Source of the DNA: Rhizobium skierniewicense
Lineage (GTDB): Bacteria; Pseudomonadota; Alphaproteobacteria; Rhizobiales; Rhizobiaceae
Assembly (NCBI RefSeq): GCF_014196515.1
Contig: NZ_JACIDV010000006.1
Location: forward strand, 1 to 64,000
Reading direction: 5' to 3'
Length of the DNA stretch: 64,000 bases
The first letter of the stretch is position 1. Each line of letters starts with the position of its first letter. Shown here piece after piece: positions 1-64,000 of this stretch. The notes beneath the pieces were generated by a model, which saw only the letters and a list, made by a program, of their open reading frames with translations, was not told the DNA's origin and did no database searches. Position numbers and translations under genes: made by a program.

Positions 1-281
1 CAGTTTTCTCCAGAACGAAGGACATCGTCGCTAGCAGCGCCGCCGCCCTCGTCAGTGAGCGGACTTATAGAGGACACCAATCAAACAAGTCAACAGCACG
101 GATGAAGAAAAAATGACATATTTTATAACCCGATGATTATAATGGGTTTTTAGGATATATGACATTTTCACCTCTCAATATGGCGGTAAAAGGCGATACT
201 GGTTCTTCCGCTTAAAACGTGCGATAGGGTCTCTCATACTCTCCGGCCTGTCTGCGCCGGTCACCCCCTTATAGAGAGAGA
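1..281. other. Intergenic region upstream of purC
   Basis: No convincing gene is visible here. A short GGGTT/AACCC hairpin with a run of T lies at about 127-151 and could be a weak plus-strand terminator for something left of the window. On the minus strand an ATG at 25-23 opens a frame that runs off the left edge (MSFVLEKT), but it has no close ribosome binding site, so it is only a possibility. The purine stretch at about 272-280 is the ribosome binding site of purC. Confidence 0.4.
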
Positions 282-1244
282 TTGGACAGTCCCGTGCGTG
301 TTCTTGCAGAAGCCGCCATTCCTGAACTTCCCCACTATTATCGCGGCAAGGTTCGCGAGAACTACGACATGCCCGACGGCAATCGCATTATCATCTCGAC
401 AGATCGTCTCAGCGCCTTCGACCGCGTCCTGACCTGCATACCTTATAAGGGGCAGGTTCTGACACAAACGGCGCGATACTGGTTCGAACAGACGAAAGAC
501 ATTTGTCCGAACCATGTTGTCTCCTATCCCGATCCGAATGTCGTGATTGGCCGGCGTCTGGATATTCTGCCGGTCGAAATCGTCGTGCGTGGTTATCTTG
601 CCGGAACAACGGGAACCTCTATTCTGACACTCTATAAGAACGGCGAGCGACAGATGTATGGCGTCTCCTTTCCTGAAGGAATGAAAGACAACCAGGTGCT
701 ACCCGAACCGATCATTACGCCGACCAGCAAAGAGTTCGATGGCGGCCATGATGAGCCACTCACGCCCGCCGAAATCATCGAAAAGGGATTGCTGACGCAG
801 CAGCAATGGGAAACGCTTTCCACATATGCGCTGGCCTTGTTCAAGCGTGGGCAGGACCTCGCGGCCAAGCGAGGCCTCATCCTGGTAGACACAAAGTATG
901 AATTCGGCACAGACGAAGATGGCAAGATCATCCTTGCTGACGAAATCCATACGCCAGATAGCAGCCGCTATTGGATGGCCGATAGCTACGAGCAAGCTTT
1001 TACGAGCGGCACCCGCCCCTACAGTTTCGACAAGGATTTCGTTCGTTCCTGGGTGGCCGAGCGCTGCGATCCCTATAAGGATGAAATTCCCGAGATTCCC
1101 GAGGACCTCGTGATCCAGACATCCAAAGTGTATATCGAAGCCTTCGAACGTATCACCGGAGACGTCTTTCGGGCTGACGATCGTGAAGCAACAGTGTTTG
1201 ATAGAGTACGAAAAAATCTGGAGCCGTTTTTCCAGGGAGCGTGA
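282..1244 (+). CDS. purC: Phosphoribosylaminoimidazole-succinocarboxamide synthase (SAICAR synthetase)
   Basis: The enzyme joins CAIR and aspartate with ATP in de novo purine synthesis, in the cytosol. The 320-aa product has the longer, yeast-like form of the family rather than the ~240-aa E. coli form. Visible family blocks are the N-terminal YYRGKVREN loop, [14 protein letters not shown] in the middle and [11 protein letters not shown] near residue 200. Translation begins at a TTG (282) just behind a GAGAGAG ribosome site; there is no in-frame ATG close by. The stop codon overlaps the GTG start of the following tetR-type gene by four bases, so the two are probably co-translated. Rhizobia often carry a second, shorter purC elsewhere; this one may be the paralogue. 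Confidence 0.93.
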
Positions 1245-1903
1245 TTTTGACAAAAGTATCCGGACAGATCTCATCGAAAAAAGACGAAACAGGCGTGCCC
1301 AGGCAGCGCCAGCGTCGTTCCGCCGAAGAAACCCGTCGCGATATTCTGGCCATGACGGAACGGCTTTTCCGTGCGCGCGGTTTCGGGTCGGTCTCCATCG
1401 CCGACATCGCCGCTGCGCTCAACATGTCGCCTGCCAACGTGTTCAAGCATTTTCACTCTAAGAATGCGCTTGTCGACGCCATTTTCCTCCAGCAAATCCG
1501 TTTGCTGGAACAGAAGCTGGACCCGCTCGACGGGACGCATTCACCGTTCGAAAGATTGAGCCATCTGGCGCGCAGCCTGATGGAGAACCACCGTCGCGAT
1601 CTGAACGACAATCCCTACATCTTCGAAATGATTCTGATGACGGCCAAAAGAGAACTTGCGTGCGGCCAGTATTATGAGAATGTTATCACAAACCTTCTGG
1701 CCGCCATTATCAAAGATGGAATAGCGGGGGGGATCTATGCGCAGACAGACGTGGACACCTCGGCACGTACAGCACTCATGGCATTGATAAGCGTCCTGCA
1801 TCCCGCGCTGATCGCCCATGAGGAAGTCGACATTTTAGCAACACGAAGTCAGGAACTGGCGCGACTGATAGATTGTGCACTGCGGTATGGGATTGCTAAG
1901 TGA
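1241..1903 (+). CDS. ameR: TetR-family repressor of the AmeABC efflux pump
   Basis: A 220-aa TetR-type DNA-binding protein. The helix-turn-helix is seen around residues 50-75 ([20 protein letters not shown]), followed by an all-helical ligand-binding part. It starts at a GTG inside the purC stop (GTGA overlap). It lies directly upstream of an RND efflux operon in the same direction, which matches the A. tumefaciens arrangement in which AmeR is the local regulator of ameABC. An inverted repeat that starts over its stop codon is a candidate operator. The name follows from position and family; the ligand cannot be read from the sequence. Confidence 0.88.
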
Positions 1904-1923
1904 CGATAACACATATACGTCAC
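1900..1923. promoter_or_regulatory. Candidate AmeR operator (inverted repeat GTGACG-N12-CGTCAC)
   Basis: A perfect 6-bp inverted repeat with a 12-base spacer overlaps the ameR stop codon and lies about 100 bases before ameA. Symmetry and position fit a TetR-type operator controlling ameABC. No binding data; inferred from layout only. Confidence 0.45.
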
Positions 1924-2025
1924 CTGTTCCTGAAATGCCGTCCTGACGATCTGCCCGCCGATTGAACCCGCCGGAGCAAAACGCTCAGGCCCCGTCACAG
2001 CAGCACTGAATTGCGACCGTTGAAC

Positions 2026-3252
2026 ATGAGAAAAACGATGAAAAGCCGTCTCGCTCCTCTATTCACCATCTTGCTCATGGCGGGCGTTGTTGCCGGCTGC
2101 AGCGATAGCGAAGATACAAAGCAGGCTCCGGCACAAGGTGCGCAGCGCCCGCCTGCGCCAGTCAGCGTCATCTCCATGAAAAAGAGCGACTACCCGCTGA
2201 CGACATTGTTGTCCGGTCGCGCTGAAGCTTTCCAGATCGCCGCTATTCGTCCACGTGTCAGCGGGATCATCAAACAGATCGCCTTCAAGGAAGGCGGCTT
2301 CGTGAAATCGGGCGACGTCTTGTACAAGATCGATGACGATACGTATCAGGCCGCTTTCGCCGAAGCGCAGGCCGCCCTGGAGCGTGCTGAAGTCAGCGTT
2401 CCCGCAGCCGAAGCGAATTTGCAGCGCTATGAGCGCCTCGCCAATAGTGGCGCGTCTCAAAAAGAATTCGAAGATGCGCGCACGACTTTGCTCCAGGCAA
2501 GGGCCTCTGTTGCAGAAGCACGTGCCACTTTGCAGACGGCGCAGATCAACCTGTCCTTGACTGATGTGCGCGCTCCCTTTGACGGCGTGACATCCGCCAC
2601 GAATTTCTCGATCGGAAACGTCGTCACCGCGAGCCAGACCGATTCCCTGACCACGCTTCGCCAGATTAATCCCATCTACATCCAGCTCAACGAATCCAGT
2701 GTGAACCTTCTTCGTTTGCAGTCTGCGATCAAGGCTGGAAAGCTGGAGCGAAGCGACAACAGCGAGACGACAGACATTCGCTTGACGCTTGAAGACGGGT
2801 CGGAATATCCCGGCGTCGGCAAACTCGACATGTCGGAAATGGCCGTCAGCACGACAACGGGCACAGTGTCCATACGCACCCTGTTTGAAAATCCCGACAA
2901 CACCATTCTTCCAGGAATGTATGTTCGCGCCACAATCACCATTGGCAAGGAAATCGGCTACCTCATTCCCCAACGGGCAGCCAGCCGAAACGCCAATGGC
3001 GAGTTGACCGCAAAATTCGTGACGGCAGACAACAAGGTCGAGACCAGAACCTTCCCGTCCAGCCAGCTGTCCGGAAACAACTGGCTTGTTACGGAGAATG
3101 TTGCGGATGGCGACAAGCTGATTGCGGACGGGTTTCAATGGATAACCGACAATGCCGCCGTCAATCCCATACCGGTCGAAATCGATGAAAAGGGATCTAT
3201 CATTGAAAAGTCGGGCGCTCAGGCCGCGCCAGCTCCCGCGCCGAAATCATGA
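2026..3252 (+). CDS. ameA: RND efflux periplasmic adaptor lipoprotein AmeA
   Basis: Membrane-fusion (adaptor) subunit that links the inner-membrane pump AmeB to the outer-membrane channel AmeC. It carries a lipoprotein signal with the lipobox VAGC, then the HlyD/AcrA plan: a barrel-sandwich half (RPRVSGIIKQIAFKEGG), an alpha hairpin rich in Ala/Glu/Gln (residues ~100-170), the second half (INLSLTDVRAPFDGV) and a C-terminal beta domain, ending in an Ala-Pro tail. Starts at 2026 (ATG) and 2038 (ATG) are both possible, since neither has a strong ribosome site; the cysteine falls about 21-25 residues in. It is followed after 43 bases by ameB. Confidence 0.92.
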   Translation: MRKTMKSRLAPLFTILLMAGVVAGCSDSEDTKQAPAQGAQRPPAPVSVISMKKSDYPLTTLLSGRAEAFQIAAIRPRVSGIIKQIAFKEGGFVKSGDVLYKIDDDTYQAAFAEAQAALERAEVSVPAAEANLQRYERLANSGASQKEFEDARTTLLQARASVAEARATLQTAQINLSLTDVRAPFDGVTSATNFSIGNVVTASQTDSLTTLRQINPIYIQLNESSVNLLRLQSAIKAGKLERSDNSETTDIRLTLEDGSEYPGVGKLDMSEMAVSTTTGTVSIRTLFENPDNTILPGMYVRATITIGKEIGYLIPQRAASRNANGELTAKFVTADNKVETRTFPSSQLSGNNWLVTENVADGDKLIADGFQWITDNAAVNPIPVEIDEKGSIIEKSGAQAAPAPAPKS

Positions 3253-3295
3253 TGTCTGAAGACATGCTCGGCAACATCGTGATCAGGAACTAGAT

Positions 3296-6200
3296 ATGTC
3301 AAAATTTTTCATTCGGCGACCGATCTTTGCTTGGGTCATCTCCATCGTCATCATGTTGGGCGGCGTGCTGGCTATCAGCACCTTGTCGATTTCCCAATAT
3401 CCGGAAATTGCTCCACCGACGATCCGCATCAGCGCAAGTTATACTGGCGCGAGTGCCGATACTGTGCGAAAAACCGTTACGCAGATCATTGAAGACGGTA
3501 TGACCGGCCTCGATGGGCTGACCTATATGAACTCGTCATCGACCACCGGATCGGCAAGCATCACTCTGACATTCGACAATAGCGTCAACAGCGATATTGC
3601 CCAGGTGCAGGTTCAGAACAAACTCCAACTCGTCACCTCGCAATTGCCATCCGTCGTTCAGGATCTCGGCATCGAAGTGACAAAGTCGACGTCGAGTATC
3701 CTTTTGGTGGGCGCCCTGGTTTCCACGGATGGAAAGCGTTCGTCGGCCGATCTGGGCGACATATTCTCCACCCAGATCGAAGATCAGGTGAAACGCATCG
3801 AGGGCGTCGGCAATATCAACGCCTTTGGTTCGGCTTACGCGATGCGCATCTGGCTCGACCCTTTCAAGCTGAAGAAATTCCAGCTGACGCCAGCGGATGT
3901 CACGGGAGCCATTCAGTCGCAGAATACGCAGGTTTCCGTTGGTTCGGTGGGCGGATTGCCTTCGGTGGAAGGTCAGCAGATCAACGTCACGATGACCGCA
4001 CAAAGCCAGCTGACGACCGTTTCCGATTTTGAGCGCATCATTCTCAAGGTCGACAATACAGCGGCCAATGTGCGGCTGAGTGACGTTGCGCGCGTTGAGA
4101 TCGGTCAGGAAACCTACGCTTCGACCTCACGTTCGAACCGCCAGCCTGCCTCCGGTTTCGCCGTCAACCTGGCAACGGGTGCCAACGCGCTCGACACAGC
4201 CGCTCTGGTCAAGGCAAAACTGGAGCAAGTCGCTCCAACCCTGCCGCAGAACGTCAAAGTCATATACCCCTATGATACGACACCGTTCGTTTCACTTTCG
4301 ATCGAAAAAGTCGTGCACACGCTGATCGAAGCCATCGTACTGGTCTTCGTCGTGCTGTTGGTCTTCCTTCAGAACCTGCGTGCCACATTCATTCCGATGA
4401 TTGCGGTTCCCGTTGTACTTCTCGGCACCTTCGGCATCTTGGCGCTCACTGGATACTCGATCAACACGCTCACGATGTTTGCGATGGTTCTTGCCATCGG
4501 TCTCCTCGTCGACGATGCGATCGTTGTTGTTGAAAACGTCGAGCGCATCATGTCGGAGGAGGGTTTGAGCCCGCTGGAAGCCACCGAGAAATCCATGGGC
4601 GAAATCACCGGTGCCATCGTCGGTATTGCGCTGGTTCTGACAGCGGTCTTCATTCCCATGGCCTTCTTCGGCGGATCGACGGGCATCATCTATCGTCAGT
4701 TTTCCGTCACCATCGTCTCGGCAATGCTGCTGTCTGCTGTCGTAGCCATCGTTCTGACGCCGGCGCTTTGCGCAACGATGTTGAAGCCCATCGATCATAA
4801 AAAGAAGACCCGTGGCCCTGGTGCGTGGTTCAACCGTAACTTTGACCGGACCACCACGGGATATGTCAGCTCGATCGCCTATCTTCTGAAGCGGCCGTTG
4901 CGTGTGCTTTTGATGTTCGCAATCGTCGTGGGAGGATGTGCTTGGTTCTTCTCCCGCTTGCCTTCATCCTTCCTGCCACAGGAAGACCAGGGCGTGTTGA
5001 TGACGATCATTCAGCTGCCCAACGGTTCGACCAGTGCACAAACCGCAAAGGTCGTCGAAAAAGTTGAGAACTACTATCTCGACAAGGAAAAAGACGTCAT
5101 CGACAGTATCTTTGCCGTGAACGGCTTCAGCTTTACCGGCAGTGGACAAAGCTATGCCCTCGTCTTTGCAAAGCTGAAAGATTTCGATCAGCGAACGGAC
5201 CCGAATACGGCGGCCTCGGCAGTTGTCCAGCGCGCGATGGGAACGTTCATGACCTTCCGCGAAGCACAGGTCTTCCCCATTCTCCCACCGGCCATTCAGG
5301 GCCTTGGCAACTCCAGTGGCTTTTCCATGTATCTGGTGGACAGTGGAAACCGGGGAGGTGACGCCCTTGTCAGCGCATCAAAGCAACTCATCCAGGCTGC
5401 AAACTCAAGCGGTATGATCACCGCAATGCGTGCCAATGACCGCGATCAGGAAAGTCAGGTGAAGCTCGAGTTGGACCAGGAAAAGCTTGGGGCGATGGGC
5501 CTCAGCACCTCGGAAGTGAACTCCATGCTGACCACGATCTTTGCCGGCAGCCGTGTCAATGACTTCACGCTCAACAACAAGATCAAGAAGGTTTACGTGC
5601 AGTCTGATGCGCCATACCGCATGCAGGCCGAAGACCTGAAATACTGGAACGCCCGAAATTCGGGCAACGAGATGGTACCCTTCACGTCATTCACGACCGC
5701 AAAATGGGTGAACGGTTTGCCATCCGTCTCTGCATACAACGCGGCCAACGCCTTCTCCCTCGAAGGCGCCGCACCTCCAGGCGTAAGCTCTGGTGATGCG
5801 ATGAACGAGGTGGAACGCATCGTTTCCCAGATGGACGGCGGGTACTCAGTCGCCTGGACTGGATTGTCCTTTCAGGAACGTCTCTCCGGATCGCAGGCAC
5901 CCTTGCTTTATGCGCTCTCGGTTCTGATCGTCTTCCTGTGCCTTTCGGCGCTCTATGAAAGCTGGTCGATCCCGTTTTCCGTCATCATGGCTGTCCCCGT
6001 CGGTGTCCTCGGCGCCTTGGCTGCAGCGCACTTCTTCGGACAGTCGAACGACGTGTACTTCAAGGTTGGTCTTCTGACGACGATCGGCCTTGCGGCGAAA
6101 AACGCGATCCTGATTGTGGAGTTTGCCAAGGAACGGCAGGAGCACGGCTTGAGTCTTCTGGACGCCACACTTGAGGCTGCAAAGCTCAGATTGCGTCCCA

Positions 6201-6385
6201 TCATCATGACCTCCCTCGCTTTCATCCTGGGTGTTGTTCCCTTGGCCATTGCCAGCGGCGCAGGCTCTGCGGCGCAGAATGCGATCGGTATCGGCGTTCT
6301 CGGTGGTATGCTTTCTGCAACACTCCTCGGAATTTTCTTCATTCCATCGTTTTTCGTCATGATTCGGGGCCTATCTAAACGTTAA
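3296..6385 (+). CDS. ameB: RND multidrug efflux transporter AmeB (HAE1 family)
   Basis: Proton-driven inner-membrane pump of the AcrB type, 1029 aa, the usual length. It shows the N-terminal FFIRRPIFAWV signature, two large periplasmic loops, and two sets of six membrane segments. The proton-relay residues are present: the Asp pair in TM4 (GLLVDDAIVVVENVER) and the Lys of TM10 (GLAAKNAILIVEFA). An AGGAAC ribosome site precedes the ATG at 3296. It works as a trimer with AmeA and AmeC to expel amphipathic drugs. Drug range cannot be told from sequence. Confidence 0.95.
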   Translation: MSKFFIRRPIFAWVISIVIMLGGVLAISTLSISQYPEIAPPTIRISASYTGASADTVRKTVTQIIEDGMTGLDGLTYMNSSSTTGSASITLTFDNSVNSDIAQVQVQNKLQLVTSQLPSVVQDLGIEVTKSTSSILLVGALVSTDGKRSSADLGDIFSTQIEDQVKRIEGVGNINAFGSAYAMRIWLDPFKLKKFQLTPADVTGAIQSQNTQVSVGSVGGLPSVEGQQINVTMTAQSQLTTVSDFERIILKVDNTAANVRLSDVARVEIGQETYASTSRSNRQPASGFAVNLATGANALDTAALVKAKLEQVAPTLPQNVKVIYPYDTTPFVSLSIEKVVHTLIEAIVLVFVVLLVFLQNLRATFIPMIAVPVVLLGTFGILALTGYSINTLTMFAMVLAIGLLVDDAIVVVENVERIMSEEGLSPLEATEKSMGEITGAIVGIALVLTAVFIPMAFFGGSTGIIYRQFSVTIVSAMLLSAVVAIVLTPALCATMLKPIDHKKKTRGPGAWFNRNFDRTTTGYVSSIAYLLKRPLRVLLMFAIVVGGCAWFFSRLPSSFLPQEDQGVLMTIIQLPNGSTSAQTAKVVEKVENYYLDKEKDVIDSIFAVNGFSFTGSGQSYALVFAKLKDFDQRTDPNTAASAVVQRAMGTFMTFREAQVFPILPPAIQGLGNSSGFSMYLVDSGNRGGDALVSASKQLIQAANSSGMITAMRANDRDQESQVKLELDQEKLGAMGLSTSEVNSMLTTIFAGSRVNDFTLNNKIKKVYVQSDAPYRMQAEDLKYWNARNSGNEMVPFTSFTTAKWVNGLPSVSAYNAANAFSLEGAAPPGVSSGDAMNEVERIVSQMDGGYSVAWTGLSFQERLSGSQAPLLYALSVLIVFLCLSALYESWSIPFSVIMAVPVGVLGALAAAHFFGQSNDVYFKVGLLTTIGLAAKNAILIVEFAKERQEHGLSLLDATLEAAKLRLRPIIMTSLAFILGVVPLAIASGAGSAAQNAIGIGVLGGMLSATLLGIFFIPSFFVMIRGLSKR

Positions 6386-6526
6386 CAAACCAAAAACATG
6401 CTAGCAAAACCGCAAGACGCTGTTAGAAATGTTGGCAATTGTGAACCGCATCTTTTCAGCCCACAGCAGTGCGTCGCTCGTTTCGACTGAGGTGCTCAAT
6501 GCGCCAAATTAAATTGGGATAATTTC

Positions 6527-7978
6527 ATGCCGTCTATTCGTGTTACCATTCCTCTCACGATGCTTCTGCTTTCCGGTTGCGTTGTCGGTCCCGACCATAA
6601 GGCTCCAGAAGCGCAGCTTCCCGTCAAATTCGCTGAAGGCGGAAAGACCAGCAATGGTGACGTTGCGACAGTTGCGTGGTGGAACGCGTTTAACGACAGC
6701 CGCCTTAACGGCTATGTCGAGACAGGTCTGGCGCAGAACCTGACAGTTCTTCAGGCCATCGAGCGCATCAATCAGGCCCAGTCCCAGATCACCGTTGCGG
6801 GTGCAGGCGCTCTTCCAAGCCTGACCGGCTCTGGCAGTCACACGACATCGCAGACGAAAGGCAGCTTCCCGTCGAATAGCTCCTCCGTTCAGAACGTCTC
6901 AGGCGGCGCGCTTGATGCATCATGGCTGCTGGATCTCTTCGGCCAATACCGCCGCGCCAAGGAAAGCGCCGGAGCGTCCCTCGATGCCGCCTATTCCACG
7001 GCCGACGTTCAGCGCTTGACGTTGATTTCATCCGTGGTTTCCGCCTATATCGACGTTCGTTTCTATCAGGAGCGACTGGCAATTGCCCGCGCCAACCTGA
7101 AGTCACGCCGAGAAACGCTCGACCTGACCAAGCTTCAGCTTGAAGCCGGTGCAGCGTCTCGTCTCGATGTCGTTCAGTCAGAAGGTCTGGTCAACTCGAC
7201 ACTTGCGGACATGCCGGGCCTGGAAACAAGCTTCCGTCAAGCGGCGCATCGTATTGCAACGCTACTGGGCATGCCGGCATCGTCGCTGGTCGTCGAATTG
7301 CAGCGCGGTGCACGTCAGCCAGTCGCTCGTAAGGCGCCGCTGACAGGTATTCCAGCCGACCTGATCCGCAACCGTCCTGACATCCGTGTGGCTGAACGCA
7401 ATCTGGCCGCGGCTGTCGCGGAGATTGGTGTTGCCGAATCGCGCTTGTATCCAAGCATCACGATCAGTGGCTCGATTTCGCCAAGCTACGTGAACCTTTC
7501 CAACAACGGTTCGCGCGGAACATCGAACTCCTGGTCCTTCGGTCCAAGTCTCGTGCTGCCAATCCTTGATGGTGGCAGCCTGCGTGCGAATGTGGACATT
7601 GCCAAATCTGCCGCTCGCGAGCAGTACCTGGCATGGAAGGAAACCGTGCTGAACGGCATGGAAGAGGTTGAGAACGCACTTGCTGCGGTCAACCGCGACA
7701 AGCAGACAGAAGATGCGCTGCGCAGAACCGTCAAGTCCTATGAAGAAGCCCTGTCGCTCGCGACAGCAAGCTACCGTGATGGTGCGTCCTCGCTGCTCGA
7801 CGTTCTCGATGCGCAGCGTCAGGTGTCCACGGCACAGGCCAACCTTGCGACAGCCGTTCAGACAACCGCGCAGGACTATGTGCGGCTGAGCGTTGCACTG
7901 GGTGGCGGCTATGCCGTCGGCGCCCCGACAAAGGCGTCCAACACCATCATGGCGGCCAACACGCCCAAGGGCATGTAA
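6527..7978 (+). CDS. ameC: Outer-membrane efflux channel AmeC (NodT/OprM family lipoprotein)
   Basis: A 483-aa outer-membrane factor that forms the exit duct of the Ame pump. It has a lipoprotein signal ending in LSGC, the early NodT motif (VVGPDHKAPE, then VAWWNAFND), and two repeated OEP helical regions, each with long Ala/Gln/Leu-rich coiled coils. The second repeat contains the typical GASSLLDVLDAQRQ segment. A 141-base gap after ameB holds no visible terminator, so read-through from ameB is likely; a strong hairpin terminator follows at 8011. Confidence 0.93.
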   Translation: MPSIRVTIPLTMLLLSGCVVGPDHKAPEAQLPVKFAEGGKTSNGDVATVAWWNAFNDSRLNGYVETGLAQNLTVLQAIERINQAQSQITVAGAGALPSLTGSGSHTTSQTKGSFPSNSSSVQNVSGGALDASWLLDLFGQYRRAKESAGASLDAAYSTADVQRLTLISSVVSAYIDVRFYQERLAIARANLKSRRETLDLTKLQLEAGAASRLDVVQSEGLVNSTLADMPGLETSFRQAAHRIATLLGMPASSLVVELQRGARQPVARKAPLTGIPADLIRNRPDIRVAERNLAAAVAEIGVAESRLYPSITISGSISPSYVNLSNNGSRGTSNSWSFGPSLVLPILDGGSLRANVDIAKSAAREQYLAWKETVLNGMEEVENALAAVNRDKQTEDALRRTVKSYEEALSLATASYRDGASSLLDVLDAQRQVSTAQANLATAVQTTAQDYVRLSVALGGGYAVGAPTKASNTIMAANTPKGM

Positions 7979-8010
7979 ACCGGCGATCCACGATTGATCC
8001 GGACATCCAT

Positions 8011-8037
8011 CCCGCAACGAAAGTTGCGGGATTTTTT
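8011..8037 (+). terminator. Rho-independent terminator of the ameABC operon
   Basis: CCCGCAAC-GAAA-GTTGCGGG forms a perfect 8-bp stem with a GAAA tetraloop, followed by ATTTTTT. It lies 33 bases after the ameC stop. Confidence 0.9.
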
Positions 8038-8056
8038 GTGCGCAGTGCGGACAACG

Positions 8057-8086
8057 AAAAAAGCCTCGGATCACTCCGAGGCTTTT
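8057..8086 (-). terminator. Rho-independent terminator of efp
   Basis: AAAAGCCTCGGA-GTGA-TCCGAGGCTTTTTT read on the minus strand: a long perfect stem followed by T residues, 25 bases beyond the efp stop. It is near-symmetric, so it may also catch transcripts coming from ameC. Confidence 0.9.
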
Positions 8087-8110
8087 CTCAAACAGGACTG
8101 GCTGCGAAGA

Positions 8111-8680
8111 TCAGCTCTTAGCGCGCTCGACATAGGAATTGTCTTCGGTCGCGACAACAACACGGATACCGGCGTCGATGTGGGGCGGCACCATCGTGCG
8201 GATGCCGTTGGACAGGATCGCAGGCTTGTAGGACGACGATGCCGTCTGGCCCTTCACGACCGGTTCGGTTTCCATGATCTCAAGTGTGACATGACGGGGA
8301 AGAATAACTGCCAGCGGCAGACCCTCGTGGATCGACAACACGCAGGTCATGCCTTCCTGGAGATAGGCCTTCTGGTCGCCCATGGTCTCGGAATCCACGA
8401 CGACCTGGTCGTAGTTCTCTGGGTTCATGAAGTGGAAACCTTCACCGTCTTCGTACAAGAACTGGAAGTTCAAGTCTTCGACAAATGCCCGCTCGACCTG
8501 CTCGGTCGTGCGCCAGCGTTCCGAAACCTTCACGCCATCCGAGATGCGACGCATATCGACCTGCGTCACGGGCGTACCCTTGCCGGGATGGAAGTTGTTG
8601 GCGGTGAGAACGACATAGAGCTTGCCATCGACGTCGATAACATTGCCCTTGCGCACGGATGAGGCGATAACCTTGACCAT
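8111..8680 (-). CDS. efp: Elongation factor P
   Basis: EF-P enters the ribosomal E site and rescues ribosomes stalled at polyproline stretches. The product is 189 aa with the usual three beta domains. The tip loop reads [11 protein letters not shown] and places a lysine at position 34, the residue that is beta-lysylated by EpmA after EpmB has made (R)-beta-lysine. An AAGGAAAT ribosome site precedes the ATG. The gene faces epmA across about 200 bases, so the factor and its modification enzymes sit together. No epmC hydroxylase is seen in this window. Confidence 0.96.
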
Positions 8681-8886
8681 AGGATTTCCTTGTAACTCAA
8701 TGAAATGCGTCGTAAAGGACCGCGCGGCTGCATCGACCCGATGGACGTTTTTTATGTTTTATGGGGCGCACCTACCTTAAATCCGCAGGAATTGCCAGCC
8801 TCCAACCGCATCGAACAGAAAACTGTGCCACGGATTTCGGATAATTCGATACTACGGCACAGTTGGCATCGCAAAGAAAGCAGCAG

Positions 8887-9951
8887 ATGGGCTCAAACCT
8901 TCACACAACGTCCGCCTGGTGGACGCCCGATGTGCATCAGGATCGCCGCCCCTTTCTTTTGGGAAGAAACGCTATCCAGGCAGCCATCCGTCGCTTTTTT
9001 GCAGACGACGACTTTCTGGAGGTCGACACGGCCACGCTACAGATCTCTCCGGGCAACGAGGCGCATCTCCATGCCTTCGCGACAACCGGAATAACCACAA
9101 GCGGTGAGCATGCTCCGCTTTATCTGCACACATCCCCGGAATTTGCGTGCAAGAAACTGCTGGCTGCGGGGGAAAGGCGGATCAGTTGTTTCGCGCATGT
9201 CTACCGCAACAGAGAGCGCGGCCCTTTACACCATCCTGAATTCACGATGCTGGAGTGGTACCGCGTCGGCGAGACTTACGAGACCCTGATGCGCGACAGT
9301 GCTGATCTGCTGGCTCTGGCTGCCGAGACGATGAAGACGACAAGCTTCACCTATGGCGGCCACAGTGTCGATCCGTTTCTGGAACCTGAGCGACTGAGTG
9401 TCGCTGAGGCTTTTCAGCGTTACGGCAGCATCGATCTACTGGCGACCATCGACAAAAACGGTGAAACGGACCGGGATCACCTTGCTCGCCAGCTCAACAA
9501 GGCCGGAATTCGTGTAGCGAGTGACGACAGCTGGGCCGATATGTTCAGCCGCGTCATCGTGGAACGGGTGGAGCCAAAGCTGGGCTTTGGGCGCGCCACC
9601 ATTCTGGACGAATATCCCACCAGCGAAGCGGCCCTTGCCCGTCGCTCTCCCGGAGATGGACGCGTTGCGGAACGCTTTGAACTCTATGCCTGCGGGGTGG
9701 AATTGGCCAATGCCTTCGGTGAACTGACCGATGCAGCCGAGCAGCGCCGTCGTTTCGAGATCGAAATGACAGAAAAGCAGCGCGTCTATGGTGAAACCTA
9801 CCCGATCGACAACGACTTTCTCGCCGCACTTGCCGTCATGCCTGCGGCAAGTGGCATTGCGCTCGGTTTCGATCGCCTGGTGATGCTGGCCACCGGCGCA
9901 CCACGCATCGATCTGGTCATGTGGGCACCTGTCGCAGGTTACGGATCATGA
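8887..9951 (+). CDS. epmA: EF-P--(R)-beta-lysine ligase
   Basis: A class II lysyl-tRNA synthetase relative without the anticodon-binding domain (formerly GenX/PoxA/YjeA). It activates (R)-beta-lysine with ATP and attaches it to Lys34 of EF-P. Class II motif 2 is seen as CFAHVYRNRERG...HHPEFTMLEWY and motif 3 as GIALGFDRLVMLATG at the C-terminus. I chose the ATG at 8887, which has AAAGAAAG six bases before it, giving 354 aa; a TTG at 8863 is an alternative. The last codons overlap the epmB start by four bases (ATGA). Confidence 0.93.
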   Translation: MGSNLHTTSAWWTPDVHQDRRPFLLGRNAIQAAIRRFFADDDFLEVDTATLQISPGNEAHLHAFATTGITTSGEHAPLYLHTSPEFACKKLLAAGERRISCFAHVYRNRERGPLHHPEFTMLEWYRVGETYETLMRDSADLLALAAETMKTTSFTYGGHSVDPFLEPERLSVAEAFQRYGSIDLLATIDKNGETDRDHLARQLNKAGIRVASDDSWADMFSRVIVERVEPKLGFGRATILDEYPTSEAALARRSPGDGRVAERFELYACGVELANAFGELTDAAEQRRRFEIEMTEKQRVYGETYPIDNDFLAALAVMPAASGIALGFDRLVMLATGAPRIDLVMWAPVAGYGS

Positions 9952-11000
9952 CCGTCCGCAGCCTGAAATCGCCGGAAGACCTGGTAGACGCGGGTCTCAT
10001 CGATGAAAGCAGACTGGAAAGCGTTCGTCGCGTCACCGAGAGGTACGCGGTGGCTGTCACGCCTGCTATGGCCGGTCTCATCGATGGAAACGATGCCAGC
10101 GACCCGATCGGGTTACAGTTCCTGCCAAGTGAGGCAGAACTGCTGCAAACGCCGGAAGAGCGGGCTGACCCCATCAGCGACGAAGCGCATAGTCCCGTTC
10201 CCGGTATCGTCCACCGCTATCCCGACCGTGTCCTCTTGAAGGCCGTGCACGTATGCCCGGTCTATTGTCGCTTCTGCTTCCGCCGGGAAATGGTTGGCCC
10301 ACAGGGCAACGGCACGATGGGCGCCGACGAGCTGTCAACGGCCCTCGCCTACATCAGGGACCATGAAGAAATCTGGGAGGTCATCTTGACGGGCGGCGAT
10401 CCGCTCGTGCTCTCGCCACGGCGTCTGACAGCCATCATGGAGGGCCTGAAGGCAATCGCGCATGTCAAAATCGTGCGGTTTCACACACGCGTGCCGGTTG
10501 TCGATCCCGGCCACATCGAAACGCAACTGATTGAAGCTCTGAAGTCCAGCGGCAAGACGACCTACATCGCACTCCATGCCAACCACCCCCGCGAGCTGAC
10601 CCAGGAAGCGCGGGCCGCATGTGCAAGACTGATTGACGCTGGCATCGCAATGGTCAGCCAGTCGGTTCTGTTGAAAGGTATCAATGACGCCCCTGACATC
10701 CTCGCCGATCTCATGCGCGCTTTCGTGGAGACGCGGGTTAAACCCTATTATCTCCACCATCCTGACCTTGCCCCAGGCACCAGCCACTTCCGGATGAATA
10801 TTGAGGACGGCCAGCGAATCATAGCGGCCATGCGCGGATATATCTCCGGTCTGTGTCAGCCGACCTATGTGCTGGATATTCCCGGCGGCCATGGAAAAGC
10901 CGTCATAGGTCAGAATGCGGCAGCGAAACAGCCAGAGGGTTGCTATTCCATTTCCGATTTCAACGGCAACGATCACATCTACCCGCCATCGGCGGAATAG
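9948..11000 (+). CDS. epmB: EF-P beta-lysylation protein, lysine 2,3-aminomutase
   Basis: Radical-SAM, PLP-dependent enzyme that turns (S)-alpha-lysine into (R)-beta-lysine for EF-P modification. The CxxxCxxC cluster motif is CPVYCRFC at residues 103-110, followed by FRR; the C-terminal GGHGK holds the likely PLP lysine. The length (350 aa) is that of EpmB rather than of the ~420-aa catabolic KamA. The ATG at 9948 overlaps the epmA stop (ATGA), which supports a joint operon and the EpmB rather than KamA role. Confidence 0.92.
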   Translation: MTVRSLKSPEDLVDAGLIDESRLESVRRVTERYAVAVTPAMAGLIDGNDASDPIGLQFLPSEAELLQTPEERADPISDEAHSPVPGIVHRYPDRVLLKAVHVCPVYCRFCFRREMVGPQGNGTMGADELSTALAYIRDHEEIWEVILTGGDPLVLSPRRLTAIMEGLKAIAHVKIVRFHTRVPVVDPGHIETQLIEALKSSGKTTYIALHANHPRELTQEARAACARLIDAGIAMVSQSVLLKGINDAPDILADLMRAFVETRVKPYYLHHPDLAPGTSHFRMNIEDGQRIIAAMRGYISGLCQPTYVLDIPGGHGKAVIGQNAAAKQPEGCYSISDFNGNDHIYPPSAE

Positions 11001-11213
11001 ATGCCGCTAATAAGAGCGGCATATCAACGGCTCGTCCGCATCTGGGCAAAGAAACAAAAATTTCACAATTCCGCCCCCATCCTGTCATCATAAAGAAAAA
11101 TATTCTACCTATATTGAAAATCATTGATTACGCCGCGAATCTGGAGTATCAGTGAGTCTGCTGGAGAAGGTTGTCTCCAGTCCTCCGGATCCATACCAAG
11201 CAGGGAGAGTGAC

Positions 11214-11306
11214 ATGTCAAATATGAAACGCATTGCCGCAATCCTTGACGAGCGGTTTGTGAGTGCCGGATACACATCCATGTGTTCCCGCTGCTGTCGA
11301 ATGTGA
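11214..11306 (+). CDS. Possible 30-aa leader peptide ending in a cysteine cluster
   Basis: A short frame with a very good ribosome site (AGGGAGAG, four bases before the ATG). It begins MSNMKRIAAILDERF and ends MCSRCCRM, three cysteines in the last six residues. It is followed after about 70 bases by a conserved-looking 64-aa gene. The strong Shine-Dalgarno and the terminal Cys group suggest a translated leader that might sense cysteine, metal or redox state, but no clear attenuator hairpin follows it. I know no named family for it; it could be a chance frame. Confidence 0.4.
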   Translation: MSNMKRIAAILDERFVSAGYTSMCSRCCRM

Positions 11307-11376
11307 CCTGACGGTCCATCTTTCTTCAAATTCGATTCGACGAAATGCTGTGTGCCAAGCCACAGTGGGAGTATGT

Positions 11377-11571
11377 ATGATGCAAAAGCAAGTTATTGAA
11401 TTCGCTGGTGAACCGGTTGGGATCGTTGTCCCGGACAACAACCGTCTGAAGTTCATTGCTGTGAAGTATCACGTTCACGACCTAGACGAACAGCGCTTCG
11501 ACAGCGCCGATGATGTACGGCTTGCCATTCGCAACCTTGTGCGCGATCGCAACGTCGCAGCCCTTGTCTAA
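11377..11571 (+). CDS. Small conserved-looking protein of unknown function (64 aa)
   Basis: The product starts MMQKQVIEFAGEPVGIVVP and ends RNLVRDRNVAALV. It has no signal peptide, membrane segment or cysteine. The alternation of charged and aliphatic residues suggests a small alpha/beta fold. A GGGAG ribosome site lies five bases before the first of two adjacent ATGs. The cysteine-ended mini-ORF lies upstream and a long hairpin downstream. I do not recognise a function. Confidence 0.6.
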   Translation: MMQKQVIEFAGEPVGIVVPDNNRLKFIAVKYHVHDLDEQRFDSADDVRLAIRNLVRDRNVAALV

Positions 11572-11634
11572 AAACAGTTGCCCATGCGCTTGAGTGGCCA
11601 AGATTGTTGTCGTGTTCAGGTCTGTGAGATCAGT

Positions 11635-11670
11635 CAAAAGGTGTTGCCTCAAAAGAGACGACGCCTTTTG
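11635..11670. terminator. Long hairpin between convergent small genes, probable terminator
   Basis: Two 16-base arms around an AAAA loop pair along nearly their full length (two G-U wobbles, one mismatch in the plus-strand RNA). It lies 63 bases after the 64-aa gene and 18 bases after the end of the convergent minus-strand Lrp-like gene. The outer arm contains CCTTTTG on either strand, so it could end transcripts from both sides, though neither has a long U tract. Confidence 0.5.
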
Positions 11671-11688
11671 TGCCTTCAAGACTGACAA

Positions 11689-11925
11689 TCAGAATGCCGT
11701 GAACGTCAGCGTCGTCAAAGACCGAACGATACCTGGAATATTGACGATGTTTTCATTGATGAATTTGCCAACATCCTCGTCGGTCGAAAGATAAATCTTC
11801 AAGAGAAGATCATATTCTCCGCTCGTCGAATACAGCTCGGATACGAGCTCCGTTTTATAGATGGCATCGGCAACGTTATAGGTCTTGCCGGGCGTGCATT
11901 GAAGCTGAACGAAAATGGGCTTCAT
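11689..11925 (-). CDS. Stand-alone Lrp/AsnC ligand-binding (RAM) domain protein
   Basis: A 78-aa protein beginning MKPIFVQLQCTPGKTYNVAD. It matches only the C-terminal effector-binding half of Lrp/AsnC regulators (beta-alpha-beta-beta-alpha-beta, with the ELVSELYSTSGEYDLLLKIY core) and has no helix-turn-helix. Such SARD proteins form oligomers and bind small molecules, often amino acids; a role in DNA binding is unlikely unless it pairs with a full Lrp protein. The ATG at 11925 has a GGGA ribosome site and gives the expected domain start. Confidence 0.8.
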   Translation of the reverse strand: MKPIFVQLQCTPGKTYNVADAIYKTELVSELYSTSGEYDLLLKIYLSTDEDVGKFINENIVNIPGIVRSLTTLTFTAF

Positions 11926-12209
11926 GATGTGTTTCCCGTCACGAATTGAAAGCACGCATGGCAGACCGCCTTGCGCTATGCTGCACTATTGTCCGAGCTG
12001 AGCATCTGTTTCAAGCCTGTTTCCTCGCCGTCCAACCAACCTGTCATGACCGAGGACAGATAGGGCGACCATATTCCCGCCCGGCATGACATGATGACGA
12101 TATGTCGGTAGTCTCCTGTACCGGGCAGGATTAAGCTGACCGATATGTGTGAAGGATCGGCACGGCCGAAGAACGGCACACATTGCTTCCGCATCCTTGG
12201 GTGACCTCA

Positions 12210-13493
12210 ATGTACAATGATCCACGCTCTCACGGCCTTTGGGAAAAAACAGCGCCACCTCCACCACTCACCACATCGCTCGTAGGTCATGAGACGACGA
12301 ATGTCGTCGTTGTCGGCGCGGGTTTTACCGGTCTTTCCGCGGCTCTGCATCTGGCTGAGCGCGGCATCAAGGCCATCGTTTTGGAAGGCAAGGAGATCGG
12401 CTTTGGGGGCGCTGGCCGCAATGTCGGTTTGATCAATGGCGGCATGTGGGTCATGCCCAAGGAACTGCCCAACGTGCTCGGTCCTGTTTATGGCGAACGT
12501 CTCCTCGACCTTCTCGGCAATGCTCCTTTCCTCGTGCGCGAGATCATCGAAAAGCACGGGATTGAATGCCAGCTTGAAAAGCACGGCACGCTTCATGTCG
12601 CCGTGGGCGACAAGGGGCTCGCCGAAATTCGCGAACGATGCGCCCAGTGGGCTGCACGTGGTGCGCCGGTACGCATTCTGGATGCACAGGAAACGGCCAG
12701 CCGCGTCGGCTCATCTGCCTATAGCGGCGCATTGCTGGATGAGCGTGCGGGCACGTTACAGCCGCTTGCCTATGTCAGGGGTCTGGCGAAGGCGGCGCAG
12801 ACCGCTGGTGCCACAATCTATACCGCAAGCCCCGTTATCGATAGCCAGCCGGATGGTGACGGCTGGGTGGTAACAACAGAAAGCGGCTCGGTTCGCGCCG
12901 ATTGGGTCATCGTCGCAACAGAGGCTTACAGCACAGGCCCGTGGAAAATGGTCCGCGAAGAGCAGGTCTACCTCCCCTATTTCAATGTCGCGACCAAACC
13001 CTTGGGCGATAATCTTCGACAAACGATCCTGCCGAACCGTGAAGGCTGTTGGGACACGAACGAAATCCTCTCCTCCTTTCGCATGGACAAGGCAGGGCGC
13101 CTCGTATTCGGCAGCGTCGGAGCGTTGCGCAACACCGGCGCTCATATTCACCCCGCATGGGCCAAGCGCGCTATGAAGCGTCTCTTCCCACAGCTGGGTG
13201 AGATCGAATTTGAATGCGAGTGGTACGGCCAGATCGGCATGACGGACGATTCGGTGCCACGCTTCCACAAATTCGCAAAAAATGTTGTCGGCTTCTGTGG
13301 CTACAACGGTCGCGGCATCGCACCGGGAACAGTCTTCGGCAAAACGCTGGCCGCGCATGTAGCGGGCGATATAGCAGAAGACGACCTGCCCTTACCCATT
13401 AGCACACCACAAGCCCGTACTGTGCTTGCATTGAGAGAAGCCTATTACGAAGCAGGGGCACAGATCGCGCATTTCGCAGGCGAGCGGATTTAA
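12210..13493 (+). CDS. FAD-dependent amine/amino-acid oxidase-like protein (DAO family)
   Basis: A 427-aa flavoprotein with an N-terminal dinucleotide-binding motif (NVVVVGAGFTGLSAALHLAERG) and the DAO fold. It resembles the group that contains gamma-glutamylputrescine oxidase (PuuB) and related oxidoreductases, including the early SHGLWEKTAPPPP segment and the late GYNGRGIAPGT flavin contact. The substrate is probably a secondary or primary amine; it cannot be fixed from the sequence. The ATG at 12210 gives the family's usual N-terminus, with only a weak GGTGAC ribosome site. It stands alone, with no transporter beside it. Confidence 0.85.
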   Translation: MYNDPRSHGLWEKTAPPPPLTTSLVGHETTNVVVVGAGFTGLSAALHLAERGIKAIVLEGKEIGFGGAGRNVGLINGGMWVMPKELPNVLGPVYGERLLDLLGNAPFLVREIIEKHGIECQLEKHGTLHVAVGDKGLAEIRERCAQWAARGAPVRILDAQETASRVGSSAYSGALLDERAGTLQPLAYVRGLAKAAQTAGATIYTASPVIDSQPDGDGWVVTTESGSVRADWVIVATEAYSTGPWKMVREEQVYLPYFNVATKPLGDNLRQTILPNREGCWDTNEILSSFRMDKAGRLVFGSVGALRNTGAHIHPAWAKRAMKRLFPQLGEIEFECEWYGQIGMTDDSVPRFHKFAKNVVGFCGYNGRGIAPGTVFGKTLAAHVAGDIAEDDLPLPISTPQARTVLALREAYYEAGAQIAHFAGERI

Positions 13494-13679
13494 ACATCCG
13501 CTGCTCAGGCCCTGTCGAGAGCCGTAGTCTGTTGCGGTACAGGACAGACCGAGCACATTGAGATTTTGGTTCAGGAGTCGGATAGCAGCCAGCGGCAAAG
13601 TTGCTCTGATTGCCCAAACGAAATGTTCCGCTTTTCCGGTCTTCGATGTAGCAATCGCCACCACGTGGCCGTCATCTAC

Positions 13680-13706
13680 CGTTATATCCTTGAAAATATA
13701 AAGCCG
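13680..13706 (+). promoter_or_regulatory. ModE-like operator 1 upstream of modA
   Basis: CGTTATAT-N8-ATATAAAG. The TTATAT and ATATAA half-sites and their 8-base spacing equal the known E. coli ModE box. The site lies 58 bases before the modA start and fits molybdate-dependent repression of modABC. Confidence 0.75.
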
Positions 13707-13722
13707 TATCTCTAAACAGTTT

Positions 13723-13746
13723 CGATATATTCGTTTGGATATTTTA
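13723..13746 (+). promoter_or_regulatory. ModE-like operator 2 upstream of modA (degenerate)
   Basis: CGATATAT-TCGTTTGG-ATATTTTA repeats the half-site spacing of operator 1, 43 bases further on, with more mismatches. It lies directly before modA and could be a second, weaker site. It also overlaps the likely ribosome-binding/leader region. Confidence 0.45.
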
Positions 13747-13763
13747 CTAAAGGGGCAAAGGGT

Positions 13764-14555
13764 ATGGAAATTCGTCGTCGTCTTATCAGAACCATTCTTG
13801 CGGCAGTTATCGGCTCTGTGGTGGCGGGCATTGGCCTGTCTGCACCGGTTTTTGCGCAGGACAAGGTCACTGTTTTTGCCGCCGCCAGCATGAAGAACGC
13901 GCTTGATGAGGCAAACGGCGCATGGGCCAAGGAAACCGGGAACGAAGCCACCGTTTCCTATGCCGCGAGTTCTGCTCTGGCCAAACAGATCGAAGCGGGT
14001 GCGCCGGCCGATCTGTTCATTTCGGCCGATCTGGCCTGGATGGATTATGTCGCCGGAAAAAAGCTGATCAAAGACGACACTCGCACCAACCTGCTGGGCA
14101 ACCGTCTGGTGCTGGTTGCGCCTGCCGATAAGGCAAAGCCTGTCGAGATCAAGCAGGGTTTTGATCTTGCAACGCTGGTGGGTGACGGCAAGCTGGCCAT
14201 GGGCGCAGTGGATAGTGTTCCAGCTGGAAAATATGGCAAGGCCGCGTTGGAAAAGCTTGGCGTCTGGTCATCTGTAGAAAGCAGGGTTGCTGGCGCGGAA
14301 AGCGTGCGTGCAGCGCTTGTCCTCGTCTCCCGCGGTGAAGCGCCCTACGGCATCGTCTACCAGACAGATGCCGCCGCCGACAAAGGCGTCACGATCGTCG
14401 GCACCTTCCCGCAGGACAGCCATGAGCCGATCATCTATCCGGTTGCCATTCTCTCGAATACCAAAAGCCTCGCGGCAACTGCCTATCTCGAATTCCTGAA
14501 ATCGGCGAAGGCTGCCCCTTTCTTTGAAAAGCAGGGGTTTACCATTCTGAAGTAA
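13764..14555 (+). CDS. modA: Molybdate ABC transporter, periplasmic binding protein
   Basis: Binds molybdate (and tungstate) in the periplasm and delivers it to ModBC. The 263-aa product has a Sec signal peptide ending near VFAQD, then the ModA fold with the typical VTVFAAASMKNALDE start, the SYAASSALAKQIEAGAPADLFISAD oxyanion-binding region, and GEAPYGIVYQTDA near residue 200. It is the first gene of modABC, with two ModE-like boxes directly upstream, and is 38 bases from modB. Confidence 0.95.
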   Translation: MEIRRRLIRTILAAVIGSVVAGIGLSAPVFAQDKVTVFAAASMKNALDEANGAWAKETGNEATVSYAASSALAKQIEAGAPADLFISADLAWMDYVAGKKLIKDDTRTNLLGNRLVLVAPADKAKPVEIKQGFDLATLVGDGKLAMGAVDSVPAGKYGKAALEKLGVWSSVESRVAGAESVRAALVLVSRGEAPYGIVYQTDAAADKGVTIVGTFPQDSHEPIIYPVAILSNTKSLAATAYLEFLKSAKAAPFFEKQGFTILK

Positions 14556-14593
14556 GGTCGGACTTTCACGATTCTATCGACAGGAATGGCAAA

Positions 14594-15295
14594 TTGGATT
14601 GGCTCACTCTCAGTGCGGAAGAATGGACGGCGATACGGTTGAGCCTTTGGGTTTCCAGCATCGCCATGTTTGCCAGCCTTCCCCTGGGCATCCTGATTGC
14701 CCTGGCGCTGGCGCGTGGCCAGTTCTGGGGCAAATCGCTGCTCAACGGCATCGTCCACCTCCCTCTCATCCTGCCGCCGGTCGTGACCGGCTTCATTCTC
14801 CTCGTCACGTTCGGACGTCGCGGCGTGATCGGCCAATTTCTCGATCAGTATTTCGGTATCGTCTTTTCATTTCGCTGGACGGGGGCGGCACTCGCCTGCG
14901 CCATCATGGCCTTTCCGTTGATGGTGCGCTCCATCCGTCTGTCGATCGAAGCCGTTGATCGCAAACTGGAGGAAGCGGCGGGCACTCTGGGTGCAAGCCC
15001 CCTTTGGGTCTTTCTCACCGTAACATTGCCGCTGACTCTGCCCGGCATCATCGCAGGCATGATCCTCGCTTTTGCCAAGGCCATGGGGGAGTTTGGTGCA
15101 ACGATCACCTTCGTTTCGAACATTCCAGGAGAAACACAGACCCTATCGGCGGCAATCTACACCTTCACGCAGGTTCCGGGCGGTGATGCGGGTGCGATGC
15201 GGCTGACACTGGTTGCAATCGCCATTTCCATGGTTGCCTTGCTGGCGTCGGAATATCTGGCGCGTATCGTCGGTAACAGGGTGAATGCACAATGA
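14594..15295 (+). CDS. modB: Molybdate ABC transporter permease
   Basis: A 233-aa inner-membrane subunit with about five membrane segments and the EAA loop ([26 protein letters not shown]) that docks on ModC. Translation starts at a TTG (14594) seven bases after AGGAA; the nearby ATG at 14586 is in another frame. The stop overlaps the modC start (ATGA), typical of coupled subunits. Confidence 0.94.
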
Positions 15296-16368
15296 CGCTG
15301 ACGCTCACGGTCCAACACCGGCTGGACGCCTTTACGCTGGATGCCGATCTCACCGCTGGCAAAGGTGTGACCGCACTGTTCGGTCGCTCCGGCTCCGGCA
15401 AGACTTCGCTGATCCGCATCATCGCCGGATTGACCAGACCGGACCAAGCCGTATTGAAGCTCGATGATACCGTGCTGGCAGACAGCGCCAACCGCGTGTT
15501 TACGCCATGCCACAAACGGCGTTTCGGCACTGTCTTTCAGGAGGCGCGCCTGTTTCCGCATCTCACCGTCGAGCAAAACCTGCACTATGGCCGGTGGTTC
15601 TCCGGCAAGACCAGTGTGGAGGCAGACAGCGCGGGTATTATCGATATGCTTGGCATCGGAGCACTGCTGAAAAGGCGCCCGGAAAAGCTGTCGGGCGGTG
15701 AAAAGCAGCGCGTGGCGATCGGGCGTGCCCTTTTGTCGTCGCCGCGTCTTCTTTTGATGGACGAGCCTCTGGCAGCACTGGATGAGGCACGCAAGGCCGA
15801 GATCATTCCCTATCTTGAAAGGCTTCGTGATGAAACGAAGATACCGATCATCTATGTCAGCCACTCCGTCGCAGAGGTATCGCGCCTCGCCGATCAGATC
15901 GTCGTCATGAAAGACGGCCGGATCGACGCCGCTGGCCCGGCAGCGGAAATCCTGTCGCGCCCGGCTTTCAACGCTTACCTGGAGCGGCGTGAGATCGGCA
16001 GCATTCTGTCGGGCAGCGTAGACGCCTTCGATGGCGCGCATGGCCTTGCCACGATCAGGCTGAGGGGACTGGTTCTGCATGTGCCCTCAATATCGGCCAA
16101 AGTCGGGCACCCGGTTCGCGTTCATATTCCGGCCCGCGATGTGATGCTGGCGACGGTCAAGCCGGAAGGTTTGAGCGCACTCAACATTCTGAAAGGGCGT
16201 ATCGCAGATATCGTCCTGTTGGATGATGGGATGGCAATGGTGCATGTGAATTGCAACAGCGACATCATCTTGTCGCGCATCACGCGGATGTCCGTCGAAC
16301 GGCTCGCCTTGACGCCGGAAATGCCGATCTTTGCCGTCATCAAATCGGCAGCACTCGATCCCTACTGA
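15292..16368 (+). CDS. modC: Molybdate ABC transporter ATP-binding protein
   Basis: ATPase that drives molybdate import, 358 aa. Walker A is [10 protein letters not shown], the signature [15 protein letters not shown], Walker [13 protein letters not shown], and the C-terminal ~100 residues form the molybdate-sensing TOBE (Mop) domain ([15 protein letters not shown]). It ends seven bases inside the convergent modE-like gene. Since the neighbouring regulator has no TOBE domain, the ModC domain is the only visible molybdate sensor in the locus. Confidence 0.95.
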
Positions 16369-16730
16369 TCTTGCCTGCGATGGAATTCGAGCCAATCGAG
16401 ATCGGCTCTCAGGGCATCGTCCAGACGTTGCTCCATACCGCGATAACGATCGAGCAACGCGCGGCCGAAGTCCGTCAACGCGGCGCCACCACCCTGACTT
16501 CCGCCGCGCTGCGATTCGATCACCGGTTCGTTGAACATATGGTTCAGGGCATCCACCAAAAGCCAGGCACGGCGATAGGACATGTCCATCGCGCGTCCGG
16601 CAGCAGAGATGGAGCCGGTGGAGACGATAAACTCCATCAGCTGGATCTTACCGCGTCCCAACCTGTCAGCGGGCGGAAAATCGATCCGCAAAACCGTTTT
16701 CAGTCGCTCTTTCCCCGCCTCGTCTTTCAC
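16362..16730 (-). CDS. ModE-like winged-helix regulator lacking the molybdate-binding domain
   Basis: A 122-aa protein matching only the N-terminal DNA-binding half of ModE: [30 protein letters not shown] winged helix and the [23 protein letters not shown] wing. Full ModE (~260 aa) carries two Mop/TOBE repeats that bind molybdate; none is present. The GTG start at 16730 overlaps the stop of the upstream peptidase gene (GTGA) and has GGAG before it; a longer GTG start at 16760 is less likely. Placed tail-to-tail with modC, it probably recognises the two boxes before modA, but how it senses molybdate is unclear. Confidence 0.82.
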
Positions 16731-17725
16731 GCGGCCACTCCGGCGAAGTGATCCCGCCACGCTTTTTGCGCGCCGTCATGCGGGAGAGCCGTGGCCTCGT
16801 GGACACCACGCGCAATGGCCCGGCTGACCACCATGCCTGCCAGATGGCAGAGCTCGGTAAAGTCACTCGCGGTGCTCATGGGCTTGCTGCACATGGCAGC
16901 GGCAAACATCGTGTCGCCATCACCCGCAAGATGAGACGGCAGAATGGCACGGGCCAGTCCACCATGCGCCATGATCGAAAGCCGATGTGCTTGTGCTTTC
17001 GTCAGCACTGCATCCGTCACCACCGCGCCGATGGTCGTCGCAATAAGCGTCACGCCTTTGATGCGCATGGCCGTATCGGTAGCTGAGAACTGCTGCGGCA
17101 AACCGAGCCCGCCGAATTCCCCGTCGCGCTCGTAAGGGGCGGCCCAGAAATGTCGGCTGGTTCCCACCGTCGCGGATCCCATCGCGTTGACGGCGACAAT
17201 CGCTCCAACCTTATGACCGCCCGACGTTACAGCACTGGCAGACCCCAGCCCGCCCTTGAAGGTCGCCGTGGTCGCACCGGTGCCAGCGCCCACGCTACCC
17301 AGCGCAAAGGGCTGAGAGGTCGCAGCCTTGAATGCGTCATAACCCATGTCGCGATAGGGCGAATGCAGGCCCCAATCCTTGTTTCCCCCGTTCAGCAAAT
17401 CCATCAGAATGGCCTGCGGCACGATGGGAACGCGTGTCGACCCCACGGCGAAACCACGACCCGTTTCGCGAAGCCCCGATTGCACGCCGCCCGCGGCATC
17501 CAGCCCAAAGGCAGAGCCGCCGGACAGGACGAGCGCATCCACCATATCCACCGTCATGGACGGGTCAAGCAACGCCGTCTCCCGACCACCCGGCGCACCA
17601 CCGAGAACAGAACCGGAGGCAATCGCCGGTCGGTCGAAGACGATGGCAGTGACACCCGATCCGAGTTGAAGATCGGTGGCATGGCCAACAGCCACACCTT
17701 CGATATCGGTCAGCAGATTGTGCAC
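16727..17725 (-). CDS. P1/S58 family N-terminal-nucleophile peptidase (DmpA-like)
   Basis: A 332-aa protein of the DmpA / NylC family, enzymes that cleave themselves in two and then act as aminopeptidases or amide hydrolases. Family blocks are VLGGAPGGRETALLDP, DALVLSGGSAFGLDAAGG and ATFKGGLGSASAV, with the self-cleavage region expected around VNAMGSATVG. The GTG at 17725 has AAGAGGT eight bases upstream and removes an N-terminal extension that would overlap thiG. It lies 64 bases beyond thiG and overlaps the ModE-like gene by four bases. The physiological substrate is unknown. Confidence 0.85.
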   Translation of the reverse strand: MHNLLTDIEGVAVGHATDLQLGSGVTAIVFDRPAIASGSVLGGAPGGRETALLDPSMTVDMVDALVLSGGSAFGLDAAGGVQSGLRETGRGFAVGSTRVPIVPQAILMDLLNGGNKDWGLHSPYRDMGYDAFKAATSQPFALGSVGAGTGATTATFKGGLGSASAVTSGGHKVGAIVAVNAMGSATVGTSRHFWAAPYERDGEFGGLGLPQQFSATDTAMRIKGVTLIATTIGAVVTDAVLTKAQAHRLSIMAHGGLARAILPSHLAGDGDTMFAAAMCSKPMSTASDFTELCHLAGMVVSRAIARGVHEATALPHDGAQKAWRDHFAGVAA

Positions 17726-17789
17726 GTCTGGGTACCTCTTGAGGCTCGTTCCTGCCGGTATCCCGCCGCCGCTCGCTCTTGTCAACGGT

Positions 17790-18563
17790 TCAGGAAAACA
17801 CTGCCGTGCCGATAACGGGTGTCGAAGGCACCGCCATGTCGCGTGGCTCCAGCATGCCGGCAAGATAGGCCTCGCGCCCTGCCGTGACCGCCTTCGCAAA
17901 GGCACCGGCCATGATGACGGGATTTCCGGCACCAGCTACCGCCGTGTTGAGCAACACCGCGTCATAGCCAAGCTCCATGACGGTTGCGGCATGGGATGGC
18001 CGCCCAAGACCGGCATCGACGATCATCGGTACATCGGAAAAATGTGCCCGCATGGAGCGCAGTGCTGTAATATTGAGCGGCCCCATGGCGCTGCCAATCG
18101 GTGCGCACCAAGGCATCAGCACCTTGCATCCGGCATCCACAAGCTTTTCCGCCACCACCAGGTCATCGGTCGTATAGGGAAACACCTCGAAACCCTCATC
18201 ATTCAGAATGCGCGCAGCCTCCACCAGTGCAAAGACATCCGGCTGAAGCGTATCGTGATTGCCGATCACCTCCAACTTGACCCAGTTGGTCCTGAACACC
18301 TCCCGCGCCATTTTTGCCGTCAGCACGGCCTCCTTGGCGGTATGGCAACCGGCCGTGTTGGGCAGAATCTGTCGGTCCAGCTCACGGATCAGCTCGAAGA
18401 ACTGCCCGCCCTGCCTGCCGCCTGCCATTTCCCGTCGCAGCGAAATCGTTAGAATATCCGTCTTGGCTGCCCGCACTGCATCTGCGAGAATCGCTGGCGA
18501 CGGATAGCGCGCGGTACCAAGAAGCAGCCTTGATCCGACCTCAAGATCATAGAGTTTCAACAT
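17790..18563 (-). CDS. thiG: Thiazole synthase
   Basis: Makes the thiazole phosphate half of thiamin from deoxyxylulose phosphate, dehydroglycine (from ThiO) and sulfur carried on ThiS. The 257-aa product is a TIM barrel with the Schiff-base lysine region [11 protein letters not shown] and the phosphate-binding AGLGRPSHA. An excellent GGGAGGA ribosome site precedes the ATG at 18563. It is the last thi gene here: no thiE follows, an S58 peptidase gene does. Confidence 0.95.
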
Positions 18564-18566
18564 CAC

Positions 18567-18764
18567 CTATCCTCCCTGCATGGGTGACAGAACTTCGATC
18601 CTGTCTAATTCCTTCAACCGACATTCACTCCGATCCTCAGCATGGACGAGATCGCCGTTGACCGCTGTCGCGAGCCAATCGCCTTCATAATCCAGCACGG
18701 CCAGAAGCTGGGAGAGGGTAGCTGTGGCAAGATCATGCTCTTGCCCGTTGACGACAACCCGCAT
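18567..18764 (-). CDS. thiS: Sulfur carrier protein ThiS
   Basis: A 65-aa ubiquitin-like protein ending in Gly-Gly (SPMQGG); the C-terminal glycine becomes a thiocarboxylate that donates sulfur to ThiG. It starts at the ATG at 18764, inside the end of thiO (32-base overlap), and stops three bases before the thiG start. The larger frame around it is only an open extension. Confidence 0.93.
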   Translation of the reverse strand: MRVVVNGQEHDLATATLSQLLAVLDYEGDWLATAVNGDLVHAEDRSECRLKELDRIEVLSPMQGG

Positions 18765-19728
18765 GGGAAACCTCCTTTGAAAAGACAATCTCGGCGGCCT
18801 GTCGCGCCATGGCGGGAGACAGCAGAAATCCGTGCCGATGGGCACCGTTGATGAAAAGCGTGCCGCCCTTTTCGGCGACACATGGAAGATTGTTAGCAAA
18901 TGCCGGGCGGATGCCGGTGCCGGTCTCGACAATCTGCGCTTCGCCAAAAGCGGGGTGGAGCGCGTAAGCCGCATTCAGCAGCTCCATCATGGAGCGAGCC
19001 GTGATCGGCCCTGCCTGATCCGTCTCGATCATCGTTGCCCCCACCATGAACCGCCCCGATTCTCGCGGCACGATGTAGAGCGGAATCCGCGGATGAAGCA
19101 GCCGCACGGGACGCGACAGGCTGACCTCATGCGTTTCCAGATACAGCATCTCGCCGCGCACGCCACGAAGTCCGGAAAGCTTGCCGGTTTGCGCATGGCC
19201 GGTGCAATCGACAACACGATCAAATGTCGCGTCATCCGCCGTCCCCTCACCAAGACAGAAGCGAACGCCCATGGAAAGGAGGCGTTGGTAAAGCGCAGCG
19301 AGAGCCAACCGCGGATCAAGATGGCCCTCCCCAGCAAAGAACAGGCCGGTGCGGAACCGTCCTGCAAGATCAGGCTCCAACGCGGCAATCTCGCCCTCAC
19401 CCACCCAGCGATACCCCGTGGTGCGGGAGGCAAAACGGGAAAGCTCCGCTTTGTCCCGCGCAGAAGCCACGACCAGCGTTCCGTTGCGCGTCACCAGCCC
19501 TGGCGTCGCCTCATCCCACCAGTCAAGCGCCAATTGGCCAAGCGTCAGCACGGTTTCCGCGGCGTTTTCACGTTCGCACCACGGCGCCAGCATGCCGCCC
19601 GCATACCAGGACGCACCGCGCCCCGGTTCGCTTGAAGTTTCGCAGACTTCAACCTCCATGCCACGACGGGCGAGTTCGAAGGCAGCCGTCAGACCGACGA
19701 CGCCTGCGCCTTTGACGAGAACCCGCAT
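18733..19728 (-). CDS. thiO: Glycine oxidase ThiO
   Basis: FAD enzyme that oxidises glycine to the imine (dehydroglycine) used by ThiG, as in other aerobic thiazole pathways. The 331-aa product starts with a dinucleotide motif (VLVKGAGVVGLTAAFELARRG) and has the GASWYAGGMLAPWCE segment of the family. The ATG at 19728 lies one base after the thiC stop with AGGAGAA before it. Presence of ThiO rather than ThiH means an oxygen-dependent route. Confidence 0.93.
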   Translation of the reverse strand: MRVLVKGAGVVGLTAAFELARRGMEVEVCETSSEPGRGASWYAGGMLAPWCERENAAETVLTLGQLALDWWDEATPGLVTRNGTLVVASARDKAELSRFASRTTGYRWVGEGEIAALEPDLAGRFRTGLFFAGEGHLDPRLALAALYQRLLSMGVRFCLGEGTADDATFDRVVDCTGHAQTGKLSGLRGVRGEMLYLETHEVSLSRPVRLLHPRIPLYIVPRESGRFMVGATMIETDQAGPITARSMMELLNAAYALHPAFGEAQIVETGTGIRPAFANNLPCVAEKGGTLFINGAHRHGFLLSPAMARQAAEIVFSKEVSHAGCRQRARA

Positions 19729-19729
19729 C

Positions 19730-21756
<2,027 letters not shown>

Positions 21757-21767
21757 TGAATGACGCA

Positions 21768-21796
21768 ATCAGAGACCCGACACACAATTTTGTCAA
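21768..21796 (-). promoter_or_regulatory. Probable sigma-70-type promoter of thiCOSG
   Basis: Read on the minus strand: TTGACA (21796-21791), 17 bases, TCTGAT (21773-21768). A perfect -35 and fair -10 at ideal spacing place the transcription start just before the riboswitch. Confidence 0.65.
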
Positions 21797-21869
21797 GCCA
21801 TCTCTGGAGACTGTTGAAAAGCGGAAAATTACGCTAAGTTAACCTATCCATTTATTCGAATGTTATTTT

Positions 21870-21886
21870 TTCGAGCTTAACTCGAA
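21870..21886 (+). promoter_or_regulatory. Inverted repeat TTCGAG-N5-CTCGAA before the carrier-protein operon
   Basis: A perfect 6-bp inverted repeat in an AT-rich stretch, 43 bases before the carrier-protein ATG. It may be a repressor site for the five-gene operon. No matching regulator is recognised. Confidence 0.4.
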
Positions 21887-21928
21887 GAATGCGCTATGAT
21901 GACGCGGCGTAAAGGGAGACACCTGAGA

Positions 21929-22180
21929 ATGAATTCAACTATTCGTGAAATACTGTCGAAATTTGGTCAACTCCCCGTGCCGGTCGATACAATCGAAGAC
22001 GAGGCTGACCTTTACGCCGCCGGGCTTTCTTCTTTCGCGTCCGTTCAACTGATGCTCGGCATCGAAGATGCATTCGATATCGAGTTTCCAGACAGTATGC
22101 TCAACCGCAAGTCCTTCGCCAGTATCAAGTCCATAGAAGACACGGTCAAAACCATTCTCGATGGCAAAGAGGCAGCCTGA
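21929..22180 (+). CDS. Phosphopantetheine carrier protein partner of an amino acid:[carrier protein] ligase
   Basis: An 83-aa acidic four-helix carrier protein. The phosphopantetheine serine is probably Ser35 in AAGLSSFASVQLM (the usual motif is GxDSL, here GLSSF). It is not the fatty-acid ACP, which has a different sequence and setting. In A. tumefaciens and Bradyrhizobium such proteins are known to accept glycine or alanine from the seryl-tRNA-synthetase-like ligase encoded two genes downstream. The ATG at 21929 follows GGGAGACACCTGAGA; an upstream ATG at 21896 is less likely. The stop overlaps the next start by one base (TGATG). Confidence 0.88.
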   Translation: MNSTIREILSKFGQLPVPVDTIEDEADLYAAGLSSFASVQLMLGIEDAFDIEFPDSMLNRKSFASIKSIEDTVKTILDGKEAA

Positions 22181-23361
22181 TGAACATGTCGGTCGCCCCG
22201 CCTGATGCCACGTTGACGGCGCGCGCCTCGCGCGTTGCGACCATCGCGGCACGGCATGCCGACGACGTTGATACCGCCGGACGATTTCCGATAGAGGCCA
22301 TCGACGCCCTGCGCGCCGAACGTCTTTTGGGGATACAGGTACCTCTTGACCTCGGCGGAGAGAGTGCCAGCATCGCGCAAATCGCCGATATTTGCTGCAT
22401 CCTCGGCCAATCCTGTTCTGCAACCGCGATGATATTCGCCATGCATCACATCAAGGCATCGAGCCTGGTGGAACATGGCGAAGGCAGCAAATGGCACATG
22501 GCTTTCATGCGCCGTGTCGCCGCCGAGCAGTTGCTTTTGGCGTCCGCCACGACAGAAGGCGGCATTGGCGGCAACATGCGCAATTCCATCTGTGCCATCG
22601 AAGTCGACGGTCCCTGGTGTACGCTGGAAAAAGACGCGACCGTCATTTCTTATGGCACGCACGCCGATGCCATTCTCATCACCTCACGCGCCAATGCAGC
22701 GGCTGCACCCGCGGATCAGGTCATGACGGTTTTCCTGAAAGACCAGTACACGTTGGAGCGGACCCATATCTGGGACACGCTGGGCATGCGTGGCACCTGC
22801 TCCGATGGTTTCCTGTTCAAGGGCAAAGCACCCTCGGAGCAGATTTTCTCCAAGCCTTTTGCTGAAATCGCCGCGCAATCCATGCTGGCCACATCGCATC
22901 TTTTGTGGAGTGGCGTCTGGTACGGCATTGCCTCTGACGCGGTCTTGCGGGCACAGGCCTTCGTTCGTTCCGCCGCACGAAAATCACCGGGTGTCGCCCC
23001 ACCGGGCGCTATCCGTCTGGCAGAGGTGTCGAGCAAACTGCAGACTGTCAAATCGAATGTTATCGCCGGCCTCAAGGCCTATGAAAGTACCAAGTCGGAT
23101 CCCGACAAGCTGATGTCGATGGGGTTCGCCATCGCCATGAACAACGTCAAGATTTGCTCGTCGGAGACCATTCTCGAGATCGTCAATCACGCCATGCTGA
23201 TCTGCGGCATCATGGGCTACAAAAACGGGACGCCCTACAGCCTCGGTCGCCACCTGCGCGACGTCCACTCGGCGCAACTGATGATCTCCAACGACAGAAT
23301 CTTGAGCAATTCCGCCAATCTCCTGCTCGTGCAGAAGCAGGACACCAGTCTTTCAATATAA
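22180..23361 (+). CDS. Acyl-CoA dehydrogenase-like flavoprotein of the carrier-protein operon
   Basis: A 393-aa protein with the acyl-CoA dehydrogenase fold: helical N-terminal domain, a middle beta domain (LLLASATTEGGIGGNMRNS, TLGMRGTCSDGFLFKG) and a C-terminal helical bundle. The end (GYKNGTPYSLGRHLRDVHSAQL) is family-like, but the usual catalytic Glu near the C-terminus (YEGT) is not seen. It starts in the carrier-protein stop. In pyrrole-forming pathways similar enzymes oxidise aminoacyl groups on carrier proteins, so an aminoacyl-S-carrier substrate is a reasonable inference, not shown. Confidence 0.82.
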   Translation: MNMSVAPPDATLTARASRVATIAARHADDVDTAGRFPIEAIDALRAERLLGIQVPLDLGGESASIAQIADICCILGQSCSATAMIFAMHHIKASSLVEHGEGSKWHMAFMRRVAAEQLLLASATTEGGIGGNMRNSICAIEVDGPWCTLEKDATVISYGTHADAILITSRANAAAAPADQVMTVFLKDQYTLERTHIWDTLGMRGTCSDGFLFKGKAPSEQIFSKPFAEIAAQSMLATSHLLWSGVWYGIASDAVLRAQAFVRSAARKSPGVAPPGAIRLAEVSSKLQTVKSNVIAGLKAYESTKSDPDKLMSMGFAIAMNNVKICSSETILEIVNHAMLICGIMGYKNGTPYSLGRHLRDVHSAQLMISNDRILSNSANLLLVQKQDTSLSI

Positions 23362-23385
23362 ACTCTGGCCTTTCAGGATCACACC

Positions 23386-24294
23386 ATGGACATGCAAAAT
23401 ACGTTTCTGGATCGCCTGTTTGACAAAGGCCTGCTGATCGATACCGGCGTTGATGGCCTTTATGGCCGCAGCGGACAGTTCGAGGATGTCATTTCCGGCT
23501 TTGAGCGCCTGATCGGCACAGTCGGCGGTGCTGACAAGGCCGAAGTCATCCGCTTCCCGCCCGGCATCAACCGCGCTTACTTCGAAAAAAGCGGTTACAT
23601 GAAAAGCTTTCCGCAATTGGCTGGCACCGTCCATTCCTTTTGCGGTTGCGAGCTGGACCACGTCAGCCTGATCAAGAGCATGGATGAGGGCGCAGACTGG
23701 ACAAAAGACCAGAAGATTACCGACATCGTGCTGACGCCTGCGGCCTGCTACCCGCTTTATCCGACGATTGCAAAACGTGGAAACCTTCCGGAGAATGGTG
23801 GTCTCTACGACATACAGTCCTACTGCTTCCGCCATGAACCCTCCAAGGATCCGGCCCGCCAGCAGCTTTTCCGCATGCGCGAATATGTCCGCATGGGCAC
23901 CGAAAGCGACGTCACGGAGTTCCGCCAGCTATGGATGGATCGTGGCGTCGAGATGATGGAAAAGATCGGCCTTGATGTGAAGCTTGAGATTGCCAACGAC
24001 CCGTTCTTCGGGCGCGCTGGAAAGATGCTGGCCAACAATCAGCGCGACCAGAACCTGAAATTCGAACTGCTGATGCCGGTCACATCCACGACCAATCAAA
24101 CGGCCTGCATGAGCTTCAACTACCATCAGGACGCCTTTGGGGCGAAGTGGGGCCTCAACCTTGCAGATGGCACGGTTGCGCACACCGCATGCGTCGGCTT
24201 CGGGCTGGAGCGCATCGCATTGGCACTGTTTTCAAAACATGGGCTGGATGTCGAGCTATGGCCGCAGTCGGTGCGGGACGCACTTTGGGGCTGA
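23386..24294 (+). CDS. Amino acid--[acyl-carrier-protein] ligase (seryl-tRNA synthetase homologue)
   Basis: A 302-aa class II synthetase catalytic core without a tRNA-binding arm. It activates a small amino acid (Gly or Ala in characterised homologues) with ATP and moves it to the phosphopantetheine of a carrier protein. The three zinc ligands of the atypical archaeal-SerRS type are present: Cys121 (PAACYPLYP), Glu166 (RMREYVRMG) and Cys269 ([11 protein letters not shown], also motif 3). Their spacing is as in the family. It lies 24 bases after the flavoprotein and two genes after the carrier protein, its expected partner. Confidence 0.93.
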
Positions 24295-24301
24295 GGACGG
24301 C

Positions 24302-25288
24302 ATGACGAGCATCTTTCCGGCCTTAAACGCCGAAACCTACGTCCCGCATTCCCTTCACGCGCTGGAGAGGATGTGGCCGGAAACCAATTGCTATGTCGAT
24401 CTGTGGATCGAGCTTCTGGCGTCAAGCGGCCTACCGCCGGAAGCCATGCTCGGCTTTACGCTGGCACAGGATTTCGAGGGTGACCAGTTTACCTTTTTCA
24501 AAGTGCCGCTCGAAGACCTCGAAACACTGTATGGCATCCGCGTGACAGAACTCGCAATTTTCGACAGGCTCGAAAGCCACATCGCCATGCAGTTGCAGCG
24601 CGGTCGTATCTGCCTGATCGAGATGGACAGTTTCTATATGCCGGATACGCACGGCACCGCCTATCGCAAGGAACATGGAAAGACGACGGTCGCCATAAAC
24701 AGGATGGACGGGGTAAACCGCAGGCTGGAATACTTCCACAACGCAGGCTATTTCGCGCTGGAAGGCGACGATTTCTCAGGCATTTTTCAGCATCATCTAA
24801 CCGAGAACGATCCCCCCTTTTTGCCCTACACCGAATTTGCCAAATTCCCGGAAAAACCGTTGGGCGACACAGAGAGGCGGGCCGCAGCAGAGCGCCTTCT
24901 CGCTCAGCATTTTGCCAGGCGCCCGGACATCAATCCCATCAAGGCGTTTGCCGAGGTTTTTCCGACGCAAGTGGCGAAAGTGGCCGACCGTCCCTTCAGC
25001 TTTTTCCATAAGTACGCCTTCAACACGCTTCGCCAGTTCGGTGCCAATTTCGAACTTACGGCAAGCCATCTGGACTGGCTGGGCGGCGGGCAGCGCTACG
25101 GCCATGCGCCAAACCACGCACGTCGCATCTCGGAAGTCGCAAAATCTGCGCAGTTCCAGCTTGCCCGCGCCATCGCCCGCCGCAAGTTCGACACACTGGC
25201 AAATGCCCTCGACCCCGCCATCGCGGCCTGGGATGAGATGATGGCCGAACTCAATGACACGCTGAGCAAGACGAGCCAGGCCGCGTGA
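24302..25288 (+). CDS. DUF1839 family protein of the carrier-protein operon
   Basis: A 328-aa soluble protein beginning MTSIFPALNAETYVPHSLHA. It resembles the DUF1839 family, found next to amino acid:carrier protein ligases. Visible blocks are WPETNCYVDLWIELL, GDQFTFFKVPLEDLE, IEMDSFYMPDTHGTAYR and the C-terminal Ala/Arg-rich helix region. No known catalytic motif is obvious, but the invariant-looking Cys, His and Asp residues leave an acyltransferase role open. The start, seven bases after the ligase stop, removes a long shadow extension. It overlaps the next gene by four bases (GTGA). Confidence 0.75.
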   Translation: MTSIFPALNAETYVPHSLHALERMWPETNCYVDLWIELLASSGLPPEAMLGFTLAQDFEGDQFTFFKVPLEDLETLYGIRVTELAIFDRLESHIAMQLQRGRICLIEMDSFYMPDTHGTAYRKEHGKTTVAINRMDGVNRRLEYFHNAGYFALEGDDFSGIFQHHLTENDPPFLPYTEFAKFPEKPLGDTERRAAAERLLAQHFARRPDINPIKAFAEVFPTQVAKVADRPFSFFHKYAFNTLRQFGANFELTASHLDWLGGGQRYGHAPNHARRISEVAKSAQFQLARAIARRKFDTLANALDPAIAAWDEMMAELNDTLSKTSQAA

Positions 25289-27756
25289 CGGCTCCAGCTT
25301 ATATGCACCCTGCGAAAGGGCAATTGTTGAGCGAGGGGTGGACCCTGACGCTCACCGAACCAGATGCTTTTGAGACACCGACGGAGATACCTGTCGATGC
25401 AGAGACCATCACGGCGCCGGTACCCGGAACCGTCGCGCAGGCCTTGGAAGTGCTCGGAAAGTTTGATCGGCTCGATCCGAAGCCGTTGAATATCTACGAC
25501 GCCTGGTATCGGTTGACGCTGATCTCCGAACATGTCGGGCCCGCTACGCTCCGCTTCGAGGGGCTGGCAACGGTTTCGGAAATTTTCCTGAACGGCGAAC
25601 GCGTTGCCCACTCCGCCAGCATGTTCGAAGCACTGGACGTCCCATTCGACCTGTCTGGCGCGGACGAACTGGCCATCTGCTTTAGAGCGCTTGCACCGCG
25701 CCTTGAGCGTCTCGGACCGCGGGCGCGCTGGCGTCCGCAGATGATGAATTCACAAGGGTTGCGGTTGATCAGAACCACGGCACTTGGGCACATGCCGGGC
25801 TGGTGCCCGGAAATCCATGCCGTCGGCCCTTGGCGGCCCATCCGCCTGATCCGTCATGACGAACACGTCTTCGACGTTTTGGCGTTCCAATCGGAACTGG
25901 ACGCCGAGCACACAGCAACCCTGCGTCTCTCTGTCAAAACGAACCACCATGCGTCCACCGTCGAAATCACCTGCGGCGATGTTTCCGCCCCTCTTACTTC
26001 CAACGAGAAAAACACCTTCGAGGGTATGTTACGATTAGACAATATTGAACCTTGGTGGCCTGCAACGCATGGCACGCCAACGCTGCATGACGTTGGCCTG
26101 CGCATTGATGGGCAAAGATATGCTCTCGGCAAAACCGGATTTCGCCGCATCGAGATCGATGAGGGTATAGATGGCAAGGGGTTTGGTCTGAAAATTAACG
26201 GCGAGCCGGTTTTCTGCCGCGGCGCGGTGTGGACGAATGCCGATATCGCGCGCCTTCCGGGCACCCGTGCGGATTATGAGCCATGGCTTCGTCTCGCCAC
26301 TGAGGCTGGTATGAACATGATCCGCATCGGTGGCACCATGACCTATGAGACGCCGAACTTCTTTGCTCTGTGCGACGAACTGGGCCTCATGGTGTGGCAG
26401 GACCTGATGCTTGCCAATTTCGACTACCCGACGAAGGATGAGACGTTTCTCGCCCACATCAAGGTGGAGACAACACAACTCCTTGAGAACACGGCGCTTT
26501 CTCCCTCGCTTGTGATTATGTGCGGGGGCAGCGAGATGTATCAGCAAGGCGCGATGCTCGGATTGTCGGAGCGGATTTGGAAAGGAGCGCTGACGGAGGA
26601 GTTTCTACCGCAGCTTACGGCTCTTTTGCGGCCCGACATTGCCTATGTGCCCAACTCCCCGTTCGGCGGAGCCCTTCCGTTTTTCCCGAACGAAAAGGTT
26701 GGCCATTACTATGGTATCGGCGCCTATTGCAGACCGTTGGAGGACGCACGCCGTGCTGACGTCCGCTTTGCAGCCGAATGCCTGGCCTTTGCAAATGTGC
26801 CGCAACAAAGCACGCTGGACAAGCACTTGGCCGCACGGCCCGTGCATGACCCGCTATGGAAAGCGCGGGTGCCGAGAGACCGGAACGCATCCTGGGATTT
26901 CGAGGACGTCAGGGACCATTATCTCAAGCTCCTCTATGCCGTAGACCCATCAATATTGCGGCGCGAGGAAAGCGAACAGTATCTCGACCTGTCCCGTGCC
27001 GTGACGGCCGAAGTGATGGAAGCAACATTTGCGGAGTGGCGCCGTGCAGGCTCCACCTGCCAAGGCGCTCTGGTCTGGACCCTGCAGGACCTGATACCTG
27101 GACCCGGCTGGGGCCTTATCGACGCAACCGGAGAGCCGAAACCGGCTTGGTACGGGCTGAAACGTGCCTTTCGCCCTGTGCAGATCAACCTCTTGGACGA
27201 GGGTACCAACGGGCTAGATATTCACCTGATCAATGAAAAGCTCGAGACCCAGGATCTTGTGCTTGACGTAACATGCCTACGCGACGGGCTTCAGCCTGTG
27301 GTAACGGGCAAACGCGCTGTAAGCCTTGCTCCCCGCCACAAACAGGTGATCGCTGCAACTGATCTGTTTGGTGCTTTTTTCGACACGACCTACGCCTATC
27401 GTTTCGGCCCTCCATCTTACAATGTGACGGTGGCGAAGCTGACCGACCAGGCGACTGGAGCGTTGATCGCCACGGCATTTCATTTTCCGCAGGGGCGGCA
27501 CATGGCGATGCACCCTGCAGTTTTTCAAACCGAAATGAGCGAGGAAAAGCAACGCTGGACGTTGGACGTGACTGCCGACCGTTTTGCCCAGTCGGTTCAC
27601 ATCACGGCCGAAGGCTTCAGACCGTCGGATGACTGGTTTCATCTCGCGCCAGGTGAAACCAGACCTATTGAACTGCGACCCATCAATCCGCAAATCTCAC
27701 ACCCGCCAAAGGGCGAAATTCGTACGCTTGGCAGCAGCCAAGTCTTCCGTTTTTAA
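25285..27756 (+). CDS. Glycoside hydrolase family 2 (beta-mannosidase-like) protein
   Basis: An 823-aa protein with the GH2 order: sugar-binding jelly roll (to ~190), immunoglobulin-like domain, TIM barrel (~290-620) and C-terminal beta domains. It has no signal peptide, so it is cytosolic. The acid/base Glu is probably Glu417 in MCGGSEMYQ; the Asn that normally precedes it in this clan is Ser here. The nucleophile is probably Glu498 (FAAECLAF, where family members have SEFG). It starts by GTG inside the preceding stop, so it is coupled to the aminoacyl-carrier genes, an unusual partner for a glycosidase. It may act on, or transfer to, a sugar conjugate. Confidence 0.8.
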   Translation: MTAPAYMHPAKGQLLSEGWTLTLTEPDAFETPTEIPVDAETITAPVPGTVAQALEVLGKFDRLDPKPLNIYDAWYRLTLISEHVGPATLRFEGLATVSEIFLNGERVAHSASMFEALDVPFDLSGADELAICFRALAPRLERLGPRARWRPQMMNSQGLRLIRTTALGHMPGWCPEIHAVGPWRPIRLIRHDEHVFDVLAFQSELDAEHTATLRLSVKTNHHASTVEITCGDVSAPLTSNEKNTFEGMLRLDNIEPWWPATHGTPTLHDVGLRIDGQRYALGKTGFRRIEIDEGIDGKGFGLKINGEPVFCRGAVWTNADIARLPGTRADYEPWLRLATEAGMNMIRIGGTMTYETPNFFALCDELGLMVWQDLMLANFDYPTKDETFLAHIKVETTQLLENTALSPSLVIMCGGSEMYQQGAMLGLSERIWKGALTEEFLPQLTALLRPDIAYVPNSPFGGALPFFPNEKVGHYYGIGAYCRPLEDARRADVRFAAECLAFANVPQQSTLDKHLAARPVHDPLWKARVPRDRNASWDFEDVRDHYLKLLYAVDPSILRREESEQYLDLSRAVTAEVMEATFAEWRRAGSTCQGALVWTLQDLIPGPGWGLIDATGEPKPAWYGLKRAFRPVQINLLDEGTNGLDIHLINEKLETQDLVLDVTCLRDGLQPVVTGKRAVSLAPRHKQVIAATDLFGAFFDTTYAYRFGPPSYNVTVAKLTDQATGALIATAFHFPQGRHMAMHPAVFQTEMSEEKQRWTLDVTADRFAQSVHITAEGFRPSDDWFHLAPGETRPIELRPINPQISHPPKGEIRTLGSSQVFRF

Positions 27757-28066
27757 GCAAACCACTATATCGCTTGTTCAAGCGCAAATGCTGGCGATAG
27801 GGAAGACCGTAAAGCCTTGAATTTCCGGGCTCTATCGCACTCTTAATGATTGATAATATTTCTGACCGACATGCGCCGGGCACGGGACAGTGGCTTTGAC
27901 GCAGTCGAAAACATCGACTACCGTCCCGTGAGCGTAATCAGGCAAAAATATGGGGGATTTTGCCTTTCAATTCCGTTCTCACTTTTTGATTTGGAGCCGT
28001 ATGATGTCGAGGCCTTCCTGGCCTGGACATCATACGGCTCGGCCCGGCAAGGGATAGCATTCCTAA
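27757..28066 (+). promoter_or_regulatory. Structured intergenic leader between the GH2 gene and the ABC-like gene
   Basis: About 310 bases without a gene but with three inverted repeats: 27881-27930 (CACGGGAC/GTCCCGTG enclosing AGTCG/CGACT), 27941-27964 (GGCAAAA/TTTTGCC, followed by TTTC, possibly a terminator of the upstream operon), and 27994-28040 (listed separately). The next gene starts at 28067 with AAGGGAT upstream. Confidence 0.6.
27994..28040 (+). repeat. 47-base near-perfect palindrome before the ABC-like gene
   Basis: Arms GAGCCGTATGATGTC and GACATCATACGGCTC (15 bp, perfect) enclose, after one unpaired base on each side, AGGCC-TTCCT-GGCCT. The whole forms one long hairpin ending 26 bases before the ATG at 28067. 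It may be a leader RNA element, a protein site or a copy of an intergenic palindromic repeat; no U tract follows, so a simple terminator is unlikely. Confidence 0.8.
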
Positions 28067-30784
28067 ATGGAAAAAAGTTTAACGCGCTATATCTGGAATC
28101 ACACTCGGCGGCAGCAGGTCTTCATTCTGCTGATCGTCGCGTTATCGATGATACCGTATTTCCTTGCCTTTGATCTTCCCAAGCAGATCGTCAATGGTCC
28201 CATCCAGGGAGACGGGTTCGAGGGGGTAAACTCAACCCAACTCTTCATGCATCTGGCGTGGAATGTTCCATACATCGGGCAGATCACTCTGTTTCCCGGT
28301 ATCGAACTGACCAGATTTGGTATGTTAATGGGTCTGAGCCTGACGTTCCTTGCGCTCGTCATCATCAACGGCCTCTTCAAATATTACATCAACACCTACA
28401 AGGGTCGGCTGGGCGAGCGTCTGCTGCGCCGCATCCGCTTCCAGTTGATTGATCGCATCCTGCTGTTCCCGCCTTCCCACTTCAAGCGGGTCAAAGGCGC
28501 GGAAATCTCCAGCATGATCAAAGACGAAGTGGAGCCGCTTGGTGGCTTTACCGGCGATGCATTCGTTCAGCCGGCCCTTCTTGGCGGACAGGCACTGGCG
28601 GCCCTTTTCTTCATTCTCGTACAGAATTTCTGGCTAGGCCTGATTGCGGCCTTCATGGCTGCCATCCAGGTCGGCATCATTCCGCAGATGCGCCGCCGTC
28701 TGATCGAACTTGGCAGACAACGCCAGTTAAGCGCACGGCAACTCGCCGGCCGCATCGGCGAAATGGTGGATGGTATCGGCACGATCCACGCCTATGATAC
28801 GTCCAACTATGAACGCGCGGATGCAGCTCATCGGCTCGGCGAAATCTTCAAGATCCGCTATGACCTGTACCAGTGGAAATTCATCGTCAAATTCGTCAAT
28901 AATTTTCTGGCGCAGCTGACACCGTTCTTCTTTTACTCGCTGGGCGGCTATCTGACGCTGAGAGGAAGCCTCGACGTCGGTCAGCTCGTGGCGGTGATCA
29001 ACGCCTACAAAGAATTGCCTGGCCCGTTGAAAGAACTGATCGACTGGGATCAGGCTCGCCAGGATGTTCAGGTCAAATATGAGCAGGTGTTCGAGCAATT
29101 CGATTCCCCACTGATGATTGACGCCAAGATACAGGCGCTGTCGCCAGAAGCAGCCGCTGCCATCACAGGACCGATCGTTATTGCCGGGCTGTCTCTGGAT
29201 GACGACAGTGGTACACGCCTTCTTGAACAGGCGTCCTTGACGATCAATCCCGGTGAAACCATCGGCATTGTCGGGACAGCAGGCGCGGAAGCACTCGCCG
29301 ATGCTTTGGGCAGAACGCTATGGCCAACCTCCGGCAAGATCACCCTCGGCGACACCGATCTCCATGAATTGCCGGAAGCCGTGACCGGACGCCGTATCTC
29401 CTATGTGTCAGCCGATACCTATTTCTTCCACGCCAGCCTGAAAGAAAACCTTGTCTACGGTCTTAAACACGCACCTTTAAAGCCAAAAGAGTATAGCGGT
29501 TCAGACCTCGAACACCGGAAGTGGGAGATTCGCGAAGCAAAGATGGCTGAAAACCCCAATATTGATATCAACAGCGACTGGATCGACTATGCGTCCAGCC
29601 CTGCGGGAAGCGATGACGAGGAGAAGTTCCTGAAAGCCATGTTGGCCGTGCTCGATACGGTCCAGCTCGCACCGGATGTTCTTGAGTTCGCCTTGCGTTC
29701 GTCCATCGATCCCCTGACCGACCTGCATCTGGCAGCACGGGTGGTGGAGTTGCGGCAGGCTCTGCGCGCCGAGCTGGAACAGGAAAATCTCAGCGGCCTG
29801 ATCGTGCCCTTCGAATCCGACAGCTACAATGCCGAGGCGACGGTTGGCGAAAACATCATGTTCGGCACCATGCGGGATTCCTCGTCAGGAAGCCGCAAGA
29901 TCATCGATAGCGAGTATTTCCGCAATCTGATGCGCGGCAGCGGCCTGTCCGATACTCTGTTTGACATGGGCTTTACGATCGCTGAAAACGTGGTCGAAAT
30001 CTTCAGCGATCTTCCGCCTGATCATCCGTTTTTCCAGCAACTGACCTTCATGACGGCAGACGACATTCCCAGCTACCAGCAGATGCTGCAGCGTCTTCAG
30101 GGCAAAAGCTACAAGGATGCCACCGACGCCGAGAAACGCGCCATGCTGCGCCTCAGTTTCTTCTACATCGAGCCGCGCCAGCGTTTTGGTCTGCTGACGC
30201 AGGAGGTCATGGACAAGATTGTCGAGGTTCGGCACATGTTCCACGAGAAGCTGCCGGACGACCTGCGCAGCTGGATCGAACCCTACGATCCGGAAAAATA
30301 CGGTACGTCTGCCAGCCTTCTAGACAATATCCTGTTCGGCAAAATCAGCCACCGTTTCCCTGACGCATCCCGACGCATCACCAAGATTGTTGCTGATGCG
30401 ATGAAGAAGCAGGGCCTTTACGAAAAGGTTCTGGCTGTTGGACTCGAATTCAACCTGGGTGCGGGCGGCAAGCGGCTGGGCCCCTTGCAGCGTCAGAAGC
30501 TTAACCTGGCACGCGCCTTGATCAGAAAATCGGACTATTATGTTCTGAACCGCCCGCTTCCAGGCCTCGATCATCGCCTGCAACAGGAAATCGTTGACAA
30601 TGTCATCGCGTTCTTGCGCAACGATGGCGCCAATCCGGCCGTGTTGTGGGTCCTTTCAAACCCATCACTTTCAAAAATGTTTGACCGTGTTATCGTCATC
30701 AACCATGGGTCGATCGTTGCTGACGGACCATATGAGACTCTTGTCGAAGAAAACGATACATTCAAGGAAATGATCGCAGCCTGA
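28067..30784 (+). CDS. ABC-transporter-like protein with a degenerate, enlarged nucleotide-binding domain
   Basis: A 905-aa protein with an exporter-type membrane domain (about six helices, residues ~15-315) followed by an NBD-like region. Every ATPase motif is lost: the P-loop is GTAGAEAL (403-410) without Lys-Ser, the signature is LGPLQ (804-808), Walker B ends LNRP (827-830) instead of DEP, and the switch His is Asn865. Between Q-loop and signature lie about 340 residues, not ~50, holding three copies of one module: HASLKENLVYG (455-465), EATVGENIMFG (590-600), SASLLDNILFG (748-758). The frame is intact, so it is a diverged protein, not a broken gene. It leads a set of cAMP-related genes and may be a membrane scaffold or sensor. 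Confidence 0.85.
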   Translation: MEKSLTRYIWNHTRRQQVFILLIVALSMIPYFLAFDLPKQIVNGPIQGDGFEGVNSTQLFMHLAWNVPYIGQITLFPGIELTRFGMLMGLSLTFLALVIINGLFKYYINTYKGRLGERLLRRIRFQLIDRILLFPPSHFKRVKGAEISSMIKDEVEPLGGFTGDAFVQPALLGGQALAALFFILVQNFWLGLIAAFMAAIQVGIIPQMRRRLIELGRQRQLSARQLAGRIGEMVDGIGTIHAYDTSNYERADAAHRLGEIFKIRYDLYQWKFIVKFVNNFLAQLTPFFFYSLGGYLTLRGSLDVGQLVAVINAYKELPGPLKELIDWDQARQDVQVKYEQVFEQFDSPLMIDAKIQALSPEAAAAITGPIVIAGLSLDDDSGTRLLEQASLTINPGETIGIVGTAGAEALADALGRTLWPTSGKITLGDTDLHELPEAVTGRRISYVSADTYFFHASLKENLVYGLKHAPLKPKEYSGSDLEHRKWEIREAKMAENPNIDINSDWIDYASSPAGSDDEEKFLKAMLAVLDTVQLAPDVLEFALRSSIDPLTDLHLAARVVELRQALRAELEQENLSGLIVPFESDSYNAEATVGENIMFGTMRDSSSGSRKIIDSEYFRNLMRGSGLSDTLFDMGFTIAENVVEIFSDLPPDHPFFQQLTFMTADDIPSYQQMLQRLQGKSYKDATDAEKRAMLRLSFFYIEPRQRFGLLTQEVMDKIVEVRHMFHEKLPDDLRSWIEPYDPEKYGTSASLLDNILFGKISHRFPDASRRITKIVADAMKKQGLYEKVLAVGLEFNLGAGGKRLGPLQRQKLNLARALIRKSDYYVLNRPLPGLDHRLQQEIVDNVIAFLRNDGANPAVLWVLSNPSLSKMFDRVIVINHGSIVADGPYETLVEENDTFKEMIAA

Positions 30785-30824
30785 TCGGTTCGCGATGAAA
30801 CAGGAACACGCACAGGACGAGACG

Positions 30825-31301
30825 ATGCTTTTCAAAGACGAAATTCAGATGCTCAAACGCGTTCCATTCTTCAGCCAGATGGAACCCTCCAAGCTGAAGC
30901 TGCTGGCATTCGCGTCTGATCGAGTCTCCTATCACGCGGGCGACGAACTGTTTCGCCAGGGCGACATTGGCGACGCGGCTTACGTATTATTGACAGGCAA
31001 GGTCGATGTTCTCATCGATTCTCCGTCGGGACAGATAAAGCTGACCGAGATGAGTGGAAACGCAATTGTCGGTGAGATCGCCATTCTGTGCGACAGCGTC
31101 AGAACCGCGACCGTTCAGGCATCCACATCCGTCGAAGCATTGCGCATCAGCAAGGAACAATTCTTCAAACTGATGTCTGACTTCCCCGACATCACAATCA
31201 AGGTCATGCGTGTTCTGGCCGAGCGTTTGACCCAGACAACGACGGAGCTCAGCAAAGCGCGGTCCGCATCGAATGTGGAAACGCAACCGTCTTCTCAATA
31301 G
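30825..31301 (+). CDS. Stand-alone cyclic nucleotide-binding domain protein
   Basis: A 158-aa protein made of one Crp-type cyclic-nucleotide-binding fold plus a helical tail. The phosphate-binding cassette is VGEIAILCDSVRTATVQA, with the Glu and Arg that hold the ribose and phosphate of cAMP. There is no helix-turn-helix, so it does not act as a Crp-like transcription factor. An AGGACGAG ribosome site favours the ATG at 30825; an ATG at 30795 is possible. It follows the ABC-like gene by 40 bases or less and shares an operon with an adenylate cyclase, the probable source of its ligand. Confidence 0.85.
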   Translation: MLFKDEIQMLKRVPFFSQMEPSKLKLLAFASDRVSYHAGDELFRQGDIGDAAYVLLTGKVDVLIDSPSGQIKLTEMSGNAIVGEIAILCDSVRTATVQASTSVEALRISKEQFFKLMSDFPDITIKVMRVLAERLTQTTTELSKARSASNVETQPSSQ

Positions 31302-31370
31302 CCGCGAACAAAAAGAAAAATAAAAGTGGTCCTATTGTCATAAAAATGAAATGTTCGGTGTACTATTGGC

Positions 31371-31402
31371 GGAGACGCAAGTCGTCTCCCCGGAAATCGG
31401 GG
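31371..31402 (+). promoter_or_regulatory. Paired hairpins in the leader of the metallo-hydrolase gene
   Basis: GGAGACG-CAAGT-CGTCTCC (31371-31389) is followed by CCCCG-GAAAT-CGGGG (31388-31402). The two stems share two bases and so compete at their junction. There is no U tract. They lie 70 bases before the metallo-hydrolase start. Confidence 0.45.
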
Positions 31403-31446
31403 CAGAGACAAGAAGATACACGGGCGCCCATGGGAGGAAGCTTGGG

Positions 31447-31482
31447 ATGTTCGTGGTAAATTGGGGTGTATCATGGCATTGA
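31447..31482 (+). CDS. Possible 11-aa leader peptide overlapping the metallo-hydrolase start
   Basis: MFVVNWGVSWH, preceded by GGGAGGAAG, the best ribosome site in this area. Its stop lies ten bases past the ATG of the metallo-hydrolase gene in another frame, an arrangement suited to translational coupling. It may be chance. Confidence 0.3.
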   Translation: MFVVNWGVSWH

Positions 31483-32333
31483 ATTCCGACGATCACCGTC
31501 GGGACAATAAACAGGAATTTAGAGTTAAGATTTGGGGAGCGCGAGGAACGCTACCCGTTTCAGGAGACAAATTCCGTAAGTATGGTGGCAACACAATCTG
31601 CATCGAGGTGAGGTGCGGAGATCATGTCTTGTTATTCGATGCAGGATCAGGACTGCTTCCCGCAGGTCAGGCTCTGAAAGCCGAGGGCATCTGCGACGTC
31701 AACATGTTCTTTTCCCACTGTCATTACGACCACATCATCGGCTTCCCCTATTTCAAACCATTCTTCAATCGCCAGAACGATGTGCGCATCTGGTCCGGCC
31801 ATTTGGCAGGACAGAAAACGACACACGAGATGATCGCCGAATTCATGAGCCCGCCGTGGTTTCCTGTCCCACTTGACGTATGCTGCGCACAAATCGTTAC
31901 CGAGAATTTCAAGGCGGGAGATGTTCTTGCCGTCCATCCCGATCTCAACATCACCACCGGCATGCTCAACCACCCTGGAAATGCCATCGGTTACCGTATC
32001 GATTGGCAGGGCCGCAGCCTTGCGATCATCACGGACACGGAACACGAAGCCGGCAAGCTGGATAAATCGGTCTTAAAGCTCATCGATAATGTGGACCTCT
32101 TCCTCTATGATGCAAGCTTCACCGAGGCTGAGATGAACACATACAGGGGCTATGGTCACTCTTCATGGCAGCAAGCCGTTTTGCTGGCAAAGCACGCAAA
32201 CGCCAAGAGTGTCGGCCTCATTCATCACGCGCCTTTCCGCACAGATGACGAGATTGATGTTATCGAGGCAGATGCACAGAAAGAGTTCCCCGGCATGTTT
32301 GCAGCCTGGGACGGGCAAACGATAGAGCTGTAG
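31473..32333 (+). CDS. Metallo-beta-lactamase fold hydrolase, possible cyclic-nucleotide phosphodiesterase
   Basis: A 286-aa MBL-fold protein. The metal motif HxHxDH is SHCHYDHIIGFP, with further ligands in MLNHPGNAIGYR, the ITDTEH Asp, and a late His (IHHAP). The start (VKIWGARGTLPVSGDKFRKYGGNT) is that of the PhnP/RNase Z-related group acting on phosphodiesters. Lying between a cyclic-nucleotide-binding protein and an adenylate cyclase, it is a candidate cAMP phosphodiesterase; this is inference. The ATG at 31473 has GGGGTG before it; a TTG at 31461 is possible. Confidence 0.8.
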   Translation: MALNSDDHRRDNKQEFRVKIWGARGTLPVSGDKFRKYGGNTICIEVRCGDHVLLFDAGSGLLPAGQALKAEGICDVNMFFSHCHYDHIIGFPYFKPFFNRQNDVRIWSGHLAGQKTTHEMIAEFMSPPWFPVPLDVCCAQIVTENFKAGDVLAVHPDLNITTGMLNHPGNAIGYRIDWQGRSLAIITDTEHEAGKLDKSVLKLIDNVDLFLYDASFTEAEMNTYRGYGHSSWQQAVLLAKHANAKSVGLIHHAPFRTDDEIDVIEADAQKEFPGMFAAWDGQTIEL

Positions 32334-32486
32334 GCAGAGCATGTTTGATCGATGCCAACGACGTGATCTCCGACCGCTTCTGATTTTCAACGCATTGGCG
32401 TATAGCAACGAAACGCCATAAACAGGGACGTCTCCCCTGGCAATTTGCCGAACCGCGACAACACAAGGCAACTGGAGACACGCGGC

Positions 32487-34145
32487 ATGGCCAACATCCT
32501 ATCGGAAACGTCGCTGAGGCGTGCACGATTGCTGTCCGGCCTTATCATGCTCCTCTTCGTCTTCAGCCACCTATCCAACCACGCTCTGGCGCTGGTGTCG
32601 CTTGAGACCGCGGAAAACGGCCGCAGATGGTTCAGCCTTATCTGGCTCAATCCTGTCAGCAGTGTGATTTTTTACGGCGCGGTTCTCACGCACATCATTT
32701 TGGTCTTGCGGTCCATCTATGTGCGCCGTTCGCTAAAGATGCCGACGCGCGAGGCCTTGCAGATCATCATCGGTCTTTTAATCCCGTATATGATCATCGA
32801 TCATGCCAGTGGTATCCGCCTTTCACGGATGCTCTACGGCATCGACATCGGGTACGAGATCGTCATCAATAACTTCTGGATCCGCAATCCGATGTTAGGC
32901 CTGCGGCAAAGCACCGTCCTCATCCTGATATGGGCGCATGGATGCCTTGGCGTGTTCTTCTGGTTGCGCTATCGCGATTGGTATAAGAAGATCTCACCCT
33001 ATCTGCTGACCATTGCGGTGCTCTTGCCCATTCTGGCACTTCTGGGCTTCAGCGATGCGGGCCGGGAAATGGAGTACAATCCGCCGCCGCCGCGTGTTCC
33101 CCATGCCAATCAGGCCGAACTCGAGGCTGTGATCGACGGATTTACAAACGGTGCGAAAATTCTCTTCGGCAGCGCTGTTGTCTTCATCTTTGCACTTCGC
33201 GGCCTGCGCAGTTGGCGCCAACGGGCAAATGCATTCGAAATTCGTTATGAACACGGAGCGCTCGTCCGGGCATCCGCAGGCCTGAGCGTCCTGGAGGCGA
33301 GCCGAGCGGGCGGCGTATCCCACTTTTCAGCCTGTGGCGGCAAAGGCCGGTGTTCCACTTGCAGGGTGAGGATCATCAACACGCAAGGGCCGTTGCCGGA
33401 ACCGTCTACGATGGAACGTGCCACACTTCAGCGTATCCATGCCGATTCTGACGTCAGGCTCGGATGCCAACTTCGCCCCAAGCACAGTCTGAGCGTTGCC
33501 CTTCTCCTGGCCTCAAAACAGCAAAGTGACATTCCCGCCAGCGGCGAGCCGATCCGACCCGGTCGCGAAGAGGAAATCGCGGTGATGTTCTGTGATCTTC
33601 GAAATTTCACCGCATTGTCGGAAGCGCGCCTGCCCTATGACATGGTGTTTTTGCTCAACCGCTACTTCACCGTCGTCGGCCAGGCCGTTGAGCAGGCGGG
33701 TGGCAGGTTGGACAAGTTCATCGGTGATGGTGCGATGGCCCTATTCGGGCTCGATGGCAACAAGGAAACCGCAAGTCGCGATGCCTTGAAAGCTGCGGCA
33801 CTGATCCTTCGCAATATCGAGGCGCTCAACGAAGAACTCGAAAAGCAGTTTTCCGTCAAACTGCGTATCGTGATCGGCATCCACGCCGGCCCCTCTATTG
33901 TCGGTGTCATGGGCTACGGGGCGGCAAAAACACTCACTGCAATCGGTGATACTGTTAACGTCGCGAGCAGGCTCGAAAGCGCAGCAAAGGATTTCAATAC
34001 GGCAATTGTCGTGTCCGAACCGGTCATTGTGCAATCGGGCCATCCAAACGCAGTTTTGGAAAGCCGGACCATACCCATCCGAGGCAAAAGTGCGCACATG
34101 AAGGTCTTCCTGATTTCTGAAACAGAAAGCCAGCGCTTCGTTTAG
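32487..34145 (+). CDS. Membrane adenylate cyclase with SdhC-like anchor and 2Fe-2S domain
   Basis: A 552-aa class III cyclase. The N-terminal half has about six membrane helices (to ~240) with histidines at 28, 32, 69, 106 and 151 that could bind heme, like the succinate-dehydrogenase-type anchor described for S. meliloti CyaC. Next is a plant-type ferredoxin domain with Cys283, 289, 292 and 327. The catalytic domain (~362-515) has both metal Asp residues (FCD370, GD414G), Lys410 and Asp488 for adenine, and Arg495. All catalytic residues are present, so it should make cAMP, probably under redox control. GGAG precedes the ATG at 32487. It ends five bases from the convergent methyltransferase gene. 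Confidence 0.88.
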   Translation: MANILSETSLRRARLLSGLIMLLFVFSHLSNHALALVSLETAENGRRWFSLIWLNPVSSVIFYGAVLTHIILVLRSIYVRRSLKMPTREALQIIIGLLIPYMIIDHASGIRLSRMLYGIDIGYEIVINNFWIRNPMLGLRQSTVLILIWAHGCLGVFFWLRYRDWYKKISPYLLTIAVLLPILALLGFSDAGREMEYNPPPPRVPHANQAELEAVIDGFTNGAKILFGSAVVFIFALRGLRSWRQRANAFEIRYEHGALVRASAGLSVLEASRAGGVSHFSACGGKGRCSTCRVRIINTQGPLPEPSTMERATLQRIHADSDVRLGCQLRPKHSLSVALLLASKQQSDIPASGEPIRPGREEEIAVMFCDLRNFTALSEARLPYDMVFLLNRYFTVVGQAVEQAGGRLDKFIGDGAMALFGLDGNKETASRDALKAAALILRNIEALNEELEKQFSVKLRIVIGIHAGPSIVGVMGYGAAKTLTAIGDTVNVASRLESAAKDFNTAIVVSEPVIVQSGHPNAVLESRTIPIRGKSAHMKVFLISETESQRFV

Positions 34146-34150
34146 TCAGC

Positions 34151-34630
34151 CTATATCTTGCGATACAAGAAGTAGCGATCCGTGGGGACAGAACCAGGCA
34201 ATGGCAACGGATTGAGCGTTTTTTCCTCCAGCGGCAGACCGCTGATCGCCACCCCGCCTTTTCCCAACATGCCCGCAACAAGCTGTGGCAGCCATGTCAG
34301 TGTCACCGCATCCTTCTCGGCATAGCCGGTGCCGATATCGGCATGCACGAGGGCAGCTTCAATCCCGAGATAGGCCTGCGCCGTTTCGGCAATTTCACCG
34401 ATCACCAAGTCTTCTTCGGGGGGGACAGAGGATGCATGGGCACCCATCGCCCGGTCAAACGCGACGATGCGGCGATCGGGAAAGAGTTCGCGCAGATGGT
34501 TGAACGTGCGCCCGTTGCCAAGCCCGACTTCCATGACAGGCCCCGCAGGAAGATTGAGATCGGCATGAACATGGTTGAGAATATCGCGCTGCGCCGTCAG
34601 GCGGCGAATGAAGCTATCCAGTCTGCTCAT
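34151..34630 (-). CDS. Class I SAM-dependent methyltransferase-like protein
   Basis: A 159-aa protein with the SAM-binding glycine motif VMEVGLGNGRTFNHLRE and an acidic strand end (IVAFDRAMG). It is short for a methyltransferase and lacks an obvious substrate domain. The ATG at 34630 follows GGAAGAAAA and lies 13 bases after the nucleotide-sugar dehydrogenase stop, so the two probably form one transcript. The substrate is not evident; a sugar or lipid of the cell surface is possible from context. Confidence 0.75.
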   Translation of the reverse strand: MSRLDSFIRRLTAQRDILNHVHADLNLPAGPVMEVGLGNGRTFNHLRELFPDRRIVAFDRAMGAHASSVPPEEDLVIGEIAETAQAYLGIEAALVHADIGTGYAEKDAVTLTWLPQLVAGMLGKGGVAISGLPLEEKTLNPLPLPGSVPTDRYFLYRKI

Positions 34631-34643
34631 CTGTTTTCTTCCA

Positions 34644-36005
34644 TCAGGCTTTGATGATGTGGCTTGCGACGATACCACGCTTGGCAAACGCATTGCGCGT
34701 ATCGATGATCAGCGCAGACCACTCGCTCAGGCTCTGGTAATCGATCATATCGTGGTCCGTTGCGACCAGAACCGCATCGAAAGCCTCGATCGTCTGCTTG
34801 TCCCAGGCGACGGACTTCATGCCCAAGAGATCACCATATTCCCTGGTCTTCGGAATTTCTGCGACATAGGGATCGAAATAGGACGGCTGGCCGCTGCGCT
34901 CGATGATGAGTTCGATCAGCTTGAGGGATGGGCTTTCGCGAATGTCCGGCACGTTCTTCTTGTAAGCCAAGCCGACGATCAAGACCTTGGACCGGCTGAG
35001 CGCCTTACCGCGGTGAATATCAAGCGCTTCGGCCAGACGGCTGACGACATGGCGCGGCATGCCTGTGTTGATCTGCCCGGCAAGCTCGATGAAGCGCGTC
35101 GGCAGATCGTACTCACGCGATTTCCATGTCAAATAGAAGGGATCGATGGGAATGCAGTGACCACCCAGACCAGGCCCGGGATAAAACGGCATATAGCCGA
35201 ACGGCTTGGTCTTGGCCGCATCGATCACCTCCCATATGTCGATACCCATTGCCTCGTAAACGACCTTCAATTCGTTGACGAGGGCGATATTGACGGCACG
35301 AAAGACGTTTTCCGTGATTTTCACTGCCTCGGCCGTCGCGTTGGTGGAGACGGGGACAACGGTTTTAACGACAGATCCGTAAAACGTCACCATGAGTTCC
35401 GCTGCATCCGCACCCTCACCAGAGACAACTTTTGGAATGGTCGAGGTCTGGAAATCGCGATTGCCGGGGTCTTCACGCTCCGGCGAAAAACCGAGAAAGA
35501 AATCAACGCCGGATTTCAACCCGGTCTTTTCAAGAATGGTCTTCACCACGCCATCCGTCGTACCGGGATAGGTGGTCGATTCCAAGACGACGAGTTGTCC
35601 GGGGCGAAGCGTTTTCGCAATTTCACGGCACGTGTTTTCAACGTAAGACAGGTCTGGATCGCGATATTTCGTCAGAGGCGTCGGGACGCAAATGGCGATC
35701 ACGTCGCAATCGGCAAGCTGTGCAAAATCGCTGGTCGCGACAAAGCCGCCATCCCGGCGCGCGTCGTTCAAAACATCCTGTGAAACCGCTTCGATGTAGC
35801 TTTCACCGGCATCGATGGCCGTGATCTTACCTGGATCGATATCGAAGCCAATAACCTTGAAACCGGAATGGGCAATCGTCATAGCCAGCGGAAGACCGAC
35901 ATAACCGAGACCGATCACACCGGCTTTCGCCGTTTTTGACCCAATAATTCCAAGAAGTTGCTGTGCGTTTGAAGAGGAAGTCAAAGCTGATTGCGTCCCG
36001 CGCAT
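34644..36005 (-). CDS. Nucleotide-sugar dehydrogenase (UDP-GlcNAc/UDP-Glc 6-dehydrogenase family)
   Basis: Oxidises C6 of a UDP-sugar to the uronic acid in two NAD steps. The 453-aa product has the NAD motif GVIGLGYVGLPLA, the ESTTYPGTT strand, the catalytic cysteine in GPGLGGHCIPIDP and the C-terminal GLAYKKNVPDIRESPSLK. The sequence is closer to the WbpA/Tv(i)B group acting on N-acetyl sugars than to the Ugd group; the exact sugar needs testing. It is divergent from a glycosyltransferase gene. Confidence 0.9.
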   Translation of the reverse strand: MRGTQSALTSSSNAQQLLGIIGSKTAKAGVIGLGYVGLPLAMTIAHSGFKVIGFDIDPGKITAIDAGESYIEAVSQDVLNDARRDGGFVATSDFAQLADCDVIAICVPTPLTKYRDPDLSYVENTCREIAKTLRPGQLVVLESTTYPGTTDGVVKTILEKTGLKSGVDFFLGFSPEREDPGNRDFQTSTIPKVVSGEGADAAELMVTFYGSVVKTVVPVSTNATAEAVKITENVFRAVNIALVNELKVVYEAMGIDIWEVIDAAKTKPFGYMPFYPGPGLGGHCIPIDPFYLTWKSREYDLPTRFIELAGQINTGMPRHVVSRLAEALDIHRGKALSRSKVLIVGLAYKKNVPDIRESPSLKLIELIIERSGQPSYFDPYVAEIPKTREYGDLLGMKSVAWDKQTIEAFDAVLVATDHDMIDYQSLSEWSALIIDTRNAFAKRGIVASHIIKA

Positions 36006-36111
36006 GGAAAAACATGCCCATCAGTTGGGCGAGAAGGGGCACGGTGTCAAGGTTTAGAACCCTTTCAAATTCCCATTGACGAAGCGCCTGACGACAAAGC
36101 AGAACTGACGC

Positions 36112-37209
36112 ATGAAAATTGCATTCTACAGCCCGCTGAAATCACCCAATCATCCTGTTCCCTCCGGCGACCGGCTGATGTCGCGCCTGTTGATGCAGGC
36201 CATGCGTCTTTCAGGACATGAGGTGGAGGTGGTATCAGAGCTTCGCAGTTTCGTGCGCGAGCCGACAGGACAAAGCATCACTGACCTGAGATTGGTGGCG
36301 GAAACAGAGAAAGAGCGCATCGCTGCCACATGGATCCGCAAGGTCAAACCCGATCTCTGGTTCTGCTACCATCCCTACTATAAGGCGAGAGACCTTCTCG
36401 GACCTGAGCTGTGCAAACGTTTCGATGTCGTCTATGTCACGGCGGAAGCATCCTACGCGCCGAAACGCAACGCAATGGGTTGGGAAGAGATACAGGCTGC
36501 ACTTCTGGCCGATCTCCAGTTCGCCGCCGTCAACATTTGCTTCACCGGCAGAGATCATGACGGGCTTTCAAAAGCCGACATTGGCCTCCGCCTGGCCATG
36601 CTTGCGCCCTTTATCGACGCATCGACATTTGTAAAAAGAGCGCCATCCCCAAACCGGTATCGCTTGGCCACAGTTGCGATGATGCGCCCCGGTGACAAAG
36701 TCAGCAGCTATCGGGCGTTATCGGAGGCTTTGAAGCTGGTGCCCCCGGAACTTCCCTGGACATTGGATATCGTCGGAGACGGCCCAGAACGGGCGACGGT
36801 GGAAGACCTATTCGGCAGGTTCGACCCAAAACGCATCGTCTGGCATGGCGAACAACGGGCCGAAAAAATCTCTGAGATCCTGTCGCAGGCTTCGCTCTAC
36901 GTGTGGCCGGGACATGGGGAGGCCTATGGATTGGCTTATCTGGAAGCACAGGCTGCCGGTTTGCCCGTGATTGCGGAGCGGATCGCCGGCGTTCCGGAGG
37001 TCGTCATGGATGGTGAAACCGGTCTTCTGACGGAACCCGGTGACATCAAAACCTATGCCGATGCCTTGATATATCTGATGGAAAACGACGGTCAGCGTCA
37101 GGCGATGGCGGCGAAAGCCCGCCATTTCGCCACCTTCACCCGCTCCCTTGAACGTGCCGCCATGACATTGAATGATATTCTCGAAAATCTTCCGGAACAG
37201 ACGTCATGA
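36112..37209 (+). CDS. Glycosyltransferase family 4 protein
   Basis: A 365-aa GT-B transferase. The N-terminal domain starts MKIAFYSPLKSPNHPVPSGDR, and the C-terminal domain has the nucleotide-sugar site (LDIVGDGPERATVEDLF, then LYVWPGHGEAYGLAYLEAQAAGLPVIAERIAGVPEV compressed as E-x7-E). It is divergent from the nucleotide-sugar dehydrogenase and overlaps the following deacetylase gene by four bases (ATGA), which suggests that both act on the same polysaccharide. Donor and acceptor are unknown. Confidence 0.88.
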   Translation: MKIAFYSPLKSPNHPVPSGDRLMSRLLMQAMRLSGHEVEVVSELRSFVREPTGQSITDLRLVAETEKERIAATWIRKVKPDLWFCYHPYYKARDLLGPELCKRFDVVYVTAEASYAPKRNAMGWEEIQAALLADLQFAAVNICFTGRDHDGLSKADIGLRLAMLAPFIDASTFVKRAPSPNRYRLATVAMMRPGDKVSSYRALSEALKLVPPELPWTLDIVGDGPERATVEDLFGRFDPKRIVWHGEQRAEKISEILSQASLYVWPGHGEAYGLAYLEAQAAGLPVIAERIAGVPEVVMDGETGLLTEPGDIKTYADALIYLMENDGQRQAMAAKARHFATFTRSLERAAMTLNDILENLPEQTS

Positions 37210-37949
37210 CCCATAAACTGCTTCTCGAAACGCTGGATGATTTTGCCAGCAAGAACATCGTCGCGGACGTCTGGCTTCGCGATGACGATGCCACACAGCC
37301 AAGTCCCGCATTGGATCGGCTGATGGACCTGTCTAAGCAATATGGCGTGCCGATGACGCTGGCCGTCATACCGGAACCAACCGGCGAGGCGCTGGCGCAA
37401 CGGCTTGAGAGCATGACAGGGATCGACGTGGCCGTGCATGGCTGGGCACATCGCAACCACGCGAGACCGGACGAAAAAAAAAGAGAACTCGGGCTACACA
37501 GACCGCTGGCAACGGTGTTGGGTGAGTTGCAGACGGCCCTGAGCAAACTCCAGTCCTTGCACGGCGCTCGTTGCGTTCCGATGCTGGTACCGCCCTGGAA
37601 CCGGATCGATCAGACAATCGCCGCCCATTTGCCGCAAGCGGGTTACGAGGCGCTATCGGTTTATGGTCCCGAGACATCGGGCAGCATTCCTCTTCTTAAC
37701 ACGCATATCGATGTCATCGACTGGCGTGGCACGCGGGGCGGCAAGGACCATGACCTGCTTTTTGCCGAAACCGCTGTGCGCATGCGCCAAGCACAGGAGA
37801 CGGGCGGCATGACAGGCATCCTCACCCACCATCTCGACCACGACGAAAACGTCTGGGCTTTTCTCCATTTGCTTTTCGCATTGACGGCCAATCACCCCGG
37901 TTGCCGCTGGCGCTCTTCTCGCCACTGGCTTGAACAGACATCACCATGA
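37206..37949 (+). CDS. Polysaccharide deacetylase-like protein
   Basis: A 247-aa NodB-fold protein. The metal site is seen as VWLRDDDATQP (Asp pair) and HGWAHRNHARP (HxxxH-like), and a further His near the end (LTHHLDHD). No signal peptide, so it would act in the cytosol, possibly on a lipid-linked sugar made with the GT4 enzyme to which it is coupled. It overlaps the end of the convergent GT32-like gene by nine bases. Confidence 0.82.
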   Translation: MTHKLLLETLDDFASKNIVADVWLRDDDATQPSPALDRLMDLSKQYGVPMTLAVIPEPTGEALAQRLESMTGIDVAVHGWAHRNHARPDEKKRELGLHRPLATVLGELQTALSKLQSLHGARCVPMLVPPWNRIDQTIAAHLPQAGYEALSVYGPETSGSIPLLNTHIDVIDWRGTRGGKDHDLLFAETAVRMRQAQETGGMTGILTHHLDHDENVWAFLHLLFALTANHPGCRWRSSRHWLEQTSP

Positions 37950-38903
37950 TTTCCAGGCAATCAGAAGGCCGCCGCTCTCCGATCCCAAGAGGGAGCGAAC
38001 ATCCTCGATAGCGGTCAACGGTGCTTTATCCGGCAAGGTCGCGACAACGAAATCAGCCGGGGCAAGAGAGACTGATCCAGCCCGCGCCACGACTGTGAAG
38101 ATGAGGGGGCCGGTTGCCCACCAGGCGGGCGCTTTCGGTAGTTTTGCCAAGATTTGTGGAAAAGCGTCCAGCATTCGACTGAAGACCGGATGTGCGGGCG
38201 GCGAGGCGACGAAGGAATTGGCCAGAAGCAGACTACCCTGCCCGGTCTTGCGCGGCACATCTTCGCCAAATGCCGTCAGTCCGATCATCGGCACTATGTC
38301 GAAGAAGCTCAAATCGTCCCGAGCGGGGTAAAAATCGCAGTCGAGATAGACACCGCCAACCTTCGATAAAATGACATACCGCGCTACATCAACCGCCCCC
38401 GGGTAATCTCCATCCGCCAGCATCCTGGCAAATATCGGGTTGGAGGTGATGCCCTCTCTGTCAAGATCAGCCTCACGCCAAAGACGGTAGGCGATATTAT
38501 GGCGCCCCGCATGCTCCGCCCAAGCGCTGGTTGATACCGGTGGAGGCTTGTCGCCGATCCATATCTGATGCAGGATTTTCGGCACCGGCTCGCGGTTTTT
38601 AGCGCCAATCTCCCGGCGCTCTGTACCCGAAAACTGGCCGTAAGGTGCAAAAACATCCGGCGGCGGCACCAGCAAATATTGATAGCCGGTGCGGCTCACG
38701 TCATCACCTTGCGCCTTGGCTAACCGCAGAAAGGCTGAATGAAGCCGGCGCGGCAATCCCAGAGCGGTCTTTTCGCCCATAAGGTGGGTGTCTTGTTCGC
38801 CTGAGAGGTTATTGAGAACACCACGAGCCTCCGCAAAGTCTCCCGCGGCGACCATGTCTCGCACCTCGGCCAGTTTTTTGTCAAAATACGCCTTTCCGGG
38901 CAT
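37941..38903 (-). CDS. Glycosyltransferase with DXD motif (GT32-like)
   Basis: A 320-aa GT-A protein: after a ~100-residue helical N-terminal part comes VPKILHQIWIGDKPPP, then ARYVILSKVGGVYLDCDFYP with the metal-binding DXD (DCD), the typical capsular / mannosyl GT32 layout. GAGGAAG precedes the ATG at 38903. It is transcribed alone on the minus strand between two plus-strand sugar loci. Confidence 0.83.
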   Translation of the reverse strand: MPGKAYFDKKLAEVRDMVAAGDFAEARGVLNNLSGEQDTHLMGEKTALGLPRRLHSAFLRLAKAQGDDVSRTGYQYLLVPPPDVFAPYGQFSGTERREIGAKNREPVPKILHQIWIGDKPPPVSTSAWAEHAGRHNIAYRLWREADLDREGITSNPIFARMLADGDYPGAVDVARYVILSKVGGVYLDCDFYPARDDLSFFDIVPMIGLTAFGEDVPRKTGQGSLLLANSFVASPPAHPVFSRMLDAFPQILAKLPKAPAWWATGPLIFTVVARAGSVSLAPADFVVATLPDKAPLTAIEDVRSLLGSESGGLLIAWKSW

Positions 38904-39098
38904 AGGACTTCCTCGGGTTTAATAACTCGGACACATGTTCGATTTAGATGTTTTTTTGGCGACCGTAACAGACACGAAGACCTAAAATTTTCGATGTTTC
39001 AGAAGCATAGACAGAACGAAAGGCCTAAGATAACGTAAGTTCGATGGCCCTTAAATAACTGCCACAAGCAAAAGAAGAATGGTGAGGACACCCTTGGC

Positions 39099-40991
39099 AT
39101 GAGTTCAGGCGCCGATTTGCTTCGTATCGAGAATCTCGAGGTTTCCTTTTCGTTGATGGGCGGCAAAATCGATGCCGTCAGAAATGCCAGCCTGCGCATT
39201 CTGCCGGGCAAGGTGACAGCGCTGGTGGGTGAATCCGGCTCAGGCAAATCCGTCATTGGCCAGACCATCATGGGTATCCAGCCGCGCACGGCACGGGTCA
39301 AGGGGCGCGTGCTATTTTCCGATCCCGCTCGTCCTGAAAAAGGCGCGGTCGATCTTTTACAACTGGAACCCGACGGCAAGCCCATGCGGGCCATCCGTGG
39401 AAACCGAATGGGCCTGATCTTCCAGGAGCCGATGACGTCGTTTTCGCCGTTGCACACTATTGGCAATCAGGTCGATGAAGCCTTGCGCATTCACTCGGTT
39501 CTGACGCCGCGGGAACGGCAGGAAAAAATCGAGGAAACGCTTGATCTTGTCGGCTTTTCCAATCCGAAAAAAATCTGCAACATGTATCCCTTCGAGCTAT
39601 CAGGCGGCATGCGCCAGCGCGCGATGATCGCCATGGCGCTGATTTGCCGCCCGGCACTTCTGATTGCCGATGAGCCGACGACGGCCCTTGATGTGACCAT
39701 ACAGGCGCAAATCCTCAAGCTGCTGCGGGATCTGCAAAGCCGCCTGAACATGAGCATGCTGCTGATCACCCACGATCTCGGCGTCGTCGCCAACATCGCC
39801 GACGAAGTGGCGGTCATCTATCAGGGCGAGATCATGGAATCCGGGCCGGTCAGCGATATCTTCCGCGCGCCATCCCACCCCTATCTCAAAGGCCTGATGG
39901 CGGCCGTTCCGCATTTCGAAATGAAGCCCGGCGAGCGGTTGAAGGCGCTCCGCGATGTTGTCATCGACAAGGAAAGCCTGATCGGCAAAAAGACCGATAC
40001 CGTCGACAAAACCAAGGGTATTCTGCTAAGCGTCAACAATGTCAGCAAGACATTCACCACGCGCAAGTCGAGCTGGTTCAGCTCCGGCAAATCCACCGGC
40101 ACCAAGGCCGTCGATGGTGTCAGCTTCGATATTCATCGTGGCGAGTGCCTAGGCCTTGTGGGCGAGAGCGGCAGCGGCAAAACGACGGTCAGCAAAATCC
40201 TGATGCGAGCGGTTCAGCCGGACGAGGGCTCCATCACCTTTCACAGCAAAAAAGGCGAGATCGACGTTTTAAGCGCCAAAGATGGTGATCTGCGCGAACT
40301 GCGAACGAAGATACAGATGGTGTTTCAAGACCCGATCTCTTCGCTTTCGCCGCGCATGACGGTCAGCAATATCCTCAGCGAGCCTCTCGAAATTCATGGC
40401 CGTGGCGATGCCAAATATCGGGCCGAAAGGGTCCGCAATCTTCTCAAAGCCATCGGCCTTGGCGAAAGCGCGCTCAATCGCTATCCGCATAGTTTTTCAG
40501 GCGGCCAGCGCCAGCGCATCGGCATTGCCAGAGCCCTGACACTGGGACCGGAACTGTTGATCTGCGATGAGCCCGTATCGGCCCTGGATGTATCGGTACA
40601 GGCACAAATTCTCAACCTTTTGAAAGATTTGCAAAAAGAGCTTGGCCTCACCTACCTGTTTATTTCGCACAATCTGGCCGTCGTGGATTACATGGCGGAC
40701 AGGGTCGCTGTGATGTGCGAGGGGAAAATCGTGGAGATTGCACCGCGCGAGGCGCTGATGCGCAACCCGGTACACCCCTATACGAAATCGCTTTTGGCTG
40801 CGGTCCCCTTCCCTGACCTGGACCGACCGCTCGATTTCAGCACCATCGCCAAAATCAGCGCAACCGGAAAACTTGATTGGGGCAAGCAGTTTCGCGAAAG
40901 CGATGACACCAGTCTTGTCACAGCCGATCTCGGCGGTGGCCATCTGGTGCTTGCCAATGGAAATGTTGACGTTGCGGAGTTACGCTCTTGA
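39099..40991 (+). CDS. Peptide-type ABC transporter, fused double ATP-binding protein
   Basis: A 630-aa protein with two complete nucleotide-binding domains in one chain, like a fusion of DppD and DppF. Walker A motifs are [10 protein letters not shown] and [10 protein letters not shown]; signatures are [15 protein letters not shown] and [15 protein letters not shown]; both Walker B motifs keep DEP. Each half ends with the oligopeptide-ABC C-terminal segment ([24 protein letters not shown]). It is the first gene of a plus-strand operon and overlaps the binding-protein gene by four bases. Confidence 0.93.
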
Positions 40992-42889
40992 TCACGCGTA
41001 GAACGACACTCGCCCTTCTGGCATCCGTCTTTGCGCCATGGAAAGCCTTTGCAGCTTATACCGATTCGGAATTTCTGAAAGAAAAACGCGACAAGGGTGA
41101 GTTGCCGCCCGTGGACCAGCGTTTGCCAAAGAACCCGCGCGTCGTAAACCTCAAAAGTCTCGGACGTGAGCCGGGCAAACACGGCGGCTCCGCACGCATG
41201 CTGATCGGTGGTCAGCGTGATATCCGCCTGATGCCGATCAACAGCTATGCCCGGCTGGTCGGTTTTGACGAAAGCTTCAACTTCCAGCCCGATATTCTGG
41301 AAGGCTACACGATCGATGAGGAACGTATCTTCACGCTCAAGCTGCGTGATGGCCACAAGTGGTCAGATGGCAGCGATTTTACCACGGAGGACTTCCGCTA
41401 TTTCTGGGAGGACGTGGCACTCAACCGCGAGATACACAAGGGCGGCCCGCCCATCGAACTGTTGGTTTATGAAAAACCGCCAAAGGTTGAGATCATCGAC
41501 CGGGTGACGGTACGGTACACATGGGAAGGTCCCAACCCGGACTTTCTGGCCAAACTGGCCGGTGCGTCTCCCGCTCGTGTGTGTCTTCCAGCGGCTTATA
41601 TGAAGCAGTTTCATGCGAAATATCAGACGCCGGAAAACCTCGCCAAGCTGGCAAAAAAGAACAAGGTGGACGACTGGAGCAGCCTGCACATCAAGATGTC
41701 GCGGCAGGTCAGACCTGAAAATCCCGATCTTCCGACGCTCGACGCCTGGCGCAACATCACCTATCCGCCGGCCGAACAGTTCATTTTCGAGCGTAACCCC
41801 TATTACCATCGCGTCGACGAAAATGGACTGCAACTGCCCTATCTCGATCGCTTTCTGCTGAACGTCACCTCATCGGAAATCATTGCCGCCAAGACGGCGT
41901 CCGGGGACAGCGATCTGCAATTCATGGGGCTGGACTTCAACGACTACACCTATCTCAAAGATGCAGAGGATCGCTTCCCGCTGAAGGTCAACCTGTGGAC
42001 ACGCAGCCAGGGATCGCGGGTCTGCCTGTTGCCGAACCTGAATTGCGGCGATGAGGTGTGGCGGAACCTGTTCCGGGATGTGCGCATGCGCCGCGCCTTA
42101 TCCGTTGGTATCGACAGGCATGAAATCAACATGGTGTGCTTCTACGGGCTCGCCAAGGAAAGTGCCGATACCGTGCTGCCGGAAAGTTCGCTGTACCGCC
42201 CGGAATTCGCGCGCGCATGGGCTGACTTCAACCCCGCCATGGCAAACACGTTGCTGGACGAACTGGGGTTGGACAAGCGCAACGAAAAGGGCGTGCGCCT
42301 TCTCCCGGACGGACGTCCCGTTCATATCATCGTCGAAACAGCAGGCGAAAGCACGCTGGAGACGGATGTGTTGGAGCTGGTGACCGACCATTGGCGCAAA
42401 CTCGGTGTCTCCCTGTCCAGCCGTCCGACGCAGCGCGATGTTTTCCGCAAGCGCGCGATGGGCGGAGAAGTCATGATGTCTGTCTGGTTTGGCATGGACA
42501 ATGCCGTCCCCACCCCCGACATGTTACCCGCAGGTCTTGCGCCGACCGGCGACGACCAACTGCAGTGGCCGGTATGGGGTGTTCACTATCTTTCCGGCGG
42601 ACGCGAAGGCACAGCGCCTGACCTTGCAGAAGCATCTCATCTGCTGGCTCTTTTGAAGAAATGGCGGGTTAGCGTCACGGAAGAAGAACGGCGTGCCATT
42701 TGGCTTGAAATGCTGGAAATCTATTCGCAGCAGGTCTTTTCGATCGGCATCGTCAACAGCGCGCTTCAACCCATTGTTCACGTCAAGAAGATGCGCAACG
42801 TCCCGGAAAAAGCGCTCTACGGATTCGAGCCGACATCCTATCTCGGTGTCTATATGCCAGACGCGTTCTGGTACGACGGAGACGCATGA
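40988..42889 (+). CDS. ABC transporter substrate-binding protein, family 5 (peptide type)
   Basis: A 633-aa periplasmic binding protein of the DppA/OppA family. It begins [22 protein letters not shown], a signal peptide with an Arg pair that may use the Tat route. The SBP5 core ([26 protein letters not shown]) is clear, and it is about 100 residues longer than DppA. The start overlaps the ATPase stop (TTGATCA region, 40988) and the stop is one base before the permease gene. The ligand is unknown; the sugar genes downstream make a glycan fragment or murein peptide as likely as a peptide. Confidence 0.9.
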
Positions 42890-42890
42890 C

Positions 42891-43889
42891 ATGCTCAGAT
42901 ATATTCTAGGGCGCCTGCTCGTGATGATCCCAACGCTCATCCTCATCTCGATGCTGGTTTTTACCATCATCGAACTACCACCGGGCGACTATTTCGAGAG
43001 CTATGTCGCCGAAATGCGCGCCATGGGCGAGACCGCCAATCTGGCCGAGATCGAGGAGTTGCGCACCCGCTACGGTTTCGATCAACCGGCACCGATCCGC
43101 TACTTCCGATGGGCGACCGGCATGCTGGTAGGAGATTTCGGTTTCTCCTTCGAATACCAGCTTCCCGTCAACGAGGTCGTGGGCGATCGATTGTGGCTGA
43201 CGATGCTGGTATCCTTCGTCACGATCATCGTGACATGGATCATAGCCTTTCCTATCGGCATCTATTCCGCCACGCACAAATATAGCTGGGGCGATTACGG
43301 ACTGACATTTGTTGGACTTCTGGGTATCGCCATCCCCAATTTCATGCTGGCGCTGATCCTGATGTATTTTGCCAACATCTGGTTTGGCATCTCCATCGGC
43401 CACCTCATGGACCGCGAATACTTGAACCAGGCCATGAGCTGGGCAAAGTTCAAATCCATTCTGGAGCATCTGTGGATTCCGGTCCTTATTATCGGAACAG
43501 CTGGCACCGCCGGCATGATCCGCCGCTTGCGCGCAAACCTGCTGGACGAGTTGCAGAAGCAATATGTGGTGACGGCGCGTGCCAAGGGCCTGCATCCCTT
43601 CAAGGTTCTGACGAAATATCCGCTGCGCATGGCACTGAACTTCTTCATCTCGGATATTGGATCAATTCTGCCTGCCATCATCTCGGGGGCGGAAATCACC
43701 GCCATCGTCCTCTCGCTGGAAACAACAGGTCCGATGCTGATCCGTGCCCTGCAAAGTCAGGACATGTATCTGGCCGGATCCTTCTTGATGTTCCTCGCTT
43801 TCCTGACGGTGATAGGCGTGCTGATTTCCGATATTGCGCTTGCCATTCTCGATCCGCGTATCCGCTTTGGGGGTGGTAACATCAAATGA
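42891..43889 (+). CDS. Peptide-type ABC transporter permease (DppB-like)
   Basis: A 332-aa inner-membrane protein starting MLRYILGRLLVMIPTLILI, the usual DppB start, with six membrane segments and the EAA loop (VVTARAKGLHPFKVLTKYPLR). The ATG at 42891 follows the binding-protein stop; the longer upstream frame is a shadow. It overlaps the second permease gene by four bases (ATGA). Confidence 0.93.
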   Translation: MLRYILGRLLVMIPTLILISMLVFTIIELPPGDYFESYVAEMRAMGETANLAEIEELRTRYGFDQPAPIRYFRWATGMLVGDFGFSFEYQLPVNEVVGDRLWLTMLVSFVTIIVTWIIAFPIGIYSATHKYSWGDYGLTFVGLLGIAIPNFMLALILMYFANIWFGISIGHLMDREYLNQAMSWAKFKSILEHLWIPVLIIGTAGTAGMIRRLRANLLDELQKQYVVTARAKGLHPFKVLTKYPLRMALNFFISDIGSILPAIISGAEITAIVLSLETTGPMLIRALQSQDMYLAGSFLMFLAFLTVIGVLISDIALAILDPRIRFGGGNIK

Positions 43890-45061
43890 CATCGACCCTT
43901 CCCAAGCCCGGCGAAGCATTGCCGCATTACGTCTCGACCGCACCGTTCGATCCCAATCTGATCGAGCCTACGACATCGGGGCTTGCTGCTTTCAGCAAGG
44001 CCTCGCAGTTCAAGCTGATGTGGTGGCAGTTCAAGCAACACAAGCTTGCGCTCTATTCCGGTGCGTTCCTGCTCGTCGTCTACGTGTCGATTCTCATTTG
44101 CGAGTTTCTGGCACCCTATAATCTTCACACCCGCAATGTCGAAAACATCTACGCACCGCCGCAATCCATCCATCTTTTCAACGATGGCGAATTTGTAGGC
44201 CCCTTTGTTTACGGGCGAAGAATGAGCCTCGACATGGAGAACCTGCGGCGCGTTTACACCGACGTGCCAACGGATATACAAAAACTGCGTTTCTTCTGCC
44301 GTAGCGATAGCTACAAGTTCTGGGGCCTCTTCGACAGCAACGTGCACCTCGTTTGCCCTGCACAGGGTGGGCAGATGTATTTGCTCGGAACCGACCGTCT
44401 GGGGCGCGATGTTCTGTCCCGAATTATCTACGGCGCACGGATATCCCTGACCATCGGTCTTCTCGGCGTTGCCATGAGCTTCGTACTCGGTATCGTGATC
44501 GGCGGCCTTGCGGGTTACCGTGGCGGCGTGTTCGATCTGATCGTCCAGCGTATCATCGAGGTTCTGCAATCGATCCCCAGCATTCCCCTGTGGCTGGCTC
44601 TGGCTGCCATCATGCCGGTAACATGGAGCCCGATTCTCGTCTATCTCGGTATTACCCTCATTCTGGGCCTGCTGGACTGGACCGGCCTCGCGCGGGCCGT
44701 GCGATCCAAGCTCCTGGCGCTGCGCGAAGAAGACTATGTGCTTGCCGCGCAATTGATGGGTGCCAGCACGCCCCGTATCATCGGTCGGCACCTGATTCCC
44801 GGTTTCATGTCCCACCTGATTGCATCCGCGACCCTGACAATACCGGGCATGATTCTTGGCGAGACGGCCCTCAGCTTCCTAGGGCTTGGCCTTCGTCCGC
44901 CGATCACAAGTTGGGGTATTCTGCTCACGGAAGCGAGAAGTGTGAGCGTGATTGCCCTGTATCCATGGCTTCTTCTACCCACGGTACCGGTGGTACTGGT
45001 TATCTTGGCCTTTAATTTCTTCGGCGATGGACTACGTGATGCCGCAGACCCTTTCAAATAA
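43886..45061 (+). CDS. Peptide-type ABC transporter permease (DppC/YejE-like)
   Basis: The second permease, 391 aa. After the first membrane segment it has a long periplasmic loop (~residues 75-165) as in YejE-type subunits, then GTDRLGRDVLSRIIYGARISL and the EAA loop (YVLAAQLMGASTPRIIGRHLIPG). With the double ATPase, binding protein and DppB-like permease it makes a complete importer. Confidence 0.92.
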   Translation: MTSTLPKPGEALPHYVSTAPFDPNLIEPTTSGLAAFSKASQFKLMWWQFKQHKLALYSGAFLLVVYVSILICEFLAPYNLHTRNVENIYAPPQSIHLFNDGEFVGPFVYGRRMSLDMENLRRVYTDVPTDIQKLRFFCRSDSYKFWGLFDSNVHLVCPAQGGQMYLLGTDRLGRDVLSRIIYGARISLTIGLLGVAMSFVLGIVIGGLAGYRGGVFDLIVQRIIEVLQSIPSIPLWLALAAIMPVTWSPILVYLGITLILGLLDWTGLARAVRSKLLALREEDYVLAAQLMGASTPRIIGRHLIPGFMSHLIASATLTIPGMILGETALSFLGLGLRPPITSWGILLTEARSVSVIALYPWLLLPTVPVVLVILAFNFFGDGLRDAADPFK

Positions 45062-45131
45062 CCACGGACCGTTCAGTGACCCATCGATCAGACCAGACCA
45101 GCCATCCGACCCCGGACAAGAGGTGGCTGCC

Positions 45132-46340
45132 GTGAGCACGCGTTTGAACGATGCCCGTATCCTTATGTATAGCCACGATTCGTTCGGCCTCGGGCATCTG
45201 CGCCGTTGCCGCACCATTGCACACGCGCTGGTCGAGGATTACCGTGGCCTCAACGTTCTCATCATATCAGGCGCGACCATCGCCGGTGCGTTCGACTACC
45301 GCGCCCGCGTGGATTTCGTCAAAATCCCCAGCGTCATCAAACTCAGAAACGGCGAGTACACGTCGCTTGACCAGCACATCGATCTTCAGGAAACACTGAA
45401 GATGCGGCGCTCGATTATCTACCACACCGCCGAAAGCTTTCAGCCGGATATCTTCATCGTTGACAAGGAGCCTATGGGTCTGCGCAGCGAGGTGGAGGAC
45501 ACGCTCGCTTATCTGAAAGCCAGAGCGACCAAGCTCGTCATTGGTCTGCGCGATGTGATGGATGCGCCGCAATTGCTGGAAGCCGAATGGAAGCGCAACG
45601 ATGTTTTGAACAAGATAGAGCGCTATTACGATCACGTTTGGGTTTATGGCCCGCCGGATTTCCACGACCCGCTCATGGGGCTGAATGTCCCGCCAAAGGT
45701 GCGGGAAAAAATGGATTTCGTCGGTTTCCTGCAACGCTCTAAAACGCAATCGGAAAGCACCTCGCATCGCCCCGAGGGCGATTATATTCTTGTCACGACC
45801 GGTGGCGGCGGTGATGGCAGCGAGTTGATCGACGATGTGATCAACGCCTACAAGGCCGATCCCGAGCTCACGCAGAAAGCGCTGATCGTACTTGGTCCTT
45901 ATATGCCCGGTGACCAGCGCGCCCGCTTTCTGCAGAACACGGCCGATATTCCCCATATCGAGATCATCGGGTTCGACAATCGCATGGAAGATATCGTCGC
46001 GGGCGCCAGGGCTGTCGTGTCCATGGGCGGTTACAACACGGTGTGCGAAATCCTGTCCTTCGACAAGCCCGCCCTCATCGTCCCACGCATCGTGCCGCGT
46101 GAAGAGCAATTGATCCGGGCAAGCCGCGCGTCTGAACTCGGGCTGTTCGATATGCTGGTCCCAGAAGATGCTGAAAATCCGCAGAAAATGGCCCAGGCAC
46201 TGAAAGACTTGCTCAAACGCGCGCCGCCTTCAGCCAACGGCAGAAATCTCACGCTCGACGGCCTGGAAAATATTTCCAAACGAATAGCCGAGTGGCTTCA
46301 GCCTCACGACGACGCGAAATCCACGGCTACCGGTGCCTGA
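45132..46340 (+). CDS. Glycosyltransferase, GT28/MurG-like (COG4671 type), first copy
   Basis: A GT-B protein of about 402 aa. It starts with the acceptor-side glycine motif MYSHDSFGLGHLRRCRTIAHAL and ends with the MurG-like donor site (VSMGGYNTVCEILSFDKPALIVPR). I prefer the GTG at 45132, five bases behind AAGAGGTGG; an ATG at 45039 inside the permease end is the other choice. It follows the ABC importer without a terminator. A second, diverged member of the same family lies two genes on. Confidence 0.83.
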   Translation: MSTRLNDARILMYSHDSFGLGHLRRCRTIAHALVEDYRGLNVLIISGATIAGAFDYRARVDFVKIPSVIKLRNGEYTSLDQHIDLQETLKMRRSIIYHTAESFQPDIFIVDKEPMGLRSEVEDTLAYLKARATKLVIGLRDVMDAPQLLEAEWKRNDVLNKIERYYDHVWVYGPPDFHDPLMGLNVPPKVREKMDFVGFLQRSKTQSESTSHRPEGDYILVTTGGGGDGSELIDDVINAYKADPELTQKALIVLGPYMPGDQRARFLQNTADIPHIEIIGFDNRMEDIVAGARAVVSMGGYNTVCEILSFDKPALIVPRIVPREEQLIRASRASELGLFDMLVPEDAENPQKMAQALKDLLKRAPPSANGRNLTLDGLENISKRIAEWLQPHDDAKSTATGA

Positions 46341-46363
46341 TTTCAGAAAGAGACGCTGACATC

Positions 46364-47611
46364 GTGACCGTCAAAAAAAAAATCATGGTTCTCTTGAAAG
46401 GATATCCCCGCCTTTCGGAGACGTTCATCGCTCAGGAACTCTTGGGGCTTGAAAAGGCCGGGCTGGAGCTTGGACTCGTCTCCATGCGTCGCCCGACTGA
46501 TAAGAAGCGCCACCCGGTGCACGACGAAATCCGCGCCAACGTGACGTACCTGCCGGAATATCTTCATGAAGAGCCGCTTCGTGTTTTAAAAGCGCTCTGG
46601 TCGTGTCGGGCAAAGCCCGGTTTTGGAAAAGCGCTACGCCGCTTTGCTCGTGACCTTCGCCATGATGTCAGCCGAAACCGCTTTCGGCGCTTTGGGCAGG
46701 CCGCTGTTCTGGCGCATGAATGGCCTGTCGATGCGGGATGGCTACACGTCCATTTCATCCACACCCCGGCATCGGTTGCCGCCTACACCCACCTGATCAC
46801 CGGCACGCCATGGACGATCTCGGCTCACGCCAAGGACATCTGGACGTCCAGCGACCACGACCTTTCCAACAAGCTCGATAGCGCACGCTGGGCTGTGACC
46901 TGTACGGCCAGTGGTTTCAGGCACTTGCAAAACCTTTCGAGTGACAAAAGCAAAGTTCATCTCAGCTATCACGGGCTCGATCTCACACGCTTTCCGCATT
47001 TCGAGGGCCCGCGAGAAGAGCGCGATGGTTCACACCCCTCGCAGCCGGTCCGTGTTCTGAGCGTCGGGCGTGCCGTCAAGAAGAAGGGGATCGACATTCT
47101 CCTGCACGCCCTGGCGGCCCTGCCATCTTCCCTGCATTGGCGCTTCACCCATATTGGCGGTGGCGACGAACTGAGCGCACTGAAAACGCTGGCAGACGAA
47201 CTCGGCGTTTCCGACCGCATCGAGTGGATGGGCGCGATGGACCAGACGCAGGTTCTGGAACATTATCGAAAAGCCGATCTCTTTGCGCTCGCATGCCGCA
47301 TCACCAGCGATGGCGACCGTGATGGACTGCCCAATGTGCTGGTGGAAGCCGCGAGCCAGAACCTTACCTGTATTTCCACCAATATTTCCGGCATCCCCGA
47401 ATTTTTCATCGATGGAGAAAACGGGTTGCTGACCGAGCCGGACGATGCGACCGCTTTTTCACAGGCATTGCAAAAGGCGATGACCGATCCCGCGCTTCGC
47501 GGACGGCTTGGAGCGGCCGCTGAGAACCGGGTGCGCACTGCATTCGACCATCGAAACAGCATCACAGAGCTGAAAGCGTTGTTCGAGCAGGAATGGGAGA
47601 AAGACCTGTGA
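46364..47611 (+). CDS. Glycosyltransferase family 4 protein
   Basis: A GT-B transferase of about 415 aa. The N-terminus is VLLKGYPRLSETFIAQELLGLEKAG, typical of exopolysaccharide GT4 enzymes; the donor site holds LSVGRAVKKKGIDILLHAL and EAASQNLTCISTNISGIPE. The start is uncertain: a GTG at 46364 with AGAAAGAGA upstream, or an ATG at 46385. It lies between two COG4671-type transferases and overlaps the second by four bases. Confidence 0.87.
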   Translation: MTVKKKIMVLLKGYPRLSETFIAQELLGLEKAGLELGLVSMRRPTDKKRHPVHDEIRANVTYLPEYLHEEPLRVLKALWSCRAKPGFGKALRRFARDLRHDVSRNRFRRFGQAAVLAHEWPVDAGWLHVHFIHTPASVAAYTHLITGTPWTISAHAKDIWTSSDHDLSNKLDSARWAVTCTASGFRHLQNLSSDKSKVHLSYHGLDLTRFPHFEGPREERDGSHPSQPVRVLSVGRAVKKKGIDILLHALAALPSSLHWRFTHIGGGDELSALKTLADELGVSDRIEWMGAMDQTQVLEHYRKADLFALACRITSDGDRDGLPNVLVEAASQNLTCISTNISGIPEFFIDGENGLLTEPDDATAFSQALQKAMTDPALRGRLGAAAENRVRTAFDHRNSITELKALFEQEWEKDL

Positions 47612-48780
47612 CCGCAAAAAAATCAGCGCCACGCGTTTTCTTTTACGTCCAGCACTTGCTTGGCATCGGCCACATAGCACGCGCTAGCCGTGTCGCACGC
47701 GCGCTGGTTTCGGACGGTTTCGATGTGACGCTGGTGACGGGTGGAACGCCTGTGCCCGGGTTTCCGGGTGACGGTATCAGGCACATTGAGCTGCCCCCGA
47801 TTGCGGTCAGCGACGGCAATTTCTCAGGCCTTGTGGATGCGACTGGCAAGCCGGTCGACGATGGGTTCAAGGATGACCGCACCAGCATGCTCCTGGGAGC
47901 CTATCATGGTGCGCGGCCGGATATCGTTATCATCGAGGCTTTTCCATTCGGCCGCCGGCAGGTGCGTTTCGAACTCCTGCCGCTTTTAGATGCCATCGAA
48001 ACGACCATTGAGCGCCCGCTGGTCATGACATCCTTGCGTGATATTCTTCAGGAACGCGCCAAGCCCGGTCGCGACGAAGAAACCATCGCACTGGTCAAAA
48101 AGCATTTCGACACCGTGCTTGTTCATGGTGATCCGAATTTCGCAAGACTGGAGGAAACCTTCCCTCTGGCCGATCAGATCAGCCAGCGCATCGTCTATAC
48201 CGGCCTTGTCGCGGCATCCAAACCGGAACCGCCGCAGGAACGCTTCGATGTCGTGGTTTCCGCTGGCGGCGGAGCGGTCGGGGCAGCGCTGGTTCGCGCC
48301 GCACTGGATGCTGCGCCTGTGATCGATCAGGTGAAAAGCTGGTGTCTTATCACCGGCCCCAACATGCCGAAAGCGGATTTCGACGCCATATCGGCTGAGG
48401 CCGGCGACCGCATCTCGGTGTTTCGCTTCCGCAAGGATTTTTCGAGCCTGCTAGCCGGAGCGAAGCTCTCGATTTCGCAAGCGGGATACAACACGGTCTG
48501 CGACATCTTGCAGGCGAAATGCCGCTCGCTTCTCATTCCCTTCGCTGCTAACGGCGAAACGGAGCAAGGTGCGCGCGCATCCCGGCTGGCAAAACTGGGC
48601 CTTGCCCATGTGCTGGAGGAAAGCGCCATATCGCCGCAATCCATGGCAGAGGCCATCAAGGTATCACTACAACTGCCAGAACCTGGCGACACCGCTCTCG
48701 ATCTGGATGGTGCGGCAGGAACGGCAAGAATATTGCGCCGCCTTTACGACGAACGGGAATTCGACAAACTCAGTATCTGA
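47608..48780 (+). CDS. Glycosyltransferase, GT28/MurG-like (COG4671 type), second copy
   Basis: A 390-aa GT-B protein with VQHLLGIGHIARASRVARAL at the N-terminus and ISQAGYNTVCDILQAKCRSLLIPF at the donor site, matching the family of the first copy but well diverged from it. The GTG at 47608 lies in the stop of the GT4 gene (GTGA). It is the last gene of the operon, and its end overlaps the convergent monooxygenase gene by 11 bases. Confidence 0.86.
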   Translation: MTAKKSAPRVFFYVQHLLGIGHIARASRVARALVSDGFDVTLVTGGTPVPGFPGDGIRHIELPPIAVSDGNFSGLVDATGKPVDDGFKDDRTSMLLGAYHGARPDIVIIEAFPFGRRQVRFELLPLLDAIETTIERPLVMTSLRDILQERAKPGRDEETIALVKKHFDTVLVHGDPNFARLEETFPLADQISQRIVYTGLVAASKPEPPQERFDVVVSAGGGAVGAALVRAALDAAPVIDQVKSWCLITGPNMPKADFDAISAEAGDRISVFRFRKDFSSLLAGAKLSISQAGYNTVCDILQAKCRSLLIPFAANGETEQGARASRLAKLGLAHVLEESAISPQSMAEAIKVSLQLPEPGDTALDLDGAAGTARILRRLYDEREFDKLSI

Positions 48781-50002
48781 GCTTTTCACGCCGGAACCCG
48801 AGTCCGATCAGCCTGCCTGCCAGATGCGCGAGCAGCGGAAAGCGCATGATCGCAAGCACGAAGGCGGGCGGACCTTTCGCCTTTTTGACATCGGCCTGGT
48901 CTTTCTTGTTCTTGCTGCGCATCATCAGTTGCAAACGCTGCGTTGCCTTGGTCGGGAAGGAACGACGATTCTCGATTGCTGCCAGATGAGTATCGGTGAT
49001 CGGCTTTCTGGACGACAAGACCGGAATGAGCACATTGGCCACGGCCACCGCATCCTGGATGGCAAGATTAACCCCGACACCGCCAATTGGCGACATGGCG
49101 TGCGCCGCATCTCCAATACAGATCAGACCCGGTTTCCACCATTGTTTCAAACGGTCTATCCGCACCGTCAGCAACCAGGCGTCATCCCAGCTTCGGATTT
49201 CCGACAGGCGTTCACGCGGCAGCGGGCAGACCTCTGCGACGCGCTCTCGAAAGGCGTCCAGACCCTTTTCCTTGAACTCTGCGTAGGAACCCTTGCGCAC
49301 CACATAACCGCATTGCCAGTAGTCGCCACGGTCGATCAGCACGAAGCCCTGCTGCGGGCCCGCATGTCCCATCGTTTCGCTCGGGTCACCGGGCTGCTTT
49401 GAAAGGCGCATCCAGACCACCTCCGTAGGCACCCCGAAACGCTCGACCTCCAGACCGGCTTTTTCCCTGACAATCGAGTTGCGGCCATCCGCGCCGATGA
49501 CCAGATCCGCTTCAATTGTGAGGAGACCTTCCGGGGTCTCGACCGTGAGCCCGCGAATCTTGCCCCCATCTTGAACAAGGTTCGTAACCGGCGCGTTCAT
49601 CAGCAACCGAAAATTCTCGAATTGTCCTGCCTTACCGGCGATGAAATTCAGAAAATCCCACTGCGGCATGAAGGCGATGAAGCGGTTCTTGACCGGCAAC
49701 CATGAAAAATCTGCGATCGTTACCTTCTCACTTCCGATTTCCGCATGCAGTTTTTCCGCCCGCGTGTGCGGCAGCGCCAGAAACTCCCTGATAAAACCGA
49801 GTTGGTCGACGATATCGAGTGTCGAGGGATGGATAGTATCGCCACGGAAGTCACGAAAAAAATCGCTGTGTTTTTCGATCACTGTGACATCGACATTGGC
49901 GCGCGCCAGCAAGAGCCCGAGCATCATGCCAGCCGGTCCGCCACCTGCTATCACGACAGTTGTTCTGATGGAGCGATCCGCCTGTGTTTCCACATTTTCC
50001 AT
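48770..50002 (-). CDS. FAD-dependent monooxygenase (UbiH/PHBH family)
   Basis: A 410-aa aromatic-ring hydroxylase type protein. The three FAD motifs are in place: VVIAGGGPAGMMLGLLLARA, the middle DG motif (LVIGADGRNSIVREKAG) and IGDAAHAMSPIGGVGVNLAIQD. It uses NAD(P)H and oxygen; the substrate may be a phenolic or quinone-like compound but cannot be stated. GGGGACGTG precedes the ATG at 50002. It is transcribed behind the PAP2 gene with an 18-base gap. Confidence 0.87.
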   Translation of the reverse strand: MENVETQADRSIRTTVVIAGGGPAGMMLGLLLARANVDVTVIEKHSDFFRDFRGDTIHPSTLDIVDQLGFIREFLALPHTRAEKLHAEIGSEKVTIADFSWLPVKNRFIAFMPQWDFLNFIAGKAGQFENFRLLMNAPVTNLVQDGGKIRGLTVETPEGLLTIEADLVIGADGRNSIVREKAGLEVERFGVPTEVVWMRLSKQPGDPSETMGHAGPQQGFVLIDRGDYWQCGYVVRKGSYAEFKEKGLDAFRERVAEVCPLPRERLSEIRSWDDAWLLTVRIDRLKQWWKPGLICIGDAAHAMSPIGGVGVNLAIQDAVAVANVLIPVLSSRKPITDTHLAAIENRRSFPTKATQRLQLMMRSKNKKDQADVKKAKGPPAFVLAIMRFPLLAHLAGRLIGLGFRREKLRY

Positions 50003-50020
50003 TCACGTCCCCCTTGCCGC

Positions 50021-50713
50021 CTAGACGGCAGAACTCACCGTATTCTTCGGGTGCGGCCAGCCCCTCACATCCAGACGGAACAGCCACGCGGAACGGGCGA
50101 AGATGAAGGCAAACGCCATCGCCGTCCAGGTTCCCAAAAGCAGACCCGCTGCCACATCACTGGGATAATGCGCACCGACGATGACACGCGACACACCGAT
50201 GACCAAGGCCAAGCCGATGAAGACGAAACGAAAGCGTGGCATGAGCATCAGAAAGGCGCCAAAGAATGCGCCAGCTGCTGCAGAATGGCCTGACGGAAAA
50301 CTCTCATAGAGATTGTCACCCGTAAACGGCGTCAGGCTGTAAGCGCCCATTTCCACCAGCAATTCAGGCCTCGCCCGCCCGATGACGAACTTCAGCGCAT
50401 GAACGAGAATACTCGCGGTACCGATCGTCAGGAAGAAATAGAGCAACGACCGCCATGCCGTTCTGACCCGGCCTGCATAGGAAGAACGCGTCAGGACCCG
50501 AGCGGCGATATAGGCAAGAATAGCGAGAAGACCTGTGCTGTAGAGCATCCAGCGAAACGTGCCGAAATCCGTGATCGCATTGTTGAATCCAACGATGGCA
50601 CCGGGTAGTGCTTGCGCACGTTGTGAAATCGCAGGGTCGAAAGGGATGAGAACCAGCACGAGAACGAAGGTGGCCGCCAAAATCCAGCCACTGGAAACAA
50701 AAAAGCGTCGCAT
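50021..50713 (-). CDS. PAP2-family membrane phosphatase
   Basis: A 230-aa integral membrane acid phosphatase acting on lipid phosphates (undecaprenyl pyrophosphate, phosphatidic acid or lipid A type). All three catalytic motifs are seen: KFVIGRARP, SFPSGHSAA and SRVIVGAHYPSD, with six membrane segments. GAGGAAC precedes the ATG at 50713, which also marks the first membrane helix; the longer frame upstream is not used. It is divergent from dxr. Confidence 0.9.
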   Translation of the reverse strand: MRRFFVSSGWILAATFVLVLVLIPFDPAISQRAQALPGAIVGFNNAITDFGTFRWMLYSTGLLAILAYIAARVLTRSSYAGRVRTAWRSLLYFFLTIGTASILVHALKFVIGRARPELLVEMGAYSLTPFTGDNLYESFPSGHSAAAGAFFGAFLMLMPRFRFVFIGLALVIGVSRVIVGAHYPSDVAAGLLLGTWTAMAFAFIFARSAWLFRLDVRGWPHPKNTVSSAV

Positions 50714-50846
50714 GCTGTTCCTCGTTACACCAAGTCTGGAATATGCTGTTGGTGCAGGACAAAGACAAGTGTGGCTTTCCTCCTTGTTATGCTCACCTTT
50801 CGCTTGTAGAGGCTTGCATGACAATGTTGAGAAAATCCGGATTGAC

Positions 50847-52046
50847 ATGACGCACCCCAAGCGCCCGACTTTACCCGAAAAACTGACAATACTGGGATCC
50901 ACCGGTTCCATCGGCACAAATACGGTCGATGTCATAAACCAGCTTGGCGGACGTGACCGGTTCGAGGTAATGGCACTGACGGGTGCAGGCAACATCGCGC
51001 TTCTGGCAGAGCAGGCCCGCGCGTTAGGCGCCAAACTGGCCGTCACGTCCGAAGACGATAATTACGACGCGCTCAAAGATGCACTGGCAGGCACCGATAT
51101 CAAAGTCGCCTCGGGGCGATCAGGCTTGCAGGAAGCAGCCGACATGGATGCGGACTGGGTCATGGCAGCGATTGCAGGAACACCAGGTCTGGAGCCGACT
51201 CTCGCGGCGGCGCGGCGCGGCGCCAACATTGCTCTCGCCAACAAGGAATGTCTGGTTTCGGCCGGAGACGTTTTCATTCGCACCGTATCGCAGGGCGGCG
51301 GCAAGATCATTCCCGTCGACAGCGAACACAGCGCCATTTTTCAATGCCTTGAGCCGGCAAACAAGGCCAATGTCGAACGTATCGTGCTGACCGCATCCGG
51401 CGGGCCATTCCGTGCCCATAGCCGTGAGGAAATGGCTGGCGTAACCGCCGATACGGCGCGCGCCCACCCCAACTGGTCGATGGGCCTGAAGGTGTCGATC
51501 GGCAGCGCGTCCATGTTCAACAAGGCGCTGGAAATGATCGAAGCAAAATATCTCTTCGATCTTTGCCCCGACCAGATTGAAGTCATCATCCATCCGCAAT
51601 CGATTATCCATTCCATGGTGGCCTATACGGACGGATCGGTCATTGCCCAGCTGGGCTGCCCGGACATGCGAACGGCCATTGCCTATGCCCTGACCTATCC
51701 GGCCCGGGGCGAAATCGACGTCGAGCGTCTGGATTTTACCAGGCTCGCAAGACTGGATTTCGAAGCTCCTGACGAGATCAGGTTTCCTGCATTGCGTCTG
51801 GCAAGAACCGCGCTGGAGCGCGGCGGGGCGCAGGGCGCCGTGTTGAGTGCCGCCGACGAAACCGCATTTCACGCCTTCGTGGCCGGCAAGATCGGCTTTC
51901 TGGATATGGCGGATATCGTCGAGACCGTCATGGACCGGATGAACAACGGACACGCTGCAGAAACGGTGGAAGATGTATTGGCGGTGGACGCACAAGCACG
52001 AGCCTATGCAAACGATGCCATTTCAAAAAGACAGACAGCGGCCTGA
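50847..52046 (+). CDS. dxr: 1-deoxy-D-xylulose 5-phosphate reductoisomerase
   Basis: Second enzyme of the MEP isoprenoid pathway; converts DXP to MEP with NADPH. The 399-aa product has the NADPH motif LTILGSTGSIGTNT, the metal site in IPVDSEHSAIFQCL and the mobile-loop region VLTASGGPFR. The ATG at 50847 gives the usual N-terminus; the ribosome site is weak. It lies here apart from the uppS-cdsA genes that often accompany it in proteobacteria. Confidence 0.95.
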   Translation: MTHPKRPTLPEKLTILGSTGSIGTNTVDVINQLGGRDRFEVMALTGAGNIALLAEQARALGAKLAVTSEDDNYDALKDALAGTDIKVASGRSGLQEAADMDADWVMAAIAGTPGLEPTLAAARRGANIALANKECLVSAGDVFIRTVSQGGGKIIPVDSEHSAIFQCLEPANKANVERIVLTASGGPFRAHSREEMAGVTADTARAHPNWSMGLKVSIGSASMFNKALEMIEAKYLFDLCPDQIEVIIHPQSIIHSMVAYTDGSVIAQLGCPDMRTAIAYALTYPARGEIDVERLDFTRLARLDFEAPDEIRFPALRLARTALERGGAQGAVLSAADETAFHAFVAGKIGFLDMADIVETVMDRMNNGHAAETVEDVLAVDAQARAYANDAISKRQTAA

Positions 52047-52180
52047 CGCCGTTTCAACGCATCCCTCATAAATCGATAGAGTTCGACGCCGGTGGATAAC
52101 CAACGGTCCAGGAAGCTGTGAACTTTCGAGACCCGGCATAGTGGGGTTGCCAGCAATATAAAAATAGGTTAGCCCATTTT

Positions 52181-52195
52181 TGTAATGTTATTACA
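52181..52195 (+). promoter_or_regulatory. Zur box upstream of zinT
   Basis: TGTAAT-GTT-ATTACA, an inverted repeat close to the zinc-uptake-regulator sites of rhizobia, 21 bases before the zinT start. It would block zinT when zinc is plentiful. Confidence 0.75.
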
Positions 52196-52216
52196 TGACG
52201 AAATGAGGACTTACAT

Positions 52217-52873
52217 ATGAGTATACGCTACGCCCTCCCCGTTGCCATCGGCGCTCTTCTCCTGTCGTTTACAACGACCATGGCAGACGATGCGGCAGCA
52301 TCCTCGAAGGCACATTCGCACAGCCACTCCGAAGCATCCGAACAGATTTCCAAGGGTTACTTCGAAGATAGCCAGATCAGGCCGCGCCCGCTGTCAGACT
52401 GGGAAGGCGAATGGCAGTCAGTTTATCCTTACCTTATGGACGGCTCCCTTGATGCCGTCATGACGCATAAGGCGGAGCATGGTGACAAGACAGCCAAGGA
52501 TTATCGTGACGAATACGCTACGGGGTATAAAACCGACGTTGATCGCATCGTGATCCAGGGTGACACAGTGATGTTTCAGCGAAAGGACGCCGACAGCAAA
52601 GCGACATATGTCTCGGATGGATATGAGGTGCTGACCTACAAGAAGGGCAATCGCGGCGTCCGCTACATCTTTAAAAAGGTCGGTGGGGACGAGGCTGCGC
52701 CTCAATTCATCCAGTTCAGCGATCACACGATAACGCCGACAAAAGCCGGTCACTACCACCTTTTCTGGGGGAACGATCGAAAAGCCGTGCTGGCAGAGCT
52801 CAGCAACTGGCCGACATATTATCCAGCCTCGCTCGACGCCAAGCAAATCGTGCATGAGATGCTAGAACACTGA
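52217..52873 (+). CDS. zinT: Periplasmic zinc-binding protein ZinT
   Basis: A 218-aa secreted protein that binds zinc and helps the ZnuABC importer during zinc starvation. It has a signal peptide (to ~MADDA), a short His-rich stretch (AHSHSHSE), then the lipocalin-like ZinT fold starting at LSDWEGEWQSVYPYL, with late metal-ligand histidines in AGHYHLFWG. TGAGGAC precedes the ATG. In A. tumefaciens zinT belongs to the Zur regulon; the Zur-like box here agrees. Confidence 0.94.
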   Translation: MSIRYALPVAIGALLLSFTTTMADDAAASSKAHSHSHSEASEQISKGYFEDSQIRPRPLSDWEGEWQSVYPYLMDGSLDAVMTHKAEHGDKTAKDYRDEYATGYKTDVDRIVIQGDTVMFQRKDADSKATYVSDGYEVLTYKKGNRGVRYIFKKVGGDEAAPQFIQFSDHTITPTKAGHYHLFWGNDRKAVLAELSNWPTYYPASLDAKQIVHEMLEH

Positions 52874-52893
52874 CATGACGGCGCATTCCGATT

Positions 52894-52926
52894 AAAAAAG
52901 GTCGCGGCTCATGGAGCCGCGACCTT
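52894..52926 (-). terminator. Rho-independent terminator of hemA
   Basis: A perfect 13-bp stem (AAGGTCGCGGCTC / GAGCCGCGACCTT) with a three-base loop; on the minus strand it is followed by a run of six T. It lies 37 bases past the hemA stop and 20 bases past convergent zinT, which it may also serve. Confidence 0.9.
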
Positions 52927-52963
52927 CAATGACATTTCATCTGAAAAGCGATCGATTACAACG

Positions 52964-54181
52964 TCAGGCGACTGCTCTTGCCAGAGCGCAACGCGCCCAT
53001 AGCTGGTGAAGCGGTGCAACCAGTTGCTCGAGGTCGGCATCTGTGTGCAACGGCGTCGGCGTGAGACGAAGTCGTTCGGTCTTGCGCGGTACGGTCGGAT
53101 AGTTGATCGGCTGCACATAAATGCCATGATCATCGAGCAGGATATCCGATATCCACTTGCACTTGGCTGCGTCGCCAACCATGACGGGCACGATATGGCT
53201 GGGGTTCGGCATGTGCGGAATGCCACTCCTATCCAGCATGGCACGGAGCGTGCGCACGCGCTCCTGATGACGTGCACGTTCAAAAGGGCTGACCTTCAGA
53301 TGCTGGATGGATGCAACCGCGCCAGCAGCCAGGGATGGCGGCAATGCCGTGGTAAAAATGAAGCCGGACGCGAAGGAGCGGATGAAGTCGCACAGCGCTT
53401 CGGACGCAGCAATGTAGCCGCCCATCACGCCAAATGCCTTGCCAAGCGTTCCCTCGATGATCGTCAGGCGATCCATCAGGCCTTCCCGTTCGGCAATGCC
53501 ACCACCGCGCGGACCGTACATGCCGACGGCATGAACCTCGTCGAGATAGGTCATCGCGCCGTATTTGTCGGCAAGATCGCAGATTTCCTTGATCGGAGAG
53601 ATATCGCCGTCCATCGAGTAAACGGATTCGAACGCGATCATCTTCGGCGCAGACGGGTCAGCAGCCTTCAACTTCGCTTCGAGATCCTCAAGGTCATTGT
53701 GTTTCCAAATAACCTTATCGCAGCGACCGTAACGAATGCCCTCGATCATAGAGGCGTGGTTAAAGGCATCGGAGAAAATGATCAGGCCGGGAATCTTCTG
53801 GCCGAGTGTTCCAAGCGTTGCCCAGTTCGAAATGTAGCCGGATGTGAAAATCAGCGCTGATTCCTTGCCATGGAGATCGGCAAGTTCCTGCTCGAGTTTG
53901 ACGTGATAATGGTTGGTGCCAGAAATATTCCGGGTGCCTCCCGCACCCGCGCCACAGTGATCTATGGCCGCCTTCATGGCCTCGATGACCTTGGGATTCT
54001 GTCCCATGCCGAGATAGTCGTTAGAGCACCAGACCGTTACGTCTTTCTTCTCGCCGTCCGCATTGTATCGTGTCGCGCGCGGGAAATTGCCCTGCTGCCG
54101 TTCTAAGTCGGCGAAGACGCGATAACGGCCTTCTGAATGCAAACCATCCAGCTCGGTCTTAAAGTATGCCTCGAAGTCCAT
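52964..54181 (-). CDS. hemA: 5-aminolevulinate synthase
   Basis: PLP enzyme condensing glycine and succinyl-CoA to ALA, the first step of heme synthesis in alphaproteobacteria. The 405-aa product has the PLP lysine in [13 protein letters not shown], the [17 protein letters not shown] substrate region and the [13 protein letters not shown] Asp. GGAG precedes the ATG at 54181, the known N-terminus (MDFEAYF). A possible FNR/FixK box about 150 bases upstream would link it to oxygen supply. Confidence 0.97.
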
Positions 54182-54552
54182 TCCATGCTCCAGAATTCTT
54201 GTCGTCGTTGTCGGCCCACCTCCATGAACCGTCAACCCCCTCGACGCCGTTTGCACGAAACTGCGTCAATTCGCCCTCACTTTTGAACCATTCCAAAAAC
54301 TCTTATAAGAGATTTTTCAAACCGCAAAATTGATTCACATCCAAGACGCATAAATATTGGAACTTTTCCGTTATCTGTCCGTTCAGTTGGGCACAGTCGA
54401 TTGGGGCCGGGATGCAGCCTGCGAAGGACGCTTCCATAAACACACTCGAGTTGGTAAACATCTGTAGCGGTCGGAGGTAGCAGTCGCCGCAGATGTATTA
54501 TGGGACGCCTACCAAAGAGCCAAAGAGCTCATTGAAACGTTGGAGAGACTTC
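54182..54552. other. Divergent intergenic region between hemA and a glycine-zipper lipoprotein gene
   Basis: 371 bases without a gene. It holds the promoters of both divergent genes and the FNR/FixK-like box at 54330. No RNA gene or repeat is seen. Confidence 0.6.
54330..54343 (-). promoter_or_regulatory. FNR/FixK-like box upstream of hemA
   Basis: TTGAT-TCAC-ATCCA matches the FNR/FixK consensus (TTGAT-N4-ATCAA) at nine of ten positions. hemA is under FNR-type control in several alphaproteobacteria. The site is about 150 bases before the hemA start, so it would need a long leader. Confidence 0.5.
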
Positions 54553-54804
54553 ATGAAAAAAGCCATTATTTTTGCGGCAATCGGTTTGGCGCTTGCAGGC
54601 TGCACGCAGACTGAAAAGGGCGCGTCCATTGGCGCCGTTTCTGGCGCTGTTATCGGTGGCGCTGTAACAGGCAACGTCCGCGGCGCAGCTGTTGGCGCAG
54701 CCATCGGCGGCGTTGGTGGCGCACTGATCGGTAACGCTTCTGAGCCAGGCTACTGCTACTATCGCGATCAGTACGGTCAGCGTTACACGGCTCGTTGCCG
54801 CTAA
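54553..54804 (+). CDS. Small glycine-zipper lipoprotein
   Basis: An 83-aa outer-membrane-type lipoprotein. The lipobox is LAGC, about 18 residues in; the middle consists of glycine-zipper repeats (GAVSGAVIGGAVTGN, GAAVGAAIGGVGGALIG), and the C-terminus carries CYYRDQYGQRYTARC. Such proteins insert in or stabilise the envelope; exact function is unknown. GGAGAG precedes the ATG at 54553, and a strong terminator follows. Confidence 0.85.
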   Translation: MKKAIIFAAIGLALAGCTQTEKGASIGAVSGAVIGGAVTGNVRGAAVGAAIGGVGGALIGNASEPGYCYYRDQYGQRYTARCR

Positions 54805-54828
54805 TATCACCAAGGATTAAGAAACGAA

Positions 54829-54853
54829 GGCCCCGGTTTCCCCGGGGCTTTTG
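54829..54853 (+). terminator. Rho-independent terminator of the glycine-zipper gene
   Basis: GCCCCGG-TTTCC-CCGGGGC followed by TTTT, 25 bases after the stop codon. Confidence 0.9.
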
Positions 54854-54975
54854 CATTTGTGTCGGAAGAATACGCTTTTTCGGGTGCCAACCTCCCTTTT
54901 TGTGATTAAACTGCCCTGTTAACGGACGGGAAACCGGTGGGGCCGATAATAAATCCTCAACCATAAAAGTAGCGT

Positions 54976-56901
54976 ATGTCAAACCGACACACTGACCCAA
55001 AGAAGAGTATTGCGTTCTGGAAGGCCGGCACTGCATTGGTCGTGGCTGCATCCGTGATGCTATCTCCCGGGTTCGTGCGGGATGCGTTTGCGCTGGAAAT
55101 CTTCGGCATCACTATTTTCGGTTCGGACGACAAGGAAGAGGAGGTCCTCGACCCGGTTTCTTTCACCGTCACGCTGAATGCCGCGGATGCGGACGACAAG
55201 CTGCGCAAGAGCCTCGAAAACAGCTCGCTTCTGGTCGCAGAGCCGGAAAAGCCTGCATCGGGCGATCTGGGCCTCTTGATCAGAGCGCGCGACGACCGTG
55301 AGCGATTGGTGGCTGCGCTCTACGAAAACGCCCGATACGGCGGCACCGTTAAAATCACGGTTGCGGGCCAGGATATCGACGCCATCCCACCAAATCCTTC
55401 GTTCAACCGCACAGGTCCTGTCCCTGTGGTCATCGATGTCACGTCCGGGCCGGCTTTCACGCTCGGCACCATCAAGCTTGAAGGCGATGTCGCGGGTCGC
55501 GATCTCTCTGAGTACGGCCTTGTAACGGGTGGAGACGCGGGATCGCTTGCCATCATCCGTGGCGGCAACAAGCTGATAGAAGCCCTGAAGGCGGAAGGGC
55601 GTCCGCTCGCGAAGCTCACCAAGCGCGAAGCGGTTGCAAACCACGCAACCAACACCGTTGATCTGACTTTATCTGCCGAAGGCGGTCCGATAGCGCCTTT
55701 AGGCGACGTCGCTGTGAAGGGCGAGAAGACGGTCGATGGCGACTTCATCCGGCGCTATTCGCGTCTGAACGGCGGAGAGCCGTATTCGCCGGAGAAATTG
55801 CGAAAAGCATCCGACCGGTTGCGCAAGCTAGGGGTCTTTTCCAGCATCACCATCAAGGAAGCGAATACACTGTCCCGCAATGGCAGCATTCCACTCACCA
55901 TCGAGGTCTCGGAAGGCAAACATCGCTATCTTGGACTTGGTGCGCAATATTCCACCACCGAGGGCATTGGGCTGCAAGGCTACTGGGGCCATCGCAATCT
56001 GTTCGGCAAAGCCGAATCGCTGCGCATCGAAGGTGCTGTTTCGCGGCTGGGTGAAGCGTCGAATGTGCAGGACATGGATTACTCGGCCGGGATCATCTTT
56101 ACCAAGCCCGGCATCTTCAATCCGGAGACGACGTTTACCGCCAGTCTGAAAGCCAAGACTGAACATCCAGACAGCTACGACGCGAGATCGATCACCGGCT
56201 ATGGCGGCTTTGCCTATGAGTTCAACGATTACGATACGGCCTCTGCCGGTCTGGAAGTCGAGTGGACGGATGCCGATGATGCATTCGGCAACAACCAGTA
56301 TCTGACCACCTCCGTGCCGCTGGAATTCGTGCGCGACAGACGTGACGACAAGCTGAACCCAACTGAAGGCTTCAGAGCCTCGATCTCCGCGCAGCCAAGT
56401 TTCGAAGCTTTGAATGGTACGTTCTTCACATCATTCGAGGGTTCGACGACAGCCTATAAAGGCCTTGGGTCCGACGATCAGGTCGTGCTGGCCGGCAAGA
56501 TCGCAGGTGGTCTGCTCGTCGGGGCGAGTTCCTTGGAAGACGTTCCCGCGACCCGGCGTTTTTATGAAGGCGGCGGCGGATCGGTGCGAGGTTACAGCTA
56601 TCAGGAAATTTCGCCGTACAATGCGGCAGGGGATGCGACGGGCGGGCGTTCTTATGTCGTCTCGTCGGTGGAAGCACGTTTCAAGGTGACAGAAACGATC
56701 GGGCTCGTTCCCTTCGTTGACGCAGGCGTCGTATCGTCCGACCTTGCGCCCGACTTTTCCGATATTCGCGCGGGCGCCGGTATCGGACTACGTTACGCGA
56801 CACCGTTCGGCCCCTTGCGTCTCGACGTGGCCACGCCCCTGAAAAAATATGAAAATGGAAGCAGCTTCGGCATTTATGCCGGCATCGGACAGGCGTTCTG
56901 A
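54976..56901 (+). CDS. tamA: Outer-membrane translocation and assembly module protein TamA
   Basis: A 641-aa BamA-family (Omp85) protein. It has a signal peptide ending near AFA-LEIFG, POTRA domains (to ~320) and a C-terminal 16-strand barrel with the late GGGGSVRGYSYQEISP (lid-lock RGY) motif and a final phenylalanine. With TamB, which follows after 44 bases, it helps insert outer-membrane proteins and move lipids between membranes. Confidence 0.93.
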   Translation: MSNRHTDPKKSIAFWKAGTALVVAASVMLSPGFVRDAFALEIFGITIFGSDDKEEEVLDPVSFTVTLNAADADDKLRKSLENSSLLVAEPEKPASGDLGLLIRARDDRERLVAALYENARYGGTVKITVAGQDIDAIPPNPSFNRTGPVPVVIDVTSGPAFTLGTIKLEGDVAGRDLSEYGLVTGGDAGSLAIIRGGNKLIEALKAEGRPLAKLTKREAVANHATNTVDLTLSAEGGPIAPLGDVAVKGEKTVDGDFIRRYSRLNGGEPYSPEKLRKASDRLRKLGVFSSITIKEANTLSRNGSIPLTIEVSEGKHRYLGLGAQYSTTEGIGLQGYWGHRNLFGKAESLRIEGAVSRLGEASNVQDMDYSAGIIFTKPGIFNPETTFTASLKAKTEHPDSYDARSITGYGGFAYEFNDYDTASAGLEVEWTDADDAFGNNQYLTTSVPLEFVRDRRDDKLNPTEGFRASISAQPSFEALNGTFFTSFEGSTTAYKGLGSDDQVVLAGKIAGGLLVGASSLEDVPATRRFYEGGGGSVRGYSYQEISPYNAAGDATGGRSYVVSSVEARFKVTETIGLVPFVDAGVVSSDLAPDFSDIRAGAGIGLRYATPFGPLRLDVATPLKKYENGSSFGIYAGIGQAF

Positions 56902-56948
56902 ACGAGCGTCATTTCACACAAGAACAAGAAAAGTGTAGATTACGTTTG

Positions 56949-59900
56949 ATGACCGTACTGACTCGATTGTTGATAGGGATCGGCTACATTGCTCTGGGCA
57001 CTGTCGCACTGCTTGTCGTGGCCGTTATCTTCCTTGGTTACACGTCGCCCGGCACGCAACTTGTCGCGCGACAGGTCTCATCCCTGATCTCCAGCCCCGA
57101 CCAGACGATCGAGATATCACCGCCCAAAGGCCTGCTGACGGGAAACCTCCGTCTGGATAGCGTGACGATTTCTGACCGAGACGGTCCCTACGCCCGGTTG
57201 GCAGGCGTCGAGGTCGACTGGTCGCCATTTGCGCTTTTGAGAAAGACATTTCGCGCTGAACGGATAGAGGTGGCACAGGTCGATATCGACCGAGCGCCCC
57301 TGCCGTCCACGGAGCCCTCTTCGGAAACCTCGACCGGCTTTTTGCTTCCCGTCGACATCACCATCGATGATCTGGCTCTTCCCGATATCACACTAGGTGA
57401 GAAGCTGGCAGGTCGCACTTACGCGCTTTCAGCCAACGGCCGCGGTACCGCCACCACCAACGCCATTACGCTTGCCCTTTCGGCAAATCGCAAGGACGAG
57501 CCTGAAGCATTGGTGAACGCCGATATCGCCTTCGTTCCCAACGAGAATATGCTGAAGCTCAACGCGACCGTGAAAGAACCACAGGGTGGACTTCTGGCAA
57601 CACTTCTACGCTTGCCCGATGCGCCTGCAGTGGCTCTCACTCTCAGAGGCGACGGCGCCCTGTCCGATTGGTCGGGACAGCTTACGGGGGCTGTCGCTGG
57701 CAATCCGGTTCTCGATCTGACCGGTCGCCACCAACTCGCAACCGATGGCACGCGCCGGGTAGAGCTTCATGGTGGCGGTCAGCCCGATATGTTGTTGCCG
57801 CCAATGATGCGCCAGCTCTTTGCCGGTCAAACCGCGCTCGACCTGGCGGCCAGCATTGCGCCGGAAGGTCGGATCAGTGTCGAAAGCGGCAATCTGGAAA
57901 CCGGAAAACTGTTGCTGACAGCATCCGGTGCCATGGATCCGCAGGGGCAGAATGATCTTTCCGCCAATTTGATCGGCACCAATGGTCCAGTCGATATCCG
58001 CCTGCCGCTTGGAGACGGAGAGCTCTCCGCTCTGGTGAATGGGGTCGATCTCGCGTTGCGCGGCAATGCCGACGCGGCCGGTTTGAACATCAGCGCGTCG
58101 CTGCGGTCGCTTGTCTTGCCGCAGGGGCGTTTCGAAGACGTGAAGCTGCTGGCTAACAGCGACGATCTCAATCTGGCAAACCAGACCGGCACTGTGAAAA
58201 CCAGTCTCAGCATCGCACAATCCGCCATGACCGCGCCGGATCTGGAACGAGCCATCAAGGCACCCTTGACGCTCAATGCGCCCTTGCGAATTTCCCCACA
58301 GACGATTGCCTTCGAAGGTGCGACGCTGGAAAGCGCCAGCGTCGGCGGCACCAGTAGCGGAACCTATGATCTGTCGGCAGGTACCATCGCCACCAATCTT
58401 CGCCTCTTTGTTCTCCCGGCGGTCCTGCCACCGGCTCTTGCCGAAAAATTCGATACGACCATTGCCATCGATGCTTATCTCAAGAGTACGATTGGCGGTG
58501 CAACCAGTGTCGAAAACCTCGTTGTCAAATCCGGAACTGTCGAGGCCAATGGCGATATCGCGCTGGATAATGGCAATGTGTCTGCCAAGCTGGGCGGCCG
58601 TCTGCCCGCGCTGGAAAAGGTAACGCCGCAAGCAGCAGGATCACTCGGATTTTCACTTGAGGCTAGCGGTCCGCTCAACGCCGCCGATTTTCAGATCAGC
58701 CTGAATTCCGCCAGAGCGACCCTGGCGGGTCGCGCCCTCGAGGCGCTCAAGGTTTCAGCCAAGGGAAAAGCGGATCTGAACGCGCCGCAGGCCCAGCTTC
58801 AGGCAAGCGGTACACTCGATGGACAGATCATCGACGCGTCCGGTGAACTCTTGCAAGGCGAAAACGGAACGGCGATCCCAAAGCTGAACGTCACCGTGGG
58901 TCGCAACGTGCTGACCGGAAACCTTCAGTTTAACCCACAATTTCTGCCGACAGGAAATCTCTCCTTCGACTTCCCCGACCTGTCGTTGCTGGCCGCGCTG
59001 GCCGCACAACAGGCCGAAGGTGACGTGAAAGGTGACGTTGTCGTATCCAACACGGACGGAAAAATCGCTGCAACGATCAAAGCCTCGAGCAGCACCATCC
59101 GCCAAGGGACGACCACGATCTCCAAGCTCGCTGCCGATCTGAAGGTCGATGATCTCACAGCACTAGCCATCAACGGCCAGGTGACGGCGGGCAAAATCAT
59201 GGCCGGTGCGGCCGACATTTCCGGCCTCACTCTGGATATCGATCACTCCGATTCTGGCACCGCATTCGATCTGACTGGCCGTTACGACGATGCGCCTCTC
59301 GCCTTCAAGGGAACCGCCAACACCGCCGCCTCCCCCATGACCGTGACCCTCGATACGTTCACGGCGACACCCAGCGGCATTCCGGTGAAACTGGCTCAGC
59401 CGACGACAGTCACCATTGATACGGGCATGGCACGTATTTCCGGTCTTGTCATTCAGACGGGCAACGGTCGCATCGAGGTCAATGGCAGAGCGGGACAGAC
59501 ACTCGATCTCAACGCAACGATCCGTGCGCTGCCTGCCAACCTCGCCAATGCATTCTCACCAGCACTCGACGCCGCCGGGACGATCTCCGGCACAGTGACG
59601 GCAAAAGGCACAGCGTCCGATCCAGCCGTCGACTACGATCTCACCTGGGCCGATGCGGCGGTCAGCCAGACCCGCTCCGCCGGACTGGGTTCGCTCGGCA
59701 TAAAGGCCAATGGTCGATTTGCCGGCGGCACTTTGCGTCTGGATACCACGGCAACCGGTCAGGGTGGGCTATCGCTGTCCGGTGGCGGTACTTTCGGTAT
59801 CGCGGGTAACAGACCCATTTCGATGGCCTTCAAGGGTTCCCTGCCCTTCGGTGCTGTCGCCGCCCAAACGGCAGCACAGGGCTTCGATGTCAGCGGCAAA

Positions 59901-61109
59901 GCGGCCCTCGACGTAAAGATCGAAGGGACCGCCACAGCGCCCATCGTCACAGGCAGTATCACAACCGATGGCACACGCGTCACCGATGTTCGCCGCAACC
60001 TGACCATCAACAATCTGGCCGCGACCATCAATCTCGAACGCGACCGGGCGACGATCTCGCGATTGACCGGCAGACTGGCTGGCGGTGGCACGGTGTCTGG
60101 CACCGGAAGCGTCGGCATAACGCCCGGCTCTGGCTTCCCGGCTGATCTGACGATCACCCTCAATCGTGCCGCTTATAATGACGGCACCCTGTTCACCACC
60201 ATCGCAAGCGGAACGCTTACCTTGAAGGGGCCGGTGTTGAATTCTCCGGTTCTCGGCGGCACTGTCACGCTTGAAAAAAGCGCCATAACGATCCCGGAGC
60301 GCTTGCCGGCATCCCTGTCGCAGATGGACATCAAACACAAGAACGCGCCTGCGGCGGTGCGTATGCAAGACCGGAAACTCAATGCGGACAAGGGTGGAAG
60401 TGGGAGTTCTTCCGACATCGCCCTCGACCTTCAGGTGAACGCGCCGAGCGGTATCTTTGTTCGCGGCCGCGGCATCGACGCGGAACTGACGGGTAGCCTG
60501 ACGGTGCGCGGCACCGCTGCAAACCCTGCGGTTTCAGGCGGCTTCCAGATGCGCCGTGGCAGGCTTGAAATTCTCACACGGCGCCTGGATTTCACGAATG
60601 GTGATATAACCTTCGGCGGCGGTCTTGTTCCCGTCCTCAACATGGCGGCGGAATCAGCAGCTGGTTCCGCTACGGTTACCGTCACCGTCACGGGGAACGC
60701 AAACGATCCGTCCTTTGGTTTTACATCCTCCCCTGCCTTGCCCCAGGACGAAGTCATGGCGCAGTTGATTTTCGGGCAATCCATGTCCAAGCTTTCAGCA
60801 CTGCAAATTGCACGACTGGCAGATGCCGCAGGCCAATTGGCAGGCGGACGCTCGACCTCGCTTTTCGATAGTCTGCGCAGCAATCTTGGTATTGACGATC
60901 TTGATATTTCCACAGACTCTGAAGGTCAGGCGCGTGTCTCCGCTGGAAAATACATCAACGACAAGACCTATCTGGAGTTGGAACAGAGCGGCAGCGAAGG
61001 CGCCAAAGCCATCATCAATCTGGATGTGGGCAAAGGCGTGAAGCTAAGGGGCGCGGCGGGCGCAGACGGAGCAGGTTCGGCCGGTATTTTTTACGAGAAG
61101 GAGTATTAG
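56949..61109 (+). CDS. tamB: Translocation and assembly module subunit TamB (AsmA-like bridge protein)
   Basis: A 1386-aa protein with one N-terminal membrane anchor (LLIGIGYIALGTVALLVVAVIFLGY), a very long repetitive beta-rich body that would form a hydrophobic groove across the periplasm, and the C-terminal DUF490 domain (from about GNANDPSFGFTSSPALPQDEVMAQLIFG). It works with TamA and is an AsmA-like lipid transfer candidate. The ATG at 56949 is preferred over the TTG at 56946. A 194-base gap with no gene follows. Confidence 0.93.
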   Translation: MTVLTRLLIGIGYIALGTVALLVVAVIFLGYTSPGTQLVARQVSSLISSPDQTIEISPPKGLLTGNLRLDSVTISDRDGPYARLAGVEVDWSPFALLRKTFRAERIEVAQVDIDRAPLPSTEPSSETSTGFLLPVDITIDDLALPDITLGEKLAGRTYALSANGRGTATTNAITLALSANRKDEPEALVNADIAFVPNENMLKLNATVKEPQGGLLATLLRLPDAPAVALTLRGDGALSDWSGQLTGAVAGNPVLDLTGRHQLATDGTRRVELHGGGQPDMLLPPMMRQLFAGQTALDLAASIAPEGRISVESGNLETGKLLLTASGAMDPQGQNDLSANLIGTNGPVDIRLPLGDGELSALVNGVDLALRGNADAAGLNISASLRSLVLPQGRFEDVKLLANSDDLNLANQTGTVKTSLSIAQSAMTAPDLERAIKAPLTLNAPLRISPQTIAFEGATLESASVGGTSSGTYDLSAGTIATNLRLFVLPAVLPPALAEKFDTTIAIDAYLKSTIGGATSVENLVVKSGTVEANGDIALDNGNVSAKLGGRLPALEKVTPQAAGSLGFSLEASGPLNAADFQISLNSARATLAGRALEALKVSAKGKADLNAPQAQLQASGTLDGQIIDASGELLQGENGTAIPKLNVTVGRNVLTGNLQFNPQFLPTGNLSFDFPDLSLLAALAAQQAEGDVKGDVVVSNTDGKIAATIKASSSTIRQGTTTISKLAADLKVDDLTALAINGQVTAGKIMAGAADISGLTLDIDHSDSGTAFDLTGRYDDAPLAFKGTANTAASPMTVTLDTFTATPSGIPVKLAQPTTVTIDTGMARISGLVIQTGNGRIEVNGRAGQTLDLNATIRALPANLANAFSPALDAAGTISGTVTAKGTASDPAVDYDLTWADAAVSQTRSAGLGSLGIKANGRFAGGTLRLDTTATGQGGLSLSGGGTFGIAGNRPISMAFKGSLPFGAVAAQTAAQGFDVSGKAALDVKIEGTATAPIVTGSITTDGTRVTDVRRNLTINNLAATINLERDRATISRLTGRLAGGGTVSGTGSVGITPGSGFPADLTITLNRAAYNDGTLFTTIASGTLTLKGPVLNSPVLGGTVTLEKSAITIPERLPASLSQMDIKHKNAPAAVRMQDRKLNADKGGSGSSSDIALDLQVNAPSGIFVRGRGIDAELTGSLTVRGTAANPAVSGGFQMRRGRLEILTRRLDFTNGDITFGGGLVPVLNMAAESAAGSATVTVTVTGNANDPSFGFTSSPALPQDEVMAQLIFGQSMSKLSALQIARLADAAGQLAGGRSTSLFDSLRSNLGIDDLDISTDSEGQARVSAGKYINDKTYLELEQSGSEGAKAIINLDVGKGVKLRGAAGADGAGSAGIFYEKEY

Positions 61110-61303
61110 ACGCCGAAAAGGAAGGTAGCAAGGATCGTCATCCTAGCCCATTGTCCAGATTTCATGTGCGCATTCAGATATTTTTAAATCAGATGTCGTA
61201 GATAACTTTTTGTTGCATTGAACGGTTTTTACCTGACAGGTCCGCGCGCAACGGCAAGAGGCTGCATTGAACCCTACGTGTTCATGCTTGGAGTTTCATC
61301 TAC

Positions 61304-63082
61304 GTGCTATCTTTTCCTGGAACGCATGCGAAATCTATTCTGGCTGCTCTGGGTCGCTCGCAAGCGATGATCGAATTCGATACCAGCGGAAAAATACTAT
61401 CCGCCAATGAAAACTTCTGCCGTGCCATGGGCTATAGCAAAGAACAGATCGTTGGCAGACACCACAGCATATTTTGCGAACCCGCTTACGCGAAGAGCGC
61501 AGAATATAAGACCTTCTGGAAGGACCTTGGTGCAGGCAAATACGATGCTCGCCAGTACAAGCGTCTCGCTAATGGTGGCAAGGAAGTCTGGATCCAGGCA
61601 TCTTACAATCCCCTGATGGTCGGTGACAAGGTCAAGAGCATTCTCAAACTTGCCACCGTCATCACCGAAGAAAAGATAAAAGCTGCCGAGGATTCCGGGA
61701 AGATCGACGCGATCTCGCGGGCGCAGGCCGTTATCGAATTCACCACGTCGGGCGAGATCATCACCGCCAATACCAACTTCTTGAACTGCCTGGGCTACAG
61801 CCTGGATGAGATTGTCGGCCAACATCACCGGATGTTTTGCGAGGAAGGCTTTCGCAATAGCACTGAATATGCAGGCTTCTGGCATAAGCTGGCGGCTGGC
61901 GAATTTATCGCCGCCGAGTTCAAGCGTATCGGCAAGGGCGGGAAAATCGTCTGGATCCAGGCGTCCTACAATCCGATCGTCGATCAGAATGGACACGTGT
62001 TCAAAGTCGTCAAATTTGCCACCGATGTCACGGAGCGGGTCCGCGCCGTCGACAGTCTAGCCGATAGCCTGACGGCCCTTGCACACGGCGATCTCACTGC
62101 GGTCATCGACAAACCCTTCATTCCCACGCTGGAACGGGTTCGAAAGGACCTGAACAGTTCGCTTTCGAAATTGCAGGATGCGATGCGCAACGTCTCGGAA
62201 AGCGCGTCAAGCATCGCTACCGGTTCGCGCGAAGTCAGCGAAGCCTCCGACAATCTGGCCAAGCGAACGGAGCAACAAGCAGCAGCCGTCGAGCAGACGT
62301 CAGCCGCGTTGAACGAAATCACCCGCACGGTCGCACAAAACACGACGCGCGCCGAACAGTCGGGAGAGCTTGTCGCAAAGACCAAGGCGGGAGCGGAGCA
62401 CTCCGGCGCGGTGGTCACCAAGGCGATCCAGGCCATGGGCCGGATTTCGCAATCATCGAATGAGATTGGCAACATCATCAGTGTTATCGATGACATCGCG
62501 TTTCAGACCAACCTTTTGGCATTGAATGCCGGTGTAGAAGCCGCACGTGCGGGCGAAGCTGGCAAAGGCTTTGCAGTCGTTGCACAGGAAGTACGCGAAC
62601 TTGCCCAACGATCCGCTCAGGCCGCCAAGGAAATCAAGACACTGATCAACACCTCGTCCGAACAGGTCAAGGAAGGTGTCGATCTGGTTGGAGAGACCGG
62701 AAAGGCACTCGACGCCATCGTGACGCAGGTTGGCGAAATCAACGTCAATGTGTCGGCCATTGTCGAGACCGCCCGACAACAGGCAAGCGGTCTCAAGGAA
62801 ATCAATCAGGCTGTTGAAGCAATGGACAGCAATACGCAGCAAAATGCAGCGATGGTGGAAGAAACGACGGCGGCAAGTCATAGCCTTGCACATGAAGCCC
62901 ATGTTTTGCGAGATTTATTAACACAATTTAGATTTGGGAAACAATATTCTGCTACGAATCATAAAATGAAGCCGGAAGAAAACACTCCGGTTGTTCGTAC
63001 ACCAGGCAGGATGCCAAAATCCGGATACGCGAGCGTCGGTGCGCTTGCACTAGCCCAGAACAAGGATTGGGAAGAATTCTGA
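61304..63082 (+). CDS. Soluble methyl-accepting chemotaxis protein with two PAS domains
   Basis: A 592-aa chemoreceptor without membrane segments. Two PAS domains (about residues 10-125 and 133-250, each with GRHHSIFC- or GQHHRMFC-like segments) are followed by a HAMP-like linker and the signalling domain with the hairpin tip [24 protein letters not shown]. The last five residues are DWEEF, resembling the NWETF tail that docks CheR/CheB. It probably senses an intracellular redox or energy cue. The start is a GTG (61304) with a distant GGAG. It overlaps the CheW gene by one base. Confidence 0.9.
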
Positions 63083-63558
63083 TGGTTACGATTAATTCTA
63101 CGAACTTCGGTGGCGATACCCTCGAGATCATCGCGTTTCGTCTGCATGATCAGGAGTTTTGCGTCAAAACAACCACCATCCGAGAAATTCGCGGCTGGGC
63201 CCCATCCACTCCACTCCCGCATGCTCCGAAAGACGTCATCGGTGTGATGAACCTGCGCGGCTCGGTTATTCCGATCATCGACCTCGCCTACAAGCTTGGC
63301 ATGAAGAGCACCGTTGCCAATGAGCGCAGCGCCATCGTCGTTGCAGAAGTTCACAACATGGTCATCGGCATGCTGGTGGACCGCGTTTCAGACATTCTGA
63401 CGATCCCTGCAATCCAGGTACAACCTGTTCCAGAAGTCTCGGCATCTTTCGACAAATCCTTCTCCGAAGGTATCATTGCCAACGAACACGGCATGATCTG
63501 CTTCCTGAACCTCGCCAAGATGTTCAAGGGTGCAGACCTTGAAGATTTGGCAGCCTAA
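63082..63558 (+). CDS. cheW: Chemotaxis coupling protein CheW
   Basis: A 158-aa adaptor that joins the chemoreceptor to the CheA kinase. The CheW blocks are IIAFRLHDQEFCVKTTTIREI, APKDVIGVMNLRGSVIPIIDL and GMLVDRVSDIL. It starts in the stop of the receptor gene (TGATG), so the two are made together. A clear terminator follows at 63596. Confidence 0.95.
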   Translation: MVTINSTNFGGDTLEIIAFRLHDQEFCVKTTTIREIRGWAPSTPLPHAPKDVIGVMNLRGSVIPIIDLAYKLGMKSTVANERSAIVVAEVHNMVIGMLVDRVSDILTIPAIQVQPVPEVSASFDKSFSEGIIANEHGMICFLNLAKMFKGADLEDLAA

Positions 63559-63911
63559 GGCCACTCGACGCACGCGACATCCGATTGATTTTTTTAACAC
63601 GCTGCCCGGATAGCCGGCAGCGTGTTTTCGTTTGGCCTCCATCATAAACTTCGAAGAAACCATTTAAAAAAGCGTCATCCATAAAACGATCAAGAACAGA
63701 ACCATCATCAATGCTGCGAGATAGCGTTTTAAACTTAATCACTTCACAAATTACACTTCGGTCCGACATCCCGTCAACTTAGTATTAATATTATTAATGC
63801 CTAATTCAATTATAGAACGAAAAATATCGAATCGACTCGTCCTGCAACAAAAACGCGCGCGACAATGACATCGTCCATTGCTGCGACATTTTCAGTTTAC
63901 TTGGAGATAGC
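63559..63911 (+). other. Intergenic region between cheW and a second chemoreceptor gene
   Basis: 353 bases. After the terminator (63596-63628) it is AT-rich with TATTAATATTATTAATG near 63785; this may hold the promoter of the next gene. No reading frame is convincing. Confidence 0.55.
63596..63628 (+). terminator. Rho-independent terminator of the chemoreceptor-cheW operon
   Basis: AACACGCTGCC / GGCAGCGTGTT form an 11-bp perfect stem with a nine-base loop, followed by TT, 38 bases after cheW. Confidence 0.9.
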
Positions 63912-64000
63912 ATGCTTTGGCTGGGGAAAAATGCTGACAATAAAAGTGTTCTGGACGCCTTGTCTGCTTCGCAAGCGGTGATTGAATTCGATCTCAAAGG
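63912..64000 (+). CDS. Start of a second PAS-containing chemoreceptor (partial)
   Basis: Twenty-nine codons before the window ends. After MLWLGKNADNKS the sequence reads VLDALSASQAVIEFDLK, close to the start of the first receptor's PAS domain ([15 protein letters not shown]). GGAG precedes the ATG. It is probably a tandem paralogue cut by the window edge. Confidence 0.7.
   Translation, partial: MLWLGKNADNKSVLDALSASQAVIEFDLK

Follow-up and report, generated by a model that had tools for sequence, protein, structure and literature searches.

ABC transporters are defined by ATP-driven movement, and cyclic-nucleotide-gated channels such as SthK possess a cyclic-nucleotide-binding (CNB) domain that controls a membrane domain unrelated to that of ABC exporters. 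The presence of a degenerate ATP site in one half of an ABC transporter is well known, and in Pdr5 NBS1 all the key residues have been lost, according to extracts of PMC7756269. With regard to the family considered here, which we term pseudo-ABC exporters, no description was found in the open PMC literature among the matches listed, subscription papers lying outside this scope, and PMC6858071, in its available extract, concerns other exporter genes.

The locus lies in a window of 64,000 nucleotides, the whole stretch of Rhizobium skierniewicense DNA that was analysed (contig NZ_JACIDV010000006.1, positions 1 to 64,000), and its features are collected in Table 1. A preliminary description, made from the letters alone, had recognised a 905-codon frame with an exporter-type membrane domain and had taken the ATPase fold to be retained; both points are borne out. 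PF00664 matches residues 89–311 of the product (2.9e-20), and the PF00005 match is limited to the first part of its domain (residues 386–483, model positions 1–80 of 137). The best of five AlphaFold models of the full protein, built from 60 sequences, has a mean pLDDT of 77 and a pTM of 0.69 (the others 60–67); in this model, ten-residue blocks of the nucleotide domain range in pLDDT from 61 to 94, mostly above 80, and the stretches 155–176 and 316–349 of the membrane domain fall almost wholly below 50. When submitted to Foldseek, the full model retrieves type IV exporters, with a best E-value of 4.8e-14 and a TMt of at most 0.59 among the 50 matches listed, the alignments covering about 915 columns against half-transporters of about 570 residues, with large rmsd and moderate TM-scores. 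From the two domain profiles and the predicted model, an exporter membrane domain and a nucleotide-domain fold are present in a single chain. The domain profile search of this protein gave no match to a C39 peptidase.

Table 1. Features of the locus, with positions in the window, strand, and supporting evidence or remarks.
Feature	Positions	Strand	Evidence or remark
Pseudo-ABC exporter, 905 aa	28067..30784	+	ORF, domain profiles, AlphaFold, Foldseek
Membrane domain, residues 1-345, most conserved large part	28067..29101	+	PF00664; mean pairwise identity 51%
P-loop remnant GTAGAEAL, residues 403-410	29273..29296	+	Family alignment
Q-loop module 1 (M1), residues 441-466	29387..29464	+	Profile comparisons
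Long stretch from first Q-loop to signature position, residues 466-802	29462..30472	+	
Q-loop module 2 (M2), residues 576-602	29792..29872	+	Profile comparisons
Q-loop module 3 (M3), residues 734-760	30266..30346	+	Profile comparisons
Signature position LGPLQRQ, residues 804-810 (LGPLQ 804-808)	30476..30496	+	SGG 0/85
Walker B position YYVLNRPLPGLD, residues 824-835 (LNRP 827-830); D-loop LD kept	30536..30571	+	
Switch (H-loop) position WVLSNPS, residues 861-867	30647..30667	+	His in 19/85
Stand-alone CNB protein, 168 aa	30795..31301	+	Only PF00027 found (1.3e-20); cassette GEIAIL...RTATV kept
MBL-fold protein, possible accessory	31461..32333	+	RNase Z models best, 79 bits (cutoff 252)
Class III adenylate/guanylate cyclase with 2Fe-2S ferredoxin domain, possible accessory	32445..34145	+	
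GT4 glycosyltransferase, related to recurrent neighbour	36112..37209	+	Family in 28/57 loci
Polysaccharide-deacetylase-like protein, related to recurrent neighbour	37206..37949	+	Family in 16/57 loci

Upstream of the gene, a near-perfect 47-nt palindrome at 27994–28040, with 21-nt arms, one mismatch, and a 5-nt loop, lies 26 nt from the ABC start codon. Among 13 other genus loci inspected by eye, a similar hairpin with changes on both arms was seen in the two closest relatives (L002 and L003) and was absent in 11. Its identification as a dispersed repeat was rejected; beyond its own two arms, the genome holds a single arm-like match, with three mismatches.

At the places where GxxGxGK(S/T) (Walker A), LSGGQ (signature), the Walker B Asp-Glu pair, and the switch His would be expected, the window protein carries GTAGAEAL, LGPLQ, LNRP, and WVLSNPS. 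The first three had been read correctly in the preliminary description; the loss of the switch His had been seen as well, but was assigned to a change into Asn, and the alignment places the His column at Ser864, the Asn being its neighbour N865. For the comparison across homologues, 187 sequences scoring above 100 bits were collected, a number of genes being represented twice, from two collections, with sequences of the class draw taken from about half of its 132 matching genomes and matches under 100 bits (e.g. L030) left out. Reduction at 80% identity gave 88 sequences, and 85 rows, window included, were counted after dropping L169 and L178, which consist of the membrane domain only, and L171, an 863-aa divergent frame with a competing opposite frame. 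In none of the 85 is the signature SGG intact. The P-loop Lys is present in 41, the following Ser/Thr in 8, and both in 4, the position after the Lys being most often occupied by Glu (40/85) or Asp (25/85) in place of the canonical Ser/Thr. The Q-loop Gln is found in 15 homologues, the Walker B Asp in 14, the catalytic Glu in 33, and the switch His in 19. No homologue keeps more than four of the seven motif items, eight reach four (the best-preserved members including L162, L138, and L115), and 28 keep none, so that the motif losses are conserved and none of the 85 has normal motifs. To judge by these alignments, the residues for ATP binding and hydrolysis have decayed in every homologue examined and the window protein has no usable ATPase site; some members may still bind nucleotide weakly, given the eight with four items and the 41 with a P-loop Lys.

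The gene is maintained by selection. Whole-gene dN/dS against seven close relatives is 0.028–0.063 (individual regions reach up to 0.12, and dS is saturated in some cases), which indicates purifying selection; the earlier conclusion that the gene is under selection therefore holds, but the argument then given for it, the open frame, is weak. A decaying pseudogene is rejected on the same dN/dS values and on the presence of the full-length gene in all 37 genus genomes, the window's own included. Long homologues occur in 8 of 24 other genomes of the order, and the closest named relative of the ABC protein, from Agrobacterium rubi, is 96% identical. At a loose cutoff, 61/61 relatives match, ordinary exporters included. 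At E 1e-40, the class draw gave matches in 132 of 385 genomes, and the phylum draw in 30 of 398, none of these 30 lying outside the class (the share of the 398 from outside the class is not listed). Homologues are found on plasmid records of Rhizobium, Sinorhizobium, Ruegeria, Azospirillum, Sulfitobacter, and others, and those annotated, among the matches listed, bear ABC transporter labels. Within the family, the membrane domain has a mean pairwise identity of 51%, the nucleotide-domain core one of 37%, and the three Q-loop blocks values of 47, 51, and 45%. In 18 canonical, motif-intact exporters taken from genomes of the genus and order relatives, the corresponding values are 27% for the membrane domain and 54% for the nucleotide domain. 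On these sequence samples, conservation is thus inverted relative to canonical exporters, and it is the reversed order that counts rather than the levels, since the two sets were drawn differently and the 18 are of mixed subfamilies. Relatives made of a membrane domain without a nucleotide domain are also present (L169, 5868–7091, and L178, 2197–3276); by eye, the neighbours of L178 include glycosyltransferases, and those of L169 MerR-like regulators and thioredoxin-like genes.

Between Walker A and the signature, the window protein has about 400 residues, compared with 104–109 in the 18 canonical exporters, in which 48–53 residues separate ENxxxG from the signature (12 of the 18, where the motif was found). 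From the first Q-loop to the signature, the window protein spans about 337 residues, close to the 340 first estimated, and the 85 homologues 308–407. The preliminary description had placed three repeats of the Q-loop module in this stretch, HASLKENLVYG (455–465), EATVGENIMFG (590–600), and SASLLDNILFG (748–758), and its count of three proves right. In hhalign comparisons of profiles of the 85 rows, M2 and M3 match with a probability of 98.3% (E 2.5e-14), M1 and M2 with 90.2% (E 1.5e-6), and M1 and M3 with 87.1% (E 4e-6). When the columns of M2 were shuffled five times, the highest probabilities were 0.43% against M3 and 0.28% against M1, which rules out chance repeats. Three control segments outside the modules remained at or below 0.77%; a fourth, 620–733, reached 53.7% against M1 and 7.9% against M3, owing to a helix common to the modules (S1–S2). 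The Asn of the (E/D)NxxxG form is kept in 82, 85, and 85 of the 85 homologues for modules 1, 2, and 3, respectively. Against a profile of the 18 motif-intact exporters, M1 aligns with the canonical Q-loop (97.2%, 24 columns) and M3 with the whole stretch from Q-loop to signature (99.4%, 89 columns). M2 scores only 36% against canonical Q-loops directly, and its identity as a Q-loop therefore rests on its similarity to M3. The unit of helix, strand, and Q-loop ahead of modules 2 and 3 is shared (S1–S2 98.1%; score 54.7, the highest of 20 shuffles being 14.6). Homology reaching further, into the signature helix (S1 or S2 versus S3), is not supported, the scores lying under the shuffled maximum. 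Taken together, the module and S1–S2 comparisons define the duplicated unit as a helix, a strand, the YDPxxYN loop, the (E/D)NxxFG helix, and the GL helix that follows. In the full AlphaFold model, every module displays a strand and a short helix starting 14 residues past the strand start (444/458, 579/593, and 737/751), so that the three segments share local secondary structure in this model, which speaks against unrelated folds. When residues 440–760 were modelled alone, the mean pLDDT was 65, modules 1 and 3 were not confidently reproduced, and the middle helical part alone was well predicted; this low-confidence model had no PDB match better than E 1.3.

The gene following the pseudo-ABC exporter codes for a CNB protein, whose real start may be a later ATG at residue 11. 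Only PF00027 was found in its 168 residues, and the helix-turn-helix of a Crp/Fnr regulator is absent, although its S. meliloti counterpart is labelled Crp/Fnr. In 67 of the 85 homologues, the start of a CNB domain lies on the same strand no more than 1 kb downstream (within 236 nt in 66 of these), and in 12 others the domain is fused to the ABC C-terminus, giving 79/85 in which it forms the next gene or the protein's own C-terminus. On a quick membrane-domain tree with many unresolved forks, the fusions amount to two changes, which points to few events and not 12 independent ones. None of the 18 canonical exporters, each with at least 1.1 kb of downstream sequence available, has a CNB gene beside it. 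Five homologues have no CNB next door, and three of their genomes carry a strong match on another contig; the other two, a 63% complete assembly and a 100% complete one (G168), gave no match at E 1e-20. One homologue with an apparent frame change at its end (L128) was counted neither as adjacent nor as fused, and the CNB gene of L059 seems divided between two frames. Of note, three members without an adjacent CNB gene (L115, L130, and L133) are among those with the best-preserved ATPase motifs (4 of 7); in two of the three genomes concerned, another contig holds a CNB match, the third genome being the 63% complete assembly.

In the phosphate-binding cassette (81 rows from 80 loci, the window's copy counted twice), Gly and Arg are present in all 81 rows, and the acidic residue is Glu in 76 and Asp in 5. 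The best PDB match of the window CNB protein is a Toxoplasma protein with several CNB domains, followed by cGMP-dependent kinases; its further matches include PKA subunits, Crp-type proteins, and, more weakly, the SthK channel (1.6e-10). These features suggest that the protein is able to sense cyclic nucleotides such as cAMP. By analogy with HetC, whose CNB domain binds ppGpp in vitro (extract of PMC10986499), another ligand could be bound. Adjacency and fusion, as arrangements of genes, speak for a link between the ABC protein and the CNB domain rather than for a particular mechanism. The overall interpretation of the preliminary description is partly supported: the fold, the motif loss, and the tripled module stood, and contact of every module copy with the membrane domain would be a further assumption. 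It had missed the CNB linkage and fusion, which point to function better than the repeats do.

With regard to the further surroundings, neighbour families were named by eye from similar genes and counted in 57 long-flank loci, L171 being left out, and all counts are lower bounds owing to cut flanks. The most frequent glycan neighbour, a GT4 family, occurs in only 33 of the 57, followed by a second GT4 family (28), a GT28-type MurG-like transferase (21), a deacetylase-like protein (16), a histidine phosphatase (15), a methyltransferase (13), the MBL protein (13), and the ferredoxin-cyclase (9). In the window, the MBL-fold protein also matches a cyclic-nucleotide phosphodiesterase model (58 bits, cutoff 400), all its curated matches lying below cutoff. 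The cyclase, in which hydrophobic N-terminal segments are visible by eye, is a possible redox- or iron-controlled source of cyclic nucleotide, as its domain composition would allow. Annotated records agree in part with the counts. The R. etli CIAT 652 locus comprises a UDP-glucose dehydrogenase on the opposite strand, an adenylate cyclase, a four-gene peptide-type importer, redA, the redB glycosyltransferase, a second transferase, the ABC gene, and a small 'transcriptional regulator' at the place of the CNB gene; that of S. meliloti a cyclase, an importer, a GT4, methyltransferases, the ABC gene, and the 'Crp/Fnr' gene. A sugar dehydrogenase, transferases, a histidine phosphatase, a deacetylase, and a 1034-residue ABC gene are found in Sulfitobacter, and a methyltransferase, a 1048-residue ABC gene, an importer, and two GT4s in Azospirillum lipoferum; by their length alone, these two ABC proteins suggest CNB fusion. 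The four-gene ABC importer (peptide-type according to the R. etli label) recurs beside the pseudo-ABC gene in Rhizobium, Sinorhizobium, and Azospirillum (L189, L190, and L192). Elsewhere in the window, a row of genes at 21896–25288 comprises some that by eye resemble acyl carrier protein and acyl-CoA dehydrogenase genes, one for an amino acid--[acyl-carrier-protein] ligase (NF005479, above cutoff), and one for a DUF1839 protein.

We can propose that, in the pseudo-ABC exporter, a cyclic nucleotide has taken the place of ATP as controlling ligand, the CNB sensor controlling the membrane domain, perhaps for a surface-glycan pathway, a reading that we regard as evenly poised between right and wrong. 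It starts from an exporter membrane domain and a nucleotide-domain fold that, by sequence and model, are retained under purifying selection with decayed ATP residues, and from a CNB domain with an intact phosphate-binding cassette, tied to the ABC protein in the genomes. The two proteins would form one complex, in which binding of a cyclic nucleotide to the sensor would move the pseudo-nucleotide domains, and this movement would be passed to the membrane domain where the Q-loop modules, the original and its two additional copies, would make coupling contacts; those additional copies may double as docking sites for the sensor. The output, as the adjacent glycosyltransferases suggest, could concern a surface glycan or glycolipid that they make, its passage or flipping being gated or its synthesis regulated. 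A protein that does not use ATP is no primary pump, and would hence work as a gated permease or scramblase, or else transduce signals in the membrane. We put forward more tentatively, expecting it to fail rather more readily than to hold, the view of an ABC exporter branch wholly without ATP, in which both dimer sites are dead and the CNB sensor, docked on the multiplied Q-loop modules, drives or gates the movement of the membrane domain; the result would be an ABC-derived permease or scramblase gated by a second messenger, one that is common in Alphaproteobacteria but goes under the annotation of an ordinary ABC transporter.

The protein might instead not be a transporter, the membrane domain serving as the anchor of a cyclic-nucleotide-responsive scaffold or switch that regulates the neighbouring glycosyltransferases. 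The loss of the ATPase, the CNB linkage, the expanded cytoplasmic domain, and glycosyltransferases in up to 33 of the 57 loci agree with such a role, but no other large part is as well conserved as the membrane domain (51%), a level beyond what an anchor would require, and relatives reduced to it exist (L169 and L178), so that we hold this possibility to be doubtful, though far from negligible. The main rival that would make the pseudo-ABC exporter less unusual is a hidden ATPase partner: the protein would be the degenerate half of a heterodimeric exporter, the ATPase-active half being encoded elsewhere and the CNB protein merely tuning it. Heterodimers with a degenerate site are common, Pdr5 NBS1 having lost the Walker A Lys, the Walker B Glu, and the H-loop His together (extract of PMC7756269); the D-loop LD and the fold are kept here, and the window genome holds 16 exporter-like matches at E 0.001. 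Against this, no second exporter half was found nearby in 57 of 58 long-flank loci and one was present in a single locus, a count that covers nearby genes and leaves room for a distant partner gene. Furthermore, the signature, needed to complete the site of a partner, is broken in all 85 homologues, and degenerate sites have not deviated between orthologues (same extract of PMC7756269), whereas in this family drift is stronger in the nucleotide domain than in the membrane domain. We consider a partner of this kind unlikely. Still less probable, to the point that we would be surprised by it, is that most members still work on ATP as exporters with unusual motifs, those of Rhizobiaceae being simply the most decayed: the P-loop Lys (41/85), the catalytic Glu (33/85), and the switch His (19/85) persist in a part of the family, but SGG is nowhere found, no member exceeds four of seven items, and the position after the P-loop Lys is acidic in most (Glu 40/85, Asp 25/85).

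If exchange of ATP for a cyclic nucleotide is the right reading, a ligand other than ATP can drive the transmission that joins cytoplasm and membrane in an ABC machine, and the cell surface becomes a site of cAMP/cGMP signalling in rhizobia and their relatives. The family offers a natural test system for the roles of the Q-loop and coupling helices without ATP, and it exposes the mis-annotations 'multidrug ABC transporter' and 'Crp/Fnr regulator'.

Compared with known systems, the pseudo-ABC exporter is like the type IV (type I exporter) ABC transporters MsbA, TM287/288, and TmrAB in its membrane domain, domain order, and nucleotide-domain fold, and differs from them by the absence of ATPase motifs, the long stretch between Walker A and signature, and the CNB partner. 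The likeness of SthK to the window CNB protein is confined to the sequence of the CNB domain. TIGR03896 (cyc_nuc_ocin), a CNB-containing, bacteriocin-type transport-associated model with an architecture longer than the window CNB protein, gives it 43 bits, far under the cutoff of 161. TAP, TM287/288, BSEP, CFTR, and Pdr5 NBS1 have likewise lost Walker, signature, and switch residues at one site, but in these transporters, according to the extract of PMC7756269, the degenerate site lies beside a canonical one, which a pseudo-ABC homodimer would not have. HetC of Nostoc, a peptidase ABC exporter, also carries a CNB domain on the exporter chain; in HetC, the domain is N-terminal, the catalytic Glu is essential, and a C39 peptidase is present (extract of PMC10986499), whereas no peptidase was found in the window protein, and in pseudo-ABC exporters the ATPase has decayed and the CNB domain is C-terminal or borne by a separate protein.
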